A stretch of DNA of 64,000 nucleotides from Candidatus Zixiibacteriota bacterium (GTDB lineage: Bacteria; Zixibacteria; MSB-5A5; GN15; FEB-12). The DNA lies in NCBI GenBank assembly GCA_029860345.1, contig JAOUBJ010000010.1, positions 62,001 to 126,000 on the forward strand, in the 5' to 3' direction. Positions 1 to 64,000 of this stretch are shown here, piece by piece. The stretch's first letter is position 1; the number at the start of each line of letters is the position of its first letter. The position numbers and the translations under genes were made by a program. The notes beneath the pieces are model-generated. The model did no database searches. It saw only the letters and a list, made by a program, of their open reading frames with translations, and had not been told where the DNA came from.

Positions 1-16
1 ATTTATGGGTGATTCA

Positions 17-2431
17 TCACTCTTCGCGGATCGCGTCGACCGGGTTGGTGCGGGCGGCCCTGATTACTTGCATACTGACGGTGCCAAGGGCCACGACCAT
101 AACGGTAAATCCGGCCAAAAGAAAAACTCCCAGCCCAATCTCGGTACGATAGGCGAAGTTTTCAAGCCAGCGGCTCAATGAGTAGTAGGCAACCGGCCAG
201 GCGACAATGTTGGCTATAGCGCCGAGTATAACAAACTCCCTGGTCAGCATGCCGGTGATACTGGACACCGAGGCGCCTAACACCTTGCGAATACCGATAG
301 CCTTGGTCATGCGGGTGATACTGAAGGCCGAAAGCCCGTAAATGCCGAGCACGATTATGACAATGGCCAAAAGTGAAAACAGACTGTAGACACGACCGAA
401 CCGTTCATCGGATTCGTACTGTTGATGATAGTAGTCATCAAGGAAGAAATACTCAAACGGATTGCCGGGGAACATCTTGTCATATTGACCGCGCACTGAT
501 GCAATCGTTGCCTGAACATCCTGAACATTGGTTTTGACGGCAATCATGCCCATCGTACCCCGACCGTAAGGCATCAGACGAAAAATGTGCGGTTCGACAT
601 CCACTTTGAGGGATTGCTGGTGATAGTCTTTTAGTACGCCGACGATCGTGTATATCTCGCCCCAATATTCGACCTGCTGTCCGACCGCGCTGTCTGCGCC
701 CTCAAAGCCCATCCACTGCACCGCCGTCTCGTTTAAGATCAAGGCCTCTTTGTCGGTGGGGAATTCCACGGAGAAATTTCGTCCGGCGGCGAACTCAAGT
801 TCGAAGGCATCGGCGAAGTCATAGTCGATACCCACGATCTGGTAGTTCTTGCTTTGGCTGATATCTTCGCCTGCTTTGTGGATACCACCGGCGTCCCAGT
901 ATATCTGGCGACCCGGCACCTCGGTCACATGGCATACCCTGTTGATCTCGGGAAACGACATGAGAGTTTCTTTGAGTGTTTCAATATCGGTTCCATAGGA
1001 TTCCTTGTTCCTCACGCGCGGCGCCTTGATGACCATGGTTTGATCCATGTTAAAACCGAGAGTCTGACTGCGCATGAAACTGACCTGCCCGAATACAGTT
1101 ATCGTGGCCATCACCAAAACCAGCCCTACCGCGAATTGAAAAACCACCAGGGCTTTGCGCAGGCGGATGCCCACCGACGAATTTCCCCATTTTCCTTTGA
1201 GAACCGAGGCCGGTTTGAACGAGGCCATGGCCAAAACCGGGTAGAGTCCGGAAAGGAATACGCCCACGAATACCATCACACCCAGCGCGCCAACGAACCA
1301 GGCGCGGCTAAAGAGCCCGATATTGTCGGGCATCCCAGTTAGCGAGTTGAAGACCGGCTGAAATAACGCTACCAGAATCACGGCGCATGATGCAGCGATC
1401 AGGTTGGTGACACCGAATTCGAAGAAGTGCTGCACGACGATCTGCCGACGGGTGGCGCCGACCACTTTGCGCATCCCGACTTCCCGCGCCCGACTGACCG
1501 AACAGGCGGTGGCCAGGTTGACGAAATTCACCCAGGCCATGATCATAATGAAGAGTGCAATCAAGGCCAGAATGTCGACCGACTCACGATCACCGTTCGG
1601 CTCGTACTCCTGCATGAAGTGCGAGTTGAGATGGATGTCGGTCAGCGGCTGCATTCTAAGGTCGATGGTCATGTTGTATTCAGCCAGCCAGGGGCACTCT
1701 GCATTGATCATCGGTTGCAGACTTTTCTCAAAGGCAATGGGATCAGTGCCGGGTTCCATAATCAGATATGTGTACACGCCGGTATGTCCCCACGCCTCAG
1801 TATACTCCGGACCCATCTTGGCCGCCATATTCTCCCACGGCAGAAGGAAGTCGAACTTGATGTGCGAGTTCTTTGGGCAATCCTTAAAAATGCCCGTTAT
1901 CTGGTAGTCGGTCTTCTTGTCAATACTCAGCGTTTGGCCGATAGGGTCTTCATCGCCAAAATACTTCTGCGCCGTCGACTGTGAGATAAAGGCATGGTTT
2001 GGTTCGCTGATGCCGGTGGATGGGTCTCCCTCGACAAATTCGAACTTGAGTATCTCCAAAAACTCAGGTTCAACGAAAAACATTCGATTTTCCAGAAACT
2101 TTTCGTCACCGCGCGAGACCGAAGCCTCGTACTTGAAAGCCCGCGCGATGTTTTCCACCTGCGGATACTGCCCACGAATGCGCGCCCCCGCAGGAGGACA
2201 ACAGGAAGCAAAGCGGACCGATTCGCCTGAGTCATCGGTGCGCTCATAGCGCAGACGGTAGATGCGGTCGCTGCCTGCGTGAAACTTGTCGAAGCTCCGC
2301 TCGAACGTCACGTAATGAAGTATCAACAGGCTGGCGGTCATGCCGACGGCCAATCCAAGGATGGTGATCGAAGAAAGGACTTTGGTCCTTCTCAGGTTCC
2401 TTAGCGCGACAAGTAGGTAGCTTCTGAACAT
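17..2431 (-). CDS. MacB/FtsX-type ABC transporter permease, 804 aa
   Basis: Inner-membrane permease subunit of the MacB/FtsX class, which couples cytoplasmic ATP hydrolysis to movement of periplasmic domains. Visible order: an N-terminal membrane helix (about residues 20-40), a periplasmic MacB-like core (about 45-270), a first FtsX domain with the coupling motif SRAREVGMRKVVGA near residue 313, a second periplasmic domain, and a second FtsX domain with AIGIRKVLGAS near residue 713 and the typical ending RTNPVDAIREE. About 800 residues with two FtsX halves is the usual size for the FCB-type single-chain permease. The ATG is preceded by AGGA at 8-nt spacing. No ATPase gene is adjacent inside the window, so the partner and substrate are unknown. 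The stop codon lies inside a dispersed repeat module that begins the window. Confidence 0.9.
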   Translation of the reverse strand: MFRSYLLVALRNLRRTKVLSSITILGLAVGMTASLLILHYVTFERSFDKFHAGSDRIYRLRYERTDDSGESVRFASCCPPAGARIRGQYPQVENIARAFKYEASVSRGDEKFLENRMFFVEPEFLEILKFEFVEGDPSTGISEPNHAFISQSTAQKYFGDEDPIGQTLSIDKKTDYQITGIFKDCPKNSHIKFDFLLPWENMAAKMGPEYTEAWGHTGVYTYLIMEPGTDPIAFEKSLQPMINAECPWLAEYNMTIDLRMQPLTDIHLNSHFMQEYEPNGDRESVDILALIALFIMIMAWVNFVNLATACSVSRAREVGMRKVVGATRRQIVVQHFFEFGVTNLIAASCAVILVALFQPVFNSLTGMPDNIGLFSRAWFVGALGVMVFVGVFLSGLYPVLAMASFKPASVLKGKWGNSSVGIRLRKALVVFQFAVGLVLVMATITVFGQVSFMRSQTLGFNMDQTMVIKAPRVRNKESYGTDIETLKETLMSFPEINRVCHVTEVPGRQIYWDAGGIHKAGEDISQSKNYQIVGIDYDFADAFELEFAAGRNFSVEFPTDKEALILNETAVQWMGFEGADSAVGQQVEYWGEIYTIVGVLKDYHQQSLKVDVEPHIFRLMPYGRGTMGMIAVKTNVQDVQATIASVRGQYDKMFPGNPFEYFFLDDYYHQQYESDERFGRVYSLFSLLAIVIIVLGIYGLSAFSITRMTKAIGIRKVLGASVSSITGMLTREFVILGAIANIVAWPVAYYSLSRWLENFAYRTEIGLGVFLLAGFTVMVVALGTVSMQVIRAARTNPVDAIREE

Positions 2432-2616
2432 TCAAGCATCCTGTATAACTGTAGGTTTGTCCACAACTGATGCGGGTTGGTCTATCATTATTAAAACACA
2501 GTCCGGTGTTCTCTGAGTTCGCCTCATATCTATCTGAGTACGAGTCTTGACAAGCACACGTTCGATGAAAAATGTGCTTTGTGCAACAATTCCGTGGATT
2601 TGCGTATACTGCAATA

Positions 2617-3567
2617 ATGCGAATTCCGAAGTTACTCACAAGCCCCTTCCTGTGGGTCTACGCCTCTCTCTATCTGTTGTGTCTGGCCCTTATCACGATT
2701 GTTGAAAGCTTCCCGATTGGCGAGGCGCTCGGCATGGCGGTGATACTGGGAATACTGTTTCCGTCAATCGCCCATTATGCATCACTATCAGCCCAACCGG
2801 TTGTACCGTTCAAGCCGGCCAACCAAGGCGAACAAGGAGCGCTACTGATATGCCTCGTCCTGGTGACACTCTTTCTGGCTGTCGGCACAGACAGGATCAG
2901 TGCGTTTTCGGGCGTCTCTGAGGATTCCCCTCGGCTGTTATTCTCAGCCGTACTGATTCAGAAACTGGCGCTCTTTGTTTTGATTCCGTTTGTCATATTC
3001 AAAAAGATACTTGGATTCTCACTGAGCGATTTCGGATTTCAAGTGAGTTTTGGTGTATGGAGACGGAAAAAGCAGTTTAGGATACTCCTGGTGATATTAC
3101 CGATCATGCTGCTCTTTCAGTACTTCGTGGGGCAGGGCGCCGCGCCTATTCGCTCCGGTGAGTTTTCAGTTGCACAACTGTGGGGTGGTCTGCCCTTAAC
3201 CTACTTCTGGCTCTGCATCGAGGTTGGTCTTGTCGAGGAGTTTTTCTTCCGCGCCCTTTTGCAGTCGCGTCTGGCCGCTCGCTTTCAGTCCGAGACAGCA
3301 GGAATACTGATAGCGGCGTTGCTGTTCGGCCTGGCTCATGCCCCCGGACTGTTCCTGCGAGGCGGTGGGGAGCTTTCGCCGGTGGGTGCAACCCCGTCGC
3401 TGTTGTTGGCCATCGGATACTCGGTAGTGGTACTGTCGGCGGCCGGGTTGTTCCTGGGAGTGGTGTGGTCCCGGACCAGAAATCTATTGCTGGTGATTCT
3501 GATTCATGCCGCTGTGGACCTCCTGCCGAACTTTGCCGAGTTTATGGAAATCTGGAAGGCCGGGTGA
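2617..3567 (+). CDS. CPBP-family intramembrane glutamic protease
   Basis: Polytopic membrane protein of the CPBP (CAAX protease and bacteriocin-processing, Abi/Rce1-like) family, whose members cleave peptide bonds within the membrane. The catalytic signature is intact: the EExxxR motif at E207-E208 (EEFFFR), the second motif with H241 (GLAHAP), and a final motif with H297 (HAAVDLLPN). At least seven hydrophobic segments are visible. I chose the ATG at 2617 over an in-frame ATG at 2572 because the extra 15 residues are unlike a membrane-protein N-terminus. A TATACT hexamer lies at 2605-2610, so the transcript may be nearly leaderless; this is an inference. The substrate is unknown. It is convergent with the next gene. 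Confidence 0.85.
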   Translation: MRIPKLLTSPFLWVYASLYLLCLALITIVESFPIGEALGMAVILGILFPSIAHYASLSAQPVVPFKPANQGEQGALLICLVLVTLFLAVGTDRISAFSGVSEDSPRLLFSAVLIQKLALFVLIPFVIFKKILGFSLSDFGFQVSFGVWRRKKQFRILLVILPIMLLFQYFVGQGAAPIRSGEFSVAQLWGGLPLTYFWLCIEVGLVEEFFFRALLQSRLAARFQSETAGILIAALLFGLAHAPGLFLRGGGELSPVGATPSLLLAIGYSVVVLSAAGLFLGVVWSRTRNLLLVILIHAAVDLLPNFAEFMEIWKAG

Positions 3568-3626
3568 TGGTCGGACTACTGCTAATGAGGCGCGGACACG
3601 CTTACCGAATTGGCAGCGTCGGTCTT

Positions 3627-4166
3627 TTAGTTTGATGGTTCCTTCTCGGACGACAACAAACTTCGCAACAGGGCAATGACTCTGTTTAGTTTAACTGGCT
3701 GCACTTCCGTTGCCGCCAGATGATGTCTGAGTACACCCTGAGTATCAAAAACGAGTATATTACATTTCCCTTTTTCAAACTCATAGGCCTTAGCCAGGAC
3801 CCCCTTCCAATCCAGCAGCATCCAAGTGTCCTCTTCTTTCCGGACTTTCCGCCGTGCCCAGCCTTTCAAGAAGAACGGAACACCGCGCGTATCGGCGTAT
3901 CCAACCTGCATAATTCTCCCCGAATCGACCTCCGGTTTCAATGAATCATACAGAGCCTCGGCCCAGGGAGCTTTGTATTTTCGGCCACCCCTGTCATGAC
4001 CCACGATTAGTACGACCTTGTCCTGGAGTTCCTCATGAGTGTGCTTGTTCTTGAACTGATCCTTGATCTCAAATTCGATCAGCGTGGAATCAGCCGCAAT
4101 TGCCGCAATGGGAGCTAACAAGACAAGAATGACACCAAGCAGGGTTGGCAGGATTGTATTCTTCAT
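3627..4166 (-). CDS. secreted thioredoxin-fold protein without CxxC
   Basis: A 179-residue protein with an N-terminal signal peptide (hydrophobic stretch ending AAIAA around residue 24). The remainder resembles periplasmic thioredoxin-like or YtfJ-like proteins: a strand-turn pattern around FEIKDQFKNK, a segment VVLIVGHDRGG where redoxins have their active site, and a C-terminal strand NILVFDTQGVLRHH. There is no CxxC and only one cysteine (in KGKCNILV), so a redox-catalytic role is unlikely and a binding or scaffolding role is more probable. AAGG lies 5 nt ahead of the ATG. It is divergent from the metallophosphatase gene across a 186-bp spacer. The family assignment rests on overall pattern only. 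Confidence 0.6.
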   Translation of the reverse strand: MKNTILPTLLGVILVLLAPIAAIAADSTLIEFEIKDQFKNKHTHEELQDKVVLIVGHDRGGRKYKAPWAEALYDSLKPEVDSGRIMQVGYADTRGVPFFLKGWARRKVRKEEDTWMLLDWKGVLAKAYEFEKGKCNILVFDTQGVLRHHLAATEVQPVKLNRVIALLRSLLSSEKEPSN

Positions 4167-4352
4167 CAGCGCCTTTTACGTACTGGTTGATCGATTTGCG
4201 GCAGTTTTTCGATTTTGCAATCTAGTATAGTTAACTCACGGGGTCAACGAATATGATCTCGCCGGTCTTCGCCTGTTGCGTGCAATGGCCTTGCCAAGGA
4301 GCTTGGCTGCAGGTACATTGAACGCAACGAAAACTCTCAGCATGAAAGCACC

Positions 4353-5513
4353 GTGAATATGATACAGAAACAGATACGCCTATTTCGACTATGCGCCTTA
4401 CTTGGTTTGTTTGTCATGGTTGTCGGTGCATCCTCGGCACTGGCCGACTCAAGCGCTCAGACTCCTGCCGACTCTTCGGAGCCAGCCATTACACTTGACG
4501 ATGGTCCGCATGTTTTCTGGCGGGATGGCGGCCACGCGGTAGTCTACTACTACTGTGACAAAGAGATGGTCAGCCGGGACATCCTTGTGGAAGACACCCT
4601 TCGCTTTCAGGGTTTCTGCAAAGATTCGTTGGGACAGTACGTAGTTCCGCCCAGCACTGACGAACCTCCTCCGGCCGAATTTGAGGGCGTCACCCGTTGG
4701 ATGGCCATCAGCGATATTCACGGTGAGTACCAACCATTTGTCGAGATACTTATTAACTCAGGTGTAATCGACAGCGACCTTCACTGGACGTGGGGCGATG
4801 GGCATCTGGTGATCAACGGAGATGTCACCGATCGGGGCGCCTGGGTCACCGAATGTCTCTGGCTGATATACCATCTCGAGCAGGAAGCCAAAGCGGCCGG
4901 CGGTGTCGTGCATTATGTCCTGGGTAATCATGAACTGATGGTCATTCGGGGGGACCTTCGCTATGTCCACCAGAGATACCTGGACGGCGTCGCCCGACGC
5001 AATCGCACGCCCTACGATGACCTGTTCGGCCCGGATATGGAATTGGGCCGCTGGATGCGCAATAAACCGACACTGCTCAGGATAAATCGGACTCTGTTCG
5101 TGCACGGTGGGATCGCCCCTTCATTTGTGGAAGGTGGTTACGATATCGCAGGGTTCAACGACCTGGTACGAAGCGGTCTCGGATACACATCTCCCCGCGC
5201 CTATTTTTCCGACACGACCAAACTCCTGTTCGGCGGCCTGGGACCTCTGTGGTATCGCGGGTATATGATGGAGATGGAGGGACGCTACCCCCAGTTGACT
5301 GTTGCGCAGGTCGATTCACAGTTGGCCTTCTATGGTGTCGACAACATAGTGGTGGGGCATTCACAGGTAGACAGCATCATGACGTTTCAAAGCGGTCGCG
5401 TGATCGGTATTGATGTGCGAGTCGATGAATTGGGCGGCCAGCAGGCGCTCTTATGGCAGGATAGGCAGTTTTACCGTGTCGAGGCCTCTGGTGAAATTCG
5501 GGCGCTTGAATAG
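4353..5513 (+). CDS. secreted calcineurin-like metallophosphatase
   Basis: Exported metallophosphoesterase of 386 residues, most like the Shewanella-type (SLP) protein-phosphatase branch. A signal peptide spans about residues 1-31 (ending SSALA). The dinuclear-metal motifs are complete: D121-I-H123 (SDIHGEY), G-D157-VT-D160-R (GDVTDRG), GN192-H193-E194 (LGNHEL), then later histidines in LFVHGG and VVGHSQ. Family knowledge predicts phosphate-ester hydrolysis in the periplasm; the physiological substrate is unknown. The start is ambiguous: GTG at 4353 or ATG at 4359, neither with a clear ribosome-binding site. The gene lies 82 bp ahead of the DUF362 gene on the same strand, so they may be cotranscribed. 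Confidence 0.85.
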   Translation: MNMIQKQIRLFRLCALLGLFVMVVGASSALADSSAQTPADSSEPAITLDDGPHVFWRDGGHAVVYYYCDKEMVSRDILVEDTLRFQGFCKDSLGQYVVPPSTDEPPPAEFEGVTRWMAISDIHGEYQPFVEILINSGVIDSDLHWTWGDGHLVINGDVTDRGAWVTECLWLIYHLEQEAKAAGGVVHYVLGNHELMVIRGDLRYVHQRYLDGVARRNRTPYDDLFGPDMELGRWMRNKPTLLRINRTLFVHGGIAPSFVEGGYDIAGFNDLVRSGLGYTSPRAYFSDTTKLLFGGLGPLWYRGYMMEMEGRYPQLTVAQVDSQLAFYGVDNIVVGHSQVDSIMTFQSGRVIGIDVRVDELGGQQALLWQDRQFYRVEASGEIRALE

Positions 5514-5595
5514 AAGGGTATAGTCCGGCCAATTGACACCGACAAGTCTAACAGGTATATTTGGCCGCCGAAATAAGAAAGGACTTAAATAGCCC

Positions 5596-6690
5596 ATGTA
5601 TCGTAGCAAAGTCGCCGTGCTCAGAACCGATGCCACCCGGGTGGTCCAGGACTATCGCAGACTTCTTGAGATGGTCGATTATAGGTCGATTATCGATCAA
5701 ACCCAGGAGACATTGATCAAGCTCAATCTGTCCTGGACAAAGTACTTCCCCTCCTGCTCCTCGCAACCCTGGCAGGTTGAAGGCTTGGTGAAGACGATGA
5801 CCGAAGACGGCTACTCTGTCGACAAGCTGCTGCCTTTGGAGAACAAAACGGTTGTCACCAATCCGATTCAGGGAGCCAAAAACAACCTGTGGATGCCGGT
5901 GCTGGATAAGTATGGTCTTTCGTTCACGCCCCTGCCTGAAGTTGAGTGGGTGGTCTATCAGTTCAAAGAGAAACTGCTCAAACTGAACGATATCTTCCCC
6001 GAAGGTATTCAGATTCCCAAGATGTATGTCGGCAAGCAGATCATCCACCTACCGACGGTCAAAACGCACGGCCACTCGACCACGACCGGCGCGATTAAAA
6101 ACTCGTTCGGCGGATTGCTCAAAGAAGTGCGGCACTACGCCCACAAATACATGCACGAAGTGCTGGTCGACCTGATGCTGATGCAAAAGGAGCTACATCC
6201 GAGGATACTGGCCGTGATGGACGGTACTGTCTGTGGTGACGGCGCGGGACCACGCACGATGACACCGCACGGAAAGAATCTGATTCTGGCCTCGGCCGAT
6301 CAGGTGGCGATCGATGCCGTTGCGGCAAAACTGATGGGTTTCGATCCGATGAGCATCCCCTACCTTCGTATGTGTCACGAACGCGGCTTGGGTGTTGCCG
6401 AAACCGGCGAAATCGAGATACTTGGCGAGGACATCGCCGAGATCAATTTTGGATTTGAGACCAAGCGTTCGATGGTCATCTGGGGCGACCAGTTGTTGCG
6501 CAAAGGTCCCCTACGTTTTCTGGAGAAGATTGCACTGCACTCACCGCTAGTTGCATGGGCGCCGATAGCATCGAACATCTATCACGACTGGCTCTGGTAT
6601 CCGACCGTGGGCAAGTCGATCATCCGCAAGTTTTCCAAAACCGAATGGGGTAAGCTTTTCCAGCAGTATAAGCACACGGTCAAGCCGTGA
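5596..6690 (+). CDS. DUF362 domain protein
   Basis: A 364-residue protein of the DUF362 family, recognised by the N-terminal pattern KVAVLRTDA, the central IKLNLSW segment, and LPTVKTHGHSTTTGAIKNSFGGLL followed by a later GPRTMTPHGKNLILASADQVAIDAVAA-type block. DUF362 proteins often occur fused or next to ferredoxin domains; this copy has no ferredoxin domain and no cysteine cluster. There is no signal peptide, so it is cytoplasmic. The ribosome-binding site AGAAAGGA precedes the ATG by about 12 nt. The biochemical function of the family is not established. The 3' flank runs straight into an intergenic repeat mosaic. Confidence 0.8.
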   Translation: MYRSKVAVLRTDATRVVQDYRRLLEMVDYRSIIDQTQETLIKLNLSWTKYFPSCSSQPWQVEGLVKTMTEDGYSVDKLLPLENKTVVTNPIQGAKNNLWMPVLDKYGLSFTPLPEVEWVVYQFKEKLLKLNDIFPEGIQIPKMYVGKQIIHLPTVKTHGHSTTTGAIKNSFGGLLKEVRHYAHKYMHEVLVDLMLMQKELHPRILAVMDGTVCGDGAGPRTMTPHGKNLILASADQVAIDAVAAKLMGFDPMSIPYLRMCHERGLGVAETGEIEILGEDIAEINFGFETKRSMVIWGDQLLRKGPLRFLEKIALHSPLVAWAPIASNIYHDWLWYPTVGKSIIRKFSKTEWGKLFQQYKHTVKP

Positions 6691-6726
6691 TCTTGTGGCT
6701 GCGCCACGTGCCACTTAAGAGAAGAT

Positions 6727-6955
6727 GGATTCCCGCCTTCGCGGGAATGACATGGGGGTGCGGGGATGACATGGGGGTGCGGGGATGACATGGGGGTGCG
6801 GGGATGACATGGGGGTGCGGGGATGACTGGCAGGCCAGTTTTTTGCCCTTCGCGGTGATAGATCACCTTCTCGCGCTTCGCGCCAACCCTTGTCATGATG
6901 AGCGCAGTCGAAGTAGATTCGTAGGGTGGGTCCGTCTTCGGACCCGCCATTCATG
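6727..6955. repeat. intergenic repeat mosaic with 19-bp tandem array
   Basis: The 366-bp gap between the DUF362 gene and rsmE holds no gene. It contains, in order: a palindromic module (GATTCCCGCC..GCGGGAATGACA, 6728-6752); a 19-bp unit starting ATGACATGGGGGTGC at 6747, 6766, 6785 and 6804, with a partial fifth at 6823; a hairpin GGTGATAGATCACC at 6856-6869; the module TGAGCGCAGTCGAAG around 6899; and a short copy of the GTAGGGTGGGTCCGTCTTCGG module at 6921-6950. The same modules recur at about nine other sites in the window. The tandem unit looks like an expansion of the right edge of the palindrome. Confidence 0.9.
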
Positions 6956-7056
6956 TCAGAAGCACAGGGCTCCAGACCTACTGAAGGCTCGACGTGCACC
7001 GGTCGTACATTGGGCGAAGCTACTCTTGGTTTCGCCGCTTCAGGATGGCGGAACCG

Positions 7057-7836
7057 CTAAGAGGGTGCCGCCCTACAAGAGTTCATCCGCAACAATTCCA
7101 ACTGCGAAAGCACAGCCGTCACCGCGTGTTCAACTCGCAATGTCCATCGTCCAAGACTGAAAGGTCTGAAACCGATCCCCTCCATCAACTCAACTTCAAA
7201 TGGCACCCAACCACCCTCGGGACCGATACCAACAACCAAAGTTGTCGTTTCGACCTTTTCGCCTGAAACAACGTCGCTCAATGACGCTGAACTCTCCGAG
7301 TCGGGGAGCAGCATCCGGGGTTCGGCAGAGTCCGCTGCATTATAGAGAGTTTTCAAGGTATCTTCAAAGAACACTCGAAAGCGATCATGAATCGTCACCT
7401 GTGGCATCCTGGTCAGTTTCCCCTGACTCAGTCCTTCGAGCAAGTATGGTCGGTAGTTTTCAGGTTGCAACAGCGGCGACTGATAGTAGCTCTTCTCAAC
7501 CCGGTTGGCGCGGACAAGATAGAGCCGCCTGACGCCCATCATGGCCGAAGTGAGCAGGATCTTCTTCAATGTCTGCGGTCGCGGCAGAGCGCAGATAATA
7601 TCTACGGTCGGTGCGGGTAAGGGTGCATTTTCGAGGCTGTCGGCAAAGATAACCACACCCTGATCATCGCAACTTTCGATCTTCGCCGTGCCCTGGGGGC
7701 CATCCAGCAGACCGACCTCAACTGAGTCACCGGCAGTGAGTTTAAGGACCGACCGGATATGGTCGGCGCGAGCATCGGTAAGCCGGAAACGATCATCACC
7801 GATAGCATCGTTGGCTGTCAGAATCGCGAGGTTCAT
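7057..7836 (-). CDS. rsmE: 16S rRNA m3U1498 methyltransferase RsmE
   Basis: SPOUT-class methyltransferase that N3-methylates U1498 of 16S rRNA using S-adenosylmethionine. Diagnostic features: the PUA-like N-terminal domain containing DARADHIRSVLKL, the catalytic-domain segment PRPQTLKKILLTSAMMGV, and the C-terminal trefoil-knot SAM loop VVGIGPEGGW followed by SLGRWTLRVEHAVTAV (family pattern LG.RILR.ETA). The length of 259 residues is slightly above the family's roughly 245. The gene starts 15 bp after the stop of the M14 peptidase gene, so the two are probably cotranscribed. No strong ribosome-binding site is visible, which suggests translational coupling. A related SPOUT enzyme is the only realistic alternative. 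Confidence 0.93.
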   Translation of the reverse strand: MNLAILTANDAIGDDRFRLTDARADHIRSVLKLTAGDSVEVGLLDGPQGTAKIESCDDQGVVIFADSLENAPLPAPTVDIICALPRPQTLKKILLTSAMMGVRRLYLVRANRVEKSYYQSPLLQPENYRPYLLEGLSQGKLTRMPQVTIHDRFRVFFEDTLKTLYNAADSAEPRMLLPDSESSASLSDVVSGEKVETTTLVVGIGPEGGWVPFEVELMEGIGFRPFSLGRWTLRVEHAVTAVLSQLELLRMNSCRAAPS

Positions 7837-7851
7837 TCAGTTAAGATCAAG

Positions 7852-10674
7852 TCACCGCCGATATGGTTCCGTCCGACTTCCCATCCCCGGTCCGTACAGC
7901 ACGGCATTGACAAACAGGGCGCGGGTGCCCCAGTTGTAGGCTCGGAAGTTCGGATCGGTGGCAAACATTATCAACTGGCCTTTGCCTTTGGTTTCGCGAG
8001 TTGCCCAGGCCGTGGAAGCCCAACGCTGGCGCGCTTCCGGCCACAGCAAACCTGATAGGCGCACATCACCGGCCGCAGCGTAGCGGACCGGCGTGGTTAC
8101 CGATGATCCTGTCATCAAGGCAACATCGGTGGAGACCAACACCGGCAGTTTCTCGTTCACACCGAAGGCCAACCAGTCTTCAGTGTCGACCACGCCGCGC
8201 AGGTAGACGCCGCGCGGACGGAATCTTCTGACCCACTGGTCGTGGTCCTCACGCATCTTTTGATCCATAGACGGTGCGCCTTTATCCTCGGCCTTTGTTT
8301 CCTCGGGAGCAACTTTGTCCGGATGCCACAAGGCCATAGTGTCTACCTGGGGCGCCTCGGCAGCGGTCTGACGTTGGAGGTCGACGACAAACTGCGGTAA
8401 TTGATCCAGCACCTGCCGTCGCATGCGCGCGCCCGACAAACCGATGGCCGTGTCGGCGGCCCAGGCTGCCGCTCCACCGGTGCAGATCAAAGTGCCGCCT
8501 GAGTTCATCCATCCGTTCAAGGCATCCGCACCCTGCTTACCGAGCTGCCGATGTAATCCGCGACCCCAGCTTGAAGGCAGAACTATCAGGTTGTATCCGG
8601 ACAGGTCGGTTTGCGTCAGGGTGGCGACATCGATAACGGAGTGATCAATGCCGAGTTCCTGATCCAGGGTGTGCCATAGGGTTCCGAACGAATAGAAGTT
8701 GATGCCGTTGCCGGTCAGGATTCCGACTTTCGGTCGGGCCAACAGGCGAAAAGTTGTCGCACCCAGCCAGGACCCTTTACTCGTGCGACCGGTATTGACA
8801 CCCAATATCATGGCGCCTGTTTGGGCGGCCAGACGGTTCAGTATCTCAGGCAGGTTTTCCGGGTTGCCGCGTCGGCGCAGTACCAACGTTCCGGACTTAT
8901 ACTTTGTCTCATCTATTTCGAACGGTTTCTCCGATGCGTACACAATCAGTTGCTCATCGAACAGACGAACCAGAAGTCGACGTGTCCGTTCGCCGGTCAT
9001 CGGAACTATAAAACCAAACTGTGCGTCGGGATTGACAACCACACCCACCGGTGGCGAGGCCACTTTTTCTGTCAGTTCCGTAGCCACCTTCAGCGGAGCG
9101 GTTGTGGACCACGCTTCCAGATCAAAAGCCAACGGCAAGGACCATGTAGAGACTTCGTACATTCGGGTCTCACCGTGTTTTTCGAGTTCTTTTCGTTCCT
9201 CGTTGAGAAAGGTCTGGTCCAGATGTGGATCGAATTCGAGAATCGCGTTGGCCAACCCACCCATCGGCTGCGCCGTTCGCACAATGTAGGTCCCGGCGGG
9301 GAACAGTTGTTTATCTTTATGTGAACCGTACACACCTTTGGCGCCGGTCAGGCTGAACGACTCGGTGGAACGTTCCACCTTGATTCCTTGTGACAACAAG
9401 GCCGACACAAACCGATTCGTTTTCCGGACATCGTCGTCGGGCGGGATTACGTATGTCAGTCTGCTCTTTTGTCCCTGTTCAGTGATGGCTATCCGGGTTT
9501 GGTGGTAATCGGTCAATATCTGACTGTGATTGTCGGCCAAGGTGGTGAGGTTGGTCACCGACGAGGTTAACTGATGGTTGACCGCCTCATGATAGGTCAA
9601 GTGGTATCCATCGCGCTGTTTGATGGCGCCGAATCCGACCTGCGCCTGCTCGTACAACATGCAGACACCGCCTGAAAAAGTTGCCCAGGATGAACCATAG
9701 CCGGGATACCATTGATCGTGCCAGTCTTCGATATAGTATGGCCAGCCGTGCTGGTCAAAGGCTGTGGCCAGGTCGCCTGCGAAAATTCTCCACCACTTTC
9801 TGACATTGTCGGCGGTATTGTAATGGATAGGTTCGCGCGGTGGATCGAAAAGATAGGTGGCGTTTGCACCCATCTCATGACCGTCAACGACCAATTGGGG
9901 CGAGTATTTCAAAACAGTTGCGAGTTTACCTCGTGACTCGGGTTGAGTTACCAGTATCCAGTCTCGGTTGAGATCGAAAAGGTAGTGGTTGCCTCGTCCC
10001 CACGGCCAGACACCGTTGTGTTGCAGCGACCGCGGATTGAAATTGGGCGTACTGCTGCCATACGATGTCAACATCGACAGGAAGCGTTCACGACCATCGG
10101 GGTTTTGCATGGCGTCTATGATTACAATCACCCGGTCGAGGATTTTCATCGTAGCCTCATCCTGCCCGGCAGCCAGTTGATAAGCCAGTTGCACGGCAGC
10201 ATCCGGACCCGAGGTTTCATCTCCGTGGATACCATAACCCATCCAGGCGCACACGACCTGATTTTCAAAAGCGTCGACTTCAAAGGTGCCCTCACCCATG
10301 GAAATGGCTTTGAGTGTTGAGCTGATCTCATCAAGGTGGGCGAGATTCTCAGCCGACGAGATGACCAGATGATACAGATCGCGGCCTTCATGCGTCCGGT
10401 CATGAACATCCAAACGTACCCGGTCGGACTGCTGAGCCAACAATTGAAAGTAACCGGTGATCTCATGATACCTGGCCGGTCGGGCGCCGACGGGATGGGT
10501 CAGGTGATCATTCGGTTTAGGGATGCTCGAGTCGAAGGTATCCCCTCTCAATAGTGAACTGGTGTCGGCTTTCATGTTGCCGTAAGGGTCGGCTGAAGCC
10601 GTTTCCGGGGCAGGATTCGCGACTGTAAGGGCGGCCATCACAAACGTCAGAATACAGTTTTCTCTCAATCTCAT
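7852..10674 (-). CDS. secreted M14-family zinc carboxypeptidase
   Basis: A 940-residue exported peptidase. A signal peptide covers about residues 1-28. The M14 domain follows: the first zinc motif HGDETSG with H150 and E153, a substrate-binding stretch FDLNRDW, and the third zinc ligand H266 in VDGHEMGAN. The segment CMLYEQAQVGFG probably holds the general-base glutamate. The C-terminal half (about 560-930) contains a class I glutamine-amidotransferase-like fold, with LIVLPSSWGRG and GGTLICTGGAAAWAA, as in related large M14 proteins of Bacteroidetes-type bacteria. The length matches that subfamily. The start is supported by AGGAG 7 nt upstream. Role: extracellular or periplasmic peptide degradation. 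It is followed closely by rsmE. Confidence 0.88.
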   Translation of the reverse strand: MRLRENCILTFVMAALTVANPAPETASADPYGNMKADTSSLLRGDTFDSSIPKPNDHLTHPVGARPARYHEITGYFQLLAQQSDRVRLDVHDRTHEGRDLYHLVISSAENLAHLDEISSTLKAISMGEGTFEVDAFENQVVCAWMGYGIHGDETSGPDAAVQLAYQLAAGQDEATMKILDRVIVIIDAMQNPDGRERFLSMLTSYGSSTPNFNPRSLQHNGVWPWGRGNHYLFDLNRDWILVTQPESRGKLATVLKYSPQLVVDGHEMGANATYLFDPPREPIHYNTADNVRKWWRIFAGDLATAFDQHGWPYYIEDWHDQWYPGYGSSWATFSGGVCMLYEQAQVGFGAIKQRDGYHLTYHEAVNHQLTSSVTNLTTLADNHSQILTDYHQTRIAITEQGQKSRLTYVIPPDDDVRKTNRFVSALLSQGIKVERSTESFSLTGAKGVYGSHKDKQLFPAGTYIVRTAQPMGGLANAILEFDPHLDQTFLNEERKELEKHGETRMYEVSTWSLPLAFDLEAWSTTAPLKVATELTEKVASPPVGVVVNPDAQFGFIVPMTGERTRRLLVRLFDEQLIVYASEKPFEIDETKYKSGTLVLRRRGNPENLPEILNRLAAQTGAMILGVNTGRTSKGSWLGATTFRLLARPKVGILTGNGINFYSFGTLWHTLDQELGIDHSVIDVATLTQTDLSGYNLIVLPSSWGRGLHRQLGKQGADALNGWMNSGGTLICTGGAAAWAADTAIGLSGARMRRQVLDQLPQFVVDLQRQTAAEAPQVDTMALWHPDKVAPEETKAEDKGAPSMDQKMREDHDQWVRRFRPRGVYLRGVVDTEDWLAFGVNEKLPVLVSTDVALMTGSSVTTPVRYAAAGDVRLSGLLWPEARQRWASTAWATRETKGKGQLIMFATDPNFRAYNWGTRALFVNAVLYGPGMGSRTEPYRR

Positions 10675-10778
10675 TACTTCACTCCTGAAAAGGAAAATCG
10701 GATGCTGTTGTGCGGTAAAGGTAGGCCGGTTGGTGGAGGTTGTAAAGCGCTAAAGTGACAAGGCAGTTGGGTAAGGGT

Positions 10779-11873
10779 TCATTCGCTGACCAGGTGCGCC
10801 CCGCCTGAGCCACCTTCGGTGTGGTCATCGGCGTGCAGGCGTTGTTCAACGACTTTAATGAGAGTAACGAACACGGCCGCGATAATGGGACCCATCACCA
10901 GGCCCAGGAGTCCAAACAGCGCGATCCCCCCCATGATACTGAAAAACAACATTAGAGGATGCATCTCGGTGCGACCGGAGATCATCCACGGTCTGACCAC
11001 ATTGTCGGTCTGACTGATCAGCAAACCTACTGCGATTACTATGATCCCTTTGATATAAGAGCCACCGAATATCAGGATTACCCCGGCCGGTACATAGACA
11101 ATAGAGGCGCCCACGAATGGAATGATAGCCAAAAAGGCCATTATTGCGCCCCAAAAAATGGGCGATGAGATACCGGCCACGGCAAACAATACACCGCCCA
11201 GAAATCCCTGCAAAAGAGCAACCACGACCCCCCCGTACATGGTGGCCTGAATCACTTCGCGGAGGTTTCGAACCGTGCTCTCGACTCGCTTTGCTTTCAG
11301 CGGCATCAGCTTTTTGATCTTGGCGACCAGTTTCACACCATCCGTGAAGAAGTAGTACATGGTGAAAATCATCAGTGCAAAGTAGAACACCGCTTTGGTG
11401 CCGTTGGCCACCAGCCAACTGGTCTGGTTGAGGAGTATCCCGCTGACATTGTTAATGGCGTCACGTGCGATTTCATCCAGGTCTACTTTTGACATGTCGA
11501 AGTAACCCGACAACTCCTCGCGCAAGGTATTGACCCAAGGCAGGTCGAAAGAGAGCAAGCTATCCAATTGGCCGCTTTTGTACAACTCGTTCACTTTTGT
11601 TACCGCGGTTGCTGCTTCGCCGACGACGGCCACGAACAGATAAGTGATCGGCCCAATGATCAACAAAACGATCATTGTGCATAGCAAAGCCGAAGTCAGC
11701 CCGGGTGACTTCACACGGCCAAGTATCCACTCGTAGACCGGGAAGAACAGAATGGCAAAGACCGCCGCCCAACAGATGGGGACGAAAAACGGGATAATGA
11801 TCCGGTAGAACAAATAGAAGAAGATAGCAGCGACCAAAAAGAACACAGCAACCGACAGGTACTCGCGCGTCAT
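10779..11873 (-). CDS. AI-2E/PerM-family permease
   Basis: A 364-residue polytopic membrane protein of the AI-2E transporter (PerM, formerly UPF0118) family. Recognisable blocks are an N-terminal hairpin of two hydrophobic helices, a central soluble region, GGVVVALLQGFLGGVLFAVAG, AIIPFVGASIVYVPAG, and the final block with SQTDNVVRPWMISGRTEMHPL. Members include an autoinducer-2 exporter and Na+/H+ antiporters, so substrate cannot be assigned. A ribosome-binding site AAGGATGAG precedes the ATG. It lies 104 bp upstream of the M14 gene on the same strand; whether they share a transcript is unclear. Confidence 0.88.
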   Translation of the reverse strand: MTREYLSVAVFFLVAAIFFYLFYRIIIPFFVPICWAAVFAILFFPVYEWILGRVKSPGLTSALLCTMIVLLIIGPITYLFVAVVGEAATAVTKVNELYKSGQLDSLLSFDLPWVNTLREELSGYFDMSKVDLDEIARDAINNVSGILLNQTSWLVANGTKAVFYFALMIFTMYYFFTDGVKLVAKIKKLMPLKAKRVESTVRNLREVIQATMYGGVVVALLQGFLGGVLFAVAGISSPIFWGAIMAFLAIIPFVGASIVYVPAGVILIFGGSYIKGIIVIAVGLLISQTDNVVRPWMISGRTEMHPLMLFFSIMGGIALFGLLGLVMGPIIAAVFVTLIKVVEQRLHADDHTEGGSGGAHLVSE

Positions 11874-12345
11874 TTAACTCATCCTTGTTGTTTGCTTGAT
11901 GAAACCTACCGTGACAAGTCAAGCCGATCAATTAAAAACAGTGTGCGCTTCTGCGGTTATCCAGCACGGGACTTTCTGACTCGTTCTCTTCGGGCATTGC
12001 CGAATGGGTGGATTCAGGCTGCGATCTGTGCAAATGGTGTACAGATCGACCGGTCTTGAGTCGATGTAACTTATCGCAAGAAAAGAGGTTACGGCAGTTT
12101 CTGGAATTGTCTGGGGAGTTCGCGTTGGCCTTTGGGGGAATTCGCCCGACCAGAGAATCATATTCATTGAACGTGGATAGATGGGCAGTTTTTCTATTCA
12201 ATTGCCTTAATACTAAGCGATTGGTGCTAAAGGATTTTGGAATGTGGCCGATGAGAATGGCAAGTATCGAAAGTAAGAACTGCGAACAAAACTCCAGCCA
12301 TGGGTCTTGTTCGCACACTGTAACCGTTCAAACAAGGAGTAGAGT
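11874..12345. other. 472-bp gene-free region with inverted repeat
   Basis: No convincing coding sequence; the open frames here show no protein-like composition and no ribosome-binding site. The region separates divergent genes and should hold promoters for both. The clearest element is a perfect 9-bp inverted repeat, TGCGAACAA (12281-12289) and TTGTTCGCA (12307-12315), with a 17-nt centre, ending 18 nt before the ribosome-binding site of the next gene. It could be an operator or a 5' UTR hairpin. Confidence 0.6.
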
Positions 12346-12753
12346 ATGGCTATGCGGAAACGCTCACACACCTCGCGACGCACGTCCAGTCATCGTCGCA
12401 CCATGGGTCATAAAGTGGCCCGTCCGTGGATGCGTGAAGAAATTGCGTTCATGCGCAAGTTCTATCGTAACTATGAGACGACCTGGATCGCTCGTCAGCT
12501 GGGTCGCACAGTGTACTCTGTCCGCTACAAAGCGGTCGACCTGAACATCAAGAAGTCCAACCCCTCCGTATGGAGAGGTAATCGTGGCGCTGCCAACGCC
12601 TTCCGCAAACCGACCTCCCGTTCAACGTGGAAGCCGGCTCGTCGTAAGGTTGCCAAGCGCGGTACCACCCGGACCAAGAGCTGGCGCGCCAGCACCAAGC
12701 GTAAGCCTGCTCGCAAGAGCAAAGCTCGTCGCACCATCCGTCGCAGAAAGTAG
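12346..12753 (+). CDS. Myb/SANT-like HTH protein with histone H1-like tail
   Basis: A 135-residue, strongly basic protein, probably a DNA-binding nucleoid or regulatory factor. Residues about 28-65 form a compact three-helix Myb/SANT-type HTH: WMREEIAFMRKFY, then TTWIARQLGRTVYSVRYKA, matching the pattern W..E..FI...Y...T..IA..LGR...SVR.KA..L seen in bacterial SANT-like domains. Residues about 80-135 are almost entirely K, R, S, T, A and P (for example RKPARKSKARRT), like the C-terminal tail of histone H1 or Hc1/AlgP-type bacterial proteins. AAGGAG sits 6 nt ahead of ATG. A strong intrinsic terminator follows, so it is a single-gene unit. The exact role is unknown. Confidence 0.8.
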   Translation: MAMRKRSHTSRRTSSHRRTMGHKVARPWMREEIAFMRKFYRNYETTWIARQLGRTVYSVRYKAVDLNIKKSNPSVWRGNRGAANAFRKPTSRSTWKPARRKVAKRGTTRTKSWRASTKRKPARKSKARRTIRRRK

Positions 12754-12794
12754 ATTTCCCACGGATGAAATAGGACTTGAATACAATTCCTTTT

Positions 12795-12827
12795 GAACCC
12801 GTTTCCTTTTGGAAGCGGGTTCTTTTT
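12795..12827 (+). terminator. intrinsic terminator after HTH/H1-like gene
   Basis: A 12-bp stem, GAACCCGTTTCC paired with GGAAGCGGGTTC (one G-T wobble), a TTTT loop and a T5 tail. Confidence 0.93.
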
Positions 12828-12850
12828 ATGCCATGCATGATGGTCCAACG

Positions 12851-12900
12851 AGTAGGGCGGGTCCGTTTTCGCCTGCGCGCCGTGGCGTGAACCCGCCATT
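12851..12900. repeat. dispersed palindromic module (GTAGGG..GGGTCC type)
   Basis: A copy of the GGGCGGGTCCG..TCGCCTGCGCGCC..GCGTGAACCCGCC module, also present near 40036, 44127, three times in 45435-45676, and near 54236. The two ends are inverted complements (GGCGGGT/ACCCGCC), so the transcript would fold into a long hairpin. It lies between the HTH/H1-like gene and the last gene of the dockerin array. Confidence 0.85.
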
Positions 12901-12930
12901 GCCGACAGAGTTCAACTCTGGTTGGATCGA

Positions 12931-13716
12931 TTACGGACAGGCCGCTGGGTATTGATCGGTAAACATGTAGTCGATCATTGCCACCAAATCGGAGATATCG
13001 ATTGTCCCGTCCGGATAGAAATCCGCCTCGGCAGGACACGGTGGCGCCAGACCTCCTTCAAACATGAACTCGACTAAGTAAATCAGGTCGGAGATGTTCC
13101 AATGGTCCTCGGGATCAAAGTCAACATTGCCCGGCAAGTCCTGACAACATGATACGATCTCAAAACAGTGCGGCCCGTCCCAGATGGGGGGAACATTGTA
13201 GTCAGGAAATCCGTAAGACCAGCGCCAAGTGGCATTGGGTGGATAGAAACAGGAATCAAGACAGAGTAGGTGTCCGTCGGCCATGGGATCGGTGATAGCG
13301 ACTTCAATCCAGTAGGAGATCGAGTCATACCCGGGCGGCAAACCACCGGTGTTCATCTTGGAACCGCCGAACCCGATGGTGTCGGCGCCCTGGCCGTCGA
13401 CGCTGAAACCTGGCATCTCGAAGAACAGATTGAAGTATTCATCGGGGGGATTCCAATAAACTCCCCACCCGTGAACCTCCCAGGTGACAGACGGATTAGA
13501 GCCCGAAATCTCAAACCCATTGGTAGCCGCTGCGACCCATTCGGCATGGTAGTTGGTGAGACGGATTTGATAGGTAATGCCTTGCTCCAGGATTGGTAAC
13601 ATCCCGTTAACCAGCCCATCGACGTGATCGACACTGATCGCGCACATTTCTTCAGCTGTCGCCGGTCCGGCCGACATTGCCGACAAAAGCACGCATATGA
13701 CTATTGCCTTGGTCAC
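12931..13716 (-). CDS. secreted dockerin-like protein, array member 9
   Basis: A 261-residue exported protein and the last gene of the nine-gene array. A signal peptide (about 1-21) is followed by a roughly 165-residue beta-rich domain shared with six neighbours (markers: SVDHVDGLVNG, TNGFEISGS, GADTIGFGGS, PPGY, CLDSC, W.WSYG, WDGPHCFEI). After a CC pair comes a two-repeat dockerin-like module (SDLIYLVEFMFEGG and ISDLVAMIDYMFTD). This copy is the most divergent of its subgroup: its first loop reads DFDPEDHWN and the second helix ends TDQYPAACP in place of GGPPP. I do not recognise the N-terminal domain. It lies 22 bp downstream of the preceding array gene. Confidence 0.85.
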   Translation of the reverse strand: MTKAIVICVLLSAMSAGPATAEEMCAISVDHVDGLVNGMLPILEQGITYQIRLTNYHAEWVAAATNGFEISGSNPSVTWEVHGWGVYWNPPDEYFNLFFEMPGFSVDGQGADTIGFGGSKMNTGGLPPGYDSISYWIEVAITDPMADGHLLCLDSCFYPPNATWRWSYGFPDYNVPPIWDGPHCFEIVSCCQDLPGNVDFDPEDHWNISDLIYLVEFMFEGGLAPPCPAEADFYPDGTIDISDLVAMIDYMFTDQYPAACP

Positions 13717-13738
13717 TTCTCACACCTCCGCAACTCTG

Positions 13739-14539
13739 TTACGGACAAGCAGCCGGCGACAATCCTCCATCAAACATAAACTCCATCATCCAAACCAAGT
13801 CGGTAATGTCAATGACTTCGGCGCCGCTGCCGTCAATGTCGGCCTCTTCCATACAGGGCGGTGCCGGGCCACCCCCGAACTGGTAGTCGGCCAGGTACAC
13901 CAGGTCGGCGATGTCAAGCAGATCATCAGCACTGCCGTCGACATTGCCGCGTAGTCCAAGGCAGCATTGGCCGATGATGGGCCAACAGTGCGGTCCTTGC
14001 CAGCTCGGCGGAAAGGAGCCAACCGTCGATCCATAAGCCCAAATCCAACTACCGTCGGGTGGAAACCATGCAGAGTCGATGCAAAAGGTCCCTCCAGCGC
14101 TCGCTGTGTCGGTCAACTCAGCAGAAAAAGCCAAAGCTGGACCACTGTAGCCCGGCGGAAGACCCGGCCCCAACATAACAACGCTCAGTCTGAACCCAAT
14201 CGTGTCAGAGCCGACACCGTGCCAATAGTGGGGTGGTGCAAAAAAAATGATGTTCCCCGGATCAGGACCCCAGGCAAACTCGGTCCAGAAATCCAATTCC
14301 CAGGTGACCGAGGAATCACTACCGGAGAATTCGAAGCCATTAGTAACGCTCTTGGCCTTGTTCGCCCCGTCCCCGTTGGTGAAGCCGAAATGGAAGATAA
14401 CGACTCCAGACCCTACCATGATATTTCCATCGACCAGCCCCTCAACCTGGTCCAAGGTGACCGACGACCCATTCCCTTGCGCCATCGCCGGTACGGTCAT
14501 TAGTAAAAGAACGGCTGTGCATGCAGTAGCTGTCTTCAT
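13739..14539 (-). CDS. secreted dockerin-like protein, array member 8
   Basis: A 266-residue exported protein of array subgroup B (mature start GNGSSVTLDQVEGLVDGN). Signal peptide about 1-20 (ending AMAQ). The beta-rich domain carries the shared markers TNGFEFSGSDSSVTW, GSDTIGF, PPGYSGP, FCIDSAWFPPDGSWIWAYGS and WQGPHC. The C-terminal dockerin-like module has loops NVDGSADDLLD and DIDGSGAEVID, each followed by an IADLVYL/ITDLVWM helix. Its signal peptide and first domain are closest to the next gene upstream, which points to a recent duplication. The spacing of 18 bp to that gene implies one transcript. The function of the N-terminal domain is unknown. Confidence 0.87.
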   Translation of the reverse strand: MKTATACTAVLLLMTVPAMAQGNGSSVTLDQVEGLVDGNIMVGSGVVIFHFGFTNGDGANKAKSVTNGFEFSGSDSSVTWELDFWTEFAWGPDPGNIIFFAPPHYWHGVGSDTIGFRLSVVMLGPGLPPGYSGPALAFSAELTDTASAGGTFCIDSAWFPPDGSWIWAYGSTVGSFPPSWQGPHCWPIIGQCCLGLRGNVDGSADDLLDIADLVYLADYQFGGGPAPPCMEEADIDGSGAEVIDITDLVWMMEFMFDGGLSPAACP

Positions 14540-14557
14540 CTCTGTCTTCTCTCTTGG

Positions 14558-15667
14558 TTAAGGACACTCCGCCGGCGACAGACCACCGTCAAACATGTAT
14601 TCCATCAACCAGATCAGGTCGGTAATGTCAATGACATGGGCACCGCTACCGTCGATGTCGGCCTCTTCCATGCAGGGCGGCCAGGGTCCACCACCAAACT
14701 GGAAGTCGGCCATGTAAACGAGATCGGCGATGTCCAAAGGCGAAGGTCCACCGCTCCGGTCGACATCACCGCGATTCAGGCAGCATCCGGGCTGACATAC
14801 ATCACCAATGCCGTTCTGGTCGTCATCGACCTGATCCGGATTGGGATTGTGCGGACAGTTATCGATGTCTCCACAAATCCCATCGCTATCGAAGTCATCC
14901 TCTGCATCTTCGGGACATTCGTCACACAGGTCCCCAAGCCCGTCGGCGTCGAGGTCGGACTGATCCGGATTGACGTGTGCAATACAATTGTCGCACATGT
15001 CCCCGGCCCCGTCGGCATCGCCGTCCAGTTGATCGGGGTTAAACACCCAAGGGCAGTTGTCGTCCGGCTCCACTATTCCGTCACCGTCGGCGTCGTAATC
15101 GGTGACCACGTCATAGCAGTGCGGCCCTCCCCAAGCCGGCGGGAAGGAGCCCACTGTTGATCCATAAGCCCACATCCAGGTTCCGTTGGGTGGAAAGTAG
15201 CACGAGTCGATGCAGAATGTCCCTCCAATGCTCGCCGTGTCGGCAAACTGAAACTCAAAAAACAAAGCCGGGCCACTGTAGGCCGGCGGAAGACCCATTC
15301 CCAGCATGACGCTCGCTCCAAACCCAATCGTGTCGGAACCGACACCGTGCCAATAGGGCGATGTAAAGAAAAATATATCACCTTCCCAGGGTCCCCAAGA
15401 GAATTCGTCCCCATAGCTCACGAGATCCCAAGTGACCGACGAATCACTGCCGTAAAGCTCGAAGCCGTTGGTTATCCCCTTGGCCTTGTTCGCCCCATCA
15501 CCGTTGGTGAAGCCGAAGTGGAATGACACAGTTCCGGCGCCGACCTCGATATTTCCATTGACCAATCCTTCGACTTCGTCCAGGGTGACCGACGACCCAT
15601 TCCCTTGCGCCATCGCCGGTACGGTCATTAGTAAAAGAACGGCTGCGCATACGAAAGCTGTTTTCAT
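14558..15667 (-). CDS. dockerin-like protein with thrombospondin type-3 repeats, member 7
   Basis: A 369-residue member of subgroup B, about 110 residues longer than its paralogues. Order: signal peptide (MKTAFVCAAVLLLM..AMAQ), the shared beta-rich domain, then an inserted run of Asp-rich thrombospondin type-3-like calcium repeats (DNCPWVFNPDQLDGDADGAG, DNCIAHVNPDQSDLDADGLG, DNCPHNPNPDQVDDDQNGIG) and finally the dockerin-like module. The TSP3 block sits exactly at the junction between the two standard domains, as expected of a rigid calcium-binding spacer. I chose the ATG at 15667 over an upstream in-frame start because it gives a clean signal peptide matching the neighbours. Cell-surface display is inferred. 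Confidence 0.87.
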   Translation of the reverse strand: MKTAFVCAAVLLLMTVPAMAQGNGSSVTLDEVEGLVNGNIEVGAGTVSFHFGFTNGDGANKAKGITNGFELYGSDSSVTWDLVSYGDEFSWGPWEGDIFFFTSPYWHGVGSDTIGFGASVMLGMGLPPAYSGPALFFEFQFADTASIGGTFCIDSCYFPPNGTWMWAYGSTVGSFPPAWGGPHCYDVVTDYDADGDGIVEPDDNCPWVFNPDQLDGDADGAGDMCDNCIAHVNPDQSDLDADGLGDLCDECPEDAEDDFDSDGICGDIDNCPHNPNPDQVDDDQNGIGDVCQPGCCLNRGDVDRSGGPSPLDIADLVYMADFQFGGGPWPPCMEEADIDGSGAHVIDITDLIWLMEYMFDGGLSPAECP

Positions 15668-15687
15668 CTTTGTCTTCCTTCCCGTAA

Positions 15688-16476
15688 CTACGGACATACA
15701 GATGGCGCCGGTCCGCCGTCAAACATGAAATCCACGAAGTAAACCAGATCGCCGATGTCGACACCGTCGTCACCGTTCAGATCGGCTTCTTCATCACAAA
15801 GGGGAGCCGGGCCACCGGAGAACATCCAATCAACCAAGTAGACCAGATCGGCTATATCGATTTGTTCAGCGAGATCACCATTGACATTCCCGCGTATACC
15901 CTGGCAACATGAACCAACGATAGGCCAGCAGTGCGGTCCGTCCCAGGACGGGGCAAAGCTACCGATCGTCGATCCATAGGCCCAGATCCAACTACCGTCG
16001 GGGGGAAACCAAGACGAATCGAGGCAGAGTGTGCCTCCGACACTGGCCGAATCGCTCAGCGCCACCGAAATCCAGATGAATGGACCCGCATACCCCGGTG
16101 GCATTCCCGGACCGACCAAAACGGAGCTGTAGAATCCAACTGTGTCGGCGCCGACCAGGTGATTGGTTGGTCCCCAAATCCCGTATGTGTCCCAGAGTTC
16201 CCAGGGATTGAAGTGCCAGCCGGCCAGCATCCCATCCCAAGTGACCGACGAATCAGACCCATAGATTCGAAACCCATTGTGAATACCCCGGACCTTATTT
16301 GCCCCATCGCCATTCATGCAACTCAGGTTGAATGTCACGCTTCCGGAGCCGACCTGGATGTTTCCATTGACTAGCCCGTCAGCCTGATCCAGGGTGACGG
16401 ACGATCCATTCGATTGTGCAATCGCTGGTACGGTCAGCAGCAAAAGAACAGCTGTGCATACAATAGTAGTTTTCAT
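15688..16476 (-). CDS. secreted dockerin-like protein, array member 6
   Basis: A 262-residue subgroup B protein: signal peptide (MKTTIVCTAVLLLL..AIAQ), mature start SNGSSVTLDQADGLVNGN, shared beta-rich domain with GADTVGF, PPGYAGP, LCLDSSWFPPDGSWIWAYGS and WDGPHCWPI, then a dockerin-like module with IDIADLVYLVDWMFSGGPAP and DIGDLVYFVDFMFDGGPAP. The loop NGDDGVD is close to the canonical dockerin calcium loop. Twenty base pairs separate it from the downstream paralogue. The signal peptide is nearly the same as in the two other subgroup B genes, so these three form the youngest duplication block. No enzymatic residues are recognised. Confidence 0.87.
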   Translation of the reverse strand: MKTTIVCTAVLLLLTVPAIAQSNGSSVTLDQADGLVNGNIQVGSGSVTFNLSCMNGDGANKVRGIHNGFRIYGSDSSVTWDGMLAGWHFNPWELWDTYGIWGPTNHLVGADTVGFYSSVLVGPGMPPGYAGPFIWISVALSDSASVGGTLCLDSSWFPPDGSWIWAYGSTIGSFAPSWDGPHCWPIVGSCCQGIRGNVNGDLAEQIDIADLVYLVDWMFSGGPAPLCDEEADLNGDDGVDIGDLVYFVDFMFDGGPAPSVCP

Positions 16477-16500
16477 CTTTGTCCTCGCTCTCTATGCTCT

Positions 16501-17283
16501 TCACGGACAAGCCGGCGGTGGCGGGCCGTCGCGGAACATGTATTCAACGATATAAATCAAGTCTGTGATATCGGCTGAACCATCGTCGCCGAAATCTGCC
16601 GTGGCCATGTCTAATGGTGCCGGACCGCCTGAGAACATGAATGAGACCAGATAGACCAGATCAGAAACAGTAATCTCCCCGGTCGGATCGCAATCGATGT
16701 TGCCGCGCATGCCTTCGCAACAGCTGTAAATGTCATAACAATGCGGCCCGTCCCAATCGGGCTCAAAACTGCCTATGGCTGACCCGTAATACCACATCCA
16801 ATCTCCCCACGGTGGAAAGTAACATGAGTCCAGGCAGAGTTGATGCCCGGCACTTTGCGGATCGGTGACAGTTAACTTTATCCAGAGACTGACTTCGTCC
16901 CACAGCGCCGGCATGCCGATGGCCACAACAACTGATCCAGCGTAGCCTATCGTGTCCGCCCCTGTACCGTCCACGCTAAAGGGGTACATTCCCCAGGGAT
17001 CGAAGAAATCAGACATCCACGGGTGGCCATCATATTCAACAACGTTCCAACTCACGGCCGGATCGCTACCGGAGATCTCGAAGCCGTTGGTCATTGCTTT
17101 AACCTTGACAACTAGGTTGTTGGTGAGTCGTATCCAGTAAGTGATAGTATCCGAACTGACTGGAATGGCTCCGCCAACGAGTCCATCGACATGGTCCAGA
17201 CTTACAGCGCACTCTTCCTGGGCGGAAGCGGGTGCAACTATCAGCAGAAGGACGGCGGTCAACAGGATGGTAGTTTTGATCAT
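16501..17283 (-). CDS. secreted dockerin-like protein, array member 5
   Basis: A 260-residue subgroup A protein. Signal peptide about 1-21 (ending ASAQ); mature part begins EECAVSLDHVDGLVGGAIP. The beta-rich domain carries TNGFEISGSDPAVSW, GADTIGYAGS, LCLDSCYFPPWGDWMWYYGS and WDGPHCYDI; the CC pair and EGMRGNIDCDP precede the dockerin-like module. The last 30 or so residues (FGDDGSADITDLIYIVEYMF..) are almost identical to those of the two genes upstream, and the DNA there is nearly identical too, suggesting gene conversion. It lies 17 bp downstream of the next array member. Function unknown beyond likely surface display and calcium binding. Confidence 0.87.
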   Translation of the reverse strand: MIKTTILLTAVLLLIVAPASAQEECAVSLDHVDGLVGGAIPVSSDTITYWIRLTNNLVVKVKAMTNGFEISGSDPAVSWNVVEYDGHPWMSDFFDPWGMYPFSVDGTGADTIGYAGSVVVAIGMPALWDEVSLWIKLTVTDPQSAGHQLCLDSCYFPPWGDWMWYYGSAIGSFEPDWDGPHCYDIYSCCEGMRGNIDCDPTGEITVSDLVYLVSFMFSGGPAPLDMATADFGDDGSADITDLIYIVEYMFRDGPPPPACP

Positions 17284-17300
17284 TGTCCTTTCTATTCTCC

Positions 17301-18092
17301 CTACGGGCAGGCCGGGGGTGGTGGTCCGTCGCGAAACATGTATTCAACGATGTATATCAAGTCGGTGATATCGGCTGAACCATCGTCGCCTAAGTCGGCC
17401 TGCTCCATGCAGTATGGCGCGGGTCCGCCGCCGAACATATAACTGACCAGGTATACGAGATCGGAGATAGTGATCTCATTGCCGGGATCGTTGTCGATGT
17501 TTCCTCGGATGCCGTCGCAACAAGGAGCGATCTCGAAACAGTGCGGACCGTCCCAGGATGGTGGGAACACACCGGGGGATTGACCATAAGACCATATCCA
17601 ACGGCCCGCCGGTGGATACCAGCAGGAGTCGAGGCAAATCTGATGACCGACGCTACTGGGGTCAGTCACACTAAGGCGGATCCAGTAGCCGACCTCGTCC
17701 CAACCGGGAGGCATACCAGGGTCCAACATAGCGCTGCCGCCAAATCCCAGGGTGTCGGCGCCTGAGCCGTCCAGACTACCGGTTCTGATTTCCCATATCA
17801 GAGAAAACATCCACTCGAAAGCCGGGTCGTTTCCGTAATCCGTTACATTCCATGTAACCGACGGGTCGCTTCCGGATATCTCGAATCCATTGGTGATACC
17901 AATGACCTTGTTACTCACATCAAAGTTGGTGAGACGAATCCAAAACGTGACTCCGTTATCGGAAATCGGAATCCGATTACCGGGAAAGAGACCATCGACA
18001 TGGTCCAGACCTATAGCGCATTGTTCCTGTGAGACCGACGGCGAAGCCGTCAGCAAAAGCCCGACGATGCATACGATAACGATTTTTGTCAT
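17301..18092 (-). CDS. secreted dockerin-like protein, array member 4
   Basis: A 263-residue subgroup A protein. An in-frame extension upstream reaches 18155, but the start at 18092 gives a proper signal peptide (MTKIVIVCIVGLLLTASPS) and avoids overlap with the preceding gene. The mature N-terminus EQCAIGLDHVDGLFPGNRIP and the shared markers TNGFEISGSDPSVTW, GADTLGFGGS, PPGWDEV, ICLDSCWYPPAGRWIWSYG and WDGPHCFEI place it with its neighbours. Dockerin-like helices: ISDLVYLVSYMFGGG and ITDLIYIVEYMFRDG. The spacing to the upstream gene is 13 bp. Likely exported and calcium-binding; partner unknown. Confidence 0.86.
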   Translation of the reverse strand: MTKIVIVCIVGLLLTASPSVSQEQCAIGLDHVDGLFPGNRIPISDNGVTFWIRLTNFDVSNKVIGITNGFEISGSDPSVTWNVTDYGNDPAFEWMFSLIWEIRTGSLDGSGADTLGFGGSAMLDPGMPPGWDEVGYWIRLSVTDPSSVGHQICLDSCWYPPAGRWIWSYGQSPGVFPPSWDGPHCFEIAPCCDGIRGNIDNDPGNEITISDLVYLVSYMFGGGPAPYCMEQADLGDDGSADITDLIYIVEYMFRDGPPPPACP

Positions 18093-18105
18093 CTTCCTCT
18101 CCATG

Positions 18106-18894
18106 CTATTCCGGACAGGCCGGCGGGGCGGGTCCGTCGCGGAACATGTATTCAACGATGTAAATCAAGTCTGTGATGTCGGCTGAGCCGTCGTCGCCGA
18201 AGTCGGCTGTGGCCATGTCGATCGGCGCCGGGCCGTCTGAGAACATGTAGGTGACAAGATAGATCAAATCGGAGATGGTGATTTCACCTGACGGATCACA
18301 ATCGATGTTGCCACGCATACCCTGGCAGCACGACGCAATCTCAAAACAGTGCGGCCCGTCCCAAAGTGGCGCGAAACTGCCCACCGATGATCCATACGCC
18401 CACATCCAGGTGCCGTTAGGTGGATAGTAGCAGGAGTCAAGGCATAGCTGATGGCCGACTGCGGCCGGATCGTTAACAACGATGGAAAACCAGTAGGCTG
18501 TGTCCGAGTACCCCCTTGGCAGCGGTGCGCCCAGCATGATACTACCGCCAATCCCGATGGTGTCGGCCCCGAATCCATCCACATTGACCATGGAATACCC
18601 AAAAACCAGATCGAAGATGTCACGCACAAACTGCAAGGCTCCTGTGTCTGTAACATTCCAATTCACGGCCGGGTCGCTACCCGATAGCTCGAATCCGTTT
18701 GTGAGCCCCTTCACCCCACTTGTCTGGCTGAGATTGGTGATCCGGATGCTGAAAGTAACTTCCTGATTCGAGATGGGGATCTGACCGCCGTTTGCACCCG
18801 TCACATGGTCCAGGCTGACGGCACACATGTCTTGCGAGATGGCCGTCACCGGTAGCAGCAACAGAGCGCTGACGAACAAAGATGTCTTGGTCAT
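18106..18894 (-). CDS. secreted dockerin-like protein, array member 3
   Basis: A 262-residue subgroup A protein. Signal peptide about 1-19 (ending TAISQ); mature part starts DMCAVSLDHVTGANGGQIP. It shows the common beta-rich domain (TNGFELSGSDPAVNW, GADTIGIGGS, RGYSDTAYWF, LCLDSCYYPPNGTWMWAYGS, WDGPHCFEI), the CC pair, then QGMRGNIDCDPSGEITISDL and the second dockerin-like helix ITDLIYIVEYMFRDG. The 3' terminal region is nearly identical at DNA level to the matching parts of the next two genes downstream (from 17304 and from 16504). It follows the preceding gene by 24 bp. No catalytic motif is seen. Confidence 0.87.
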   Translation of the reverse strand: MTKTSLFVSALLLLPVTAISQDMCAVSLDHVTGANGGQIPISNQEVTFSIRITNLSQTSGVKGLTNGFELSGSDPAVNWNVTDTGALQFVRDIFDLVFGYSMVNVDGFGADTIGIGGSIMLGAPLPRGYSDTAYWFSIVVNDPAAVGHQLCLDSCYYPPNGTWMWAYGSSVGSFAPLWDGPHCFEIASCCQGMRGNIDCDPSGEITISDLIYLVTYMFSDGPAPIDMATADFGDDGSADITDLIYIVEYMFRDGPAPPACPE

Positions 18895-18918
18895 CTTGTG
18901 CCTTCTCTCGTTTGCATC

Positions 18919-19554
18919 TTACGGACAGTCCGCGGGCGCGCTGCCTCCATTGAACATATAATCTACCAAGTGGACAAGATCGGCGATATCCGTCTGGCCG
19001 TCATCGTTCAGGTCGACTTCGACCATACAATCGGGCGCCACACCCCCAGCGAACATCCAGTCGACCAGATGCACCAGGTCTGTGATCTGATTGTCTCCCG
19101 GTTCACCATCTACATTACCTCGGATGCCCGTACAACAGCTGACGTCGACACCCACGGTGAACATTGTGGACTTGAAGTCACCCGTTCCATCACTGACTTC
19201 CACCGTATAGGTGCCGGCCGCAAGGGGACCCACCTCGATATCACCGCCATATTCGAAAATGATATCAAGACAGATCGGACCACCACTGAAATAGCCGGTG
19301 GAGTTGTAATAGAAAGTATTGCCGACCTGATTAAAAGAAGTACCCGTAGGAGTCCAACATGAATTCGGGTACCATCCATAGATATGGATGGTGACAACGT
19401 CGTTGGTATCCGGCCAGCTTGGGCTGACATCGACCGACCAGACTCTCGCATACGATGTGCTAACAGGCACGGCCGCCAGGGCCACTACCAACATCGTACA
19501 AAGGACCATCCTATAGCCGTCCGGGAGCCTCGTATTCTTTTTCACTGGGGACAC
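18919..19554 (-). CDS. Ig-like domain plus dockerin-like protein, array member 2
   Basis: A 211-residue exported protein of array subgroup C. After a signal peptide (about 1-35; LCTMLVVALAAVPVSTSYA) comes a short beta-sandwich-like domain of about 95 residues (VDVSPSWPDTNDVVTIHIYG, NSCWTPTG, GTYTVEVSDGTG) that differs from the seven downstream genes but matches the gene upstream. The dockerin-like module is well formed: ITDLVHLVDWMFAGG and VDLNDDGQTDIADLVHLVDY. It overlaps the 3' end of the upstream gene by 13 bp, which suggests translational coupling within one operon. Confidence 0.86.
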   Translation of the reverse strand: MSPVKKNTRLPDGYRMVLCTMLVVALAAVPVSTSYARVWSVDVSPSWPDTNDVVTIHIYGWYPNSCWTPTGTSFNQVGNTFYYNSTGYFSGGPICLDIIFEYGGDIEVGPLAAGTYTVEVSDGTGDFKSTMFTVGVDVSCCTGIRGNVDGEPGDNQITDLVHLVDWMFAGGVAPDCMVEVDLNDDGQTDIADLVHLVDYMFNGGSAPADCP

Positions 19555-20171
19555 TCCTCGGGCGCCGGTCCGCCCGTGAACATGAAGTCAACCAGAAGCA
19601 CCAGGTCGGCGATGTCGATGGGACCGTCCCCGTTCAGGTCAGCTTCCGTCAAGCACAGTGGGGGGGGACCATCGTTGAACATGAAGTCGACCAGATAGAC
19701 AAGGTCGCCGATCAGATTTCCACCGGGTTCACTGTCTATGTTGCCGCGGATGCCTTCGCAACAGAGCCAGGGGGTGACGTGGAAAACCGTATCCATGGAG
19801 TGGCCTGTTCCATCATGGACGATTAGTGTGTAGCTGCCCATCGGCAGCGGGTCGAGAATGCGGGTGTGGCTGTAGGGGATTACTATGAAAAAACATCCGC
19901 CCCACCAATTGGGATACCCGTTGATGTAGTAGTGGATGGTTTTGTCCGTTTGCGAAAAATATGACCCGTCTATCTCCCAGCAACTCTCGGGAAACCATCC
20001 ATGGGCCATGATCGAAATGGATTCATCCGAGTCGGGGTACTCAGGTTGGATGATGACACCATCGACAGCAGCGTGCAGCACACCCAGCGGCATGGCCGAA
20101 AGCGCAATTACAATTGCCAGAGACCCGACCGTTGTACGGTGGATCGAGTTCGATAGTTGATGATGTTGCAT
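19542..20171 (-). CDS. Ig-like domain plus dockerin-like protein, array member 1
   Basis: First gene of the nine-gene array, 209 residues from the chosen start. The ATG at 20171 has an excellent ribosome-binding site (AGGAGGG, 9-nt spacing), so the longer in-frame start at 20213 is rejected. Signal peptide about 20-40 (VGSLAIVIALSAMPLGVLHA). The Ig-like domain (VIIQPEYPDSDESISIMAHG, PESCWEIDG, GSYTLIVHDGTG) is paralogous to the next gene. The dockerin-like module has GDLVYLVDFMFNDG and LNGDGPIDIADLVLLVDF. A good sigma-70-type promoter lies 50-80 bp upstream. Function unknown; surface location is inferred. Confidence 0.88.
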   Translation of the reverse strand: MQHHQLSNSIHRTTVGSLAIVIALSAMPLGVLHAAVDGVIIQPEYPDSDESISIMAHGWFPESCWEIDGSYFSQTDKTIHYYINGYPNWWGGCFFIVIPYSHTRILDPLPMGSYTLIVHDGTGHSMDTVFHVTPWLCCEGIRGNIDSEPGGNLIGDLVYLVDFMFNDGPPPLCLTEADLNGDGPIDIADLVLLVDFMFTGGPAPEECPQ

Positions 20172-20221
20172 TAGATTGGACCCTCCTGCAATGTGTACGG
20201 CGGTCCTTATCATTCCTTATC

Positions 20222-20250
20222 AGTATAGCAGAAATGGAGTTACAGGTCAA
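20222..20250 (-). promoter_or_regulatory. promoter of the nine-gene dockerin array
   Basis: On the minus strand: TTGACC (20245-20250), a 17-bp spacer and TATACT (20222-20227), followed by a leader of about 45 nt and the ribosome-binding site AGGAGGG at 20181-20187. No other comparable promoter was seen inside the array, which supports one transcript. Confidence 0.8.
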
Positions 20251-20291
20251 GCTTTTTGTAGAGCTAACAAGACATCAGAGCCGACCACCGA

Positions 20292-21734
20292 CTAATCCCC
20301 GGCCTCGGCATTGACCTTGCGGCTGTGTTGTCGCGCGATCATGGCGACGAAAAACGCGAAGGCGTAACCGCCCTGCCCCCAAAGCCATCCGGTCTCCAGG
20401 AAGGTGGTGACCACAAAGAGAGTCCCGGTGGCGTACAAGGCCAGGGTGCAGGCACGGTTTTGCAGTTCAACCTGCGATGACCAGATTCGGCGACTGAGAC
20501 GAAACTGATTAATCATCAGCGCAGCCAGAGAAATCCCACCGATCAAACCGGCTTCAGCCAGATAGTGCAAGAACAAATTGTGGGCCGATAGTCCGCGAAC
20601 CCAGGGTCCAACCTCCGAGAGACTTAGTGTCGGAAGGATATGGTGGATGCTGCGGAAACAGCCGGGACCTATTCCGGTCAGCGGATCACTCAGGAAGGCC
20701 TTCAAGGCAAAACTCCATAAGGTCAAGCGAAGAAAAACCGTCGAACCGGTCGGGGATTCAAGCACGACTGTGAAACGATCGACAACACCTTGCAGCATAC
20801 CCGGATTCAGACCGATAACGGCCAATGTCAGGCCGGCAGCGCCGATGACCAGCCACCGACATCTCAAGCTTACTCTGACCTGTTCCATGGCAAACCCGGA
20901 CTGTCTGTTTTCTGCCCTAAGGCGTCGATGATACCGCCAGGACAATATCACTACCAGTAGTGACATGATCAGGGCGAAGATTATGGAGAATCGAGACTGC
21001 GTCGAAATCAGCCCCCCCAGGACAACGGCAGTGCCCAGCAGGTACCAAACGGCTCCACTTTTTCTGTGCCACAGATACAGACTGGTCGCTACCGGAAGAG
21101 TCATCATGGCCAGCGCGTTGAAAGTCATGGGTGAGAAGCCCCAACTGCGCTCGCCACCACCGGTAGCTATAAACCCACCCAGCACGATGAGAGCATGGCC
21201 GACACAGACCCAGAAAAAGACCCTGACCAGCGTGTCAATCCTGCTCTTACCGGCCAGTCGGTAGATCGATAGAAATGAGAGCATGAGAAAGGTCAGGCGG
21301 GCCAGCACTCTTAGCGAGATTGTCGGATTGCTGCCCACCATTCCGGCAACAAAAACTGCGGCAATGAGCACCGCAAAATTAAGAGTCAGGCGCGGGAATC
21401 GCAAGGGGAGGCGATGGTCGACCAGCAGGTCCAGGGTGGCGGCCAGTATCACCAGGGCCGCGGCGACATCGGTGAGTAACAAGGGAATCGAATCGACCAA
21501 GACCCATTGAATGAAGATCGCAAACACATACTGATACACAGCCAACCTGGGGTGCGACACTATTATCACACATGTCGCAGCGGCAATCGGCGCCAGCGCC
21601 AGGAGTGTCTTGCCCGCCAGTAACAGGGCGATAGAAGGGAGCAACAACACGATTGTAACGGCGACCATTCCGGAGGTGGAAAGGGGTAAGCGGGTCCCAC
21701 CCTGATTCATGCCAATCACACTATCTAAAGACAT
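20292..21734 (-). CDS. O-antigen ligase/polymerase-like membrane protein
   Basis: A polytopic inner-membrane protein (480 residues from the chosen start) of the Wzy/WaaL O-antigen ligase family. About ten to twelve hydrophobic helices are visible. The signature loop SAHNLFLHYLAEAGLIGGI sits near the C-terminus, preceded by DPLTGIGPGCF, as in the Wzy_C domain. Members join or polymerise surface polysaccharide at the periplasmic face. An upstream in-frame extension to 21989 runs through a dispersed repeat region and is rejected; the start at 21734 (MSLDSVIG) or 21710 is more likely, though neither has a clear ribosome-binding site. No other polysaccharide genes are nearby. Confidence 0.83.
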   Translation of the reverse strand: MSLDSVIGMNQGGTRLPLSTSGMVAVTIVLLLPSIALLLAGKTLLALAPIAAATCVIIVSHPRLAVYQYVFAIFIQWVLVDSIPLLLTDVAAALVILAATLDLLVDHRLPLRFPRLTLNFAVLIAAVFVAGMVGSNPTISLRVLARLTFLMLSFLSIYRLAGKSRIDTLVRVFFWVCVGHALIVLGGFIATGGGERSWGFSPMTFNALAMMTLPVATSLYLWHRKSGAVWYLLGTAVVLGGLISTQSRFSIIFALIMSLLVVILSWRYHRRLRAENRQSGFAMEQVRVSLRCRWLVIGAAGLTLAVIGLNPGMLQGVVDRFTVVLESPTGSTVFLRLTLWSFALKAFLSDPLTGIGPGCFRSIHHILPTLSLSEVGPWVRGLSAHNLFLHYLAEAGLIGGISLAALMINQFRLSRRIWSSQVELQNRACTLALYATGTLFVVTTFLETGWLWGQGGYAFAFFVAMIARQHSRKVNAEAGD

Positions 21735-21774
21735 GCGGGCAAGATAATCTAAAGCTCCGGCAGGGTCAATTGTC

Positions 21775-22095
21775 TTCCACGTCGGATAGTCAAGCCCATA
21801 AATGGGTCGTTCGCGCTTCGCGCGCCAACACCATGGTAGCTCCGTCGTTGCGAGGAGTCCTCCGCCTACGGCGGGGGACGACGCGGCATTCTCATCTTGC
21901 CCGTTACCCGGCGCCGGACGGCTTAATGTTTGATGCGTCGGACAGGTGGCTGTCTCCGGTACATGACATAGGCGAGTCTGAAGACTCACCCATCACAACG
22001 CTATTGAGAACGTCTCCACGTCATGCTGAGCGGAGTCGAAGCATGTTCCACCGTCCCAAACAAGGTTTGAGACGGCCACCCGACAGACCGAGATG
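21775..22095. repeat. intergenic repeat mosaic
   Basis: A 453-bp gene-free stretch. It includes GCCCATAAATGGGTCG followed by TTCGCGCTTCGCGCG (about 21796-21825), the CATGCTGAGCGGAGTCGAAGCATG module (22022-22045) and an inverted copy of the CAAACAAGGTTTGAGACGGCCACCCGAC module (about 22058-22085). All three types recur elsewhere in the window. The rest shows no feature I recognise. Confidence 0.85.
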
Positions 22096-22107
22096 GCCAT
22101 TGCCCCC

Positions 22108-22141
22108 AAAAAAAACAGCCGCCCCAAATTGAGGCGGCTGT
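22108..22141 (-). terminator. intrinsic terminator of the rubrerythrin-like gene
   Basis: On the minus strand ACAGCCGCC pairs with GGCGGCTGT around a short loop, followed by a run of eight T. It lies about 50 bp beyond the stop codon. Confidence 0.92.
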
Positions 22142-22187
22142 ATGTCGGTAGCAACGCCCGCGAAGCGGGCAAAAACAGATTTATCTG

Positions 22188-22640
22188 TTAGTTTTCCTGG
22201 TGGACGAAATCGTCGTACTCCACTTCGAAGCGAAGTTTGTGCTTGGCCTCTTCCTGAGCCAGTCCCAGGAAAAGATCCTTCAATCCGGAATCGTCGGTGG
22301 CCACGGCCAGATTCTTGTAGAGCGTGTAGGCGTTGGTTTCGTTTTGAATGGCTACCATCAACGCTTCCTGAAAACCCATGTCCGGTTTGGCATCGACTTC
22401 GGTCAGACTCTCACCTATCTTGAGATCGACCACTCTTTCTTCGGAGCTAAGCAGTACTTTACCTTCGACAACGGCTTCCAGTTTTTTCTTGTGACCAAGT
22501 TCTTCGGCGGCAAACTCAAGGAAAGCTTCGCGCATCTGTTTGCCTTCCATCTTTCCGGCCAGGTCGGTATAAAAATCTGCGGCTTCCTGTTCTTTTCCGA
22601 TTGCAAAAGTCAGTATCTGTTCAACTGAATCGAATTTCAT
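22188..22640 (-). CDS. rubrerythrin-like diiron protein
   Basis: A 150-residue ferritin-like four-helix protein. The paired diiron motifs are visible: KEQEAADFY (about 16-24) with EELGHKKKLE (about 46-55), and NETNAYTLY (about 100-108) with EEAKHKLRFE (about 130-139). There is no C-terminal rubredoxin domain, so this is the short erythrin/symerythrin-like form. Family members act in peroxide reduction or iron handling in anaerobes and microaerophiles. The start is fixed by GGAGGTGAG directly before the ATG. It has its own terminator; the NfnB-like gene ends 81 bp upstream on the same strand, so cotranscription is possible. Confidence 0.87.
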   Translation of the reverse strand: MKFDSVEQILTFAIGKEQEAADFYTDLAGKMEGKQMREAFLEFAAEELGHKKKLEAVVEGKVLLSSEERVVDLKIGESLTEVDAKPDMGFQEALMVAIQNETNAYTLYKNLAVATDDSGLKDLFLGLAQEEAKHKLRFEVEYDDFVHQEN

Positions 22641-22721
22641 CTCACCTCCGGTTATTTATTCAGACAGTTCTAATCAGGGAAACGCCGGGACACAGGTGCC
22701 GGTTCCTGACTGTCGTCGTCG

Positions 22722-24161
22722 TCAAACTTGGCTGGCCACCTCGTTCATCATAAAGGCATGCATGGCGCGGGCCGCTTTTTTGCCTGCGCCGGCGGCCAGT
22801 ATCACGGTAGCGCCACCGGTCACGATATCGCCACCGGCAAACACGCCTTTGCGCGAAGTCTCCATAGTCTCTTCATCGACCGTGATATTTCCCCAGCGAT
22901 TGGTGTCCAGACCGGGCGTTGTTTGCGGGATCAGCGGGTTGGAAGAGTTGCCGATAGCCACCACCACCAGGTCGACCTCCATGATGAAATTAGAACCTTC
23001 GATCGGCACCGGACGGCGTCGTCCCGAGTCGTCCGGTTCGCCCAGTTCCATCTGCATGCATTCCATCGAGGTGACTTTACCGTCGCCGTTGCCATTGAAC
23101 TTTATCGGTGTCGTCAGCAAATGAAACTGCACCCCTTCATCCATAGCATGATGAATCTCTTCGGCGCGGGCAGGCATCTCAGCTTCGGACCGACGGTAAA
23201 CGATATAGGCGTTGTCCGCACCCAGTCGGAGTCCCGTGCGCACGGCGTCCATGGCGGTGTTGCCACCACCGAGGACGGCGATATTCTTACCTTCGATAAT
23301 CGGCGTGTCGTTGTTCGGAAAATCATAAGCGCGCATCAGATTGGAACGGGTCAGATACTCATTGGCCGAGTAGATACCGATCAGGTTCTCGCCGGGAACG
23401 CCCATGAAATTCGGCAGCCCGGCGCCGGTGCCGATGAAAACCGAATCATAGCCCATCTCGAAGAGTTCATCGATTGTATCCATCTTGCCGACCACGGTCG
23501 AGTTCTGAAACTCCACGCCCATCTCGGCCAGAACGTCACACTCCGCCTGGACGATATGTTTGGGCAGCCGGAACTCCGGGATACCATAGACCAGCACGCC
23601 GCCCGGTTTGTGCAGAGCCTCAAAGACAGTGATCTTGTGGCCCAGCTTGACCAGGTCACCGGCGACTGTCAGTCCGGCCGGTCCGGAGCCGACGATAGCT
23701 ACTTTCTTGCCGGTCGGCGGAGCGATTTCGGGTAATTGGACCAGATCGTTCTCGCGTTCGTAGTCCGCCACGAATCTCTCAAGGTATCCAACTGCTACCG
23801 GTTTGAATTTCTTGGAAAGGGTGCACACCATCTCGCACTGTTCTTCCTGCGGACAGACCCGTCCGCAGACGGCCGGGAGGGCGTTGGTCTCTTTGATCTT
23901 GCGAGCGGCTGCGGCGTACTCTTTGTCCATGACCAGTCGGATAAACCCGGGAATATCCACCTCGACCGGACATCCAGGGATGCACGGCGCTTTTTTGCAC
24001 TCGATGCACCTGTTCGCCTCCAAAAGCGCCTGTTCTTCGGTCAAACCGAGCGGCACTTCCTGGAAGTTGGAATTGCGGACGTTGGGTTCCTGCTCCGGCA
24101 TCGATTGCCGGGGAATCTTCATCCGTTCTTTCGGGGGTAACTTCTCTGTATTCTCTGTCAC
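22722..24161 (-). CDS. nfnB: NfnB/SudA/GltA-like FAD- and NADP-binding subunit
   Basis: A 479-residue flavoprotein, homologous to the large subunit of ferredoxin-dependent transhydrogenase NfnAB, to SudA, and to the small subunit of glutamate synthase. The N-terminal iron-sulphur domain carries CIECKKAPCIPGCP and CGRVCPQEEQCEMVC; the FAD Rossmann motif is GSGPAGLTVAGDL and the NADPH motif GGGNTAMDAVRTGLRLG. It begins with GTG, preceded by GGAG at 6 nt. The gene directly upstream is the matching NfnA/SudB subunit, so electron bifurcation between NADH, NADPH and ferredoxin is favoured over glutamate synthesis; no glutamate synthase large subunit is in the window. Cytoplasmic. Confidence 0.85.
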   Translation of the reverse strand: MTENTEKLPPKERMKIPRQSMPEQEPNVRNSNFQEVPLGLTEEQALLEANRCIECKKAPCIPGCPVEVDIPGFIRLVMDKEYAAAARKIKETNALPAVCGRVCPQEEQCEMVCTLSKKFKPVAVGYLERFVADYERENDLVQLPEIAPPTGKKVAIVGSGPAGLTVAGDLVKLGHKITVFEALHKPGGVLVYGIPEFRLPKHIVQAECDVLAEMGVEFQNSTVVGKMDTIDELFEMGYDSVFIGTGAGLPNFMGVPGENLIGIYSANEYLTRSNLMRAYDFPNNDTPIIEGKNIAVLGGGNTAMDAVRTGLRLGADNAYIVYRRSEAEMPARAEEIHHAMDEGVQFHLLTTPIKFNGNGDGKVTSMECMQMELGEPDDSGRRRPVPIEGSNFIMEVDLVVVAIGNSSNPLIPQTTPGLDTNRWGNITVDEETMETSRKGVFAGGDIVTGGATVILAAGAGKKAARAMHAFMMNEVASQV

Positions 24162-24223
24162 ACCTTGCTCCGTCTATGCTAAATGAGCAGACTCAAATGC
24201 AGTCTGCTTCAACTTCGTAAGTT

Positions 24224-25096
24224 CTAACTCGGGTATGCAAACTTCTCCACCGCTTCGGCCAGCTTGCAGCCGGGGTTTTCCAGGAACCTTTTCATGGCAG
24301 CTTGTTCTTGTTCGCGGTAAGCGCCCAGACGGCTGGTCAACTGATCAAAGTCCACCAGGTGACCGTCAAAATCGGGACCATCGACACAAGCGAACTTTGT
24401 CTTATCGCCGACCGAGACACGACAGCCGCCGCACATACCGGTGCCGTCGATCATAAGCGGGTTCAACGACACCCAGGTCGGCACTTCGTAGTCGCGGGTC
24501 AGATTGGCCACTACTTTCATCATGATAACCGGACCGATAGCCATGATCATGCCGACCTTTTCCTCACCGTCCAGAAGGTTCTTGAGGATGTCGGTGACAA
24601 AACCGTGGTGCCCGACCGAACCGTCATCGGTGCATACATGCATCTCATCGGCAACGGCTGAGTGCTCTTCTTCGTAGAACAGGATGTCTTTTGAGCGGGC
24701 GCCGATAATCGTGTGTACTTTGTTGCCGGCTTCTTTGTAGGCTTGGGCGATTGGGTAGATCGGTGCGATTCCTATGCCGCCACCGACCAGCACGGCTGTG
24801 CCCCAGTTGTCGACATGCGAGGGGATACCCAGCGGTCCGACACAGTCGGAGATTTCACCTGAGTCGGGCACCGTTGTCATTAGGGCTGATGTCTTGCCGA
24901 CTACTTGGTAGATTACTGTCAGGAGTCCGTTCTCTTTGTCGAGTCCGGCGATGGACATTGGTACGCGTTCGCCGTTTTCGTTGACGCGCAGGATTACAAA
25001 TTGTCCGGCTTTGGCTTTGGCCACCAGGCGCGGGACTTCGATTCTCATTTTCCAGACCTGCGGTCCGATCTGGGTGTTGTCTATTACCTTCGGCAT
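24224..25096 (-). CDS. nfnA: NfnA/SudB-like FAD and [2Fe-2S] subunit
   Basis: A 290-residue protein of the ferredoxin-NADP reductase/dihydroorotate dehydrogenase electron-transfer class. It shows the FAD-binding motif RVPMSIAG, the pyridine-nucleotide loop VGGGIGIAPIYPIAQ, and a cysteine cluster for a [2Fe-2S] centre in DGTGMCGGCRVSVG with a further cysteine in KFACVDGPDFDGH. This architecture and its position 62 bp upstream of the larger subunit identify the NfnAB/SudAB pair. Family biochemistry: NADH plus reduced ferredoxin reduce two NADP+, or polysulphide reduction for SudAB. GGAGG lies 6 nt ahead of the ATG, and a promoter is visible upstream. First gene of the operon. Confidence 0.87.
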   Translation of the reverse strand: MPKVIDNTQIGPQVWKMRIEVPRLVAKAKAGQFVILRVNENGERVPMSIAGLDKENGLLTVIYQVVGKTSALMTTVPDSGEISDCVGPLGIPSHVDNWGTAVLVGGGIGIAPIYPIAQAYKEAGNKVHTIIGARSKDILFYEEEHSAVADEMHVCTDDGSVGHHGFVTDILKNLLDGEEKVGMIMAIGPVIMMKVVANLTRDYEVPTWVSLNPLMIDGTGMCGGCRVSVGDKTKFACVDGPDFDGHLVDFDQLTSRLGAYREQEQAAMKRFLENPGCKLAEAVEKFAYPS

Positions 25097-25125
25097 TCGT
25101 TTCCTCCATACCTCTTTGAGCGTCG

Positions 25126-25153
25126 ATGATAACAGTTTAACTCAAAAAAGCAA
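25126..25153 (-). promoter_or_regulatory. putative promoter of nfnAB
   Basis: On the minus strand TTGCTT (25148-25153), 16-bp spacer, TATCAT (25126-25131), about 30 bp before the first ATG. Confidence 0.55.
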
Positions 25154-25232
25154 GGCGATTCTCAGGTAGTATTGATCGTTTTTCACTTGCCGGCCCGATC
25201 AGCAGAAAGGCCCTTCCCGAGCGGGATTTCGC

Positions 25233-25262
25233 TTGACAGCGTTTGTCCCAGCGTCGTATACT
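25233..25262 (+). promoter_or_regulatory. promoter of the propeller/sorting-domain gene
   Basis: A perfect TTGACA (25233-25238), 18-bp spacer, TATACT (25257-25262). The leader to the ATG at 25387 would be about 118 nt. Confidence 0.8.
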
Positions 25263-25386
25263 GGAGTACATTGATCATGTTCCCGATGCACTAACGCATC
25301 AACCGCTGAACCAGACATCCTGATTGACCCCACCGATCGGCGGAGTGCTCAGGCGCACCTGTGTGCGTATCAACCGTGGAGGAGTT

Positions 25387-28300
25387 ATGCAACAATTGTA
25401 TCGAGTGGTGGCGGTCGGGGTGGTCTTCGCCCTGGCCATGCTGCCGGCGAGCGCTCTGGCGCAGGGTCCCGACATCGTGTCGGTTCAGCCCACGCAGAAC
25501 GCATCGAATGTCGCTTCGAGCAGCGACATATCGGTGACCTTCGACAGCGACATGGACGCCGCAACCATCAACAGCGGCACTTTCGTGGTTAATACTCGAA
25601 CGACCGGGCTTCAGACCGGGACCTACGGCTACGATGCCGGCACCCGCACCGCCTGGTTCGACCCGGACACTGACTTCAAACCTGGCGAAGTGGTTTCGGT
25701 GACATTGACCACGGGCGTCACCGCACAGGGGGTGCCGCTGAGCGCGAGCTTCTCGTGGACCTTCACGGTAGTTGTCGAAACCGGCGTAGGTGCTCTTGTT
25801 TGGACCGATACGTACCCTCTGCTGGAGTCATCTTCCCATGCGGTCTCTACGGCCGACCTCAACGGTGACGGGTATCCCGATTTACTGGTTATTAATCGCA
25901 AGCATAATACCGCCAACGACTTGTCCGTGCACCTAAACAACGGGGATGGCACTTTCAGGCCGGGAGTCCCATACGAGGCCGGCAATATGGTAGAGGTGTC
26001 GAGCGCCGCCGATCTCAACGGTGACGGGTTTTCGGAGTTGATCGTCGTATCGGGCTATTACCCGTGGACGGGGATATGCATTATGGACAACAATGGTGAT
26101 GGAACGTTCGCACCGCCTGAGCTCCACTCGGTCGGCGGCAGTCCCAGAGGCACGGCGGTCGCTGATTACAACGGTGACGGTCATCTTGACGTGGCTACCG
26201 CTTGCTACGACGGCGGCCATGTGGCAGTGCTGCTAAACGACGCCAACGGCGGACTTAGCCCTTTCACTCCATACTCGGTTGATGGCACCCCCACCAGCGT
26301 GGTCACCGCTGACCTCAACAGCGACGGCTTCATGGATTTGGCGGCCACCATCGGCAGCGGTGAGGTTGCGATTCTCTTGAATGATGGGACAGGCGAGTTT
26401 AGTCCGCGCGTTCAATACCCGGTCGACGGAAGTGGAATCCTGGGACTCGTAACCGCAGATTTGAACCACGACGGCCATATGGACCTCGTTTCCGCAGCAA
26501 CAACAGGTTACACACAGTCTGTTATGCTCAATAACGGCCTGGGCGTTTTCTCGACCTATACCGTCTTGTACCCCTCTCGACGCACTCACCACCTTCTGGC
26601 CTGTGACCTGCATGCAAGCGGCCACCAGGATATTCTCTACGCTGAACGTCACAATCCGGGAGCCCATGGGGTTATGGCCAACAATGGGGACGGTACATTC
26701 GAACTCTGTGCTCGATACCCAACCGGCAATACAACACCAACATGGGTGGCCGTGGCTGACTTCGACGGAGACGGCGATCTTGATGTGGTAACGACAGATG
26801 GCAGTGACTTCGTGTCGATTTCCTTCAACGTCGAAGGCCACCCCTGCCCGCTTCTTTCGTTCCCTGAGAAAGGCGACGATGCGACAACATCACTGGGCAC
26901 TTTTGTGGTTCTGGTGAAGCAACAGTTCCGTTCGCTGTTCGCCGATTATCTGGGCTACGACCCGTCCAACTACAACTTGCGCAGCCCTATCCTGGAAGAC
27001 GAGGGGACGATCATCGGTCGCAGCGACATGCACCACCATGGCGATCCTGATGACGCCACCGGCGTCCCGACCGGAGAGGCCGACATCACCGTTGGGGACA
27101 ACGATTTCACACTAGTACCGGAAGGATTCCAAGGTCCCGCAGGGACTGAGGAGATTCACACAGAAATCCACTCCTTGAACATGACACATGTGAGCGGCGC
27201 GGCTGTCAGAGCGGGCACTCATGCGCCCTCGCGGACCAGAAGCTTCGGCGAGATCGAATCAGTTCCCGGCAACTTGTACGGGCTACCGGGTCAAAGTTTT
27301 TTCAACGTTTTTGTCGAAGTCGACATTCCCGAGAATCTCTCGAACCCCTGGGGGGCCGGTATGATTGTTGCCAACGAGGACCCGCTTCTGGTGCGGGCTG
27401 AGAACCTCTTGGTACTGCCACCACGAGTCGTCTACATCCACGACAACTCAAGTGCTGTGCCGGTGGTTTTGCAGAACTCCAACCCGCCACTGTGGGAGTC
27501 GGGTGACGTTATGGGCTATTTGGTTCTGGCCGGTCACGGCGTAAACATGACTATGGCGGACAGCGCTCTTTTCGATACCATCATCGATACGCTGCCGGAG
27601 ATGCCACCTCCATACATGGAGATCGGAATCGACATCAAACCGTTCTCGTGCCCCAACCCGCTGAATATCAAATCGCACGGCGTCACCTCGCACCATTCCG
27701 ACACCATAACGCCCGGAGTGTCCAAGGTGCAGCCCGGCGGTTTCGATAAACCCAAGGCATTGCTTCCGGCGGCCGTTTTAGGCAGCGCCGATCTGGATGT
27801 GACCGAGATCGACCCGACCACGGTGACGTTGGCCGGAGTATCGGCCTATCGCTGGAGCTTCGAAGATGTCGCCACACCCAACCTTGACGATGCCGAACCG
27901 TGCGAATGCAACACTATCGGCTCAGACGGCTATACCGATCTGACTTTGAAGTTCGACAAGAGTGCCGTGATCGATGCGCTGGGTGAGGTGGGCAACGGCG
28001 ATGTGATTCCCCTCACGCTCTCAGGCGAGTTGACCGACGGCAGCGCCTTCGAGGGTGTGGACTGCGTGGTTATTCGCGCCGGGGGACCGGGCGAGGAACC
28101 GGGTTCATCGTCGGCGCTTGATCGACCGACTCTGATCGGCAACTTCCCCAACCCGTTCAACCCGACCACCGAGTTCAACTTCTACCTACCCCAGACGACC
28201 GAGGTAACACTCGAAGTGTTCAACATCGTGGGACAGCGGGTGATCACGCTGGTGGATGATTCCCGGGAGGCCGGGGAGCATTCGATCCGGTGGGACAGCC

Positions 28301-28398
28301 GTGACCAACAAGGCGACCACGTGGCCAGCGGTGTCTACTTCTATCGTCTGAAGACTGACACGGTAGCTATTACCAGAAAGATGGTGCTGATGAGATAG
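25387..28398 (+). CDS. Ig-like/FG-GAP propeller protein with T9SS-type sorting domain
   Basis: A 1003-residue secreted protein. The start at 25387 is supported by GGAGGAG; an earlier in-frame ATG (25324) lacks one. Order: signal peptide (about 1-26); a Big_5-type Ig domain (about 30-130, SVQPTQNASNV..FTV); seven FG-GAP/VCBS repeats of the type ADLNGDGYPDLLV, enough for one complete seven-bladed beta-propeller; a roughly 230-residue domain shared with the 60052-63906 protein (EEIHTEIHSLNM, RSFGEIES, SFFNVFVEVDIP); a further beta domain (IDIKPFSCPNPLNIKS); and a C-terminal type-A sorting/FlgD-like domain (NFPNPFNPTTEF..GVYFYRLKTD). Export by a type IX-like route is inferred from the last domain. 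A terminator follows. Confidence 0.88.
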   Translation: MQQLYRVVAVGVVFALAMLPASALAQGPDIVSVQPTQNASNVASSSDISVTFDSDMDAATINSGTFVVNTRTTGLQTGTYGYDAGTRTAWFDPDTDFKPGEVVSVTLTTGVTAQGVPLSASFSWTFTVVVETGVGALVWTDTYPLLESSSHAVSTADLNGDGYPDLLVINRKHNTANDLSVHLNNGDGTFRPGVPYEAGNMVEVSSAADLNGDGFSELIVVSGYYPWTGICIMDNNGDGTFAPPELHSVGGSPRGTAVADYNGDGHLDVATACYDGGHVAVLLNDANGGLSPFTPYSVDGTPTSVVTADLNSDGFMDLAATIGSGEVAILLNDGTGEFSPRVQYPVDGSGILGLVTADLNHDGHMDLVSAATTGYTQSVMLNNGLGVFSTYTVLYPSRRTHHLLACDLHASGHQDILYAERHNPGAHGVMANNGDGTFELCARYPTGNTTPTWVAVADFDGDGDLDVVTTDGSDFVSISFNVEGHPCPLLSFPEKGDDATTSLGTFVVLVKQQFRSLFADYLGYDPSNYNLRSPILEDEGTIIGRSDMHHHGDPDDATGVPTGEADITVGDNDFTLVPEGFQGPAGTEEIHTEIHSLNMTHVSGAAVRAGTHAPSRTRSFGEIESVPGNLYGLPGQSFFNVFVEVDIPENLSNPWGAGMIVANEDPLLVRAENLLVLPPRVVYIHDNSSAVPVVLQNSNPPLWESGDVMGYLVLAGHGVNMTMADSALFDTIIDTLPEMPPPYMEIGIDIKPFSCPNPLNIKSHGVTSHHSDTITPGVSKVQPGGFDKPKALLPAAVLGSADLDVTEIDPTTVTLAGVSAYRWSFEDVATPNLDDAEPCECNTIGSDGYTDLTLKFDKSAVIDALGEVGNGDVIPLTLSGELTDGSAFEGVDCVVIRAGGPGEEPGSSSALDRPTLIGNFPNPFNPTTEFNFYLPQTTEVTLEVFNIVGQRVITLVDDSREAGEHSIRWDSRDQQGDHVASGVYFYRLKTDTVAITRKMVLMR

Positions 28399-28435
28399 CT
28401 TCTCGCGGAGACTCATCGCATCTTCCAACAATTCC

Positions 28436-28477
28436 GACTTCGGCGGCCTCGCCCTATGGTCGCCGAAGCCGTTTTTG
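28436..28477 (+). terminator. intrinsic terminator
   Basis: Stem CTTCGGCG (28438-28445) with CGCCGAAG (28461-28468), followed by a T5 run. About 40 bp after the propeller gene. Confidence 0.85.
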
Positions 28478-28590
28478 TTCACGATGGCGAATGTCAATGG
28501 TTAAGTGAGACTAAACGAGGCGCTTCCCAGGGGAGAGGAAGGGTCCTTCTTTTGAGAGCGTTTCAGTCGGCCGTCGTTCTGTGTGCGGCT

Positions 28591-28626
28591 CAGTGACATA
28601 ACAAGCGGTAGAAACCGCGGTCACTG
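28591..28626. other. compound hairpin between convergent genes
   Basis: Outer 7-bp stem CAGTGAC/GTCACTG encloses a second perfect 5-bp stem GCGGT/ACCGC with an AGAA loop. No T-run on either strand, so it is not a classical terminator. It may stabilise the 3' end of a transcript; otherwise unexplained. Confidence 0.5.
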
Positions 28627-28656
28627 CTCTCGATGTTCAACGGAGACCATTACAGT

Positions 28657-29223
28657 TCATTCCAGCAATGAGTCCCCATCCAGTTTTTCCAACAGAGCGA
28701 TCACCTTTTTTCTATCTTCGGCCAGCGCCGCCGTCTCGCGGAAGAATTGGGGGAATGTGGAGTTGGCTTTGATCAGCATCAGGTTGAGACTAATCAGCAA
28801 CTCTTTATCGTCCTTCAGGAGGTTATTCAGGTTCGCGTCCACTCTACCCAAAACCGTACTCACATTCTGGAACTTGTCACTGAATTTGTCGTTTATTGTT
28901 CGCTGATCCGAGACGACCTGCTCGACCTGTTTGCGAACAAGCTCGATAGAACGCCGCTGTTCTTTACTGGTTTCATTGACTTCACCGCGGATCTTATCCT
29001 GCATCTGATTCATAGAGGGACCGTGTGAGTCGAATTTCCGTTCCAGGTTTGTCAGCCTGTCTTCGAGACGTTTCAAGTCGTTACGACACTCCTCGACGTT
29101 TGAGCTTATTCTGGTCAGCTCCGTCAAGGTGGGTCCTAGTACCAATTCAATCTGATCCTTCAGTCGGGATTTCAACTTCGGGTAGACGATGTCGGCGATT
29201 CGTTCAAGTATCCAGTCAAACAA
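28657..29223 (-). CDS. coiled-coil protein of unknown function
   Basis: A 188-residue protein that I do not recognise. No signal peptide or membrane helix. Residues about 1-40 (MFDWILERIADIVYPKLKSR) look amphipathic; about 40-125 is a predicted long coiled coil rich in E, K, R, L and N (VEECRNDLKRLEDRLTNLER, KEQRRSIELVRKQVEQVV); the C-terminal 50 residues are also helical. The start is TTG, overlapping the end of the HDOD gene by 8 bp, and is supported by AAGGAGG at 9-nt spacing inside that gene. The tight overlap suggests the two proteins are made together and may interact. Confidence 0.7.
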   Translation of the reverse strand: MFDWILERIADIVYPKLKSRLKDQIELVLGPTLTELTRISSNVEECRNDLKRLEDRLTNLERKFDSHGPSMNQMQDKIRGEVNETSKEQRRSIELVRKQVEQVVSDQRTINDKFSDKFQNVSTVLGRVDANLNNLLKDDKELLISLNLMLIKANSTFPQFFRETAALAEDRKKVIALLEKLDGDSLLE

Positions 29224-30523
29224 CCCTGTATACCTCCTCCTTAGAACCTACGGAATCTTGATCGGTATCAGTTTCCACGTCGTCGATTCGTTTCCGAATC
29301 TGGTTGCACAGATCAATGGAACGCTCTTTGGACCTTCGCAGTCCGTCCATATCGTCGGCGATGTCTTCCAAACGGGCAACCAACTCGTCGAGTGTCAATA
29401 CCGGCTGAAAGTCTGTCGACTTTTCGTCCGGTATTTCCGTATCTCGCACAATTGGCAACCTGCCGGCGATATATCGAGTAAGGGTACGTTCGTATTCCTC
29501 CCAGACTTCTCTTTCATTGTCCATCTGATCGCCGACTAGTACTTGCGTTAGTACGTCGGCCGCAGCTCGCGCCTCAGACGGTTCCAAGCCCTTGTTTAGA
29601 AGTCCCTTGTACAAGACCCAGTATGCCCCCTCCTTAAGGGTCTCGGGGGGACCAACGTCGATTTCGAGCATCTCTGCTTCACGCTTGAGAACCGACGGCA
29701 AGGCCAACTCAATCTGCTCTCGATCAGTAGGGTCCAGTCCGAGGGAAACGGATAGCGGACCTTTGTCCTGATCACGATCCGCCGTTTCAGTTTTCCGCGG
29801 AAACACGGAGAAATTCGACATTAGATTGGCCAGAGCTACTATTGCGGCCAGTTGCAAATCAGGATCGTGGTCGAAGCCGTTAAGTACTTGTGAACTCTGA
29901 TGCTCACCGACAGCCCGGCAAATGGATACCGGCATATTCCAATACAGTAGTAAATGCTGGCCGGCTTCGGTATAGAGCGTCTTGAGTTGCCCTTCATCGA
30001 GGCCGTCTTCGGTTTCTGGGGACTCGACCGATGGGTGAGGGAGTTGGGACCGGTTCTCCTGATGTCGTTTAGCAACCAACAGGATTCCAATATCATGAAC
30101 GAGACCGGCTACGTAAGCTTCGTCGGGTGTCGGATAACCACACTTTTGTGCTATTCTCCTGGATGCGATGGCCACTTCCACCGAATGTCGCCAAAACCGA
30201 TCGCGATCCACACCACCTAACCAATCATCCGTTATGCCTCTAATTGCAGAGGGTAAGACCAGGCCAAGGATTCCACTCCACCCAAGTCGTGCGGCAATTT
30301 CGCCCGAGTCGGCGATCTTCTGCCTTTGCCCAAAATATGCTGAATTCGCAAGGTTCAGCACTTTGGCCGAAGTAGGGAAGTCGTAGTTGATTACAGCAGC
30401 CAAGTCGGCCACTGAGGCAGTTTTGTCACCGGCAATCCTCAGAATCGCAGCCAGATTTTCCGGCAGCGCCGGAAGTTCTCTCATTCCTGAAACGAAGTGT
30501 TTGTCAGTCGTCTTGGGCATCAT
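29216..30523 (-). CDS. HDOD-domain signalling protein
   Basis: A 435-residue cytoplasmic protein. The HDOD domain (about 12-210) is clear: ELPALPENLAAILRIAGD, NYDFPTSAKVLNLANSAYFG and AYVAGLVHDIGILL. HDOD domains are non-catalytic relatives of HD phosphohydrolases used in bacterial signal transduction, motility and chemotaxis regulation. The C-terminal part (about 230-435) is helical and acidic, with DEIPDEKSTDFQPVLTLDEL and a final helix DGLRRSKERSIDLCNQIR. The ATG at 30523 has AGGA upstream; a TTG at 30532 is too close to it. It is cotranscribed with the coiled-coil gene. The input signal is unknown. Confidence 0.83.
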   Translation of the reverse strand: MMPKTTDKHFVSGMRELPALPENLAAILRIAGDKTASVADLAAVINYDFPTSAKVLNLANSAYFGQRQKIADSGEIAARLGWSGILGLVLPSAIRGITDDWLGGVDRDRFWRHSVEVAIASRRIAQKCGYPTPDEAYVAGLVHDIGILLVAKRHQENRSQLPHPSVESPETEDGLDEGQLKTLYTEAGQHLLLYWNMPVSICRAVGEHQSSQVLNGFDHDPDLQLAAIVALANLMSNFSVFPRKTETADRDQDKGPLSVSLGLDPTDREQIELALPSVLKREAEMLEIDVGPPETLKEGAYWVLYKGLLNKGLEPSEARAAADVLTQVLVGDQMDNEREVWEEYERTLTRYIAGRLPIVRDTEIPDEKSTDFQPVLTLDELVARLEDIADDMDGLRRSKERSIDLCNQIRKRIDDVETDTDQDSVGSKEEVYRVV

Positions 30524-30789
30524 AGATATCAATGTCCTTTTGCTACTCCTCTATTTATCGGTCACACACTACCTATCTTTAGGTGTCGCATACCATTTGT
30601 GGTGTGTTTAACCCGAAGAGATAGGCTCCTTGACTACTGCGGCTTTGACCAACTGGTCACCACACACGAGCTACTCATCACAATCGCATTGCTAAAACAC
30701 GGACAGAAACGTAGATTATACCATCGCAACAACCCCTCGCACTGCCCATTGATTAAACATCGACCGCCACACCAGCGAAGGAGTTGAAC

Positions 30790-32658
30790 ATGACCTACAG
30801 GACGTTCGGCAGCAAGGCAGCGAGTGGTAACACAATAGCCCAAATCATCATGGTGGCAGCATGCGTCCTTTTGCTATTAGTCGTACCGCATTCGGCAATA
30901 GCCCAGCAGGACGGAGCCACCAACCAGGAGGACATCGATCTGGGCTGCCATACGTTCACCCGGTACCGGCAACTTACCGGCGACAGTGAAATGCGAGCCG
31001 CCTGCCCCACCGAAGGGGTGTGCGATGATCCCTTGATCCGTGATAGCTGGCTGGTTGAACCAGGGCAGCCGGTCCAGACAATCCGCGCCTTCTTCCACGT
31101 AGCGGCCGAAGAGGATTGCAGCAACCCGGTCATCTCCGAAGAGGACCTCCTGGACGCGTTCGACAGTCTGAACGCACAGTTTCTTCCATACGGTATCCAG
31201 TTCGAGTGTCAGTGGGACCTTGTCTGCGATTCCGGTTTTGCGATTCTGGAAAGCTTTGCCGAGATTAACGCCATGAAGAACTACTCGGCCGTCGAACCCG
31301 ATCACTACCTGAACATCTGTGTTGGCCGTCTGCGAATCGAGGGTATGGGCTGGTTCTCTATGGGGACGTTTCCATGGTCCAGTTGGTCGCTGATTTACGC
31401 CGGCGGGATTATCATGGACTATCGCCACATGCCACCCACCAATTACTCCACATTGACCCATGAAGTCGGCCACAATCTGGGCCTTCACCACACCCACCAC
31501 GGCACCACCGAGGTCAGCCAATGTGGTCCTTGCTACGAAATGCCGCAAGCCGAGGGTCGCGACACGGTCGGTGACCTCTGTTCCGATACACCTCCCACTA
31601 TTCCCTGGTATGGAGTGTGCGGGATGATTCTGGGGTCCGATCCCTGTAGCGGAGTTCCCTGGCCGCCCGGCGATCCGGAAAACTACATGAGTTACAGACA
31701 AAGCCATTGTCGTTCTGCGTTCACTCAGCAGCAGGCCGCCCGTATGCACTGCTGGACGCGCGATCTCTTAATGGGCTGGATCAAGACAGCCGATATTGAG
31801 ACCGACATCACCGATGGACCCTCGCCGTTGCAGGTCAACTTTAGTGGTATCCCGCACAAAGAGATTCTCTCGTGGCATTGGGATTTTGGTGACGGTAACT
31901 CGGCCTATGTGCAGAATCCTGTCCATGCCTACAACCAAGCCGGCCTGTTCGATGTGACTCTCACTATCGAAGCTACCGATGGCGAGTTTTACAACCTTCA
32001 GCAAGAACTTATCTGGGCGCAGGCGGAGTCGCTCATCGTACCTATCGTAACGGCAGCGGTTGGCCAATCTTGCCGCGTTGATATTTATGCCACCAACACT
32101 CTGCCGACTTCGGAGATTGTTCTGCCGTTCAGCTGGGCCGGTCCCCTTGAGGTACAGTTTGACTCTGCTTCAACCTACGGATTGCGCTCGACGGCATTTG
32201 ACAGTCGCGGCATGATTAACCTCAGCCCGGCCAATAAACGCGGCGTCTATAGGTTCCGCTCGACCGAAGGATACCAACTGCCGCCGGACAGCGGCGCTAT
32301 AGTCAGTCTGTACTTTACGTGTCCGAACGGAGTTACTGGAGATACCAACCCGGTTACGATTACGTCCTACGGTGGGTACGCTGCGCTGTTTACCACGAGT
32401 CGTGGCTCGGTCACACCTATGCAAGTTGCAGGGGCGTTGGTTGTCTGCATTCCCGGTGACATTAACAACGACGGTCTTGGCCCCGACATTTCAGACCTGG
32501 TATACATGGTGGATTACATGTTCAATGGCGGACCTCCGCCTGAGGTCCCGGCCACCGCCGATGTCGACGGTTCCGGCGGGCTGATCGATATTGCCGATTT
32601 GGTCTACCTGGTCGATTTCATGTTCACCGGCGGCCCGGCGCCTGAGTGTGCGATTTAG
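30790..32658 (+). CDS. M43-like metalloprotease with PKD, cohesin-like and dockerin domains
   Basis: A 622-residue secreted zinc protease. Signal peptide about 1-39 (ending SAIAQ). The metzincin-type motif HEVGHNLGLHH has zinc ligands H224, H228 and H234 with catalytic E225; the Met-turn is ENYMSY. The cysteine-rich loops and spacing fit the pappalysin/M43 family. Next come a PKD domain (about 342-420; WHWDFGDGNSAYVQNPVHAY), a roughly 130-residue beta-sandwich resembling cohesin (AAVGQSCRVDIYATN..IVSLYFTCPNGV), and a two-repeat dockerin-like module (GDINNDGLGPDISDL, DVDGSGGLIDIADL). AAGGAG precedes the ATG by 6 nt. Role: extracellular proteolysis, with anchoring through the C-terminal modules (inference). 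Confidence 0.88.
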   Translation: MTYRTFGSKAASGNTIAQIIMVAACVLLLLVVPHSAIAQQDGATNQEDIDLGCHTFTRYRQLTGDSEMRAACPTEGVCDDPLIRDSWLVEPGQPVQTIRAFFHVAAEEDCSNPVISEEDLLDAFDSLNAQFLPYGIQFECQWDLVCDSGFAILESFAEINAMKNYSAVEPDHYLNICVGRLRIEGMGWFSMGTFPWSSWSLIYAGGIIMDYRHMPPTNYSTLTHEVGHNLGLHHTHHGTTEVSQCGPCYEMPQAEGRDTVGDLCSDTPPTIPWYGVCGMILGSDPCSGVPWPPGDPENYMSYRQSHCRSAFTQQQAARMHCWTRDLLMGWIKTADIETDITDGPSPLQVNFSGIPHKEILSWHWDFGDGNSAYVQNPVHAYNQAGLFDVTLTIEATDGEFYNLQQELIWAQAESLIVPIVTAAVGQSCRVDIYATNTLPTSEIVLPFSWAGPLEVQFDSASTYGLRSTAFDSRGMINLSPANKRGVYRFRSTEGYQLPPDSGAIVSLYFTCPNGVTGDTNPVTITSYGGYAALFTTSRGSVTPMQVAGALVVCIPGDINNDGLGPDISDLVYMVDYMFNGGPPPEVPATADVDGSGGLIDIADLVYLVDFMFTGGPAPECAI

Positions 32659-33001
32659 GTCATCCACCCAGAGTCCGACAAGCGTCAGGCCCCCGCCCCA
32701 GAAAGGCCTTGCCTCAAACCGGCTAATTCTGTATCCTGATATAGTATGTACTGGCAATTAGTACCATTGAATGAGTCGCGAAAGATCAAAGCAGGCGCGG
32801 CTCCCAACGAAAGTCCAGATTTGCGCGGCAGGGGCGGACGTCTTTGAACAGGGCTTTCGAGAATCCCGGCATGATGAGGTTGCTTGAAAGGGCCTGAAAA
32901 GGTCAGGCCAGAGAAAAGTGTAGTGTAAATTGACCCGATTTCGCTCCAATAACAAGACCGGGAACAAAAGCGAAACGGGTAGAACAGCGGTGTAAGAGGA
33001 T
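32659..33001. other. 343-bp gene-free spacer with hairpin
   Basis: No coding sequence recognised. It holds a perfect 7-bp hairpin GGCCTGA/TCAGGCC with a 5-nt loop (32891-32909), about 90 bp upstream of the symporter start, plus AGAGGAT before that start. No convincing promoter hexamers. Confidence 0.5.
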
Positions 33002-35368
33002 ATGACACAAAAAGTTAGATGGGTTGTCGCAGCGATGACCGTGCTTGGGGCTCTGTTGGGAGGTTTGGCCGGGTATATGAAGCCCGAGCTGATGAATTCT
33101 CTTGGTTTTATCGGGGGATTGTTTGTGAACGGCCTGCGTTTGGTCGTTCTGCCGTTGATTATTGCCGGCCTGGTGGCCGGCGTGGCCTCGATTGGTCAGT
33201 TTCGTCGTACCGGTGGCGCGCTTGGGGTCGGGTTATTTTATTTTCTGGGCACCACCGTAATAGCTATGGGGATCGGATTGCTTTTGGTCAGTCTGATCGG
33301 CCCCGGCGTGGGGGTGGATCAGAGCGCGGGTTTTGTCCCGCAACAGATTTCGCGGATTGGTGAGATTACCGCCGGTGATGTCTTCGGACGCTTTATCCCT
33401 ACCAGCCTAACCAGCGCCGCTCTGAGCGGCAACTTTTTTGGCATCATACTCTTTTCGATGGCCTTTGGCCTCGTTCTGTCAACCCTGGGCGCCCAGCAAC
33501 GGGTGATCGTGGACTTTTTCCGCGGGCTGCGTGATGCCATGATAAAGCTGGTCCCGTACTTGCTCTATGCAGCGCCGGTGGGGCTGTTTTTTCTGGTGGG
33601 TCAGGCGGTGGCCGCTGCCGATATCAGCGGGTCGGCTGCTTTCACCCAGTTGGGTACTTATCTGATTGTCGTGTTTGGCGCTTTGCTGATTCATGGTGTG
33701 ATAGTGATCCCGCTGGTACTGAAGTTTTTCTGCAAACGATCACCTATTGACTACTTCGCCAAGTTCTTCCCAGCTTTCGGCACTGCTTTGGGCACCGGGT
33801 CATCATTGGCCACCCTTCCAGTAACTTATGAGTGCGTCGTTGACAAGGCGCGAGTGGATAACCGAGCCTCCGCTTTGGTGATTCCCCTGGGGGCAACGGT
33901 GAATCTGGATGGTAGCGCCATCACCGGGGTGGTGGTGGCCATGTTTGTGGCGCAGGTGTTCGGGGTAGACTTGTCGGCTCTTCAGACCCTGATGATACTG
34001 GGTGCCACGCTGGCGGTGTCGATAGGCACGGCTGGTTTGCCGGGGTCATCACTACTGACAGCGGCCATAGTGTTCAACATTGCCGGATTCCCGACCGAGG
34101 CATACGCCGGACTGGGGCTTGTAATCGCGGCAGACTGGTTGGTCGATCGTGGTCGGGCCGTGGTCAATGTGTGGAGTGATGCCGTCGGAGCCGCCTTTGT
34201 TGATCAGCGCATGAAAGCCGCCGCTGTGGCTGCCTCGAAAAGCCTTGTTCGCCCTCAGAGGAGTGTTACGCGGGATACCCGAGACGGTTACAGGCGTGAC
34301 GGTTCGCGCGGTCGTGACCGCCGCTCGGCCAACGGGCGAGAGGGTAGAGAACGTGGACAGCATCAGGGTGAAGACAGACGTCGTGGCGGCAGCCGGGACG
34401 GACGTCAACCGCGTGAGCGAGGCAACCAGGGTCGCGATCGGATTCCGGCCCAAGCTGGAAAGCAAGACCAAGCCTCACCGTTCGCCATGTCGGGCAACAA
34501 CAAATCAAGCTTTGATCAGGACGCCTCCAAACCGGTAACGGAAAAAACGCCCGAGCGCCGCACCAGGCCGTCCTCCCGATCATCCATGGGGTCACGACCG
34601 GAGCGCTCCGCCCCCGCTGCCCGAACCTCCGGGCGCAAGAGAGTCCCGGCAGATCGTCAGAAACAACCGGGGCCAAAACGTTCACCGGAATCCGGCCCCG
34701 ACCCGAGGCAACGGAGACAACGCCCGGCGGCTCAGCCTGCTCCGGTGGATAAAGTGCCTGCGCCGACGCCCGAGGCGTCATCGCATGAACTCCATCCGAA
34801 GACTATCGAGCGCGAGCGGGAACGAGTCAGCGCCCAATTGTCTGCTCTTAGACACAACGAGCGACAGGCTCAATCGAATGGTCCCGAGAAGGCGAATGAG
34901 CCATCTGAAGAGTCTCAAACACCTGCACGCGTCGAACCAATCGGCGAGGCTTTTCCCCATATTGATTATTCAGAATCCGACCGCCCACCGGCATCGGCTG
35001 AAAAGCCGTCCGGTGATCGGCACCGACCAGCCTCTCGCCCTACGGAGAGGCCGCCCGTCGACGCCGTCAAGACCGGTTCTATGAACGAAGCGGATAATGG
35101 GGATAGACCCCGTGAAGAACCGGCAACGGTAGTAGCAGAGGCCGTCGCAGATGTGATGACCGATGATTCGGCTGAAGGTTCAGAGCCGTCATTCGGACGC
35201 AAGAAGGTGCGCAAAGGAGAAAAGTTCAAAAGCGCCGCCAAACCCGAGGCGACCGACCAGGAGACATCGCAGTCCGGGCCGCCCGATGATACAAAACATC
35301 CGGACCCCGGCGCATACGAAGTTGAGAAACAGTCTTTTGGGCGGGCCAAGAAAAAGCGCACTCGTTGA
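33002..35368 (+). CDS. dicarboxylate/amino acid:cation symporter with long basic tail
   Basis: A 788-residue protein. Residues 1 to about 410 are a DAACS/SLC1-type symporter: FVNGLRLVVLPLIIAGLVAG, AFGTALGTGSSLATLPVT (the serine-rich hairpin), and GATVNLDGSAITGV, the counterpart of the NMDGT sodium/substrate site. These carriers import glutamate, aspartate or C4-dicarboxylates with Na+ or H+. Residues about 410-788 are a low-complexity, predicted disordered cytoplasmic tail dominated by R, K, E, D, P, S and Q, with RDG/RGR runs and two SFGR(K/A)KK motifs, one near the middle of the last 70 residues and one at the very C-terminus. Typical family members end at about 430. The frame is uninterrupted. 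AGAGGAT precedes the ATG. Confidence 0.87.
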   Translation: MTQKVRWVVAAMTVLGALLGGLAGYMKPELMNSLGFIGGLFVNGLRLVVLPLIIAGLVAGVASIGQFRRTGGALGVGLFYFLGTTVIAMGIGLLLVSLIGPGVGVDQSAGFVPQQISRIGEITAGDVFGRFIPTSLTSAALSGNFFGIILFSMAFGLVLSTLGAQQRVIVDFFRGLRDAMIKLVPYLLYAAPVGLFFLVGQAVAAADISGSAAFTQLGTYLIVVFGALLIHGVIVIPLVLKFFCKRSPIDYFAKFFPAFGTALGTGSSLATLPVTYECVVDKARVDNRASALVIPLGATVNLDGSAITGVVVAMFVAQVFGVDLSALQTLMILGATLAVSIGTAGLPGSSLLTAAIVFNIAGFPTEAYAGLGLVIAADWLVDRGRAVVNVWSDAVGAAFVDQRMKAAAVAASKSLVRPQRSVTRDTRDGYRRDGSRGRDRRSANGREGRERGQHQGEDRRRGGSRDGRQPRERGNQGRDRIPAQAGKQDQASPFAMSGNNKSSFDQDASKPVTEKTPERRTRPSSRSSMGSRPERSAPAARTSGRKRVPADRQKQPGPKRSPESGPDPRQRRQRPAAQPAPVDKVPAPTPEASSHELHPKTIERERERVSAQLSALRHNERQAQSNGPEKANEPSEESQTPARVEPIGEAFPHIDYSESDRPPASAEKPSGDRHRPASRPTERPPVDAVKTGSMNEADNGDRPREEPATVVAEAVADVMTDDSAEGSEPSFGRKKVRKGEKFKSAAKPEATDQETSQSGPPDDTKHPDPGAYEVEKQSFGRAKKKRTR

Positions 35369-35407
35369 ACGGGCCGATAGAGAAGGTCCTGAACATCGGA
35401 GAATCCA

Positions 35408-35959
35408 TTGACGACCGACAGTCTGGCTTTTCATTACGTCTGTCGACCGGAGGAGGCGGCTAAACTTGTTGCCAATCACGACCGGTTCTGGGTCGTGGAG
35501 TGCGGCTGCCGCAAAAGCCGTGACAATAAGTGCTCAAGCGTCAACCATGAGATCTGTCTGTGGTTTCATGGCGATATGCACGCCGACTTTGGTCGGCGTC
35601 GTGAGATCAGCCGTGATGAGGTTTCCAGAATCCTCAGGCAGGCCAAGGAAGAGCGATTGGTCGCAAGGCCGTTCCGAAATGATCAGGATCGTTCCATCAC
35701 CGAGGGAATCTGTTTTTGCTGCGACGATTGCTGTTACTATTTCGTCAAGCCGGGTGAGAAGTGCGATAAAGGGAGTTTTGTCCAACAGACCGATCTGGAC
35801 GCTTGCAGTCTATGTGGCAGTTGCGAGTCGGTTTGTTACTTTGGCGCCCGAGAACTGAATGACGGCTCGATGAAAATCACTCGCGACCGTTGTTTTGGCT
35901 GCGCTCTCTGTGTCGATGTTTGTCCCGAAGAAGCAGTCCGGATGGTCAAAGCGGGGTGA
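35408..35959 (+). CDS. 4Fe-4S ferredoxin-type protein with extra cysteine motifs
   Basis: A 183-residue cytoplasmic iron-sulphur protein. The C-terminal 60 residues form a two-cluster ferredoxin domain: CSLCGSCESVC and CFGCALCVDVCPEEAV. The N-terminal part has additional cysteine groups (VVECGCRKSRDNKCSS and GICFCCDDCCYYF) that could bind another metal centre, as in 4Fe-4S proteins of anaerobes that read or relay redox state. It begins with TTG, supported by GGAGAA at 4-nt spacing, 39 bp after the symporter gene, so the two are probably one operon. Its electron partner is unknown. Confidence 0.82.
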   Translation: MTTDSLAFHYVCRPEEAAKLVANHDRFWVVECGCRKSRDNKCSSVNHEICLWFHGDMHADFGRRREISRDEVSRILRQAKEERLVARPFRNDQDRSITEGICFCCDDCCYYFVKPGEKCDKGSFVQQTDLDACSLCGSCESVCYFGARELNDGSMKITRDRCFGCALCVDVCPEEAVRMVKAG

Positions 35960-36165
35960 CAAGTCACCCATAAATGGGATTCAATCGCATCGCGCCTTGT
36001 AACCTCACCCCGAGCATCCCACAACCTCACCCTGAGCATCCCACAACCTCACCCTGAGCGGAGTCGAAGGGTGAAAATGTTAGGCTTTGTCACCCCGGCG
36101 AAGGCCGGGGTCCATCTTCTCTTACGGGTGGGTCCATGCCGGCGCCATTTGTTGGCGGGTATGAA
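35960..36165. repeat. intergenic repeat mosaic with 22-bp tandem
   Basis: It begins with GTGACAAGTCACCCATAAATGGG, then three 22-bp units starting CCTCACCC at 36003, 36025 and 36047, the last reading into GAGCGGAGTCGAAGGGTGA. A palindrome CACCCCGG..CCGGGGT follows at 36091-36112, then a degenerate GGGTGGGTCC module. No gene. Confidence 0.85.
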
Positions 36166-36170
36166 GGCGC

Positions 36171-36884
36171 CTAGAATCTCAAAAGCCTACGGATTTCCTT
36201 GGCAGCTCCCCGATTCCATTTCTTAATCTTCTCCAACCCTGCTTTTCGGTCCATGTAAGCTGAAACGGGTTTGCACCTGCCCAATGCTAACTTGTAACAA
36301 TGCATGGTAATCATATCGAATATCTCACGACCGTGGTGATCCGTAAACGATGCTGCGCCACTTGCTGGCGGTATCAAGAATCTGAAAGGGTCGTCCAAGA
36401 CTTCCAGTGGATCGTTGGCCACGCGCTCTCGTTCAATGAATGTGACAGTGGGTGTTTTTGCCATGTAAATACGGTTGAGTTCGTCTTTGTCAACACTGGT
36501 TCTGTACTTAATCATGTAAGGACGACCGCCAGGCGAATCCTGGCCAAAGATCGCCCCTGTCTCGTCGAAGCCCTTCAAATACCCAAGACAAATACTTATG
36601 TCTACCGGTTTTGCATCTCCAACACGGCACCAAGCATGACCTCCTTGACCCACAGTCGAGCACAACAGGGTTTCAAACCTGATGACTACGTCGCCTAGTA
36701 TGATGGAACTATCAAAACCCAGAAGGCGTGCGAGCAAAAACACATGAAATGCGTGTTCCCTGCAAAACCACCCGAAATCCCATCCACCGTCCACCTGAAA
36801 CGGAGGTTCGGTGTAAACCAGATTCAGATCACTCTTGATCGAATTCGACAGGGCTGATTCGACTCGCGTTATGTCAGTCACCAC
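36171..36884 (-). CDS. transglutaminase-fold-like protein, putative
   Basis: A 237-residue cytoplasmic protein not recognised with certainty. A Cys-His-Asp arrangement typical of transglutaminase/papain-like folds can be read: C41 in FCREHAFHVFLLARLLGFDS (helix after the nucleophile), H83 in GGHAWCRV, and D95 in KPVDIS. The C-terminal 80 residues are basic and unassigned (RKAGLEKIKKWNRGAAKEI). The start is GTG (36884) or the adjacent GTG, with GGAG about 12 nt upstream; the true start is uncertain. It stands alone between repeat modules. The triad assignment is inference from spacing, and the protein might equally be a non-enzymatic relative. Confidence 0.55.
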   Translation of the reverse strand: MVTDITRVESALSNSIKSDLNLVYTEPPFQVDGGWDFGWFCREHAFHVFLLARLLGFDSSIILGDVVIRFETLLCSTVGQGGHAWCRVGDAKPVDISICLGYLKGFDETGAIFGQDSPGGRPYMIKYRTSVDKDELNRIYMAKTPTVTFIERERVANDPLEVLDDPFRFLIPPASGAASFTDHHGREIFDMITMHCYKLALGRCKPVSAYMDRKAGLEKIKKWNRGAAKEIRRLLRF

Positions 36885-36937
36885 GGCCGGTTTCCACTCC
36901 TATTTGACTCACCCAACATCAGGCAATCAACTGAAGC

Positions 36938-36966
36938 ATGGATTCCCGCCTGCGCGGGAATGACAT
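36938..36966. repeat. palindromic module GATTCCCGCC..GCGGGAATGACA
   Basis: A clean single copy at 36941-36965 of the element also found at 6728, 45691 and 54413. Stem TTCCCGC/GCGGGAA. Confidence 0.85.
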
Positions 36967-37045
36967 CCCAGGTGCACTTGTGTGTGTTTCACACGGGGCC
37001 TCGAGGTACCATTTCCAACGTACCAAAAAGAAGGCCTAGGCTTCA

Positions 37046-38614
37046 TCAGAACGGATTCTTGCGGGTGGCTGCTGCTTGATTCGGGCGTGACTGACGTCCG
37101 CTCGGACTTTCGACGTAACCCTCACCGATGTAGCGGTTTTCACGTGGGATGGTCACATAACCCGAATCCTGGTCCGGCACCCAGTCCGGCAGGAAACTCT
37201 GCTCACTTAAGAACCATAGATTGATACTGACCATGTTTAACGCAGACGGCGAGGACATGTCCGACCAGGCCAGACCGAACTCCAACAGGTTGGTGTCGGC
37301 CGGCAGATTAAGATAAGAAAAGCCACCGGGGTCATACACCGCTACCCAGGCGCCGCTGGGGCCGGAAGTCGGGTCCCAGCGCGCAAACGCATCCAAGCCG
37401 TGCAGTCCGACGATAACCCGATACTCTGCGCCCAGGCCATTGAGCGGTGTGCCGTCGAAATCGGTGCGGCCGGTGCCACCGTTCCGGTCGGTGTCGAAGT
37501 AGATACCCAAATCCAAAGTGGTATCGTTGACCGGGTCGGGACCCCATGCTTCCGAGAACTCATATCGGAATTCAAGCAGGGTATCGCTGCTGCGGGCTAA
37601 GATTCTTCGTATGTCGGTGGGCCAGTTCAGGTCGTTTTTATCGGTGATGAGTTCCTCCCATTGGTAGAACAGCGTGATCGTATCAGAAAAGCCGACCCGC
37701 CCACCCGCTTCATAGGCGCGAGTATGGAATGTGTGCTCACTGGCCAGGGTTTCTGAAGATGCATCCCACAAGAACTCATACGGCTCACTGCTGTCATCGG
37801 CGGCCGCGACATGCACGCCATCGAGGTAAAACTCGACTTTCGTAATCGCCACCGGATGGTCGGCCAGCACTCCGATAGTCACAGTATCACCGATAATCAT
37901 GAGGTCGGAGGGTGTCCAGATAAAGGCGGTCGGTATCATCGGATCAGGGCCGGTAGTGAAACTAAAGACATACGGGGCGGCCAGTTTGTTTCCGAAAGTA
38001 TCGGCCACTGTCGTATCCAGAGTGGCGGTGTATTGCGTGTTGAACTCAAGCGTATCGTCGGGGGTGAAGACTGCCGTGCTGTCGGTGTAGGATACTGTTC
38101 CGGGTACGCCGCCGCTGAGACCGAACGAGGCTGTGGTGAGGGTGGTGGCATTCATGGTCTTGGAGAAAGTGGCGCTGATCTCAGCCGATGCATCGACATT
38201 GGAAGCGGAGTTGACCGGATCGGTCGAGATTACCAACGGCGGAGTTGTGGCCGGATTGCCGGCGGTAGTGAAACTCCAGTTTTTGTTGTTTTGCAGGTGG
38301 TTGCCGGATCGGTCGGTGACACCGGTAGTGATCGACAGGGAGTACACCGTCTCATATTCCAGGCCGGTGGCCGGATTGTAAAAGACCGTATCGCCGTTGT
38401 ATACAAAACTCCCGGTCACGGACGGGCTTATTCCGAAAGTGGCCGGTGTGATTTTGTTGGAGTCGATCGGCTCGGAGAAGATGACCCGAATGGTTTCACT
38501 CACCGCCACATCGATACTGCCCTCGGTCGGCAGGACAGTCTCGATTTCCGGAGGAGTAGTATCCCCAGCGGGAGGGGAATCTGTGCCCGGACAACCGAAG
38601 TTGAAAGCGGTCAA
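37046..38614 (-). CDS. Ig-like (Big_5) repeat lipoprotein
   Basis: At least 522 residues. Order: N-terminal hydrophobic remnant ending AFNFGC; two Big_5 Ig domains (about 20-120 and 125-220; VLPTEGSIDVAVSETIRVIF and STDPVNSASNVDASAEISAT); a third Ig-like domain (about 225-320; VEFYLDGVHVAAADDS); and a C-terminal beta-sandwich domain (LDLGIYFDTDRNGGTGRTDF, GLGAEYRVIVGLHG). The start at 38614 is TTG and cuts the signal peptide short. Reading further upstream in frame gives 17 more residues beginning at an ATT codon (38663-38665), 6 nt after GGAG, which would complete a basic n-region (RKR) and a lipoprotein signal. Outer-membrane or surface location is inferred. Confidence 0.82.
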   Translation of the reverse strand: MTAFNFGCPGTDSPPAGDTTPPEIETVLPTEGSIDVAVSETIRVIFSEPIDSNKITPATFGISPSVTGSFVYNGDTVFYNPATGLEYETVYSLSITTGVTDRSGNHLQNNKNWSFTTAGNPATTPPLVISTDPVNSASNVDASAEISATFSKTMNATTLTTASFGLSGGVPGTVSYTDSTAVFTPDDTLEFNTQYTATLDTTVADTFGNKLAAPYVFSFTTGPDPMIPTAFIWTPSDLMIIGDTVTIGVLADHPVAITKVEFYLDGVHVAAADDSSEPYEFLWDASSETLASEHTFHTRAYEAGGRVGFSDTITLFYQWEELITDKNDLNWPTDIRRILARSSDTLLEFRYEFSEAWGPDPVNDTTLDLGIYFDTDRNGGTGRTDFDGTPLNGLGAEYRVIVGLHGLDAFARWDPTSGPSGAWVAVYDPGGFSYLNLPADTNLLEFGLAWSDMSSPSALNMVSINLWFLSEQSFLPDWVPDQDSGYVTIPRENRYIGEGYVESPSGRQSRPNQAAATRKNPF

Positions 38615-38770
38615 TAATCCCAGGAGAAGGCTGAGAATCAGAGTCTGGTTCAGTCGTTTTCTAATAATTCACTCCATCGATGGCTTGGATTTCAATCTAC
38701 AAAGCTTATATACATTTGTCGACAAAACGATGCAACTGGAGAACTCGGTTTTTGAGTTGGTCATGTTAGC

Positions 38771-39003
38771 TAAGATTCATCCTTCGACTCCGCTCAGGAT
38801 GAGGTGGAGGGGTGCGCAGAGCGCGAGAAGGTGATTTATCACCGCGGCGGGTGGCCGCCTCAAGTTTTGCTTGGGGCGGGAGATCAAGACAGTAGATTCA
38901 TCCTTCGACTCCGCTCAGGATGAGGTGTAGGGGTGCGCAGAGCGCGAGAAGGTGATTTATCACCGTGAAGCGCAAGGAACCCATTTATGGGTGATCTATC
39001 ACT
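38771..39003. repeat. two 71-bp direct repeats plus mosaic modules
   Basis: Copies at 38774-38844 and 38895-38965 (offset 121 bp, one mismatch) each combine CCTTCGACTCCGCTCAGGAT with GCGCGAGAAGGTGATTTAT. Between them is a GGGTGGCCGCCTCAAG..TTGCTTGGGGCGGG module, and after the second copy ACCCATTTATGGGTGAT. The last bases reach the stop of the LuxR gene. Confidence 0.88.
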
Positions 39004-39878
39004 CAAACAGTTTGCAGGTAGGAGGCCAAGTTGGTCTGATCGCTTGTGATGCCCAGCTTTTTGCGAATTCGCTGCCGCTGTTTCGATACGGTGTGAAGGG
39101 ATACGTCCAGAGTGACGGCGATTTCTTTTGATGACATGCCGTTTCTGATCATGGTACAAATCTCCCCTTCGCGTGGGGACAACATGCGCGACCGGTTTTC
39201 CAGATTGGACAAAAACGGTGAGGTAATATCTTTGAGGCTGTTGCTCAGAAGGGTCAGATAATGTTGTTCGGAAGGACTGACCTTGTTGGCCAGGGTTCTG
39301 AGGATCGGCCCGACGACCCGGTCGACATTGGTCTGCACTTGGCTGATTATATGTTGTTTCTCGTTTTCGATTTGTTCCAGCACCTCTCTCAGGGCAGTGT
39401 TCTTGTCTTTTAGAAGTTGCTGTTCTTCTCTTAGTTTCCCACTGGTCAGCTGCAATTTGAGGTCATCCTGCTTGTACCGAATGAAGGTGCTTATCTCGTT
39501 GGCCAGTGTTTCGAGGAGCATACTCTCTTCTTGCGGGAAAGGACCTTCATGATCCTCCGGATAGCTACCGCTGCAAAACACCTCGACCGTACCGACCCCT
39601 TCACCACCTGCAACAAGTTCTGCCGACCGACAGATTGTATTCTCGCGAAAACCGGCCGAGAGAAACTGGCGTCCCTGAAAAACGATTCTTGCGCACGTAG
39701 ACTCAGGATCGGGCCACCCGGATGGCATGAGTTTGGCAGTTCGAGTGAGAAAGTCGTTCAAGCTTCGGTCGGGATCGTTCTTCAGACGTGATATCTCGTA
39801 GACACAAGACAACTCGTTTCGTGGTTTCGATTGAGTCGTCTTCTGAGACTTAGACTGCTTGGTGGTGCCTGGTACCAT
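39003..39878 (-). CDS. LuxR-family transcriptional regulator
   Basis: About 291 residues from ATG 39878 (a TTG at 39905 would add 9). The C-terminal LuxR HTH is clear: LSPREGEICTMIRNGMSSKE followed by IAVTLDVSLHTVSKQRQRIR KKLGI. Upstream is a coiled-coil linker (about 130-175; REEQQLLKDKNTALREVLEQ) and an N-terminal GAF/PAS-like domain (TCARIVFQGRQF, SAELVAGGEGVGTVEVFC). The architecture resembles FCB-type LuxR sensors that bind a small ligand or partner rather than response regulators: no receiver domain is present. Neither start has an ideal ribosome-binding site. The target genes are unknown; no neighbour is an obvious partner. Confidence 0.8.
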   Translation of the reverse strand: MVPGTTKQSKSQKTTQSKPRNELSCVYEISRLKNDPDRSLNDFLTRTAKLMPSGWPDPESTCARIVFQGRQFLSAGFRENTICRSAELVAGGEGVGTVEVFCSGSYPEDHEGPFPQEESMLLETLANEISTFIRYKQDDLKLQLTSGKLREEQQLLKDKNTALREVLEQIENEKQHIISQVQTNVDRVVGPILRTLANKVSPSEQHYLTLLSNSLKDITSPFLSNLENRSRMLSPREGEICTMIRNGMSSKEIAVTLDVSLHTVSKQRQRIRKKLGITSDQTNLASYLQTV

Positions 39879-39944
39879 ACTCCGTACATCGGCAGGCCTG
39901 TCCAATTATTGAACAGCGTGGTGTGGCCCCGCGAGGTCTCCTGT

Positions 39945-40262
39945 AGCTCTTGTAGGGCGTCCGCCGCGGCGGATTAGCGGTTCCGTCAATGGTATGCGGC
40001 AGAACCAGATTCGGTCCTGCAGTACTGTTTTCAGAAGTAGGGTGGGTCCGTCTTCGCCTGCGCGCCGCGGCGTGGACCCGCCTTTGTTGGCAGGATTGAA
40101 GACAAACCTACCCTACTTGCGCTGTCCGGCCGGTTCTGTAGGTCAGGTCCTTTACGGACCTGACAGCCGACAAGAAGCCAGGACCACGACCCGCCGCGGC
40201 GGGCTGACCTACGATCTCATGCTTTCACTCCACTCAGCATGAAGTGATAAATCACCGTCAGG
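39945..40262. repeat. intergenic repeat mosaic
   Basis: A gene-free stretch with TGTAGGGCGTCCGCC..GGCGGA (39953-39975), a full GTAGGGTGGGTCCGTC..GACCCGCC module (40036-40083), GTAGGTCAGGTCC..GGACCTGAC (40138-40164), CCGCCGCGGCGG (about 40191-40202), and GTGATAAATCACCG at 40244-40257. All are palindromic or shared with other gaps. Confidence 0.82.
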
Positions 40263-40291
40263 CCAACCGCCCGACAGCACTCGACTGTCGA

Positions 40292-43200
40292 TTACAAAGC
40301 CGTTTCAGCCGTCAGCCAGAAGTCGCGCGGATAGAGCCGGTGCACCGTCTGTGGTTGCTCAACGGTAGCAATGTACTCTTCCAACGAGGTAAACTGTGGT
40401 TCCGGTCCGATCAGGAAGAAGTTGGCGTCCTTGCTTTCGGCCAGCGTAGGACCATAGCCTATCAGTACCGGACCGTAGGTTGCTTCCATACGGGCACGAA
40501 GCTGGTCGTACAACCCGTTCTCACTGTCCTTAACATCAAGAACTTTCTGCCGGAAGGCGGCTACTTTTTCAGGCGGGAAGCCGTCGACCAAATCCCTGGC
40601 CATGGCCTGTCCCCGCGCTTCGTAGCGTGAGGGTGCTCGTGAGGCGCCGAATACCAGGGCCACGGCGTAATTGAGCAGAGCCGGGTCTTCCTCCGCCTCT
40701 TTGAGGACGCCTACTACGAAGCGCATGGTCTCGGCCACGTCCGGGCAACGTTCGGCGTAGTAGTTCATCCGCCCGGTGGCCTGGCTGTAACGATAGCCGT
40801 TACTGTAGGCAAGACCGGCTGCCCAGGTTTTCATGAAGATACCGTGGCCGCCACCGCCGGAGTATAGCTTACCGCTGAGACAATCGATAACAGCGTTGGA
40901 GCTGGTGTCATACTGATTGGCATGTTGAGCGGAGAATTGTAACACGCCGTTGCGTGTTCCCTCATGGATCAGGCCGACATAGAGCGGCTGATCCAGACCT
41001 GGCGTGCGGCTTTTCAGACGCTCAAGCACGCGCATGGAAGTTGCATACTGTTGTCGCGCCGATGATCTATCGGAATCCAGCTTGGCCACAAACTGTTCAA
41101 TCATAGCCAGCGAAGCTTGTCGGTCGGCCGTATTGGAAATCATGGTCAAGCGAGCGTTGTCGGATGCTCTGATCAGTTTCAGCACGGCATTGAGGCCGTC
41201 CAGAGCCACTTGTGGTTGCGTCATCAGGTCGGCTTTAGTTTCGTTGCAGAGGTAAGCGAAGTCATCGCCCAGGTTGGCGTCGGGGATCTCATTGAGGCAG
41301 ACCTTGAGTGATTTGGCGATTTCGACCACTTTATCCGCCGCCACCTCAGACAGACCGGAGAGATCGTGGCCAAGCGAGGCTTGCACTTCGGCGTTTTCTG
41401 AACTCTCGACGGCTGTGAGCAGTGCGGTCAAGGCCTCACGGTCGTTGCGCTTATTGAAACCGGCCAGGGCTTTGAGGTAATAAGACAGATCGGCCTGGTC
41501 TTTCTGATCACCCGGCTCGGTCAGCAGCCATTTCATTCGCTGCATGTGATGCGTTTCGGTTAGGAAACAGTAGGTCGACAGAAACAACGGGTTGTCCTGG
41601 AAACGATAACCATTGGCCGGGTAGCGGACCCAGTATTCTTCGGGACCCTTGGTGACATTGCGGTATGAAATCAGTTCCTGATCGATCACATCCATGATGC
41701 GTGGCAGGTTCTCCACCGCGAAATAGGGTGAGTAGAGTACGGCATCCATCCAGCCGAGGGCGTTCTCAAGTTCTTGTCGGTTGTTTCCCTGACCGGAGAT
41801 TACCATCTCAATCCGGCCCGACTCCAGACTGTGATCATAGTATGCACTAACGCCCAGCACTTCACGCCGCAGACGTTCCTGCATTTCATCATAAGGAATC
41901 ACTTCTCCGTCTTTGATAACGCCGACACCGGTCATGGCCGTGGTCAAAAACGGCAGGTAGACCATCAACGACTCCGGCACCACATCCATGCGCAGAGCCA
42001 TTTCGAGGCGCGAGGCGGCCATGTTTTCAAAAGTCGAGGCGACCATCGGGATATTCCCCCCGACCATTACCGTTTCATACTTGAGTTTGCCGTCGAGGGT
42101 CAGCGGTGGATTGTCGATAAAGTCGGGTAGTTTATCGTTGGCCGCGGCTGCTTCGAGAACAGCCGTGTTGGCATCGAACTCTTCCTTGTAGCGAGCGATA
42201 GCTTCCTGCTCGTCGTCGGTGCCGTATTTCTTTTTGAACTCCTCGATATATCCGGCCAGACGTTTGTTTTTGGTCTCGGTGGCTTTGGTGAGCATCTCAG
42301 CCGACGGGGCGGCGCCTACCGCGTATGGTTTCACCGTGAGCATCTTCCAGCGATCGATCTCCTCACGCCAGAAGTTTTTGCCTGAGTCGAGCAACCGACC
42401 AAGCTCGGCATACCGTTCTTTCAATACCAATGACTTTCGGAAACCTTCTTCACGCTCCAGTCCGATCAAAAGCGACAACCAGCCCGAACCGGCGCCTGAG
42501 CGAAAGCCGAACATGGGGGGCGAGTTCAGGTACTTTACGGTCTGCTTCTCATTCTGAATCAGACGCGACCGAGCGCGCTTGTTAAAGTCGGCCAGTTCTG
42601 CAGATCCGTCGGCGAAATCATGCACTTTCTGCATCTCGGCAATAATCAGTGAACGCAGGCTGTCCAGCATCGGTTCGGTAACGTGCTCGTTTTCTATTCC
42701 GGTCAAGGCCATATAGACCGAAACTCCGAGATCGGTGTCGATACCGCTCCAAACATAGTTGCCGCCGACATCGACCTTTCTGGTTTGTGAGTTGATAAAC
42801 AGATCGTACAGATTCGATGTCTGTCCGCTTGAAAAAGTCTCCACAAACAACTCCAGAATAAACAACTGGCCGGCATCAAGCTCAAGATCGTTGGGCCATG
42901 CAAACATGGTGTAGCCGGGGTCCTGGGGGTTCTCGCTGGGGTAGGTGGTAAGCTGCATGGTTCCGACCGGGGCCGAGGTCACCGGCGGGTAGCTGATAGC
43001 CGAAATACCGATAGCGATATCCGAGTCGGCTTCTTCCTGACAGCGTTCCAGGATACCGTTCATGTTTTGCAGGCATTCATCGACCGAGACATCGTCGGGG
43101 ATACTCACCACGGCGCCCATCTGCGACAGATGATGCGTCTCTTTGTGGAATCTGCGCATATCGGCTGGTGTCATCTCGCGCATTACGTCCGGGTTGCCGC

Positions 43201-43873
43201 CGGAATTGTTGGAGAGGGCGTGGTCTTCACCGAAAACCAGTCGGTTCATGGCGCCGCCGTAGTAATACCAGGGCTTTTCAAAACTCGAAATCATCTCGGT
43301 GTAGACGGTACCCTTTTCGTCAATTGACAAAGAACCGTCGTTCTGGTCGACATTGACACCGATATGGCAGACCTCGCGGCGGATCTCTTCGTCGGTGAAA
43401 TCCGGGTGTCTAAGCGCATATAGTTTGGCCTCGAAAATATCATAGAAAGTATCTTCACCGGCTGAGGTGTTGAAATGATAGCAGGTGCGAGACTGTGACG
43501 TGTAGGCGGTAGAGTTGGCCAACGACATATCCTCAAGCACGGATACATAGCGGCCGCGGTTCCCTTTGCCCAAAAGCAGGTGTTCGCAGGCATGCGGTTC
43601 GCCCATCGACGAGGTCGGCGGAGTTTTCACCCACATGAATGACTGCGGTACCGACTCGACCTGCATCAGGTCAATAATAAAGCCGTACTTGTCGGAGACA
43701 AACCGGGCGCCCATAACCTGACCGGCGCCGTTTTCGTACAGATTGACCACGCTGAAGCCGTGAAGCTTCTCATTTGGTTGTTGTGATTCGAGATTAGTGG
43801 CGGCCATCGCCGGCAGGGCCAGCAGCATTGCCATGGCAGTCAGAAGAACAACTACACGCATCCGATTACTCAT
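40292..43873 (-). CDS. secreted M16 (insulinase/PreP-type) zinc metallopeptidase
   Basis: A 1193-residue exported peptidase. The chosen ATG (43873) has GGAG at 7 nt; an upstream in-frame start is weaker. Signal peptide about 1-25 (ending AMAA). The inverted zinc motif HxxEH is intact: H94-A-C-E97-H98, and the third ligand is likely the glutamate in DEEIRREVCHIG. The size and the M16C-associated central region indicate a PreP-like clamshell enzyme made of two M16 halves in one chain, which degrades short peptides. The active site includes a cysteine between H and E, as in the PreP-type HFLEH variation. Monocistronic; role in periplasmic or extracellular peptide turnover is inferred. Confidence 0.87.
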   Translation of the reverse strand: MSNRMRVVVLLTAMAMLLALPAMAATNLESQQPNEKLHGFSVVNLYENGAGQVMGARFVSDKYGFIIDLMQVESVPQSFMWVKTPPTSSMGEPHACEHLLLGKGNRGRYVSVLEDMSLANSTAYTSQSRTCYHFNTSAGEDTFYDIFEAKLYALRHPDFTDEEIRREVCHIGVNVDQNDGSLSIDEKGTVYTEMISSFEKPWYYYGGAMNRLVFGEDHALSNNSGGNPDVMREMTPADMRRFHKETHHLSQMGAVVSIPDDVSVDECLQNMNGILERCQEEADSDIAIGISAISYPPVTSAPVGTMQLTTYPSENPQDPGYTMFAWPNDLELDAGQLFILELFVETFSSGQTSNLYDLFINSQTRKVDVGGNYVWSGIDTDLGVSVYMALTGIENEHVTEPMLDSLRSLIIAEMQKVHDFADGSAELADFNKRARSRLIQNEKQTVKYLNSPPMFGFRSGAGSGWLSLLIGLEREEGFRKSLVLKERYAELGRLLDSGKNFWREEIDRWKMLTVKPYAVGAAPSAEMLTKATETKNKRLAGYIEEFKKKYGTDDEQEAIARYKEEFDANTAVLEAAAANDKLPDFIDNPPLTLDGKLKYETVMVGGNIPMVASTFENMAASRLEMALRMDVVPESLMVYLPFLTTAMTGVGVIKDGEVIPYDEMQERLRREVLGVSAYYDHSLESGRIEMVISGQGNNRQELENALGWMDAVLYSPYFAVENLPRIMDVIDQELISYRNVTKGPEEYWVRYPANGYRFQDNPLFLSTYCFLTETHHMQRMKWLLTEPGDQKDQADLSYYLKALAGFNKRNDREALTALLTAVESSENAEVQASLGHDLSGLSEVAADKVVEIAKSLKVCLNEIPDANLGDDFAYLCNETKADLMTQPQVALDGLNAVLKLIRASDNARLTMISNTADRQASLAMIEQFVAKLDSDRSSARQQYATSMRVLERLKSRTPGLDQPLYVGLIHEGTRNGVLQFSAQHANQYDTSSNAVIDCLSGKLYSGGGGHGIFMKTWAAGLAYSNGYRYSQATGRMNYYAERCPDVAETMRFVVGVLKEAEEDPALLNYAVALVFGASRAPSRYEARGQAMARDLVDGFPPEKVAAFRQKVLDVKDSENGLYDQLRARMEATYGPVLIGYGPTLAESKDANFFLIGPEPQFTSLEEYIATVEQPQTVHRLYPRDFWLTAETAL

Positions 43874-43984
43874 CTCTTTACTCCTTCGCAAAGGCGTTTT
43901 TTTCGTTGATTTATCATACGAGCGAATAGAGGAAATGGCAACGGATTTGATTAATCTTGTTTGGCAGGCAAGCCTGCTTCTTGG

Positions 43985-44180
43985 CGCTACGCGCCTCGTC
44001 GGGTGGCCGTCTCAAACCTTGTTTAGGGTGGTGGCAAGCCACTCTTTCGCACTCCACGCCGCGTTCGTGTCATGCCGAGCGTCGGGTGGCCACCTCAAAC
44101 CTTGTTTGGGGTGGGAGTGGGACGGTAGTAGGGCGGGTCCATCTTCGCCTGCGCGCCGCGGCGTGAACCCGCTCTCTTGA
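43985..44180. repeat. intergenic repeat mosaic
   Basis: Two copies of the CGTCGGGTGGCC..CTCAAACCTTGTTT module (about 43997-44030 and 44082-44114), then a GTAGGGCGGGTCCATC..GCGTGAACCCGC module (44127-44174). The 312-bp gap holds no gene. Confidence 0.85.
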
Positions 44181-44185
44181 CATGG

Positions 44186-45199
44186 CTAAGCTGATGACCG
44201 CAGCCACTCCACAAACTCAATCCTGCGAGCGGCCAACGACATGATGTCGGCCAACGTGCTGGTCACTTGTTCTGTTCCCATCGCCTTTTCATCGGGCGGA
44301 GTATCAGCGTTTATCGAGCGCTGCATGTTGAACTCCAGCCACTCCATCCGCGCCCCCAGACAACCGGCAAAGACCGGCTCGATCATTGCGGTGTCCAACG
44401 GTTGCACCGTCCTGTAACCTGCAATCAACGCCTTGAAAAGCTCCTTGTTAGGCTGCCCGGAACTTTGCCCGCACCAGTTGAAAGCCGCGTCGAGCAATTC
44501 CCACATCGGGTGCACAGGACCGGCTGCCTCCCAGTCGATTATGACCGCGTTGCCATCTGGGTCCCACATGACATTCTTGATATCCATGTCCCGATGGCTG
44601 GCCACCATGTCAGACTGCAACAACGGCAGCGCTTCTGAATATGCTGCGCTAAAACGCACCAACTCAGACAGCGCCGCCCGCGCTTCATCGACCCATTCGC
44701 ACCCTGTTGATTGGGAACGCTCTATCAAGCCAGTCCAGTGGTCTTTGTCAAATGCCTGACTCGCGGGCAGAGCGAACTTCTCGATACTCAGCCGGCACTC
44801 GTGCATCTGTCCGAACAGTTCGCCGATCTGCAGGCAATGCTGAGTTGTCACGTCGTCAGCTTCCAGCGTGACCCCGTCCACCCACGCAAACAGCATGATC
44901 TCGGCATCGCCCACATTCAGTATCGTCTCACCGTCGAAACTCAACGCTGCCGAGACCGGGATACCCTGCTTGGCGAAACCGCGTGCTATCTCCTCGCCAC
45001 CGAGAATATCACCTCGGGCGCGTGGTCGTGCCATGATGGTTGGATTGAGTTGCTTGACCGCGAACGCACCTTTGTCGGTAACCGCGCGCCACATCTTGTG
45101 AATCAACCCACCGGTCACCGGTTGCAGTTCGGCGGTCAGGTTGCCGAGGCCGAGTTTATTGAAGAGGCCGTCAAGTTGCCGGATGTCCAGGTCGGTCAT
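44186..45199 (-). CDS. APH/choline-kinase-type phosphotransferase
   Basis: A 337-residue cytoplasmic protein of the aminoglycoside phosphotransferase/choline kinase superfamily. Visible motifs: GAFAVKQLNP (ATP-binding lysine), the Brenner motif SHRDMDIKNVMWDPDGNAV with the catalytic aspartate, and IIDWEAAG with the metal-binding aspartate. The family phosphorylates small molecules such as sugars, homoserine, choline or fructosamine; the substrate here is not evident. AAGGAG precedes the ATG. It stands alone between two repeat mosaics, so context does not help. An antibiotic-resistance role is not supported. Confidence 0.83.
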   Translation of the reverse strand: MTDLDIRQLDGLFNKLGLGNLTAELQPVTGGLIHKMWRAVTDKGAFAVKQLNPTIMARPRARGDILGGEEIARGFAKQGIPVSAALSFDGETILNVGDAEIMLFAWVDGVTLEADDVTTQHCLQIGELFGQMHECRLSIEKFALPASQAFDKDHWTGLIERSQSTGCEWVDEARAALSELVRFSAAYSEALPLLQSDMVASHRDMDIKNVMWDPDGNAVIIDWEAAGPVHPMWELLDAAFNWCGQSSGQPNKELFKALIAGYRTVQPLDTAMIEPVFAGCLGARMEWLEFNMQRSINADTPPDEKAMGTEQVTSTLADIMSLAARRIEFVEWLRSSA

Positions 45200-45269
45200 G
45201 GATGCTCTCCTTGGGTTGGCCTATGGTAGTGCGGTTTGGTTGCTCTGGCAACAACTCTGTAGGTAGCGA

Positions 45270-45720
45270 GTCCTCGCTCTTCTGTCATTCTGGCGAAGGC
45301 CAGAATCCAGTCTTCGCGCTCGGAACTGGATGCTGGATCAAGTCCAGCATGACGAGTTTAGTATCTCGTCGAATAACCCACCTGCCACTGCGCTCTGGGT
45401 GGAGTACCGTGTGAGTGGTTTATTCCGATAATCTCCGGGTCCACGCCGCGGCGCGCAGGCGAAGACGGACTCACCCTACAAGACTTCGGCGCAGTAACAA
45501 GGCGCGTAGCGCCACAGAGCCGGCTTGACCGGCCGGGTCCACGCCGCGGCGCGCAGGCGAAGACGGACTCACCCTACAAGACTTCGGCGCAGTAACAAGG
45601 CGCGTAGCGCCAGAGAGCCGGCTTGACCGGCCGGGTCCACGCCGCGGCGCACAGGCGAAGACAGACCCACCCTACGAAGACGGCGTAGCTGGATTCCTGC
45701 TTTCGCAGGAATGACAGCCT
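45270..45720. repeat. intergenic repeat mosaic with 98-bp tandem units
   Basis: A 582-bp gene-free gap. TGTCATTCTGGCGAAGGCC/AGAATCC palindrome at 45283-45309; then a 98-bp unit starting CCGGGTCCACGCCGCGG at 45435, 45533 and (partial) 45631, two full copies nearly identical. Each unit carries an inverted GTAGGG..GGGTCC module plus a spacer with GGCGCGTAGCGCC. A degenerate GATTCCTGC..GCAGGAATGACA palindrome at 45691-45716 ends it. Confidence 0.9.
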
Positions 45721-45781
45721 TTTAACATTCCTTAACCAACTATCTGTTACCTTTACGGCCCCAAAAGCGTCTAAAGGACAG

Positions 45782-46360
45782 ATGGACAGAAACAAGGTCT
45801 TATTCTGGAAACTCGTAGAGCCGGAGCACCTCAAGGCGCGGGCCTACTGCCGCAAACTGATGAGAAACCGGGAGGACGGCGACGATCTCTACCAGGACTC
45901 GCTGGTCAGCGCGCTGACCAAATTTGGGAGTCTCAAAGAGACGAAAGCGTTCAAACCCTGGCTCTACCGGATCATCACCAACGGGTATATCAGCCGCGTC
46001 AGACGTCCGTGGTACCACAGGCTGCTCCCGATAGATGATCAGATCGAGGCGACTGTGGCCGGTGAAAACCCGGTGCCGATGCAGGCCGCCAAGAGGAGGC
46101 TCGAAATAGCGTTTCGAGCGGTCTCGCCTGCCGACAGAGCCTTGATCACGCTCTTTGAAATCCAGGGTTGGTCGGTTGCGGAACTGACCGGGATGACCGG
46201 CAAAACCGCCGGCAACATCAAAGTACGAATGTCGCGCGCCCGCAGCAAAATGCGCGACGCGCTGACCAAGTACTTCGCCCAAGCCGACCCGGATAGACGA
46301 ATTGGAACCATAAACAGTAAGGACAAGGTATGCGTTGTCACGAAGCCCGTCAAAGACTGA
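45782..46360 (+). CDS. ECF-type RNA polymerase sigma factor
   Basis: A 192-residue extracytoplasmic-function sigma factor. Region 2 is seen as AYCRKLMRNREDGDDLYQDS and KAFKPWLYRIITNGYISRVR; region 4 as VSPADRALITLFEIQGWSVA followed by ELTGMTGKTAGNIKVRMSRAR. The sequence is normal in length for an ECF factor and has a short C-terminal extension (DRRIGTINSKDKV). AAGGACAG precedes the ATG. Its 3' end overlaps the anti-sigma gene by 31 bp in another frame, the usual coupling of an ECF factor and its regulator. The signal it serves is discussed under the next gene. Confidence 0.92.
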   Translation: MDRNKVLFWKLVEPEHLKARAYCRKLMRNREDGDDLYQDSLVSALTKFGSLKETKAFKPWLYRIITNGYISRVRRPWYHRLLPIDDQIEATVAGENPVPMQAAKRRLEIAFRAVSPADRALITLFEIQGWSVAELTGMTGKTAGNIKVRMSRARSKMRDALTKYFAQADPDRRIGTINSKDKVCVVTKPVKD

Positions 46361-47763
46361 AAGAACTCAAGGGGCTAATCAGCAATCAGAATTCCGATCT
46401 CGAACTCAACGAGCATCTGAGAGGTTGCACCGCCTGTGCCTCGGTGGCCCGTTCCGAGCGCGCGCTCGAGAGGGATTTCAGGGCGCTGGCTGCTGATGAT
46501 AACAGTGGCGACCTGCCCCTGTCCGTATTGCGTACCCGGGTCGAGGCCGAAGCAGCTTCCGCCGGATACCGCCAAAAGGAGAACTCTCTCATGTCCGCCT
46601 TCACTAATCAGTTGAAAAGAAAACCACGCCTAAGCCTGACTCTCGGGGCGGCAATGATAGTGCTGTTGATCGCTACGCTTATTCCCTTCAAATTCGATCA
46701 GACCGTTGGCTATCAGGTCGCTTTGGCCGGTGTCGACCGCGATCTGGCTATGGACTCAGAAAAGATCGATGTTTTGCTCAAGGAACTTGGTATACAGCAT
46801 GCTGTGGCCGATGTCAGCGATTGCCAGGCGACTTGTCGATTGACAATCTCGGAACTCGATTCAGAGTATGATGTCCAGGTGATCAGAGCCGCCTTTGATG
46901 AACTCGGTAACTGCGTACTGGAAGATGTCCAGGAGGTCTCCGGCCAGGAATCGAACACTATGTTCGGCCATGCCAAGCGTATGGCCTTCCACGTTCGTCC
47001 GGCCGATGAGGCCGGCGACGATCATGAAGTCAGAGAATTCGTTCTTCAACGCTTGCATGAATTGTCGGATGATTCTGGAGAGTTCAGTGTCTTCATGAGC
47101 AAGTGCGGTTCGGTCGATGATGCCACCGGAGATGTGACCATTGATATGGTTGGATTCGGTGACCACAAGAACTTCCACGCCGACAGCATCCATTGCCCGC
47201 CCGGCTGTTTCCCCGGAGGTGCCGGCAGTGTGATCAAGATCGACCGGTCAAGCGGCGCCAATACAATGACCCTTAACGACAAGGATGGCCACGTCCAGGT
47301 GTTCGATCTCGACGACCCCGAAGCTATTGCCAAGATCAACGAACTGGGTCTTGATCTTGATATGCTCACCAAGTCCGGTTGCGGCAGTGGCGCCAACATC
47401 ATTTGCCGGAAACTGGAACTTATCGATGAGGACCAAAGCGATCAGGAGTCTGCCGCCAAGGAATCCGATGAACCGAAACTGCCCGACACATACAGTCTGG
47501 CCCAAAACTATCCCAATCCGTTCAACCCGAACACGACTATCAGCTACCGTCTGCCGAAAGCCCAGCAGGTGACGCTTGAAATATACAACATCAACGGACG
47601 GAGAGTCACCACGCTGGTCGATGGACAACAGTCGGCCGGTGAACATTCGGTCGAGTGGAATGCCACTGATGACTCAGGCGCATCGGTCGCCTCGGGAGTC
47701 TACTTCTACCGTCTGACGGCCGGTGAGTTCTCCCAGAGCAAAAAAATGTCGTTGGTCAAGTAA
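46330..47763 (+). CDS. zinc-finger anti-sigma factor fused to T9SS-type sorting domain
   Basis: A 477-residue membrane protein. Residues 1-45 form the zf-HC2-type anti-sigma domain: C3/H4 and H29-LRG-C33-TA-C36. One membrane helix (about 101-120, LSLTLGAAMIVLLIATLIPF) places the remainder outside the cytoplasm. That part (about 121-383) is unassigned, with several cysteines (CQATC, CPPGC, GCGSG). The last roughly 94 residues are a complete type-A sorting/FlgD-like domain: NYPNPFNPNTTISYRLP, TLEIYNINGRRVTTLVDG, GVYFYRLTAG, MSLVK. Such domains usually sit on soluble exported proteins. The start ATG follows AAGG and overlaps the sigma gene. An intrinsic terminator follows. Confidence 0.85.
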   Translation: MRCHEARQRLKELKGLISNQNSDLELNEHLRGCTACASVARSERALERDFRALAADDNSGDLPLSVLRTRVEAEAASAGYRQKENSLMSAFTNQLKRKPRLSLTLGAAMIVLLIATLIPFKFDQTVGYQVALAGVDRDLAMDSEKIDVLLKELGIQHAVADVSDCQATCRLTISELDSEYDVQVIRAAFDELGNCVLEDVQEVSGQESNTMFGHAKRMAFHVRPADEAGDDHEVREFVLQRLHELSDDSGEFSVFMSKCGSVDDATGDVTIDMVGFGDHKNFHADSIHCPPGCFPGGAGSVIKIDRSSGANTMTLNDKDGHVQVFDLDDPEAIAKINELGLDLDMLTKSGCGSGANIICRKLELIDEDQSDQESAAKESDEPKLPDTYSLAQNYPNPFNPNTTISYRLPKAQQVTLEIYNINGRRVTTLVDGQQSAGEHSVEWNATDDSGASVASGVYFYRLTAGEFSQSKKMSLVK

Positions 47764-47787
47764 CAGAGAAAAACACTCACGTCGCAT

Positions 47788-47823
47788 AAACGGCTCGGTC
47801 GGACTATCCGATCGAGCCGTTTT
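47788..47823. terminator. terminator between convergent genes
   Basis: Stem ACGGCTCGGTCGG paired with CCGATCGAGCCGT, short loop, T4 run on the plus strand; the A-rich left edge gives a weaker T-run on the minus strand, so it may serve both convergent genes. Confidence 0.85.
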
Positions 47824-47858
47824 CCTGGTTGGTCTGTCTAATCTGTTGGAGAGTGGTG

Positions 47859-48593
47859 TTAGAAGCGAAGTCCGGTCGAAAGGGTTACAAAGTCACCGGT
47901 GGAGGCGTGCTTTGTTCGAAAGGTTAGCGACTGTTGATGATACCCAAGTTCCAACATAAGCGCTGTCTGTCCGCGCAGTTTGAAAAGCCCCGCTATGCCA
48001 CACGACACGTTCGATCCACCATTCGTCTTTGTCTCATCACGATCATTCAAAAACTGGCCATAGCCGACACTGAAATGTAACTGCAATTCCTTGAAACCAT
48101 CGCCACCCGGAATCAAGTCACCGAATGCATACACGTGAAACCGCCCGGACAACATGTTGCGTGAATATCTGTCGAATCGTAGTCCCCAGGCCAGCATGAT
48201 GTGTTCTGTTACCTGCGGTCCAATCTGCGCGGAGACCGAATAGTTGGTGGTCTGCTCGCCTGCTAACAAGGCGACCTGGGTCATGAAGTGGTAGTTGCTG
48301 AGCTTCGTTAGGCGACTTCCGGAGAAAGCAGGGACGCTGGCCGGATCGAAGGCCTGGTTATCGGTGGTAAGAGCGATTTTTTCAAAATCAATCTTGATCG
48401 TCTTGCCGTTCGACACTTCAAGCACGATATAATCGTTCTCGACTGTCTCGGTGATTTTGCCGCGAGCCACACCGCCGTTCTTGAGCACTATAACATCGTG
48501 GTCCTTAGCCGTAGGTGTCTCAGCCTGACTCAGCCCGACTAGACACATAATCATTGCCGCGGTGAGGATAATCGAAATGGTTGTAAGTCTCAT
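47859..48593 (-). CDS. outer-membrane beta-barrel-like protein
   Basis: 244 residues from ATG 48593 (GGAG 6 nt upstream); an in-frame start at 48641 is less likely. Signal peptide about 1-24 (ending SQAE). A short N-terminal segment VIVLKNGGVARGKITE with YIVLEVSNGKTIKIDFEKIA looks like an SH3-type strand-rich domain. The remainder has alternating polar/hydrophobic strands (FMTQVALLAGEQTTNYSVSA, IMLAWGLRFDRYS, LQLHFSVGYGQF) and ends in a phenylalanine after VTLSTGLR, the outer-membrane beta-barrel signature. The specific function is unknown. It is divergent from the propeller-dockerin gene across a poly-C tract. Confidence 0.78.
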   Translation of the reverse strand: MRLTTISIILTAAMIMCLVGLSQAETPTAKDHDVIVLKNGGVARGKITETVENDYIVLEVSNGKTIKIDFEKIALTTDNQAFDPASVPAFSGSRLTKLSNYHFMTQVALLAGEQTTNYSVSAQIGPQVTEHIMLAWGLRFDRYSRNMLSGRFHVYAFGDLIPGGDGFKELQLHFSVGYGQFLNDRDETKTNGGSNVSCGIAGLFKLRGQTALMLELGYHQQSLTFRTKHASTGDFVTLSTGLRF

Positions 48594-48707
48594 AGGTGTC
48601 TCCCGTGCGCTTCGGGTTGCGAGAGTAAGATATTCTCTCATCGGTAGAATCGCTGCCTTGACACATCAAAAATGGCGTTAATTGTCTCGATTGTCAAGGA
48701 CAATCCA

Positions 48708-48721
48708 CCCCCCCCCCCCCC
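48708..48721. repeat. 14-nt poly-C tract
   Basis: Fourteen consecutive C beginning after an A at 48707, in the spacer between divergent genes and 8 bp upstream of a TTGACA hexamer. Homopolymer length may be affected by sequencing. Confidence 0.9.
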
Positions 48722-48729
48722 GGATTCTC

Positions 48730-48758
48730 TTGACAAAACATGGAGTTCAACATAGATT
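48730..48758 (+). promoter_or_regulatory. promoter of the FG-GAP/dockerin gene
   Basis: TTGACA (48730-48735), 17-bp spacer, TAGATT (48753-48758). TATAAT at 48758-48763 is too far from the -35. The ribosome-binding site AGAGGAGG precedes the ATG at 48790. Confidence 0.65.
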
Positions 48759-48789
48759 ATAATGAGGATTTTCGCAAGAGGAGGACATC

Positions 48790-50112
48790 ATGAAAAGCGT
48801 TCTTGTGTTCGCATCGCTGCTCGCTGTTGTGGCTGGTACTGTTGCGGCCGAAGCGCCCTTGTTCGAGTGGGCCACCGCCTACGATGTCGGCAACGGACCG
48901 CACTCGGTGTGGGCGGCCGACTTTAACGGGGATAGTTTCGACGACGTGGTCATCGCCGTTGATCTCGATGCAGCCATTTCTGTCTTTCTCAATCTTGGGG
49001 ATGGATCGTTTGATGAGCCCACCAGCTATCCGGTAGGTATCAATCCACTATCGGTCATGGCCGCCGATCTTGACGGTGACGACCATATCGATATAGCGGT
49101 GGCCAATGTCGATGACAACACCGTTTCGGTGCTCATAAACGACGGCTCCGGGAATTTCGGTGCGCAAATCAAGTATCCGGTACACAACAAACCACACGGT
49201 GTTTACGCCGCCGACTTAAACGGCGACAACGCGCTTGACCTGATGACGGCCAATGCTTATTCGGATGACGTAACGCTTTTGTTCAACGACGGTGACGGCA
49301 CCTACTCAGGCCGCGTAGATTACCAGATGGGTCTCCGCCCAATCGTAGTAGTGGCGGTGGACCTGGACGGCGACGACGATCTCGACCTGGTCGATGTAAA
49401 TCAAAGTAGTTTCAGTATTGGCATTCGTCTCAACGAAGGCAACGGAGTTTTCACGCCGCAGTTTTTCTATTCGGTAGGCGAATCGCCGCACTGGTTGGTG
49501 GCTGTCGACATCGACGATGACGGTGACATCGATATCGCCACGGCCAACCAGGGCGGAGCCAGTATTACGGTTTTGAAAAACCACGGCAACGGTAGTTTCG
49601 GCAACCGGGTCGATTACCCAGCCGGGTCCGGTCCGCGAGGTATCTGTAGTGGCGATGTCGACAACGATGGCGATATCGATCTGGCCGCGGCCAATTTCTA
49701 CACGAACGACGTATCGCTGTATCTCAACAACGGCAGCGGCTCGTTTGCGACTGAGATTCGGTTGCCCGTCGGGTCCGGCTCAATATCGGTGTTTTCTGCC
49801 GATATCGATGCTGATGACGATATGGATTTGCTGACGGCCAATTTTAACGGGGGCAATTTCAGCTTGCTGAAAAACCTAACCGTCTGTTGTAAAGGTCCCA
49901 TTCGCGGTGATGTGAATTACAACGACGGTCCGGTCATCGACATCTCAGATTTGGTCCACCTGTTCGAATGGATGTTCTTTGGGGGACTTACTCCCATGTG
50001 CATGGCCGAAGCAGATATTGACGGTAGCGGTCTGCCGGTTGACATCGCCGACCTGGTTTATCTGGTCGACTTTATGTTCAGCGGAGGGCCCCAACCGGCC
50101 CCGTGTCCTTAG
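48790..50112 (+). CDS. seven-bladed FG-GAP propeller with dockerin-like module
   Basis: A 440-residue secreted protein. Signal peptide about 1-20 (ending TVAAE). Seven repeats of the ADFNGDSFDD/ADLDGDDHIDIAVAN type can be counted, each with a DxDxDxxxD calcium loop, enough for a single closed seven-bladed beta-propeller of the integrin-alpha/VCBS type. A CC pair then leads to the dockerin-like module (ISDLVHLFEWMFFGG and VDIADLVYLVDFMFSGG). Expected role: calcium-dependent extracellular binding; ligand unknown. Its stop codon overlaps that of the convergent PQQ-repeat gene by 4 bp. It shares its signal-peptide type and propeller size with the 25387-28398 protein but not its C-terminal domain. 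Confidence 0.87.
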   Translation: MKSVLVFASLLAVVAGTVAAEAPLFEWATAYDVGNGPHSVWAADFNGDSFDDVVIAVDLDAAISVFLNLGDGSFDEPTSYPVGINPLSVMAADLDGDDHIDIAVANVDDNTVSVLINDGSGNFGAQIKYPVHNKPHGVYAADLNGDNALDLMTANAYSDDVTLLFNDGDGTYSGRVDYQMGLRPIVVVAVDLDGDDDLDLVDVNQSSFSIGIRLNEGNGVFTPQFFYSVGESPHWLVAVDIDDDGDIDIATANQGGASITVLKNHGNGSFGNRVDYPAGSGPRGICSGDVDNDGDIDLAAANFYTNDVSLYLNNGSGSFATEIRLPVGSGSISVFSADIDADDDMDLLTANFNGGNFSLLKNLTVCCKGPIRGDVNYNDGPVIDISDLVHLFEWMFFGGLTPMCMAEADIDGSGLPVDIADLVYLVDFMFSGGPQPAPCP

Positions 50113-51887
50113 TTACAAACCGGCGGCGGGCCACCTGTAAACATAAAGTCAACCAAGTACACTAAATCCGAAATGTCGAGCGCGCCCGAGGCATCAATGT
50201 CGGCCGCATTGAAAATCGGTGGTGGCGGTCCGCCGGTGAACATGAAGTCTACCAGGTAGACCAGGTCAGAGATATCGGGACCGGCTCCATCACCGCTGAT
50301 GTCGCCACAAATATACGGCAGGGCGGTGGTCGACTCGAAAGCCCCGAAGGCGGTGTCGTTCGGCAGATTCTCATCAGCGGCAAGCAGTGTGAACACGGTC
50401 GCCGTGTAGGCAGTGCCGCTATCCGGCCCGACAGTCCAGGGACCAAACGTAATGGACTTGGTGGTGCTACCCGGAGCGTTGGGAACACTCACCGTGTCGG
50501 TATAGACCGGGGAGCCATCTTCTTCGATTATAAAGACGGCCTCAAGCGCCTGATTGGTCATGCGGTAGTTGCGAACCGTTGCGGTGGGTGAAACACTCGA
50601 ATTGACTTCCACTTCCGGTATGACATCAACCGAAATAGCGCCCATGTCCGGCGATCCGTTACCCAGCGCATACAGCTTACCGTCGTCGGAACCAACGTAT
50701 ATGTATCCGTCCCCGCCGATAGTAACCGAAGATGCGATACCGCCGCCGGTGGGATAGCTCCACTTCACGGAACCATCTTCCGGACGTAGCGCGTACAAGT
50801 TACCGTCGCGCGAGCCGATATAGATTGTGCCGTCGGCATCGACGGTTGGTGAGGCATCCACCTTACCGCCGGTCTTGTATTTCCATTTCTCGACGGCATG
50901 GGTGCCCATATCGACAAGGGCGTAGACGCAACTGTCGTAAGAGCCCATGTAAATCGTCCCATCGAAACCTATAGCCGGTGATGATTCGCATCCACCCATG
51001 GGGTAGGACCATTTGCGATTGCCGTCGGCGGTTATGGCGAAGAAATTGGTGTCGGCCTCAAACGGTTCCTGGCCCATGCCGGCGGCGCCATATCCATCGG
51101 TGCCGATATAAACCGTGCCGTCGTCACCGATAGCGGGCGAGCAGTCGATCAAGTGACCGTCATAGAAAGTTCCAAGCGGATGTTGCCAGACAATACTGCC
51201 GAAAGGAATGGAGTCCCGGAAGACTGTAATATTGTGGTCTTTGGACCCGAAAACCGCCAGTCCGTCATCCCGAAGCGCCGGTGAAGAAAACACACACCAA
51301 CCAAGCGGATACCACCAGAGTATATTGCCGTCAAGATCAATGCCGAAAGCTCGGAAACTAAGTGCTCCGATATAGATAACACCGTTATCGCCGATAACCG
51401 GAGAACCGTAAACCGGCCAATCACCCAGGTTGGTTTTCCATTTCAACTTGCCATAGGTGCCGGAATCTTCAACAGCATACAAGTGCGCATCGAGCGAACC
51501 AAAATACAGCGTGCCGTCATCTCCGACAGCCGGGGATGAGTGCACACCCGAGGTCTGTCCATCAGTGTTACCGGAATCGGTCTTGAACTGCCATTTGAGC
51601 GAACCGTCGGGGTTGAGAGCATACAAGCTCGAATCGCCGCCGCCGGTGTAGTATCCGCCGGCGCCGATGTAGAGAGTGCCGTTGTGTCCAATGGTCACTG
51701 ATCCGGTGACTGCATCCTGAGCCTGGAATGTCCAGTAGAGATCGGCCGTGGTCGGTCCGGTATAATCTGAGCGAGCCGTATGTTTGCGGTCATGACGAAA
51801 CATAGGCCAGGGGCTTTCGGCTGGTGACTGGGCCGGGATCAAGCCAACCGCTATCAGGATTAGTAGTAGAACGGTGATTCGCTGCAT
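50109..51887 (-). CDS. PQQ-like eight-bladed propeller with dockerin-like module
   Basis: A 592-residue secreted protein. Signal peptide about 1-23. The main part is a PQQ-like (quinoprotein-type) beta-propeller: eight blades of the form SSPAVGDDGTLYFGS/GSPVIGDNGVIYIGA with W-K/W-x motifs (LKWKTNLG, VKWSYPTG). No quinone-ligand or catalytic residues are recognisable, so a structural or binding role is more likely than dehydrogenase activity. A further Ig-like domain (about 405-510; VEVNSSVSPTATVRNYRM) precedes the dockerin-like module (GDISGDGAGPDISDLVYLVD and DIDASGALDISDLVYLVD). Both dockerin-like halves end in MFTGGPPP. Confidence 0.87.
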   Translation of the reverse strand: MQRITVLLLILIAVGLIPAQSPAESPWPMFRHDRKHTARSDYTGPTTADLYWTFQAQDAVTGSVTIGHNGTLYIGAGGYYTGGGDSSLYALNPDGSLKWQFKTDSGNTDGQTSGVHSSPAVGDDGTLYFGSLDAHLYAVEDSGTYGKLKWKTNLGDWPVYGSPVIGDNGVIYIGALSFRAFGIDLDGNILWWYPLGWCVFSSPALRDDGLAVFGSKDHNITVFRDSIPFGSIVWQHPLGTFYDGHLIDCSPAIGDDGTVYIGTDGYGAAGMGQEPFEADTNFFAITADGNRKWSYPMGGCESSPAIGFDGTIYMGSYDSCVYALVDMGTHAVEKWKYKTGGKVDASPTVDADGTIYIGSRDGNLYALRPEDGSVKWSYPTGGGIASSVTIGGDGYIYVGSDDGKLYALGNGSPDMGAISVDVIPEVEVNSSVSPTATVRNYRMTNQALEAVFIIEEDGSPVYTDTVSVPNAPGSTTKSITFGPWTVGPDSGTAYTATVFTLLAADENLPNDTAFGAFESTTALPYICGDISGDGAGPDISDLVYLVDFMFTGGPPPPIFNAADIDASGALDISDLVYLVDFMFTGGPPPVCN

Positions 51888-52347
51888 ATTTCACTCCGAT
51901 GAAAGTTTTTTGTCCTGCTATGCGTTCCTTCGCTCAAGAACCGTCAAAGTGGGTCGACAGTTCCATGGCACCGTGTACTTTATCAATCTATTTTATCTAC
52001 GAACCGAAACAGCTATTCGGTTGGCAGAATGTGAAGGAAACGCCATTGTCCGTCACGGCGTAGGGGGGCAACGAGTTACGGCAGACCCGCAATTGCCCCA
52101 TATCTGTGTGGGCAGACTATCTTTTACCTAAAGAACACCTGCGTCTTTGCCTGCACCCAGGTGCCGATTAGGGTCTCTATCTGCAGAGAACAGGCCATCG
52201 CCAGATTACCGAATTAGTGAAAAAAGTAACAAGAAAGCTTGCAGGTGTCAACACAGTGTACTAGATTAACCGTCGTTAACGAAAACAGACTTTGTCAGCC
52301 ACGTCTGTGTGACCGGCAGGTTTTGACCTGATTTGAGGAACTGACAG
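51888..52347. other. 460-bp spacer with candidate pckG promoter
   Basis: No gene recognised; open frames here lack protein-like composition. A promoter-like pair TTGCAG (52239-52244), 17-bp spacer, TAGATT (52262-52267) lies about 80 bp before the pckG start. No riboswitch-like structure was evident by eye. Confidence 0.5.
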
Positions 52348-54171
52348 ATGACTACATTAAGTAAGGCTCCCAGCCACACCAAACTGGCGCAGTGGGTCGA
52401 TGAATGGAAAGAGCTTTGTCAACCGGACGGAGTTTATTGGTGCAACGGATCCACTGAAGAATATGATGCCATGTTGAATCTTCTTGAGAAAGAAGGCCTG
52501 GCCACTAAACTGAATGAGAACAAACGCCCGAATTCATATCTGTTCCGTTCGGACCCATCTGATGTGGCACGCGTCGAGAAAAGCACCTACATCGCATCCC
52601 AAAATGAGAGCGATGCCGGACCAACCAACAACTGGATAGACCCATCGCAACTCAAGGATACCATGAGGTCTCTCTACCGGGGTTGCATGAAGGGCCGCAC
52701 CATGTATGTGATTCCCTTCTCGATGGGACCGGTGGGCTCGCCTATCGCCAAAGTCGGTATCGAGATTACCGATTCGGCCTACGTCGTCGCCAACATGCAC
52801 ACTATGACACGGGTGGGTGACGCGGTGATGGCGGCTCTCGGCGCCGACGGTGAATTCATTCCCACCGTGCACTCGGTCGGCAAACCGCTCGCCGAGGGTG
52901 AGTCCGACAACGGTGTCTGGCCTTGCGCTCCCCTGGACAAAAAGTACATTTCCCATTTCCCGGAAACCCGCGAGATTTGGTCCTACGGCTCCGGCTATGG
53001 CGGTAACGCCCTGCTCGGCAAGAAATGTCTCGCTCTTCGTATTGCTTCGGTGCAGGCGCGCGATGAAGGCTGGCTGGCCGAACACATGCTGATTCTGAAA
53101 CTGACCAGTCCTGAAGGCAAGGTCCGTTATATTACCGGTGCTTTCCCGTCAGCCTGTGGGAAAACCAACCTGGCTATGCTCGTCCCGACTGTGCCCGGAT
53201 GGAAAGTCGAAACGGTCGGCGATGACATCGCTTGGATGAAATTCGGTGACGACGGTAGGCTGTACGCCATCAATCCGGAAGCCGGCTTCTTCGGCGTCGC
53301 GCCGCAGACTTCCATGAAATCGAACGAGTCCGCCATGCGCTCGGTCGAAAAAGATACTATCTTCACCAACGTCGGGTTGACCGAGGACAAGGACATCTGG
53401 TGGGAAGGGATCGGCTATCCGGCTCCCGGTAAACTGATCGACTGGCATGGTAACGAGTGGGAGGAGGGCAAAGCCGAAGCTCCAGCAGCCCATCCCAATT
53501 CCCGATTCACGGCCAAAGCGGCTAACTGCCCGGTCATCGCGCCCGAATGGGAAGATCCCAAGGGTGTGCCGATTTCTGCGTTCTTGTTCGGCGGTCGTCG
53601 CCCCGGCACGGTGCCGTTGGTCCACCAGGCGTTCGACTGGAACCACGGTGTCTTCATCGGCTCGATCATGGGTTCCGAAGTCACCGCCGCCGCGCTCGAT
53701 CTGAAGGCCGGCACGGTGCGTCGTGATCCGTTCGCCATGCTGCCCTTCTGTGGCTACCACATGGGTGACTACTTTGCGCACTGGATCAAGATGGGCGCCA
53801 AGGCCGACCCTGACAATCTGCCGAAAGTATTTTACGTCAACTGGTTCAGAAAATCGGCCGACGGTAGTTGGCTATGGCCCGGCTACGGTGAGAACTCGCG
53901 CGTGTTGAAGTGGGTCTTTGAGCGTTGCGAAGGAACCGGTAACGCCGTCGAGACTCCACTTGGTTACATGCCGACCGCGGGCGACATTGATTGCACCGGT
54001 CTGGAGAGCGAAGTCTCTGAATCGGCTATGGAAGAACTTCTGACCGTCGACCGTGAAGGCTGGCTGAAAGAAGTCGAGATGATCAAAGAGCACTTCGCCA
54101 GATTCGGAGACAGACTGCCGACCGAACTGGCCGATCAACTCAAAGGTCTCGAAGATCGTCTGAAGAAGTAG
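52348..54171 (+). CDS. pckG: phosphoenolpyruvate carboxykinase (GTP)
   Basis: A 607-residue cytoplasmic enzyme that interconverts oxaloacetate plus GTP with phosphoenolpyruvate, GDP and CO2 (gluconeogenesis or anaplerosis). The GTP-class signature is clear: [16 protein letters not shown] with the hyper-reactive C270 and the P-loop lysine K272, the metal/substrate blocks [13 protein letters not shown] and [16 protein letters not shown], and [20 protein letters not shown]. The length is normal for the class. The ATG is preceded by GAGGAACTG. It is a single-gene unit with its own strong terminator. The ATP-type enzyme is excluded by these motifs. Confidence 0.97.
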
Positions 54172-54193
54172 CCACATTCATACTGTGTACTGT

Positions 54194-54230
54194 GCGCGGC
54201 GTATGTCCTCATGCGCCGCGCTTTTACTTT
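54194..54230 (+). terminator. intrinsic terminator of pckG
   Basis: GCGCGGCGTATG pairs with CATGCGCCGCGC (one T-G wobble) around a TCCT loop, followed by TTTTACTTT. Confidence 0.93.
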
Positions 54231-54231
54231 G

Positions 54232-54700
54232 TCACGTGGGTTCGTCTTCGCCTGCGCGGCGCGGCGTGGACCCGCCTTTTTTTATGTCCACGTCACTCTG
54301 ATCGCCCTAACCCGTCACCCCGAGCGCAGACGAGGGTCGCCCAATTGTCAGCCGCCCTACATGTCAGTCATTCCGGGCTTTGACCCGGAATCCATCTCCA
54401 GTATTGGTAGAATGGATTCCCGCCCTCGCGGGAATGACAAAGGGAGGCGCGGCGTAAGCTGTGCCAATGGGTTGGTGGTCGAGTCTTCAGACTCGGCCAC
54501 GATACCCGACGCGATCTGAAGATCACGCTGGCACGAGTTCGTGGAGCATCCCTCGACTCCGCTCGGGATGACACGATCACGCTCGGGACGACATTAATAG
54601 CGCGCGAAGCCTGAAAATGTGATTCATCACCCTTCGACTGCGCTCAGGGTGACATTGTTGACGCGCGAAGCGCATGTGACCCATTTATGGGCGGCTTGAC
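54232..54700. repeat. intergenic repeat mosaic
   Basis: The largest mosaic: GTGGGTTCGTC..GCGTGGACCCGCC (54236-54277), GTCACCCCGAGCGCAGACG (54315-54333), GTCATTCCGGG..CCCGGAATCC (54368-54392), GATTCCCGCC..GCGGGAATGACA (54413-54438), CGACTCCGCTCGGGATGAC (about 54553), CCCTTCGACTGCGCTCAGGG (54631-54650), GCGCGAAGCGC and ACCCATTTATGGG near 54664-54690. No gene. Confidence 0.88.
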
Positions 54701-54704
54701 CGGG

Positions 54705-55922
54705 CTATCCCTCCGACGGAGACTGGGAGACTACCGGCAAGTCGAGTTCGAGTTCTTTGTCTTTGCGGAAACCGAGAACGTAGTCGGCCTGCATCAAAGT
54801 ATGTATCTCGCGTGTACCTTCGTAGATCGAGGCGCCTTTGGAGTTGCGGTAGAATCGTTCGACCGGGTATTCATCGGAGAAGCCATAAGCACCATGCACC
54901 TGCACGGCATTGGCGGCAGAAGCTTCGGCTTCACGGCAGGCGATCCATTTGGCCATCGAGGTTGCTTTGGTTGAACGTCTGCCCTGGTTTTTCAGCCAGC
55001 CTGCTTTCATCCAGAGATATGTGGAGTACTCATAGCCCGCTTCCATGTTGGCGATCATCTGCTTGACCAACTGGTGCTCTTCGATATTGACCTCAAACGT
55101 CTTGCGCTCTTTGGAATACTTGACACAAGCGTCGCGGCAAGATTTGATCAACCCGCACGACCCGGCGGCCACGGTGTATCGCCCCTGATCGAGACAGAAC
55201 ATGGCAATCTTAAAGCCTGAACCCTCTTTGTGGACAAGGTTGGCTGCCGGTACTTTGACGTCCTGCATCGAGATGAATCCGGTGTTGCCTGCACGCACGC
55301 CAAGCTTGCCGTGCAACGACCCGGTGGTTACACCAGCCCATTCGCGTTCGACGATAAAGCAGGAGATACCTGAGTGGTCGCGCCTCTTTTTCTTTTCAGG
55401 ATCGGTCCAGGCGAAGATCAAAAAATAATCGGCCACGGCAGCCAGAGAGATCCACATTTTCTCGCCATTGAGAATATAATCGTCGCCGTCTTTTACCGCG
55501 GTAGTCTGTAACCCGACAACGTCGGAACCGGCGGCCGGTTCGGTGAGTCCGAAGGTGGTGATCTTTTCACCTTTTGCGGCGGGGATCAGGTACTTTTGTT
55601 TCAACTCTTCTGAGGCCCAGGTCAAGACCGGCAGCGAGAACAACCCGATATGCACCGACAGCACCACCCGCGCCGCCGTGTCGGCATACTCCATTTCCTC
55701 GGAAGCCAAACCCAGCGAAATGTAGTCCATGCCCAGTCCGCCGTACTGTTCCGGGATGCAAAAGCCAAGCAGGTTGGCCTCAGCCATAGCGGGCAACAGT
55801 TGCGGTATAGGTTCCTGTTTGCGGTCGTATTCGACGATATTTGGTGCGACTACTTTTTGGGCAACTTCACGGGCCATGTCACGCACCGCGATTTGATCAT
55901 CGGTCAGGGAGAAATCTATCAT
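54705..55922 (-). CDS. acyl-CoA dehydrogenase
   Basis: A 405-residue flavoenzyme of the acyl-CoA dehydrogenase family, oxidising acyl-CoA to 2-enoyl-CoA and passing electrons to ETF. Motifs: PEQYGGLGMDYI, FGLTEPAAGSDVVGLQTTA (FAD/substrate binding), KMWISLAAVADYFLIFA, and the catalytic-base segment ASIYEGTREIH with E368, the position used by short- and medium-chain enzymes. The C-terminal helices AVQVHGAYGFSDEYPVERFY are standard. Chain-length preference cannot be read. It stands alone, without ETF or thiolase genes nearby. A weak ribosome-binding site precedes the ATG. Confidence 0.92.
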   Translation of the reverse strand: MIDFSLTDDQIAVRDMAREVAQKVVAPNIVEYDRKQEPIPQLLPAMAEANLLGFCIPEQYGGLGMDYISLGLASEEMEYADTAARVVLSVHIGLFSLPVLTWASEELKQKYLIPAAKGEKITTFGLTEPAAGSDVVGLQTTAVKDGDDYILNGEKMWISLAAVADYFLIFAWTDPEKKKRRDHSGISCFIVEREWAGVTTGSLHGKLGVRAGNTGFISMQDVKVPAANLVHKEGSGFKIAMFCLDQGRYTVAAGSCGLIKSCRDACVKYSKERKTFEVNIEEHQLVKQMIANMEAGYEYSTYLWMKAGWLKNQGRRSTKATSMAKWIACREAEASAANAVQVHGAYGFSDEYPVERFYRNSKGASIYEGTREIHTLMQADYVLGFRKDKELELDLPVVSQSPSEG

Positions 55923-56182
55923 TGATGGAGCCTTCCATAGCTTGGGTCGTTCATATCTCGGCCATATATAGTCAATGGAGTAGGTGTTGTCAAACGGTGT
56001 GAGGTTTTCGAGAGGGTGTTTAGGTGAATGTCGCTACCGGGACTGTCGAGCTCCTAACGACGCCAATGGCTATGGTTGCTCACAATCTCAAGAGAAGCGG
56101 CACGTTCAGAGTGCCGACAGGTCCGGGGTTCCGATCTGACGGAACCTACCGGTTTCTGTGTGGAGGAATCTGCGTCGTACGG

Positions 56183-56623
56183 TCAGGGCCGGCCGGCGTG
56201 GGATTTTTTCTGCGGTCGATGATTCTTCGGTTGCGGCGGGTCTTTCGATGGCTCGGCGCCGTTGCCGCCGATTTGCAGCATGTCCGATATCTTTTTCTGA
56301 TCACAGCCGACAAGCAACAACCTACCCGCTTTGACAATCGGTCGACGAAGCAGGGTGTGGTCGGAAGCTACCATTTTGATGATTTCACTCCGAGCGGGCT
56401 GTTTACCGTCCAGCTTGAGCTCCTGATAACTTGGCGCCGAAGTGTTGAGGAAGTGATCTACTTTGAGATGACCAAAAAGCACGGTCAGTTCACGTTCCGA
56501 CAGTGGGTTCTTGGACAAGTCACGAATCTGGAGAATGACTCCTGCATCCTCCATGAACTTTCTGGTTGCAGCACACTTCTCATCCTCTCCATAACTCAAA
56601 TACAGCGCTCTCTTGGGAGCCAT
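56183..56623 (-). CDS. Spx/ArsC-like thioredoxin-fold protein
   Basis: A 146-residue protein of the ArsC/Spx/YffB superfamily. The N-terminal redox site reads EDEKC17AATRKF: one cysteine with threonine at the second position, so not the CxxC of Spx but compatible with ArsC-like single-cysteine chemistry. Further family blocks: LNTSAPSYQELKLDG, LLRRPIVKAGRLLLVGCDQ. The C-terminal 25 residues are a basic, proline-rich tail (PPQPKNHRPQKKSHAG) not found in typical members. AGGAGG lies directly ahead of the ATG. Upstream on the same strand is TTGACA (56813-56818) abutting the palindrome AACAATTGTT. Whether it is a reductase or an RNA polymerase-binding regulator is open. Confidence 0.78.
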   Translation of the reverse strand: MAPKRALYLSYGEDEKCAATRKFMEDAGVILQIRDLSKNPLSERELTVLFGHLKVDHFLNTSAPSYQELKLDGKQPARSEIIKMVASDHTLLRRPIVKAGRLLLVGCDQKKISDMLQIGGNGAEPSKDPPQPKNHRPQKKSHAGRP

Positions 56624-57171
56624 GATACCTCCTGAAAACTGTTTCCGTCGGGCTGCATTTGCAGCGCCGAACCTCTAAAGTGAAACCCCTGTTCGCGCCG
56701 GCCTTCTTAGTTACCGATACCCCTCGGTAGCCAGCGTGAATTTTCCAATTGTGAGCAACCGGTTAAGGTCCCACGATCTTGGGAACCTATAAAAACACGT
56801 TTCTTCGATCCTTGTCAACAACAATTGTTACTTTTTGTTTCAATGGAATATACATCCCGGTTGCGGACCGTCCTTTGACCTTAGTCAAGCCGGTTCACCA
56901 TGTCTGCGAATAATCAACTCAGCGTTCTGTCCGATAGGTTTTGTTTGCGGACGAAGCGCACTATCAAAAAAGGTGTCACCCCATTTGGAGACTTGTCTGT
57001 GTGTTTGAACCTTTCTACCAATATCGGAAAACTTTCAGACGGCTTTAGTCAATGGCGTGCCCATCTATTGAACGTATCAACCAGCGCTTTTGTTTCAAAG
57101 TTTCTAAGAGTAGTTTCGAGCAATCGGATACCATACCGGTCTTGGGTATTAAATGGGTACTCGGCCGGCTA
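56624..57171. other. 548-bp spacer with palindrome at a putative -35
   Basis: No gene recognised. On the minus strand TTGACA (56813-56818) lies next to the perfect 10-bp palindrome AACAATTGTT (56820-56829); a -10 could be TTTATA or similar about 17-19 bp further on. An imperfect inverted repeat AGGTCCCA/TGGGAACCT is at about 56766-56787. The rest is without visible features. Confidence 0.45.
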
Positions 57172-57798
57172 TTACAATCGTACTGCTATACTGACACCGT
57201 CTCGCAAGGGAAGGATAGTAGTAAAGAACCGACTATCATTGTACAATACTCGCGTAAACTCCTGTATCGCTTTGGTGGTTACATCGGGTTTCTTATCCAA
57301 CACTCTCCCCGACCAAATCAGATTGTCGGTGATAAACAAACCATTCTTTTTCAGTCTTGTTGCCACCGCATCGATCACCTTCGGATATCCGTCTTTGTTG
57401 ATGTCGTTGAAAATAATATCGAACGGTCCATCGTTCTTCTTGAGAATCCCGAGGGCGTCTCCGACGCGAAACTCAAACTGACTCTGGAGTGCGGCTTTCT
57501 TAAAATAGTTGAAGGCCAGGCGCTTGTTACGTTTGTCCGAATCGACCATCAAGACACTGCCGCGCGATCGTATGGCCATCGAAAACCAATAAGCTGAGTA
57601 GCCGAAGCCGGAACCAAGTTCACAAATCTTTCGCGCCTTGGTTGCGAGAGTCAATTGATAAAGCAATCGCCCCACCAGAGGGCCGACTATTGGGAATTTG
57701 TGTTCGGACGCATACTCTTCCATCTCACGAAGTACCGGCGGGCGCTCCGGTGTTACCGTCTCGAGATACTGATGTATCTTGTCAAACATGCTGGTCAT
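57172..57798 (-). CDS. class I SAM-dependent O-methyltransferase
   Basis: 208 residues from ATG 57798 (GGAG 4 nt upstream); a longer frame to 57897 is not supported. It matches the O-methyltransferase family 3 (catechol/caffeoyl-CoA OMT-like): motif I ICELGSGFGYSAYWF, the acidic VLMVDSDKRN, FRVGDALGILKKNDGPFDII and FNDINKDGYPKVIDA with LIWSGRVLDK. Family members methylate hydroxyl groups of catechols or related small molecules with divalent metal. The substrate is unknown. It is divergent from the transglutaminase lipoprotein gene (275-bp spacer). Confidence 0.87.
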   Translation of the reverse strand: MTSMFDKIHQYLETVTPERPPVLREMEEYASEHKFPIVGPLVGRLLYQLTLATKARKICELGSGFGYSAYWFSMAIRSRGSVLMVDSDKRNKRLAFNYFKKAALQSQFEFRVGDALGILKKNDGPFDIIFNDINKDGYPKVIDAVATRLKKNGLFITDNLIWSGRVLDKKPDVTTKAIQEFTRVLYNDSRFFTTILPLRDGVSIAVRL

Positions 57799-58072
57799 AT
57801 TTCTCCAAAGTTCTAATCTCACTGTGGACCGGACATGGCCGGTAACACCTTTGCCTGAACTACGAACGAATCTGCGTTTCGTATTTAGGCCTCTCAAAGG
57901 ATCGCCGGAGAATGCACCTGTTGTATGGAACTTCCCGATCGGCCGGTCAAGGTACGACCTGAATATATACGCCTTTCTCGATCCCGCAACCGATTTTCTG
58001 TGCGGTTAACGAATTTCCTTCGCGGAACTTGATTTATTTCAGGGCCGATCATAGTTTGAAACAAAGAAACCT

Positions 58073-59677
58073 GTGTTTTACAACTATGAGGTAATCGGTT
58101 TGACTTTAACCACGTCGATACGACTGTTTTTCATGGCGTCAATCGGTTTGATACTGACGAACTGCTCAACCCGGTCATACCTGCCGGACGAGGTAGCTCT
58201 GGCTATCGATGCAGCCGGTGACAACGGCTCGGAATTGAAGAGTGTAATCGCCCATTACCAAGCCTCGGACGACTCGCTCAAACTCCGGGCGGCCTTCTTT
58301 CTTATCGGTAACATGGAAGGACACGGCTGGGCCACATACGATCTGGTCGACACGGTGGGCAACGAGATTGCCTTCGATGTAAGCCTTTTCCCGAACTATG
58401 ATTCTCTGACCAGTGCCTTCGCCACGCTGGAAGCTGAGTATGGTGTCCTCGATTTTGAGAAGAACGACTTACAGCCGGACCTTGAGACGGTGAGCGCCGA
58501 CCATCTCATCAGTCAGATCGATTTGGCCTTTCGTGCCTGGCGCGAGCGACCATGGGCGGAGCATCTGTCGTTCGATGATTTTTGTCAGTATGTGCTGCCA
58601 TACCGGGGTAGTAACGAACCGCTGGAACCATGGCGAGCCATGTTCTTTGACAAGTATTCAGACCTGGCCGACCGCATGATCGATTCCACCGACCCGGTCG
58701 AGGCGGCTTGTTTGATCAACGACGACGTCATGACTTTTTTCACATTCGATCCTCGTTACTACTACCATCCGACCGATCTGGGTCTGACCGAGATGCTGCA
58801 AACGGGTGTCGGACGATGCGAAGACATGACCAATATTACGATATACGCCATGCGGGCCAATGGGCTGGCCGTGACCTCAGACTACACACCGGCCTGGGCC
58901 GATGCCGGTAACAATCATGCCTGGAACGCCATCATTGCAGCCGACGGCAGCGCCATACCTTTTATGGGGGCGGAGAAAAACCCCCGCAAGTATGAGCTGG
59001 GTCACCGTCCGGCCAAAGTGTATCGCAAGACATTCAGCCATCAGAGAGAGAACCTGGTTTTTCAAGAACACAAACAGGAAAAACTGCCGGCCTGGTTGGG
59101 TGGCAAAAGCTATGTAGACGTTACTGCTTCGTATCAGACGGACCTGTTGGATCGTATCGAGACCCAACTGGAGATACCGGCGCCGGATTCTGTCGACATT
59201 GCATATCTGTGTGTCTTTAACTCGGGCGAGTGGAAGCCGATAGACTGGGCCAGAGTAATGAGCCATCAAGCGGTGTTCAGCAATGTGCGCGGCAACCTAT
59301 TGTACCTACCGGCATTCTATATCAATGAAGAAGTAGTCCCCTACGGTCCGCCCTTTGTGAACGACTCCGAAAATAAATCTCGACAGTTTAGGTCGGTGTC
59401 CGATGCAACCATTACCCTCAGCCTCACCTCCACCACTCGACGCAAACAGGTAGCCTCCACCGACGGAATCGAGAGATCGTATCTCACAGCCGGTGTTGAG
59501 TACGAACTATTCTACTGGGACGATGAGTGGGAATCGTTGGGCAAGGCGGTATCGAGCGAAAAACCGTTGCTGTTCGACAACGTTCCGGTCGGAACCCTTT
59601 ACTGGTTGGTGGCCGAAGGGTCCGATCGTGACGAGCGACCGTTTTCATGGGAGGATGGCGCTCAACGATGGTGGTAG
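58073..59677 (+). CDS. lipoprotein with transglutaminase-like domain
   Basis: About 534 residues from GTG 58073; a TTG at 58100 has a better ribosome-binding site (GAGGT). A lipoprotein signal ends LILTNC. The transglutaminase core has the nucleophile C249 in GVGRCEDMTNITIYAMRA and H282 in AGNNHAWNAII, followed by the acidic position in ADGSAIPFMGAE. The C-terminal part (about 340-534) is beta-rich (TASYQTDLLDRIETQLEIP, YLTAGVEYELFYWDDEW). Such proteins in Bacteroidetes-type bacteria act as outer-membrane or periplasmic proteases or crosslinkers of unknown substrate. The third catalytic residue was not pinned down. A hairpin (59715-59747) follows the stop. Confidence 0.83.
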   Translation: MFYNYEVIGLTLTTSIRLFFMASIGLILTNCSTRSYLPDEVALAIDAAGDNGSELKSVIAHYQASDDSLKLRAAFFLIGNMEGHGWATYDLVDTVGNEIAFDVSLFPNYDSLTSAFATLEAEYGVLDFEKNDLQPDLETVSADHLISQIDLAFRAWRERPWAEHLSFDDFCQYVLPYRGSNEPLEPWRAMFFDKYSDLADRMIDSTDPVEAACLINDDVMTFFTFDPRYYYHPTDLGLTEMLQTGVGRCEDMTNITIYAMRANGLAVTSDYTPAWADAGNNHAWNAIIAADGSAIPFMGAEKNPRKYELGHRPAKVYRKTFSHQRENLVFQEHKQEKLPAWLGGKSYVDVTASYQTDLLDRIETQLEIPAPDSVDIAYLCVFNSGEWKPIDWARVMSHQAVFSNVRGNLLYLPAFYINEEVVPYGPPFVNDSENKSRQFRSVSDATITLSLTSTTRRKQVASTDGIERSYLTAGVEYELFYWDDEWESLGKAVSSEKPLLFDNVPVGTLYWLVAEGSDRDERPFSWEDGAQRWW

Positions 59678-60051
59678 TGCTATCAGGCGCGTCGCCTGTC
59701 GTTCTGTTGTGTCTGGTCCTGAACGCGCCTAAGGCGTGGTCAGGACCCTGCGAAACCACATTACTACACAGCCTGAAAGTTTGCGACGGCCACCGGCCGC
59801 TCTGTGGCTAGCAGAGTGAACCTCTGTGGCTAGCAGAGTGAGTCGACCAAGTTGTACATTTTTCTCAAAAACCGCTTGACAGTAGGGCAAATCGGCAGCT
59901 ATCATAAAAGTCACTCAGTGTCTCAGCACTGAACTCGATCGCAGGCAAAGGATTTACGAAGAACAATTTACGCTTTTCTCGCGTGGGACAATTTGGCTCG
60001 TGGCCAATGACTTCCATGTGAGGGCCTAACCTGTTTGAGAGGAGGGTTATT
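59678..60051. other. 374-bp spacer with hairpins and tandem repeat
   Basis: No gene. A strong hairpin GGTCCTGA..TCAGGACC (59715-59747; inner stem CGCC/GGCG) follows the lipoprotein gene, without a T-run. The 20-nt unit CTCTGTGGCTAGCAGAGTGA is repeated at 59800-59819 and 59822-59841 and itself contains CTCTG/CAGAG. A strong promoter follows. Confidence 0.7.
59876..59905 (+). promoter_or_regulatory. promoter of the large dockerin-protein gene
   Basis: TTGACA (59876-59881), 18-bp spacer, TATCAT (59900-59905), followed by a leader of about 140 nt and GAGGAGGG ahead of the GTG start. Confidence 0.75.
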
Positions 60052-63000
60052 GTGAAAACCTGTCGGCCATCTTTGGCGAAATCATCAAACGCAGCTAAAG
60101 TTTTGCTGCTTGCCGCCACGTTGGCGCTATTTGTCGGCGCTACCACCCAAGCCGCCCAGTTTCCGGGCGCTGGTTGGGATTCCTTTTCTTCGACCGGCCT
60201 GTTCCATGTGGTGCTGAGCCCGGCCTACGGTGGAGCAACGTACACCATCCGAGTGACCGACCCAAACACGATCATTCTTCGAAGCGCGGCACACTGGGAA
60301 GACGACCCCACCGACGTGGGCGGTGCCGTTGTCGGCAATGGAAATTCCCCGCAACCACCGGTGGTCACCGACCCGGATAACGTATCCGATAGTGACATCG
60401 GCCCCCATCCGGCCACTTTCGAGCAGGGAAGCGGAACTTGTCGCGAGGTTCACACCAAGATGGCCTGGCTGAACATGCAGAACGGCGACGGCTGGGCTAT
60501 ACGCGCCGGTGACGCTGCGCTATCTGCACCGCGCAGCCTGGGGGAAGTGGAGGCATTGAGTCACAGTGGAAATCCTAACGATGACTTTCCGGCTCGGAGC
60601 TTCTTCAACCTCTATGTGGAGGTGGATCTGCCGGCCGGCCTGGGCGGTATGACTCTGGTCAATGTTATGCCCATCGTTGTGCAGGTGGACACGATATATA
60701 CTTTTCCCCCTTTGGGCAGAACGTATGTCCACACCTTTAACTTCGCCAACGGCAATGCGACAGCCCTTTATGATGTTACCGGCTGTAACCTGGTAGGCTG
60801 GTTGATGCGAGCCTCACATGGTGTGGCCGCACCCAACCCGCCGGGCGACACTTCGCGCCTGCCGCACATACCTTTGCAGTTGCCCTACCCGACCGTTTTC
60901 TCTGTTGACGGTGAACCCAACCCGGCCGAAGGTCTGATTGATTCGTGTTGGCCGTTCCCGAATGACGTTTTCAGTCTGGGCACTGCCGGTGGATGGGGTG
61001 GCGCTCGTCCAGGCGTGGTCCCGTTGAGCACAACCAAGGGTGAGCTCTTTCAGGCTTCGGGCGCCTTGCTTGGCGCCGCTCCCGATATTACAAACACTCT
61101 AAGAATCTCAGGCGCTCTGGGCACCGGTGAGCCCGGCCCGCCGCCGTATATGGGACCGATAACACCTCCTCCCGGACCTCCGGGGCCCCCGGCCATACTG
61201 CGTATGCCGGGACCGTTCGATATGCCCTGGGCCGTGGGCACCATGGGCATGCAGGAGGGTGACAACCTGGTTGCCGTATCGTTCGGTGCTGATGGTGGTA
61301 ATCTGCCGCTCTTCAGTGTGAACCCGGCGGCCATCGGTGTGCCTGGCTCGGGTGTTTACAACGAAGCTGTGTTGGCGCCCGTGTTTGGACGACCACCAAC
61401 GATAGTTCCATCCAACGTTGGCGGCAGCCCAGGCGAAGAAGCAGCCGGCGATATTTTCATCGGACCGCCCAATGCCTTGTCGTTCGGGCTCGGTCTCGGC
61501 CCATGGACGGCACCGGCGCCGCCCGGCAGCAATGTGCTGGGCACCGATGAGCTGTTATTGGGCTTGCAGGCTCCCGACACATTAGGTAGCGCCCACACTC
61601 TGACCAACGAGGACGATCTCGATGCTCTTGAGTTGAGCAATGGCAATCACGTCGACTGGGACTACGACGGTATCCCCGATGAATTCATCTACTTCAGCAT
61701 TGACGGCACCTCGCCGACCATCGGCATCGCCGATCCGTTCCTGGACGTGCTGACCCCGAATGACGGTGTCTTCTGGGGCGGGGTGGCTTTCCGACCGGGA
61801 CCGCCCGATCCGGACGGTGTGACGCCTGACGACATCCTGATTGCTCGACCGGGCGGATTTATGTTCGGCATCTATGCCTCCGGCGTTCAGGACATCGGAC
61901 TGATGCCCGGCGACGAAATCGACGCAGTGGCGCTGTGCGATTTCCACCAGTACGGATACCTCAACCCGATCTACGACACCGCTCTGTTTTCACTGCGGGC
62001 CGGTTCACCGTCGCTAACCGGAGCCAACCCGAATATGCCGGTTGGGCCGCTGTCTCCCGGCGACATCTACATGACCAATTTCAACGGCACGGTGACGTTC
62101 TTTGCCTGGGCGACATCGTTGGGGTTGACCCTCACGGATGAACTCAACGCTTTAGATGTAATAGGTGTCTGCGAAGATTCCGACGAAGACGGTTGGTGCG
62201 AAAGCTGCCCCGGCTGGCCTATTCAGGGTGACAACTGTCCCGGCGTTTACAACCCCAATCAGGCCGACACCGATTGGGACGGCGTTGGTGACGCCTGTGT
62301 GATTCCGACTGCGGGCTGGGATCCCAGTTGGATCGCCATCGGCTATCCTGAGTACACCAAACATGGAACTCAGTTTGACAAGCCGCTGTCCATTGGGAAC
62401 TGCGGAAACATAGCTACGGAGTTTGAGATAGTTCTGAACGAAGACGCCGGGCCGCATTCTGGCTGGCTGTCGGTTTCAGCTTCACTTGAGTCAGGGATCA
62501 TTTCCCCCGGCGCAGGCAATGAGGTAAGCGGTACCGTCACCATCAACGCCGGTGGGTCCATCAATCTGCCTGGTACGGTGGTGCATCTGACGGGCGATTT
62601 GACCGCGACCGGCAACTTCGATGACTCTCCGTTTATCTTCCCGATCGATTTCTTTGTAGTCGACACGATTGTGGTGCCGGTATTCGACACCATTTCCACC
62701 GGTTGCTTCTCGTTGGTGGTATCCAACATGGGTAACTGGGGGAACCAGGGCGCCGGTCGTGTCAACCTTGACTTCTGGGACTACGGCGACTGCGAGGGTC
62801 AGAAAGGGGTCGGCGATAACGTCCCCGGCGATGCCTCGATCTATGTATACGACGCCTCTCCGGTCATCTGTTGGCCGGACGGTGACTCCGTGCTGTGTAA
62901 CTGGTCGATCTTCGGCACCACCTACATCTCCAGTGAAGGCTTCGTGCCGCTTGGCCACACTCCGGTAACGCCGTTTGTTTACGGTGTGGACTGTGATGAG

Positions 63001-63906
63001 AATCCGCTGTCCTACGCCAACGCCTACTTGTCTCAGTTTGCCACTCATGACACCGGTATCCTGATTGAGAAGTGGTGGATCGCTCCGGATCAGAGCGCTC
63101 ACCAGGGTTCCAACTGGATCATTCAAGTCCTGAGGATTTCGGTAATCGATGGCCAGACGCACAGCGGCCTCAACATCGGTGAAGCTATCGACTGGGATAT
63201 CCCGTCCGACAGCGCTGCACGCAACCTTTCGGGCTTCAGTGTTGGCCAGAGGCTGATTTACCAGCAGGGTTCCGAATACAACCAGGACCCTGAAGAATGT
63301 CAGGAAAACTCGGACCGCTTCGGCGGTATTGAGCTGCTGAGCATCCGAGAAGACTTTGGTGGAACTGTCGTGGTGACTTCCAGTCCTTACGGCGCTTACA
63401 CCGGCAGCAACTCGCGCTGGGTCAATCCGACCGGCGGCTTCATCGCCCATGAGTTGGACAGTTTGATGACCGCTCGCCCGGGATATGTCCTTTCGGACTC
63501 CATCAACGCCGACCTGCACTCGGTCATGACTTTCAAGTCAGGCTACACGCTGACTCCGACCACAACGATCTGGATATTCAAGTGTTTGATCACCAGTCGT
63601 TTGGGCTTTGCGGCCTTTATCGCCTCGGCGCAGGAATGTCATACTTGGTATGAGGAGAACCTGACCTCGCCGAACTGCGGATGTTGTATCCCGCCGATCC
63701 GCGGTAATGTCGATTATGACGGCGGCGATGTCATCGACATCTCCGACCTGGTATACCTGGTCGACTTCATGTTCACCGGTGGCCCGGCGCCGCCTTGCTT
63801 CGAAGAAGCTGACATGAACGGCGATGGTGCGATAGACATCTCCGATCTCGTTTGGTCGGTTGACTTCATGTTCTCTGGCGGCCCGCCGCCGGTAGCATGT
63901 CCGTAG
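60052..63906 (+). CDS. large secreted multi-domain protein with dockerin-like module
   Basis: A 1284-residue exported protein starting at GTG (GAGGAGGG upstream). Signal peptide about 1-36 (ending TQAAQ). Residues about 40-265 correspond to the domain shared with the 25387-28398 protein: REVHTKMAWLNM, RSLGEVEALS, SFFNLYVEVDLP, LVGWLMRASHGVA. A long central region (about 270-720) has loops rich in Gly/Pro (PPGPPGPPAILRMPGP) and repeats of the type LFSVNPAAIGVPGSGVYN. A thrombospondin type-3-like calcium repeat (DNCPGVYNPNQADTDWDGVG) lies near 720-750, followed by further beta domains and a terminal dockerin-like module (DISDLVYLVDFMFTGG, DISDLVWSVDFMFSGG). Function unknown; surface adhesin or binding protein inferred. 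Confidence 0.86.
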   Translation: MKTCRPSLAKSSNAAKVLLLAATLALFVGATTQAAQFPGAGWDSFSSTGLFHVVLSPAYGGATYTIRVTDPNTIILRSAAHWEDDPTDVGGAVVGNGNSPQPPVVTDPDNVSDSDIGPHPATFEQGSGTCREVHTKMAWLNMQNGDGWAIRAGDAALSAPRSLGEVEALSHSGNPNDDFPARSFFNLYVEVDLPAGLGGMTLVNVMPIVVQVDTIYTFPPLGRTYVHTFNFANGNATALYDVTGCNLVGWLMRASHGVAAPNPPGDTSRLPHIPLQLPYPTVFSVDGEPNPAEGLIDSCWPFPNDVFSLGTAGGWGGARPGVVPLSTTKGELFQASGALLGAAPDITNTLRISGALGTGEPGPPPYMGPITPPPGPPGPPAILRMPGPFDMPWAVGTMGMQEGDNLVAVSFGADGGNLPLFSVNPAAIGVPGSGVYNEAVLAPVFGRPPTIVPSNVGGSPGEEAAGDIFIGPPNALSFGLGLGPWTAPAPPGSNVLGTDELLLGLQAPDTLGSAHTLTNEDDLDALELSNGNHVDWDYDGIPDEFIYFSIDGTSPTIGIADPFLDVLTPNDGVFWGGVAFRPGPPDPDGVTPDDILIARPGGFMFGIYASGVQDIGLMPGDEIDAVALCDFHQYGYLNPIYDTALFSLRAGSPSLTGANPNMPVGPLSPGDIYMTNFNGTVTFFAWATSLGLTLTDELNALDVIGVCEDSDEDGWCESCPGWPIQGDNCPGVYNPNQADTDWDGVGDACVIPTAGWDPSWIAIGYPEYTKHGTQFDKPLSIGNCGNIATEFEIVLNEDAGPHSGWLSVSASLESGIISPGAGNEVSGTVTINAGGSINLPGTVVHLTGDLTATGNFDDSPFIFPIDFFVVDTIVVPVFDTISTGCFSLVVSNMGNWGNQGAGRVNLDFWDYGDCEGQKGVGDNVPGDASIYVYDASPVICWPDGDSVLCNWSIFGTTYISSEGFVPLGHTPVTPFVYGVDCDENPLSYANAYLSQFATHDTGILIEKWWIAPDQSAHQGSNWIIQVLRISVIDGQTHSGLNIGEAIDWDIPSDSAARNLSGFSVGQRLIYQQGSEYNQDPEECQENSDRFGGIELLSIREDFGGTVVVTSSPYGAYTGSNSRWVNPTGGFIAHELDSLMTARPGYVLSDSINADLHSVMTFKSGYTLTPTTTIWIFKCLITSRLGFAAFIASAQECHTWYEENLTSPNCGCCIPPIRGNVDYDGGDVIDISDLVYLVDFMFTGGPAPPCFEEADMNGDGAIDISDLVWSVDFMFSGGPPPVACP

Positions 63907-63957
63907 GAGAGATACTCCCATGATGTAGCAGACGTCATGGTTTGCTGTATTATCAAC

Positions 63958-63989
63958 GGCCGCTCTCGACCTTAGTGTCGGGAGCGGCC
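63958..63989 (+). terminator. hairpin terminator after the large dockerin gene
   Basis: GGCCGCTC..CGAC paired with GTCG..GAGCGGCC, followed by TTCAC; the T-tract is poor, so termination may be weak. Confidence 0.65.
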
Positions 63990-64000
63990 TTCACATGTGA

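Follow-up and report, generated by a model that had tools for sequence, protein, structure and literature searches.

Why should a membrane-anchored anti-sigma factor end in a sorting domain of the type IX secretion system (T9SS)? The question is raised by a two-gene operon from Candidatus Zixiibacteriota bacterium, which lies within a stretch of 64,000 nucleotides that was analysed as a whole (the window). The initial annotation, made from the letters alone, had read an ECF sigma factor followed by an anti-sigma protein with a cytoplasmic zinc finger, one membrane helix, a cysteine-containing outer region and an intact C-terminal sorting domain, and it had proposed a self-monitoring circuit for protein secretion in which engagement or processing of that domain would release the sigma factor. 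Our leading answer, which we hold tentatively and regard as close to an even call, is an autoregulated, T9SS-linked sigma/anti-sigma cassette in which the tethered C-terminal domain (CTD) and a shorter twin of the same protein would tie sigma release to secretion.

The first gene (45782–46360, forward strand) encodes a protein of 192 amino acids (aa) and was correctly called as an ECF sigma factor: it contains regions 2 and 4 alone, above family cut-offs. A profile search matched Sigma70_r2 (E = 3.7e-11) and Sigma70_r4_2 (E = 7e-7), both above their gathering scores, with bit scores of 43.1 for PF04542 (cut-off 24), 29.2 for PF08281 (25.7) and 62.5 for TIGR02937 (42.9). The second gene (46330–47763, forward strand) encodes the anti-sigma factor with its C-terminal T9SS sorting domain (477 aa) and starts 31 nucleotides (nt) inside the sigma gene. 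It is followed by a 16-bp hairpin and a short U run (47787–47824, forward strand; fold z-score −4.2), a probable terminator ending the two-gene unit. Directly upstream of the sigma promoter, a 98-nt unit is repeated in tandem (2.5 copies, 96% alike; 45435–45681), and no RNA families were found within the window.

We searched 132 genomes of the phylum with the part of the anti-sigma protein that precedes the sorting domain and found relatives in 61 of them. The sorting domain is carried by 26 loci in 23 genomes (the sorting class), and an ECF sigma gene lies directly upstream in 26/26. Uniqueness to this assembly, which the initial annotation had named as grounds for discarding its proposal, is therefore contradicted by the recurrence of the architecture, and an assembly artefact was rejected on the same counts. 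Intact loci number 22, from 21 genomes and five families across the taxonomic class; in three of the others the domain is degraded, and the remaining one is truncated at the end of its contig. The 31-nt overlap between the two genes recurs in 23 of the 26 sorting-class loci, and a Shine–Dalgarno (SD) sequence is present at the full-length anti-sigma start in 25 of them. Paralogues without the sorting domain fall into short forms of about 200–240 aa and extended forms that reach about 360 aa, and repeated GKTDxEI..KL modules are found in several of the latter. In a family tree built from the first 215 residues, a single clade for the sorting class was rejected (AU p = 0.013) and the class forms a grade with 5 changes, so that the domain would be either an old trait kept with losses or one gained more than once. 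Among the long-frame candidates examined from beyond the phylum, a thin sample, we found no CTD-bearing anti-sigma factors.

The zinc finger named by the initial annotation stood in part. C3 and the H29-x3-C33-x2-C36 motif of the cytoplasmic anti-sigma domain (46330–46503, forward strand) are invariant in 22/22 homologues, but Pfam zf-HC2 gave no match above threshold on the protein, and an NCBIfam anti-sigma model fell below its cut-off (E = 9e-4). With the zf-HC2 profile silent, the case for a zinc-binding domain is made by the motif, by its lack of variation among 22 homologues and by the operon context; the protein shares with class I zinc anti-sigma (ZAS) factors an N-terminal Cys, H-x3-C-x2-C and an adjacent ECF gene. 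The single membrane helix was rightly placed: one hydrophobic segment begins at about residue 101 (residues ~101–119; 46630–46686, forward strand), a transmembrane helix or signal anchor recognized by hydropathy and present as a helix in an AlphaFold2 model, which we computed from the family alignment (mean pLDDT 68, with a disordered spacer). Beyond it, the model has a periplasmic ferredoxin-like domain (residues 119–210; 46684–46959, forward strand; pLDDT mostly above 90) with a beta-alpha-beta-beta-alpha-beta fold, whose neighbours in fold searches were generic ferredoxin-like only (SbtB/PII-like, E about 0.01 or worse). The description of a cysteine-containing outer region was correct but imprecise: what is conserved is C165-x3-C169, an invariant pair within this domain that we would guess forms a disulfide or binds metal, and the remaining outer cysteines lie mostly within a hypervariable spacer. 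This spacer (46960–47478, forward strand) is acidic (20% D+E), largely disordered and between 112 and 271 aa long among homologues. Mean identity among intact members is 0.58 in the CTD, 0.42 in the ferredoxin-like domain, 0.35 in the zinc domain and 0.16 in the spacer.

What the initial annotation missed is a second start within the anti-sigma gene. The internal SD sequence AAGGAG (46576–46581, forward strand) lies 9 nt before an in-frame ATG at 46591 (Met88), which is invariant in 22/22 homologues and stands 12–15 residues ahead of the helix in sorting-class loci. An SD match of at least 4 nt occurs at Met88 in 25 of the 26 sorting-class loci by a fixed rule, and in 26/26 when the best of the nearby Mets is used, compared with 14% of 501 other internal Met codons. 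Synonymous reshuffling leads to an expectation of 8.6/26 matches, with a maximum of 14 in 300; these loci are related, so P-values should not be taken at face value, and the stronger arguments come from the change of phase and from the short paralogues. All three codon phases are represented among the SD cores, which overlie varied residues (KE, RE, QE, IG, LG), and an SD is found at the internal start in 31 of 37 extended but just 2 of 22 short paralogues, and one of the latter two is a contig-truncated sorting-class gene. In short paralogues, which share the helix and the first outer domain, the internal start is nearly absent. It is also present in extended paralogues without a CTD, which ties it to the long outer region and not to the CTD specifically. 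The residue that follows the internal Met is S, A, T or G more often than in the comparison (78% vs 33%), and such small second residues are the usual look of real N-termini. No comparable internal start was seen in seven anti-sigma genes from other phyla. Conserved in frame and beyond chance, the SD and start codon have the properties of a dual-start gene, and they strongly indicate a predicted second product of 390 aa (46591–47763, forward strand) with a positively charged n-region, the membrane helix, the outer domain and the sorting domain, which would be blind to the sigma factor as it is without the sigma-binding domain.

This second product offers another reason for the label, in that the cargo may be the shorter form rather than the regulator. 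One open reading frame would then encode both a regulator and, from Met88, a surface or secreted T9SS protein, with the CTD playing no part in sensing and the frame being simply shared. We consider this somewhat unlikely, while granting that several observations speak for it. The internal start is conserved across the sorting class (25–26/26 loci), the Met88 form begins like a signal or anchor, with a charged n-region and hydrophobic stretch reminiscent of a Sec signal (in the full-length form the hydrophobic helix is internal, not N-terminal), the spacer evolves fast, as in surface proteins, and the sigma factor seems to drive its own operon only, so that the product may be the output. Set against these, no typical signal peptidase cleavage site was seen by eye after the hydrophobic stretch, the confident beta strand that begins at residue 119 in the model suggests that the product is more likely to stay anchored, and the spacer is without a recognizable effector domain.

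The label itself is a genuine T9SS sorting domain, and its reading as intact was borne out. The type A domain (residues 390–477; 47497–47760, forward strand) scores 48.4 bits against TIGR04183 (cut-off 23), is likewise above cut-off for PF18962 and FlgD_ig, opens with QNYPNPFNP and closes with KKM-x-LLK at the exact C terminus, ending at the last residue of the anti-sigma factor. AlphaFold predicts an Ig-like fold for this region (about 390–477; pLDDT about 90), matching FlgD (top), PorU, PorZ and the RemZ CTD bound to SprA–PorV, and the domain combines two marks of type A, the seven-stranded Ig-like fold and a near-invariant Lys close to the C terminus. In structures of the T9SS translocon, this near-invariant Lys contacts PorV (PMC10994853); it most likely corresponds to K472, which is invariant in homologues, as is the C-terminal K477. 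Divergence of the anti-sigma CTD (0.53 for the trimmed domain) resembles that among CTDs of unrelated cargo in the source genome (0.49), as it should if one translocon recognizes both. Chimeras that combine distant species can fail (PMC11285876). The source genome also encodes the translocon and sortase, including SprA as a single open reading frame of 2017 aa and a full-length PorU adjoining a PorV/PorQ-family protein, together with 68 sorting domains. The SprA family is present in all 78 high-quality genomes; SprA is nearly universal in the phylum, and co-occurrence of cassette and T9SS therefore carries no information.

These features of the CTD bear on the possibility that we are looking at an ordinary ECF/anti-sigma pair, in which the ferredoxin-like domain would sense a signal in the envelope (a ligand, or redox state via C-x3-C) and the CTD would be a FlgD-like cap or ligand-binding tail with no role in the T9SS. 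FlgD is indeed the top fold match, and the GYEVAxAGVD domain and the cysteine pair make up the family core, occurring also in forms without the CTD. However, a mere tail is hard to reconcile with scores above the TIGR04183 and PF18962 cut-offs, with both terminal motifs and with a rate of evolution equal to that of real cargo CTDs, and we judge this explanation unlikely.

For the preferred reading, a T9SS-linked cassette under its own control, the promoter provides evidence on the self-control. An autoregulatory ECF promoter, TGTTACCTTT-N13-CGTCTAA, is located at 45745–45774 (forward strand) with its −10 element ending 7 nt before the sigma ATG. Upstream of the sigma gene, a TGTWACcTTT-like −35, a spacer of 16–17 and a TGTCTWA-like −10 are found in all 26 sorting-class loci, and in each of them the sigma ATG follows 6–8 nt past the −10, a distance which suggests that the cassette message is near-leaderless. 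The own promoter has a PWM score of 24.8 (next best in the window, 10.5), and in the 4.76-Mb source genome the exact pattern is found at its own operon and nowhere else; allowing up to 2 mismatches yielded 3 matches in this genome versus 5 in a reversed control. Across 21 genomes (the source genome and 20 relatives), we found 17 exact matches with a narrower −10, including 10 own promoters and 7 non-self sites, versus 21 in the reversed control; an exact search has a sensitivity of about half, which leaves room for a few weaker targets and excludes a large regulon of similar promoters. Only one non-self match resembles a real target: in a relative, a perfect copy of the sigma promoter precedes the gene for a MacB-like ABC transporter by about 330 nt (L160; G014:C290:1472–1501).

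Taken from these scans, the regulon appears to be the cassette's own operon alone. The promoter mapping suggested by the initial annotation returned a conserved autoregulatory promoter and no wider regulon above the reversed control. Its model stays in play as one possibility, but the part that invokes a regulon is unsupported, as the scans gave no evidence that the sigma factor tunes secretion genes. A secretion-stress regulon, in which freed sigma would induce T9SS machinery or substrates in the manner of PorXY–SigP, does have a precedent in P. gingivalis, where the CTD protein PorA works upstream of SigP, an ECF factor driving T9SS genes, and where a secretion feedback has been proposed (PMC7712824). 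Here it is very unlikely and unsupported, given that no good promoter match precedes sprA or the porU/porV-type cluster in the source genome, that non-self matches are fewer than in the control and that no conserved neighbour genes pointing to a regulon were found around the cassette loci.

Lastly, it is highly improbable that the internal SD acts as a translational pause aiding membrane insertion of the helix and not as a start. Its position immediately before the helix, seen throughout, would suit a pause, but a pause would require no invariant ATG at a set distance and no small residue in second place, and short paralogues insert a comparable helix without an internal SD.

In the preferred T9SS-linked cassette, the sigma factor would transcribe its own operon from the conserved promoter, the N-terminal zinc-binding domain of the anti-sigma factor would keep it at the inner membrane, and the ferredoxin-like domain, flexible spacer and sorting domain would be shown to the periplasm. 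The second ribosome-binding site and ATG before the helix would yield the sigma-blind twin with an identical outer part, and SprA/PorV would capture the sorting domain of both the full-length form and the twin. From this we infer that the tethered tail, once engaged or processed (or on failing to be), would expose the full-length form to regulated proteolysis, freeing the sigma factor and boosting the cassette, and that the twin would compete for the same signal, setting its threshold, or would be exported cargo. Secretion sensing by the anti-sigma factor is plausible. The more specific proposal, that regulator and twin compete for the T9SS and that the secretion state sets transcription of the cassette, is possible, if on balance doubtful. 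A regulon limited to the own operon counts against secretion sensing, because its benefit is then hard to see.

Several known systems share parts of this arrangement. Class I (ASDI/zinc) membrane anti-sigma factors (RsiW, RseA and ChrR classes) are alike in operon logic, H-x3-C-x2-C, single helix and autoregulated promoter, but differ from the present protein, whose extracytoplasmic end is a T9SS sorting domain and whose gene has a conserved internal start; the words 'sorting' and 'secretion' are absent from a survey of class I anti-sigma domains (PMC7406223). The PorA/PorXY–SigP system of Porphyromonas gingivalis likewise has a CTD-bearing protein upstream of an ECF sigma factor (PMC7712824), but PorA is a surface protein acting via a two-component system, whereas here the CTD belongs to the anti-sigma factor itself, and for the present sigma factor we found nothing corresponding to the T9SS regulon of SigP. 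RsgI anti-sigma factors of Clostridium thermocellum sense a substrate outside the cell through an extracytoplasmic module and undergo stepwise proteolysis (PMC12203970). An extracytoplasmic module is common to both, but that of the present protein is an export label, not a substrate sensor. FlgM/FliA and ExsE-type regulators are soluble and exported, and through them transcription reads the activity of a secretion machine; it would likewise read secretion activity here, whereas the present anti-sigma factor is membrane-anchored and T9SS-linked. Two isoforms from one gene, as predicted here for an anti-sigma gene, are known from the dual-start bacterial genes HrcQ/SctQ (PMC8553256) and SigR/SigR′, where SigR′ is used for feedback in an ECF system (PMC4921905).

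In open-access papers, we found no anti-sigma factor with a T9SS sorting domain and none with a conserved internal start. The main lead that we found on how T9SS bacteria sense T9SS function is PorA–PorXY–SigP, from one genus. If our reading is true, a tethered anti-sigma factor with its own export signal would be a direct, minimal sensor, and the competing labelled anti-sigma factor and twin would be a new kind of secretion-coupled gene switch. The conserved internal start suggests that sigma circuits may be tunable by a sigma-blind isoform, which could be found in other anti-sigma genes.

Additional observations concern the surroundings and relatives of the cassette. Cassette neighbourhoods contain a family of extracellular proteins, some of them dockerin-type, that recurs loosely and is common in the source genome. 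In the window, two adjoining genes (48790–50112 and 50109–51887) encode exported repeat proteins (FG-GAP and PQQ-like propeller, respectively) with dockerin-like C-terminal repeats (ISDLVYLVDFMFTGGPPP), not sorting domains, and a 1199-aa protein encoded at 40292–43891 (reverse strand) has only weak similarity to M16 peptidases (E = 0.002). Two more ECF/anti-sigma cassettes of the family are present in the source genome (L068, G000:C3:140802; L111, G000:C5:157322), one short and one extended, with promoter variants GGTAACC..CGTCTTA and TGAAACC..TGTCTTA, one per class. Extended paralogues without a CTD (L073, L075, L077, L085, L086, L088 and others) have 2–3 ferredoxin-like modules of the pattern GKTDAEIEAEIRAKLAEQGI..VTVTTxPDGxRxI outside the membrane, and the internal start is also present in them. 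At one sorting-class locus (L141, in G027), the CTD-bearing anti-sigma gene is followed, at about 11051–12596, by a gene for a di-haem cytochrome peroxidase-like protein that itself carries a sorting domain.
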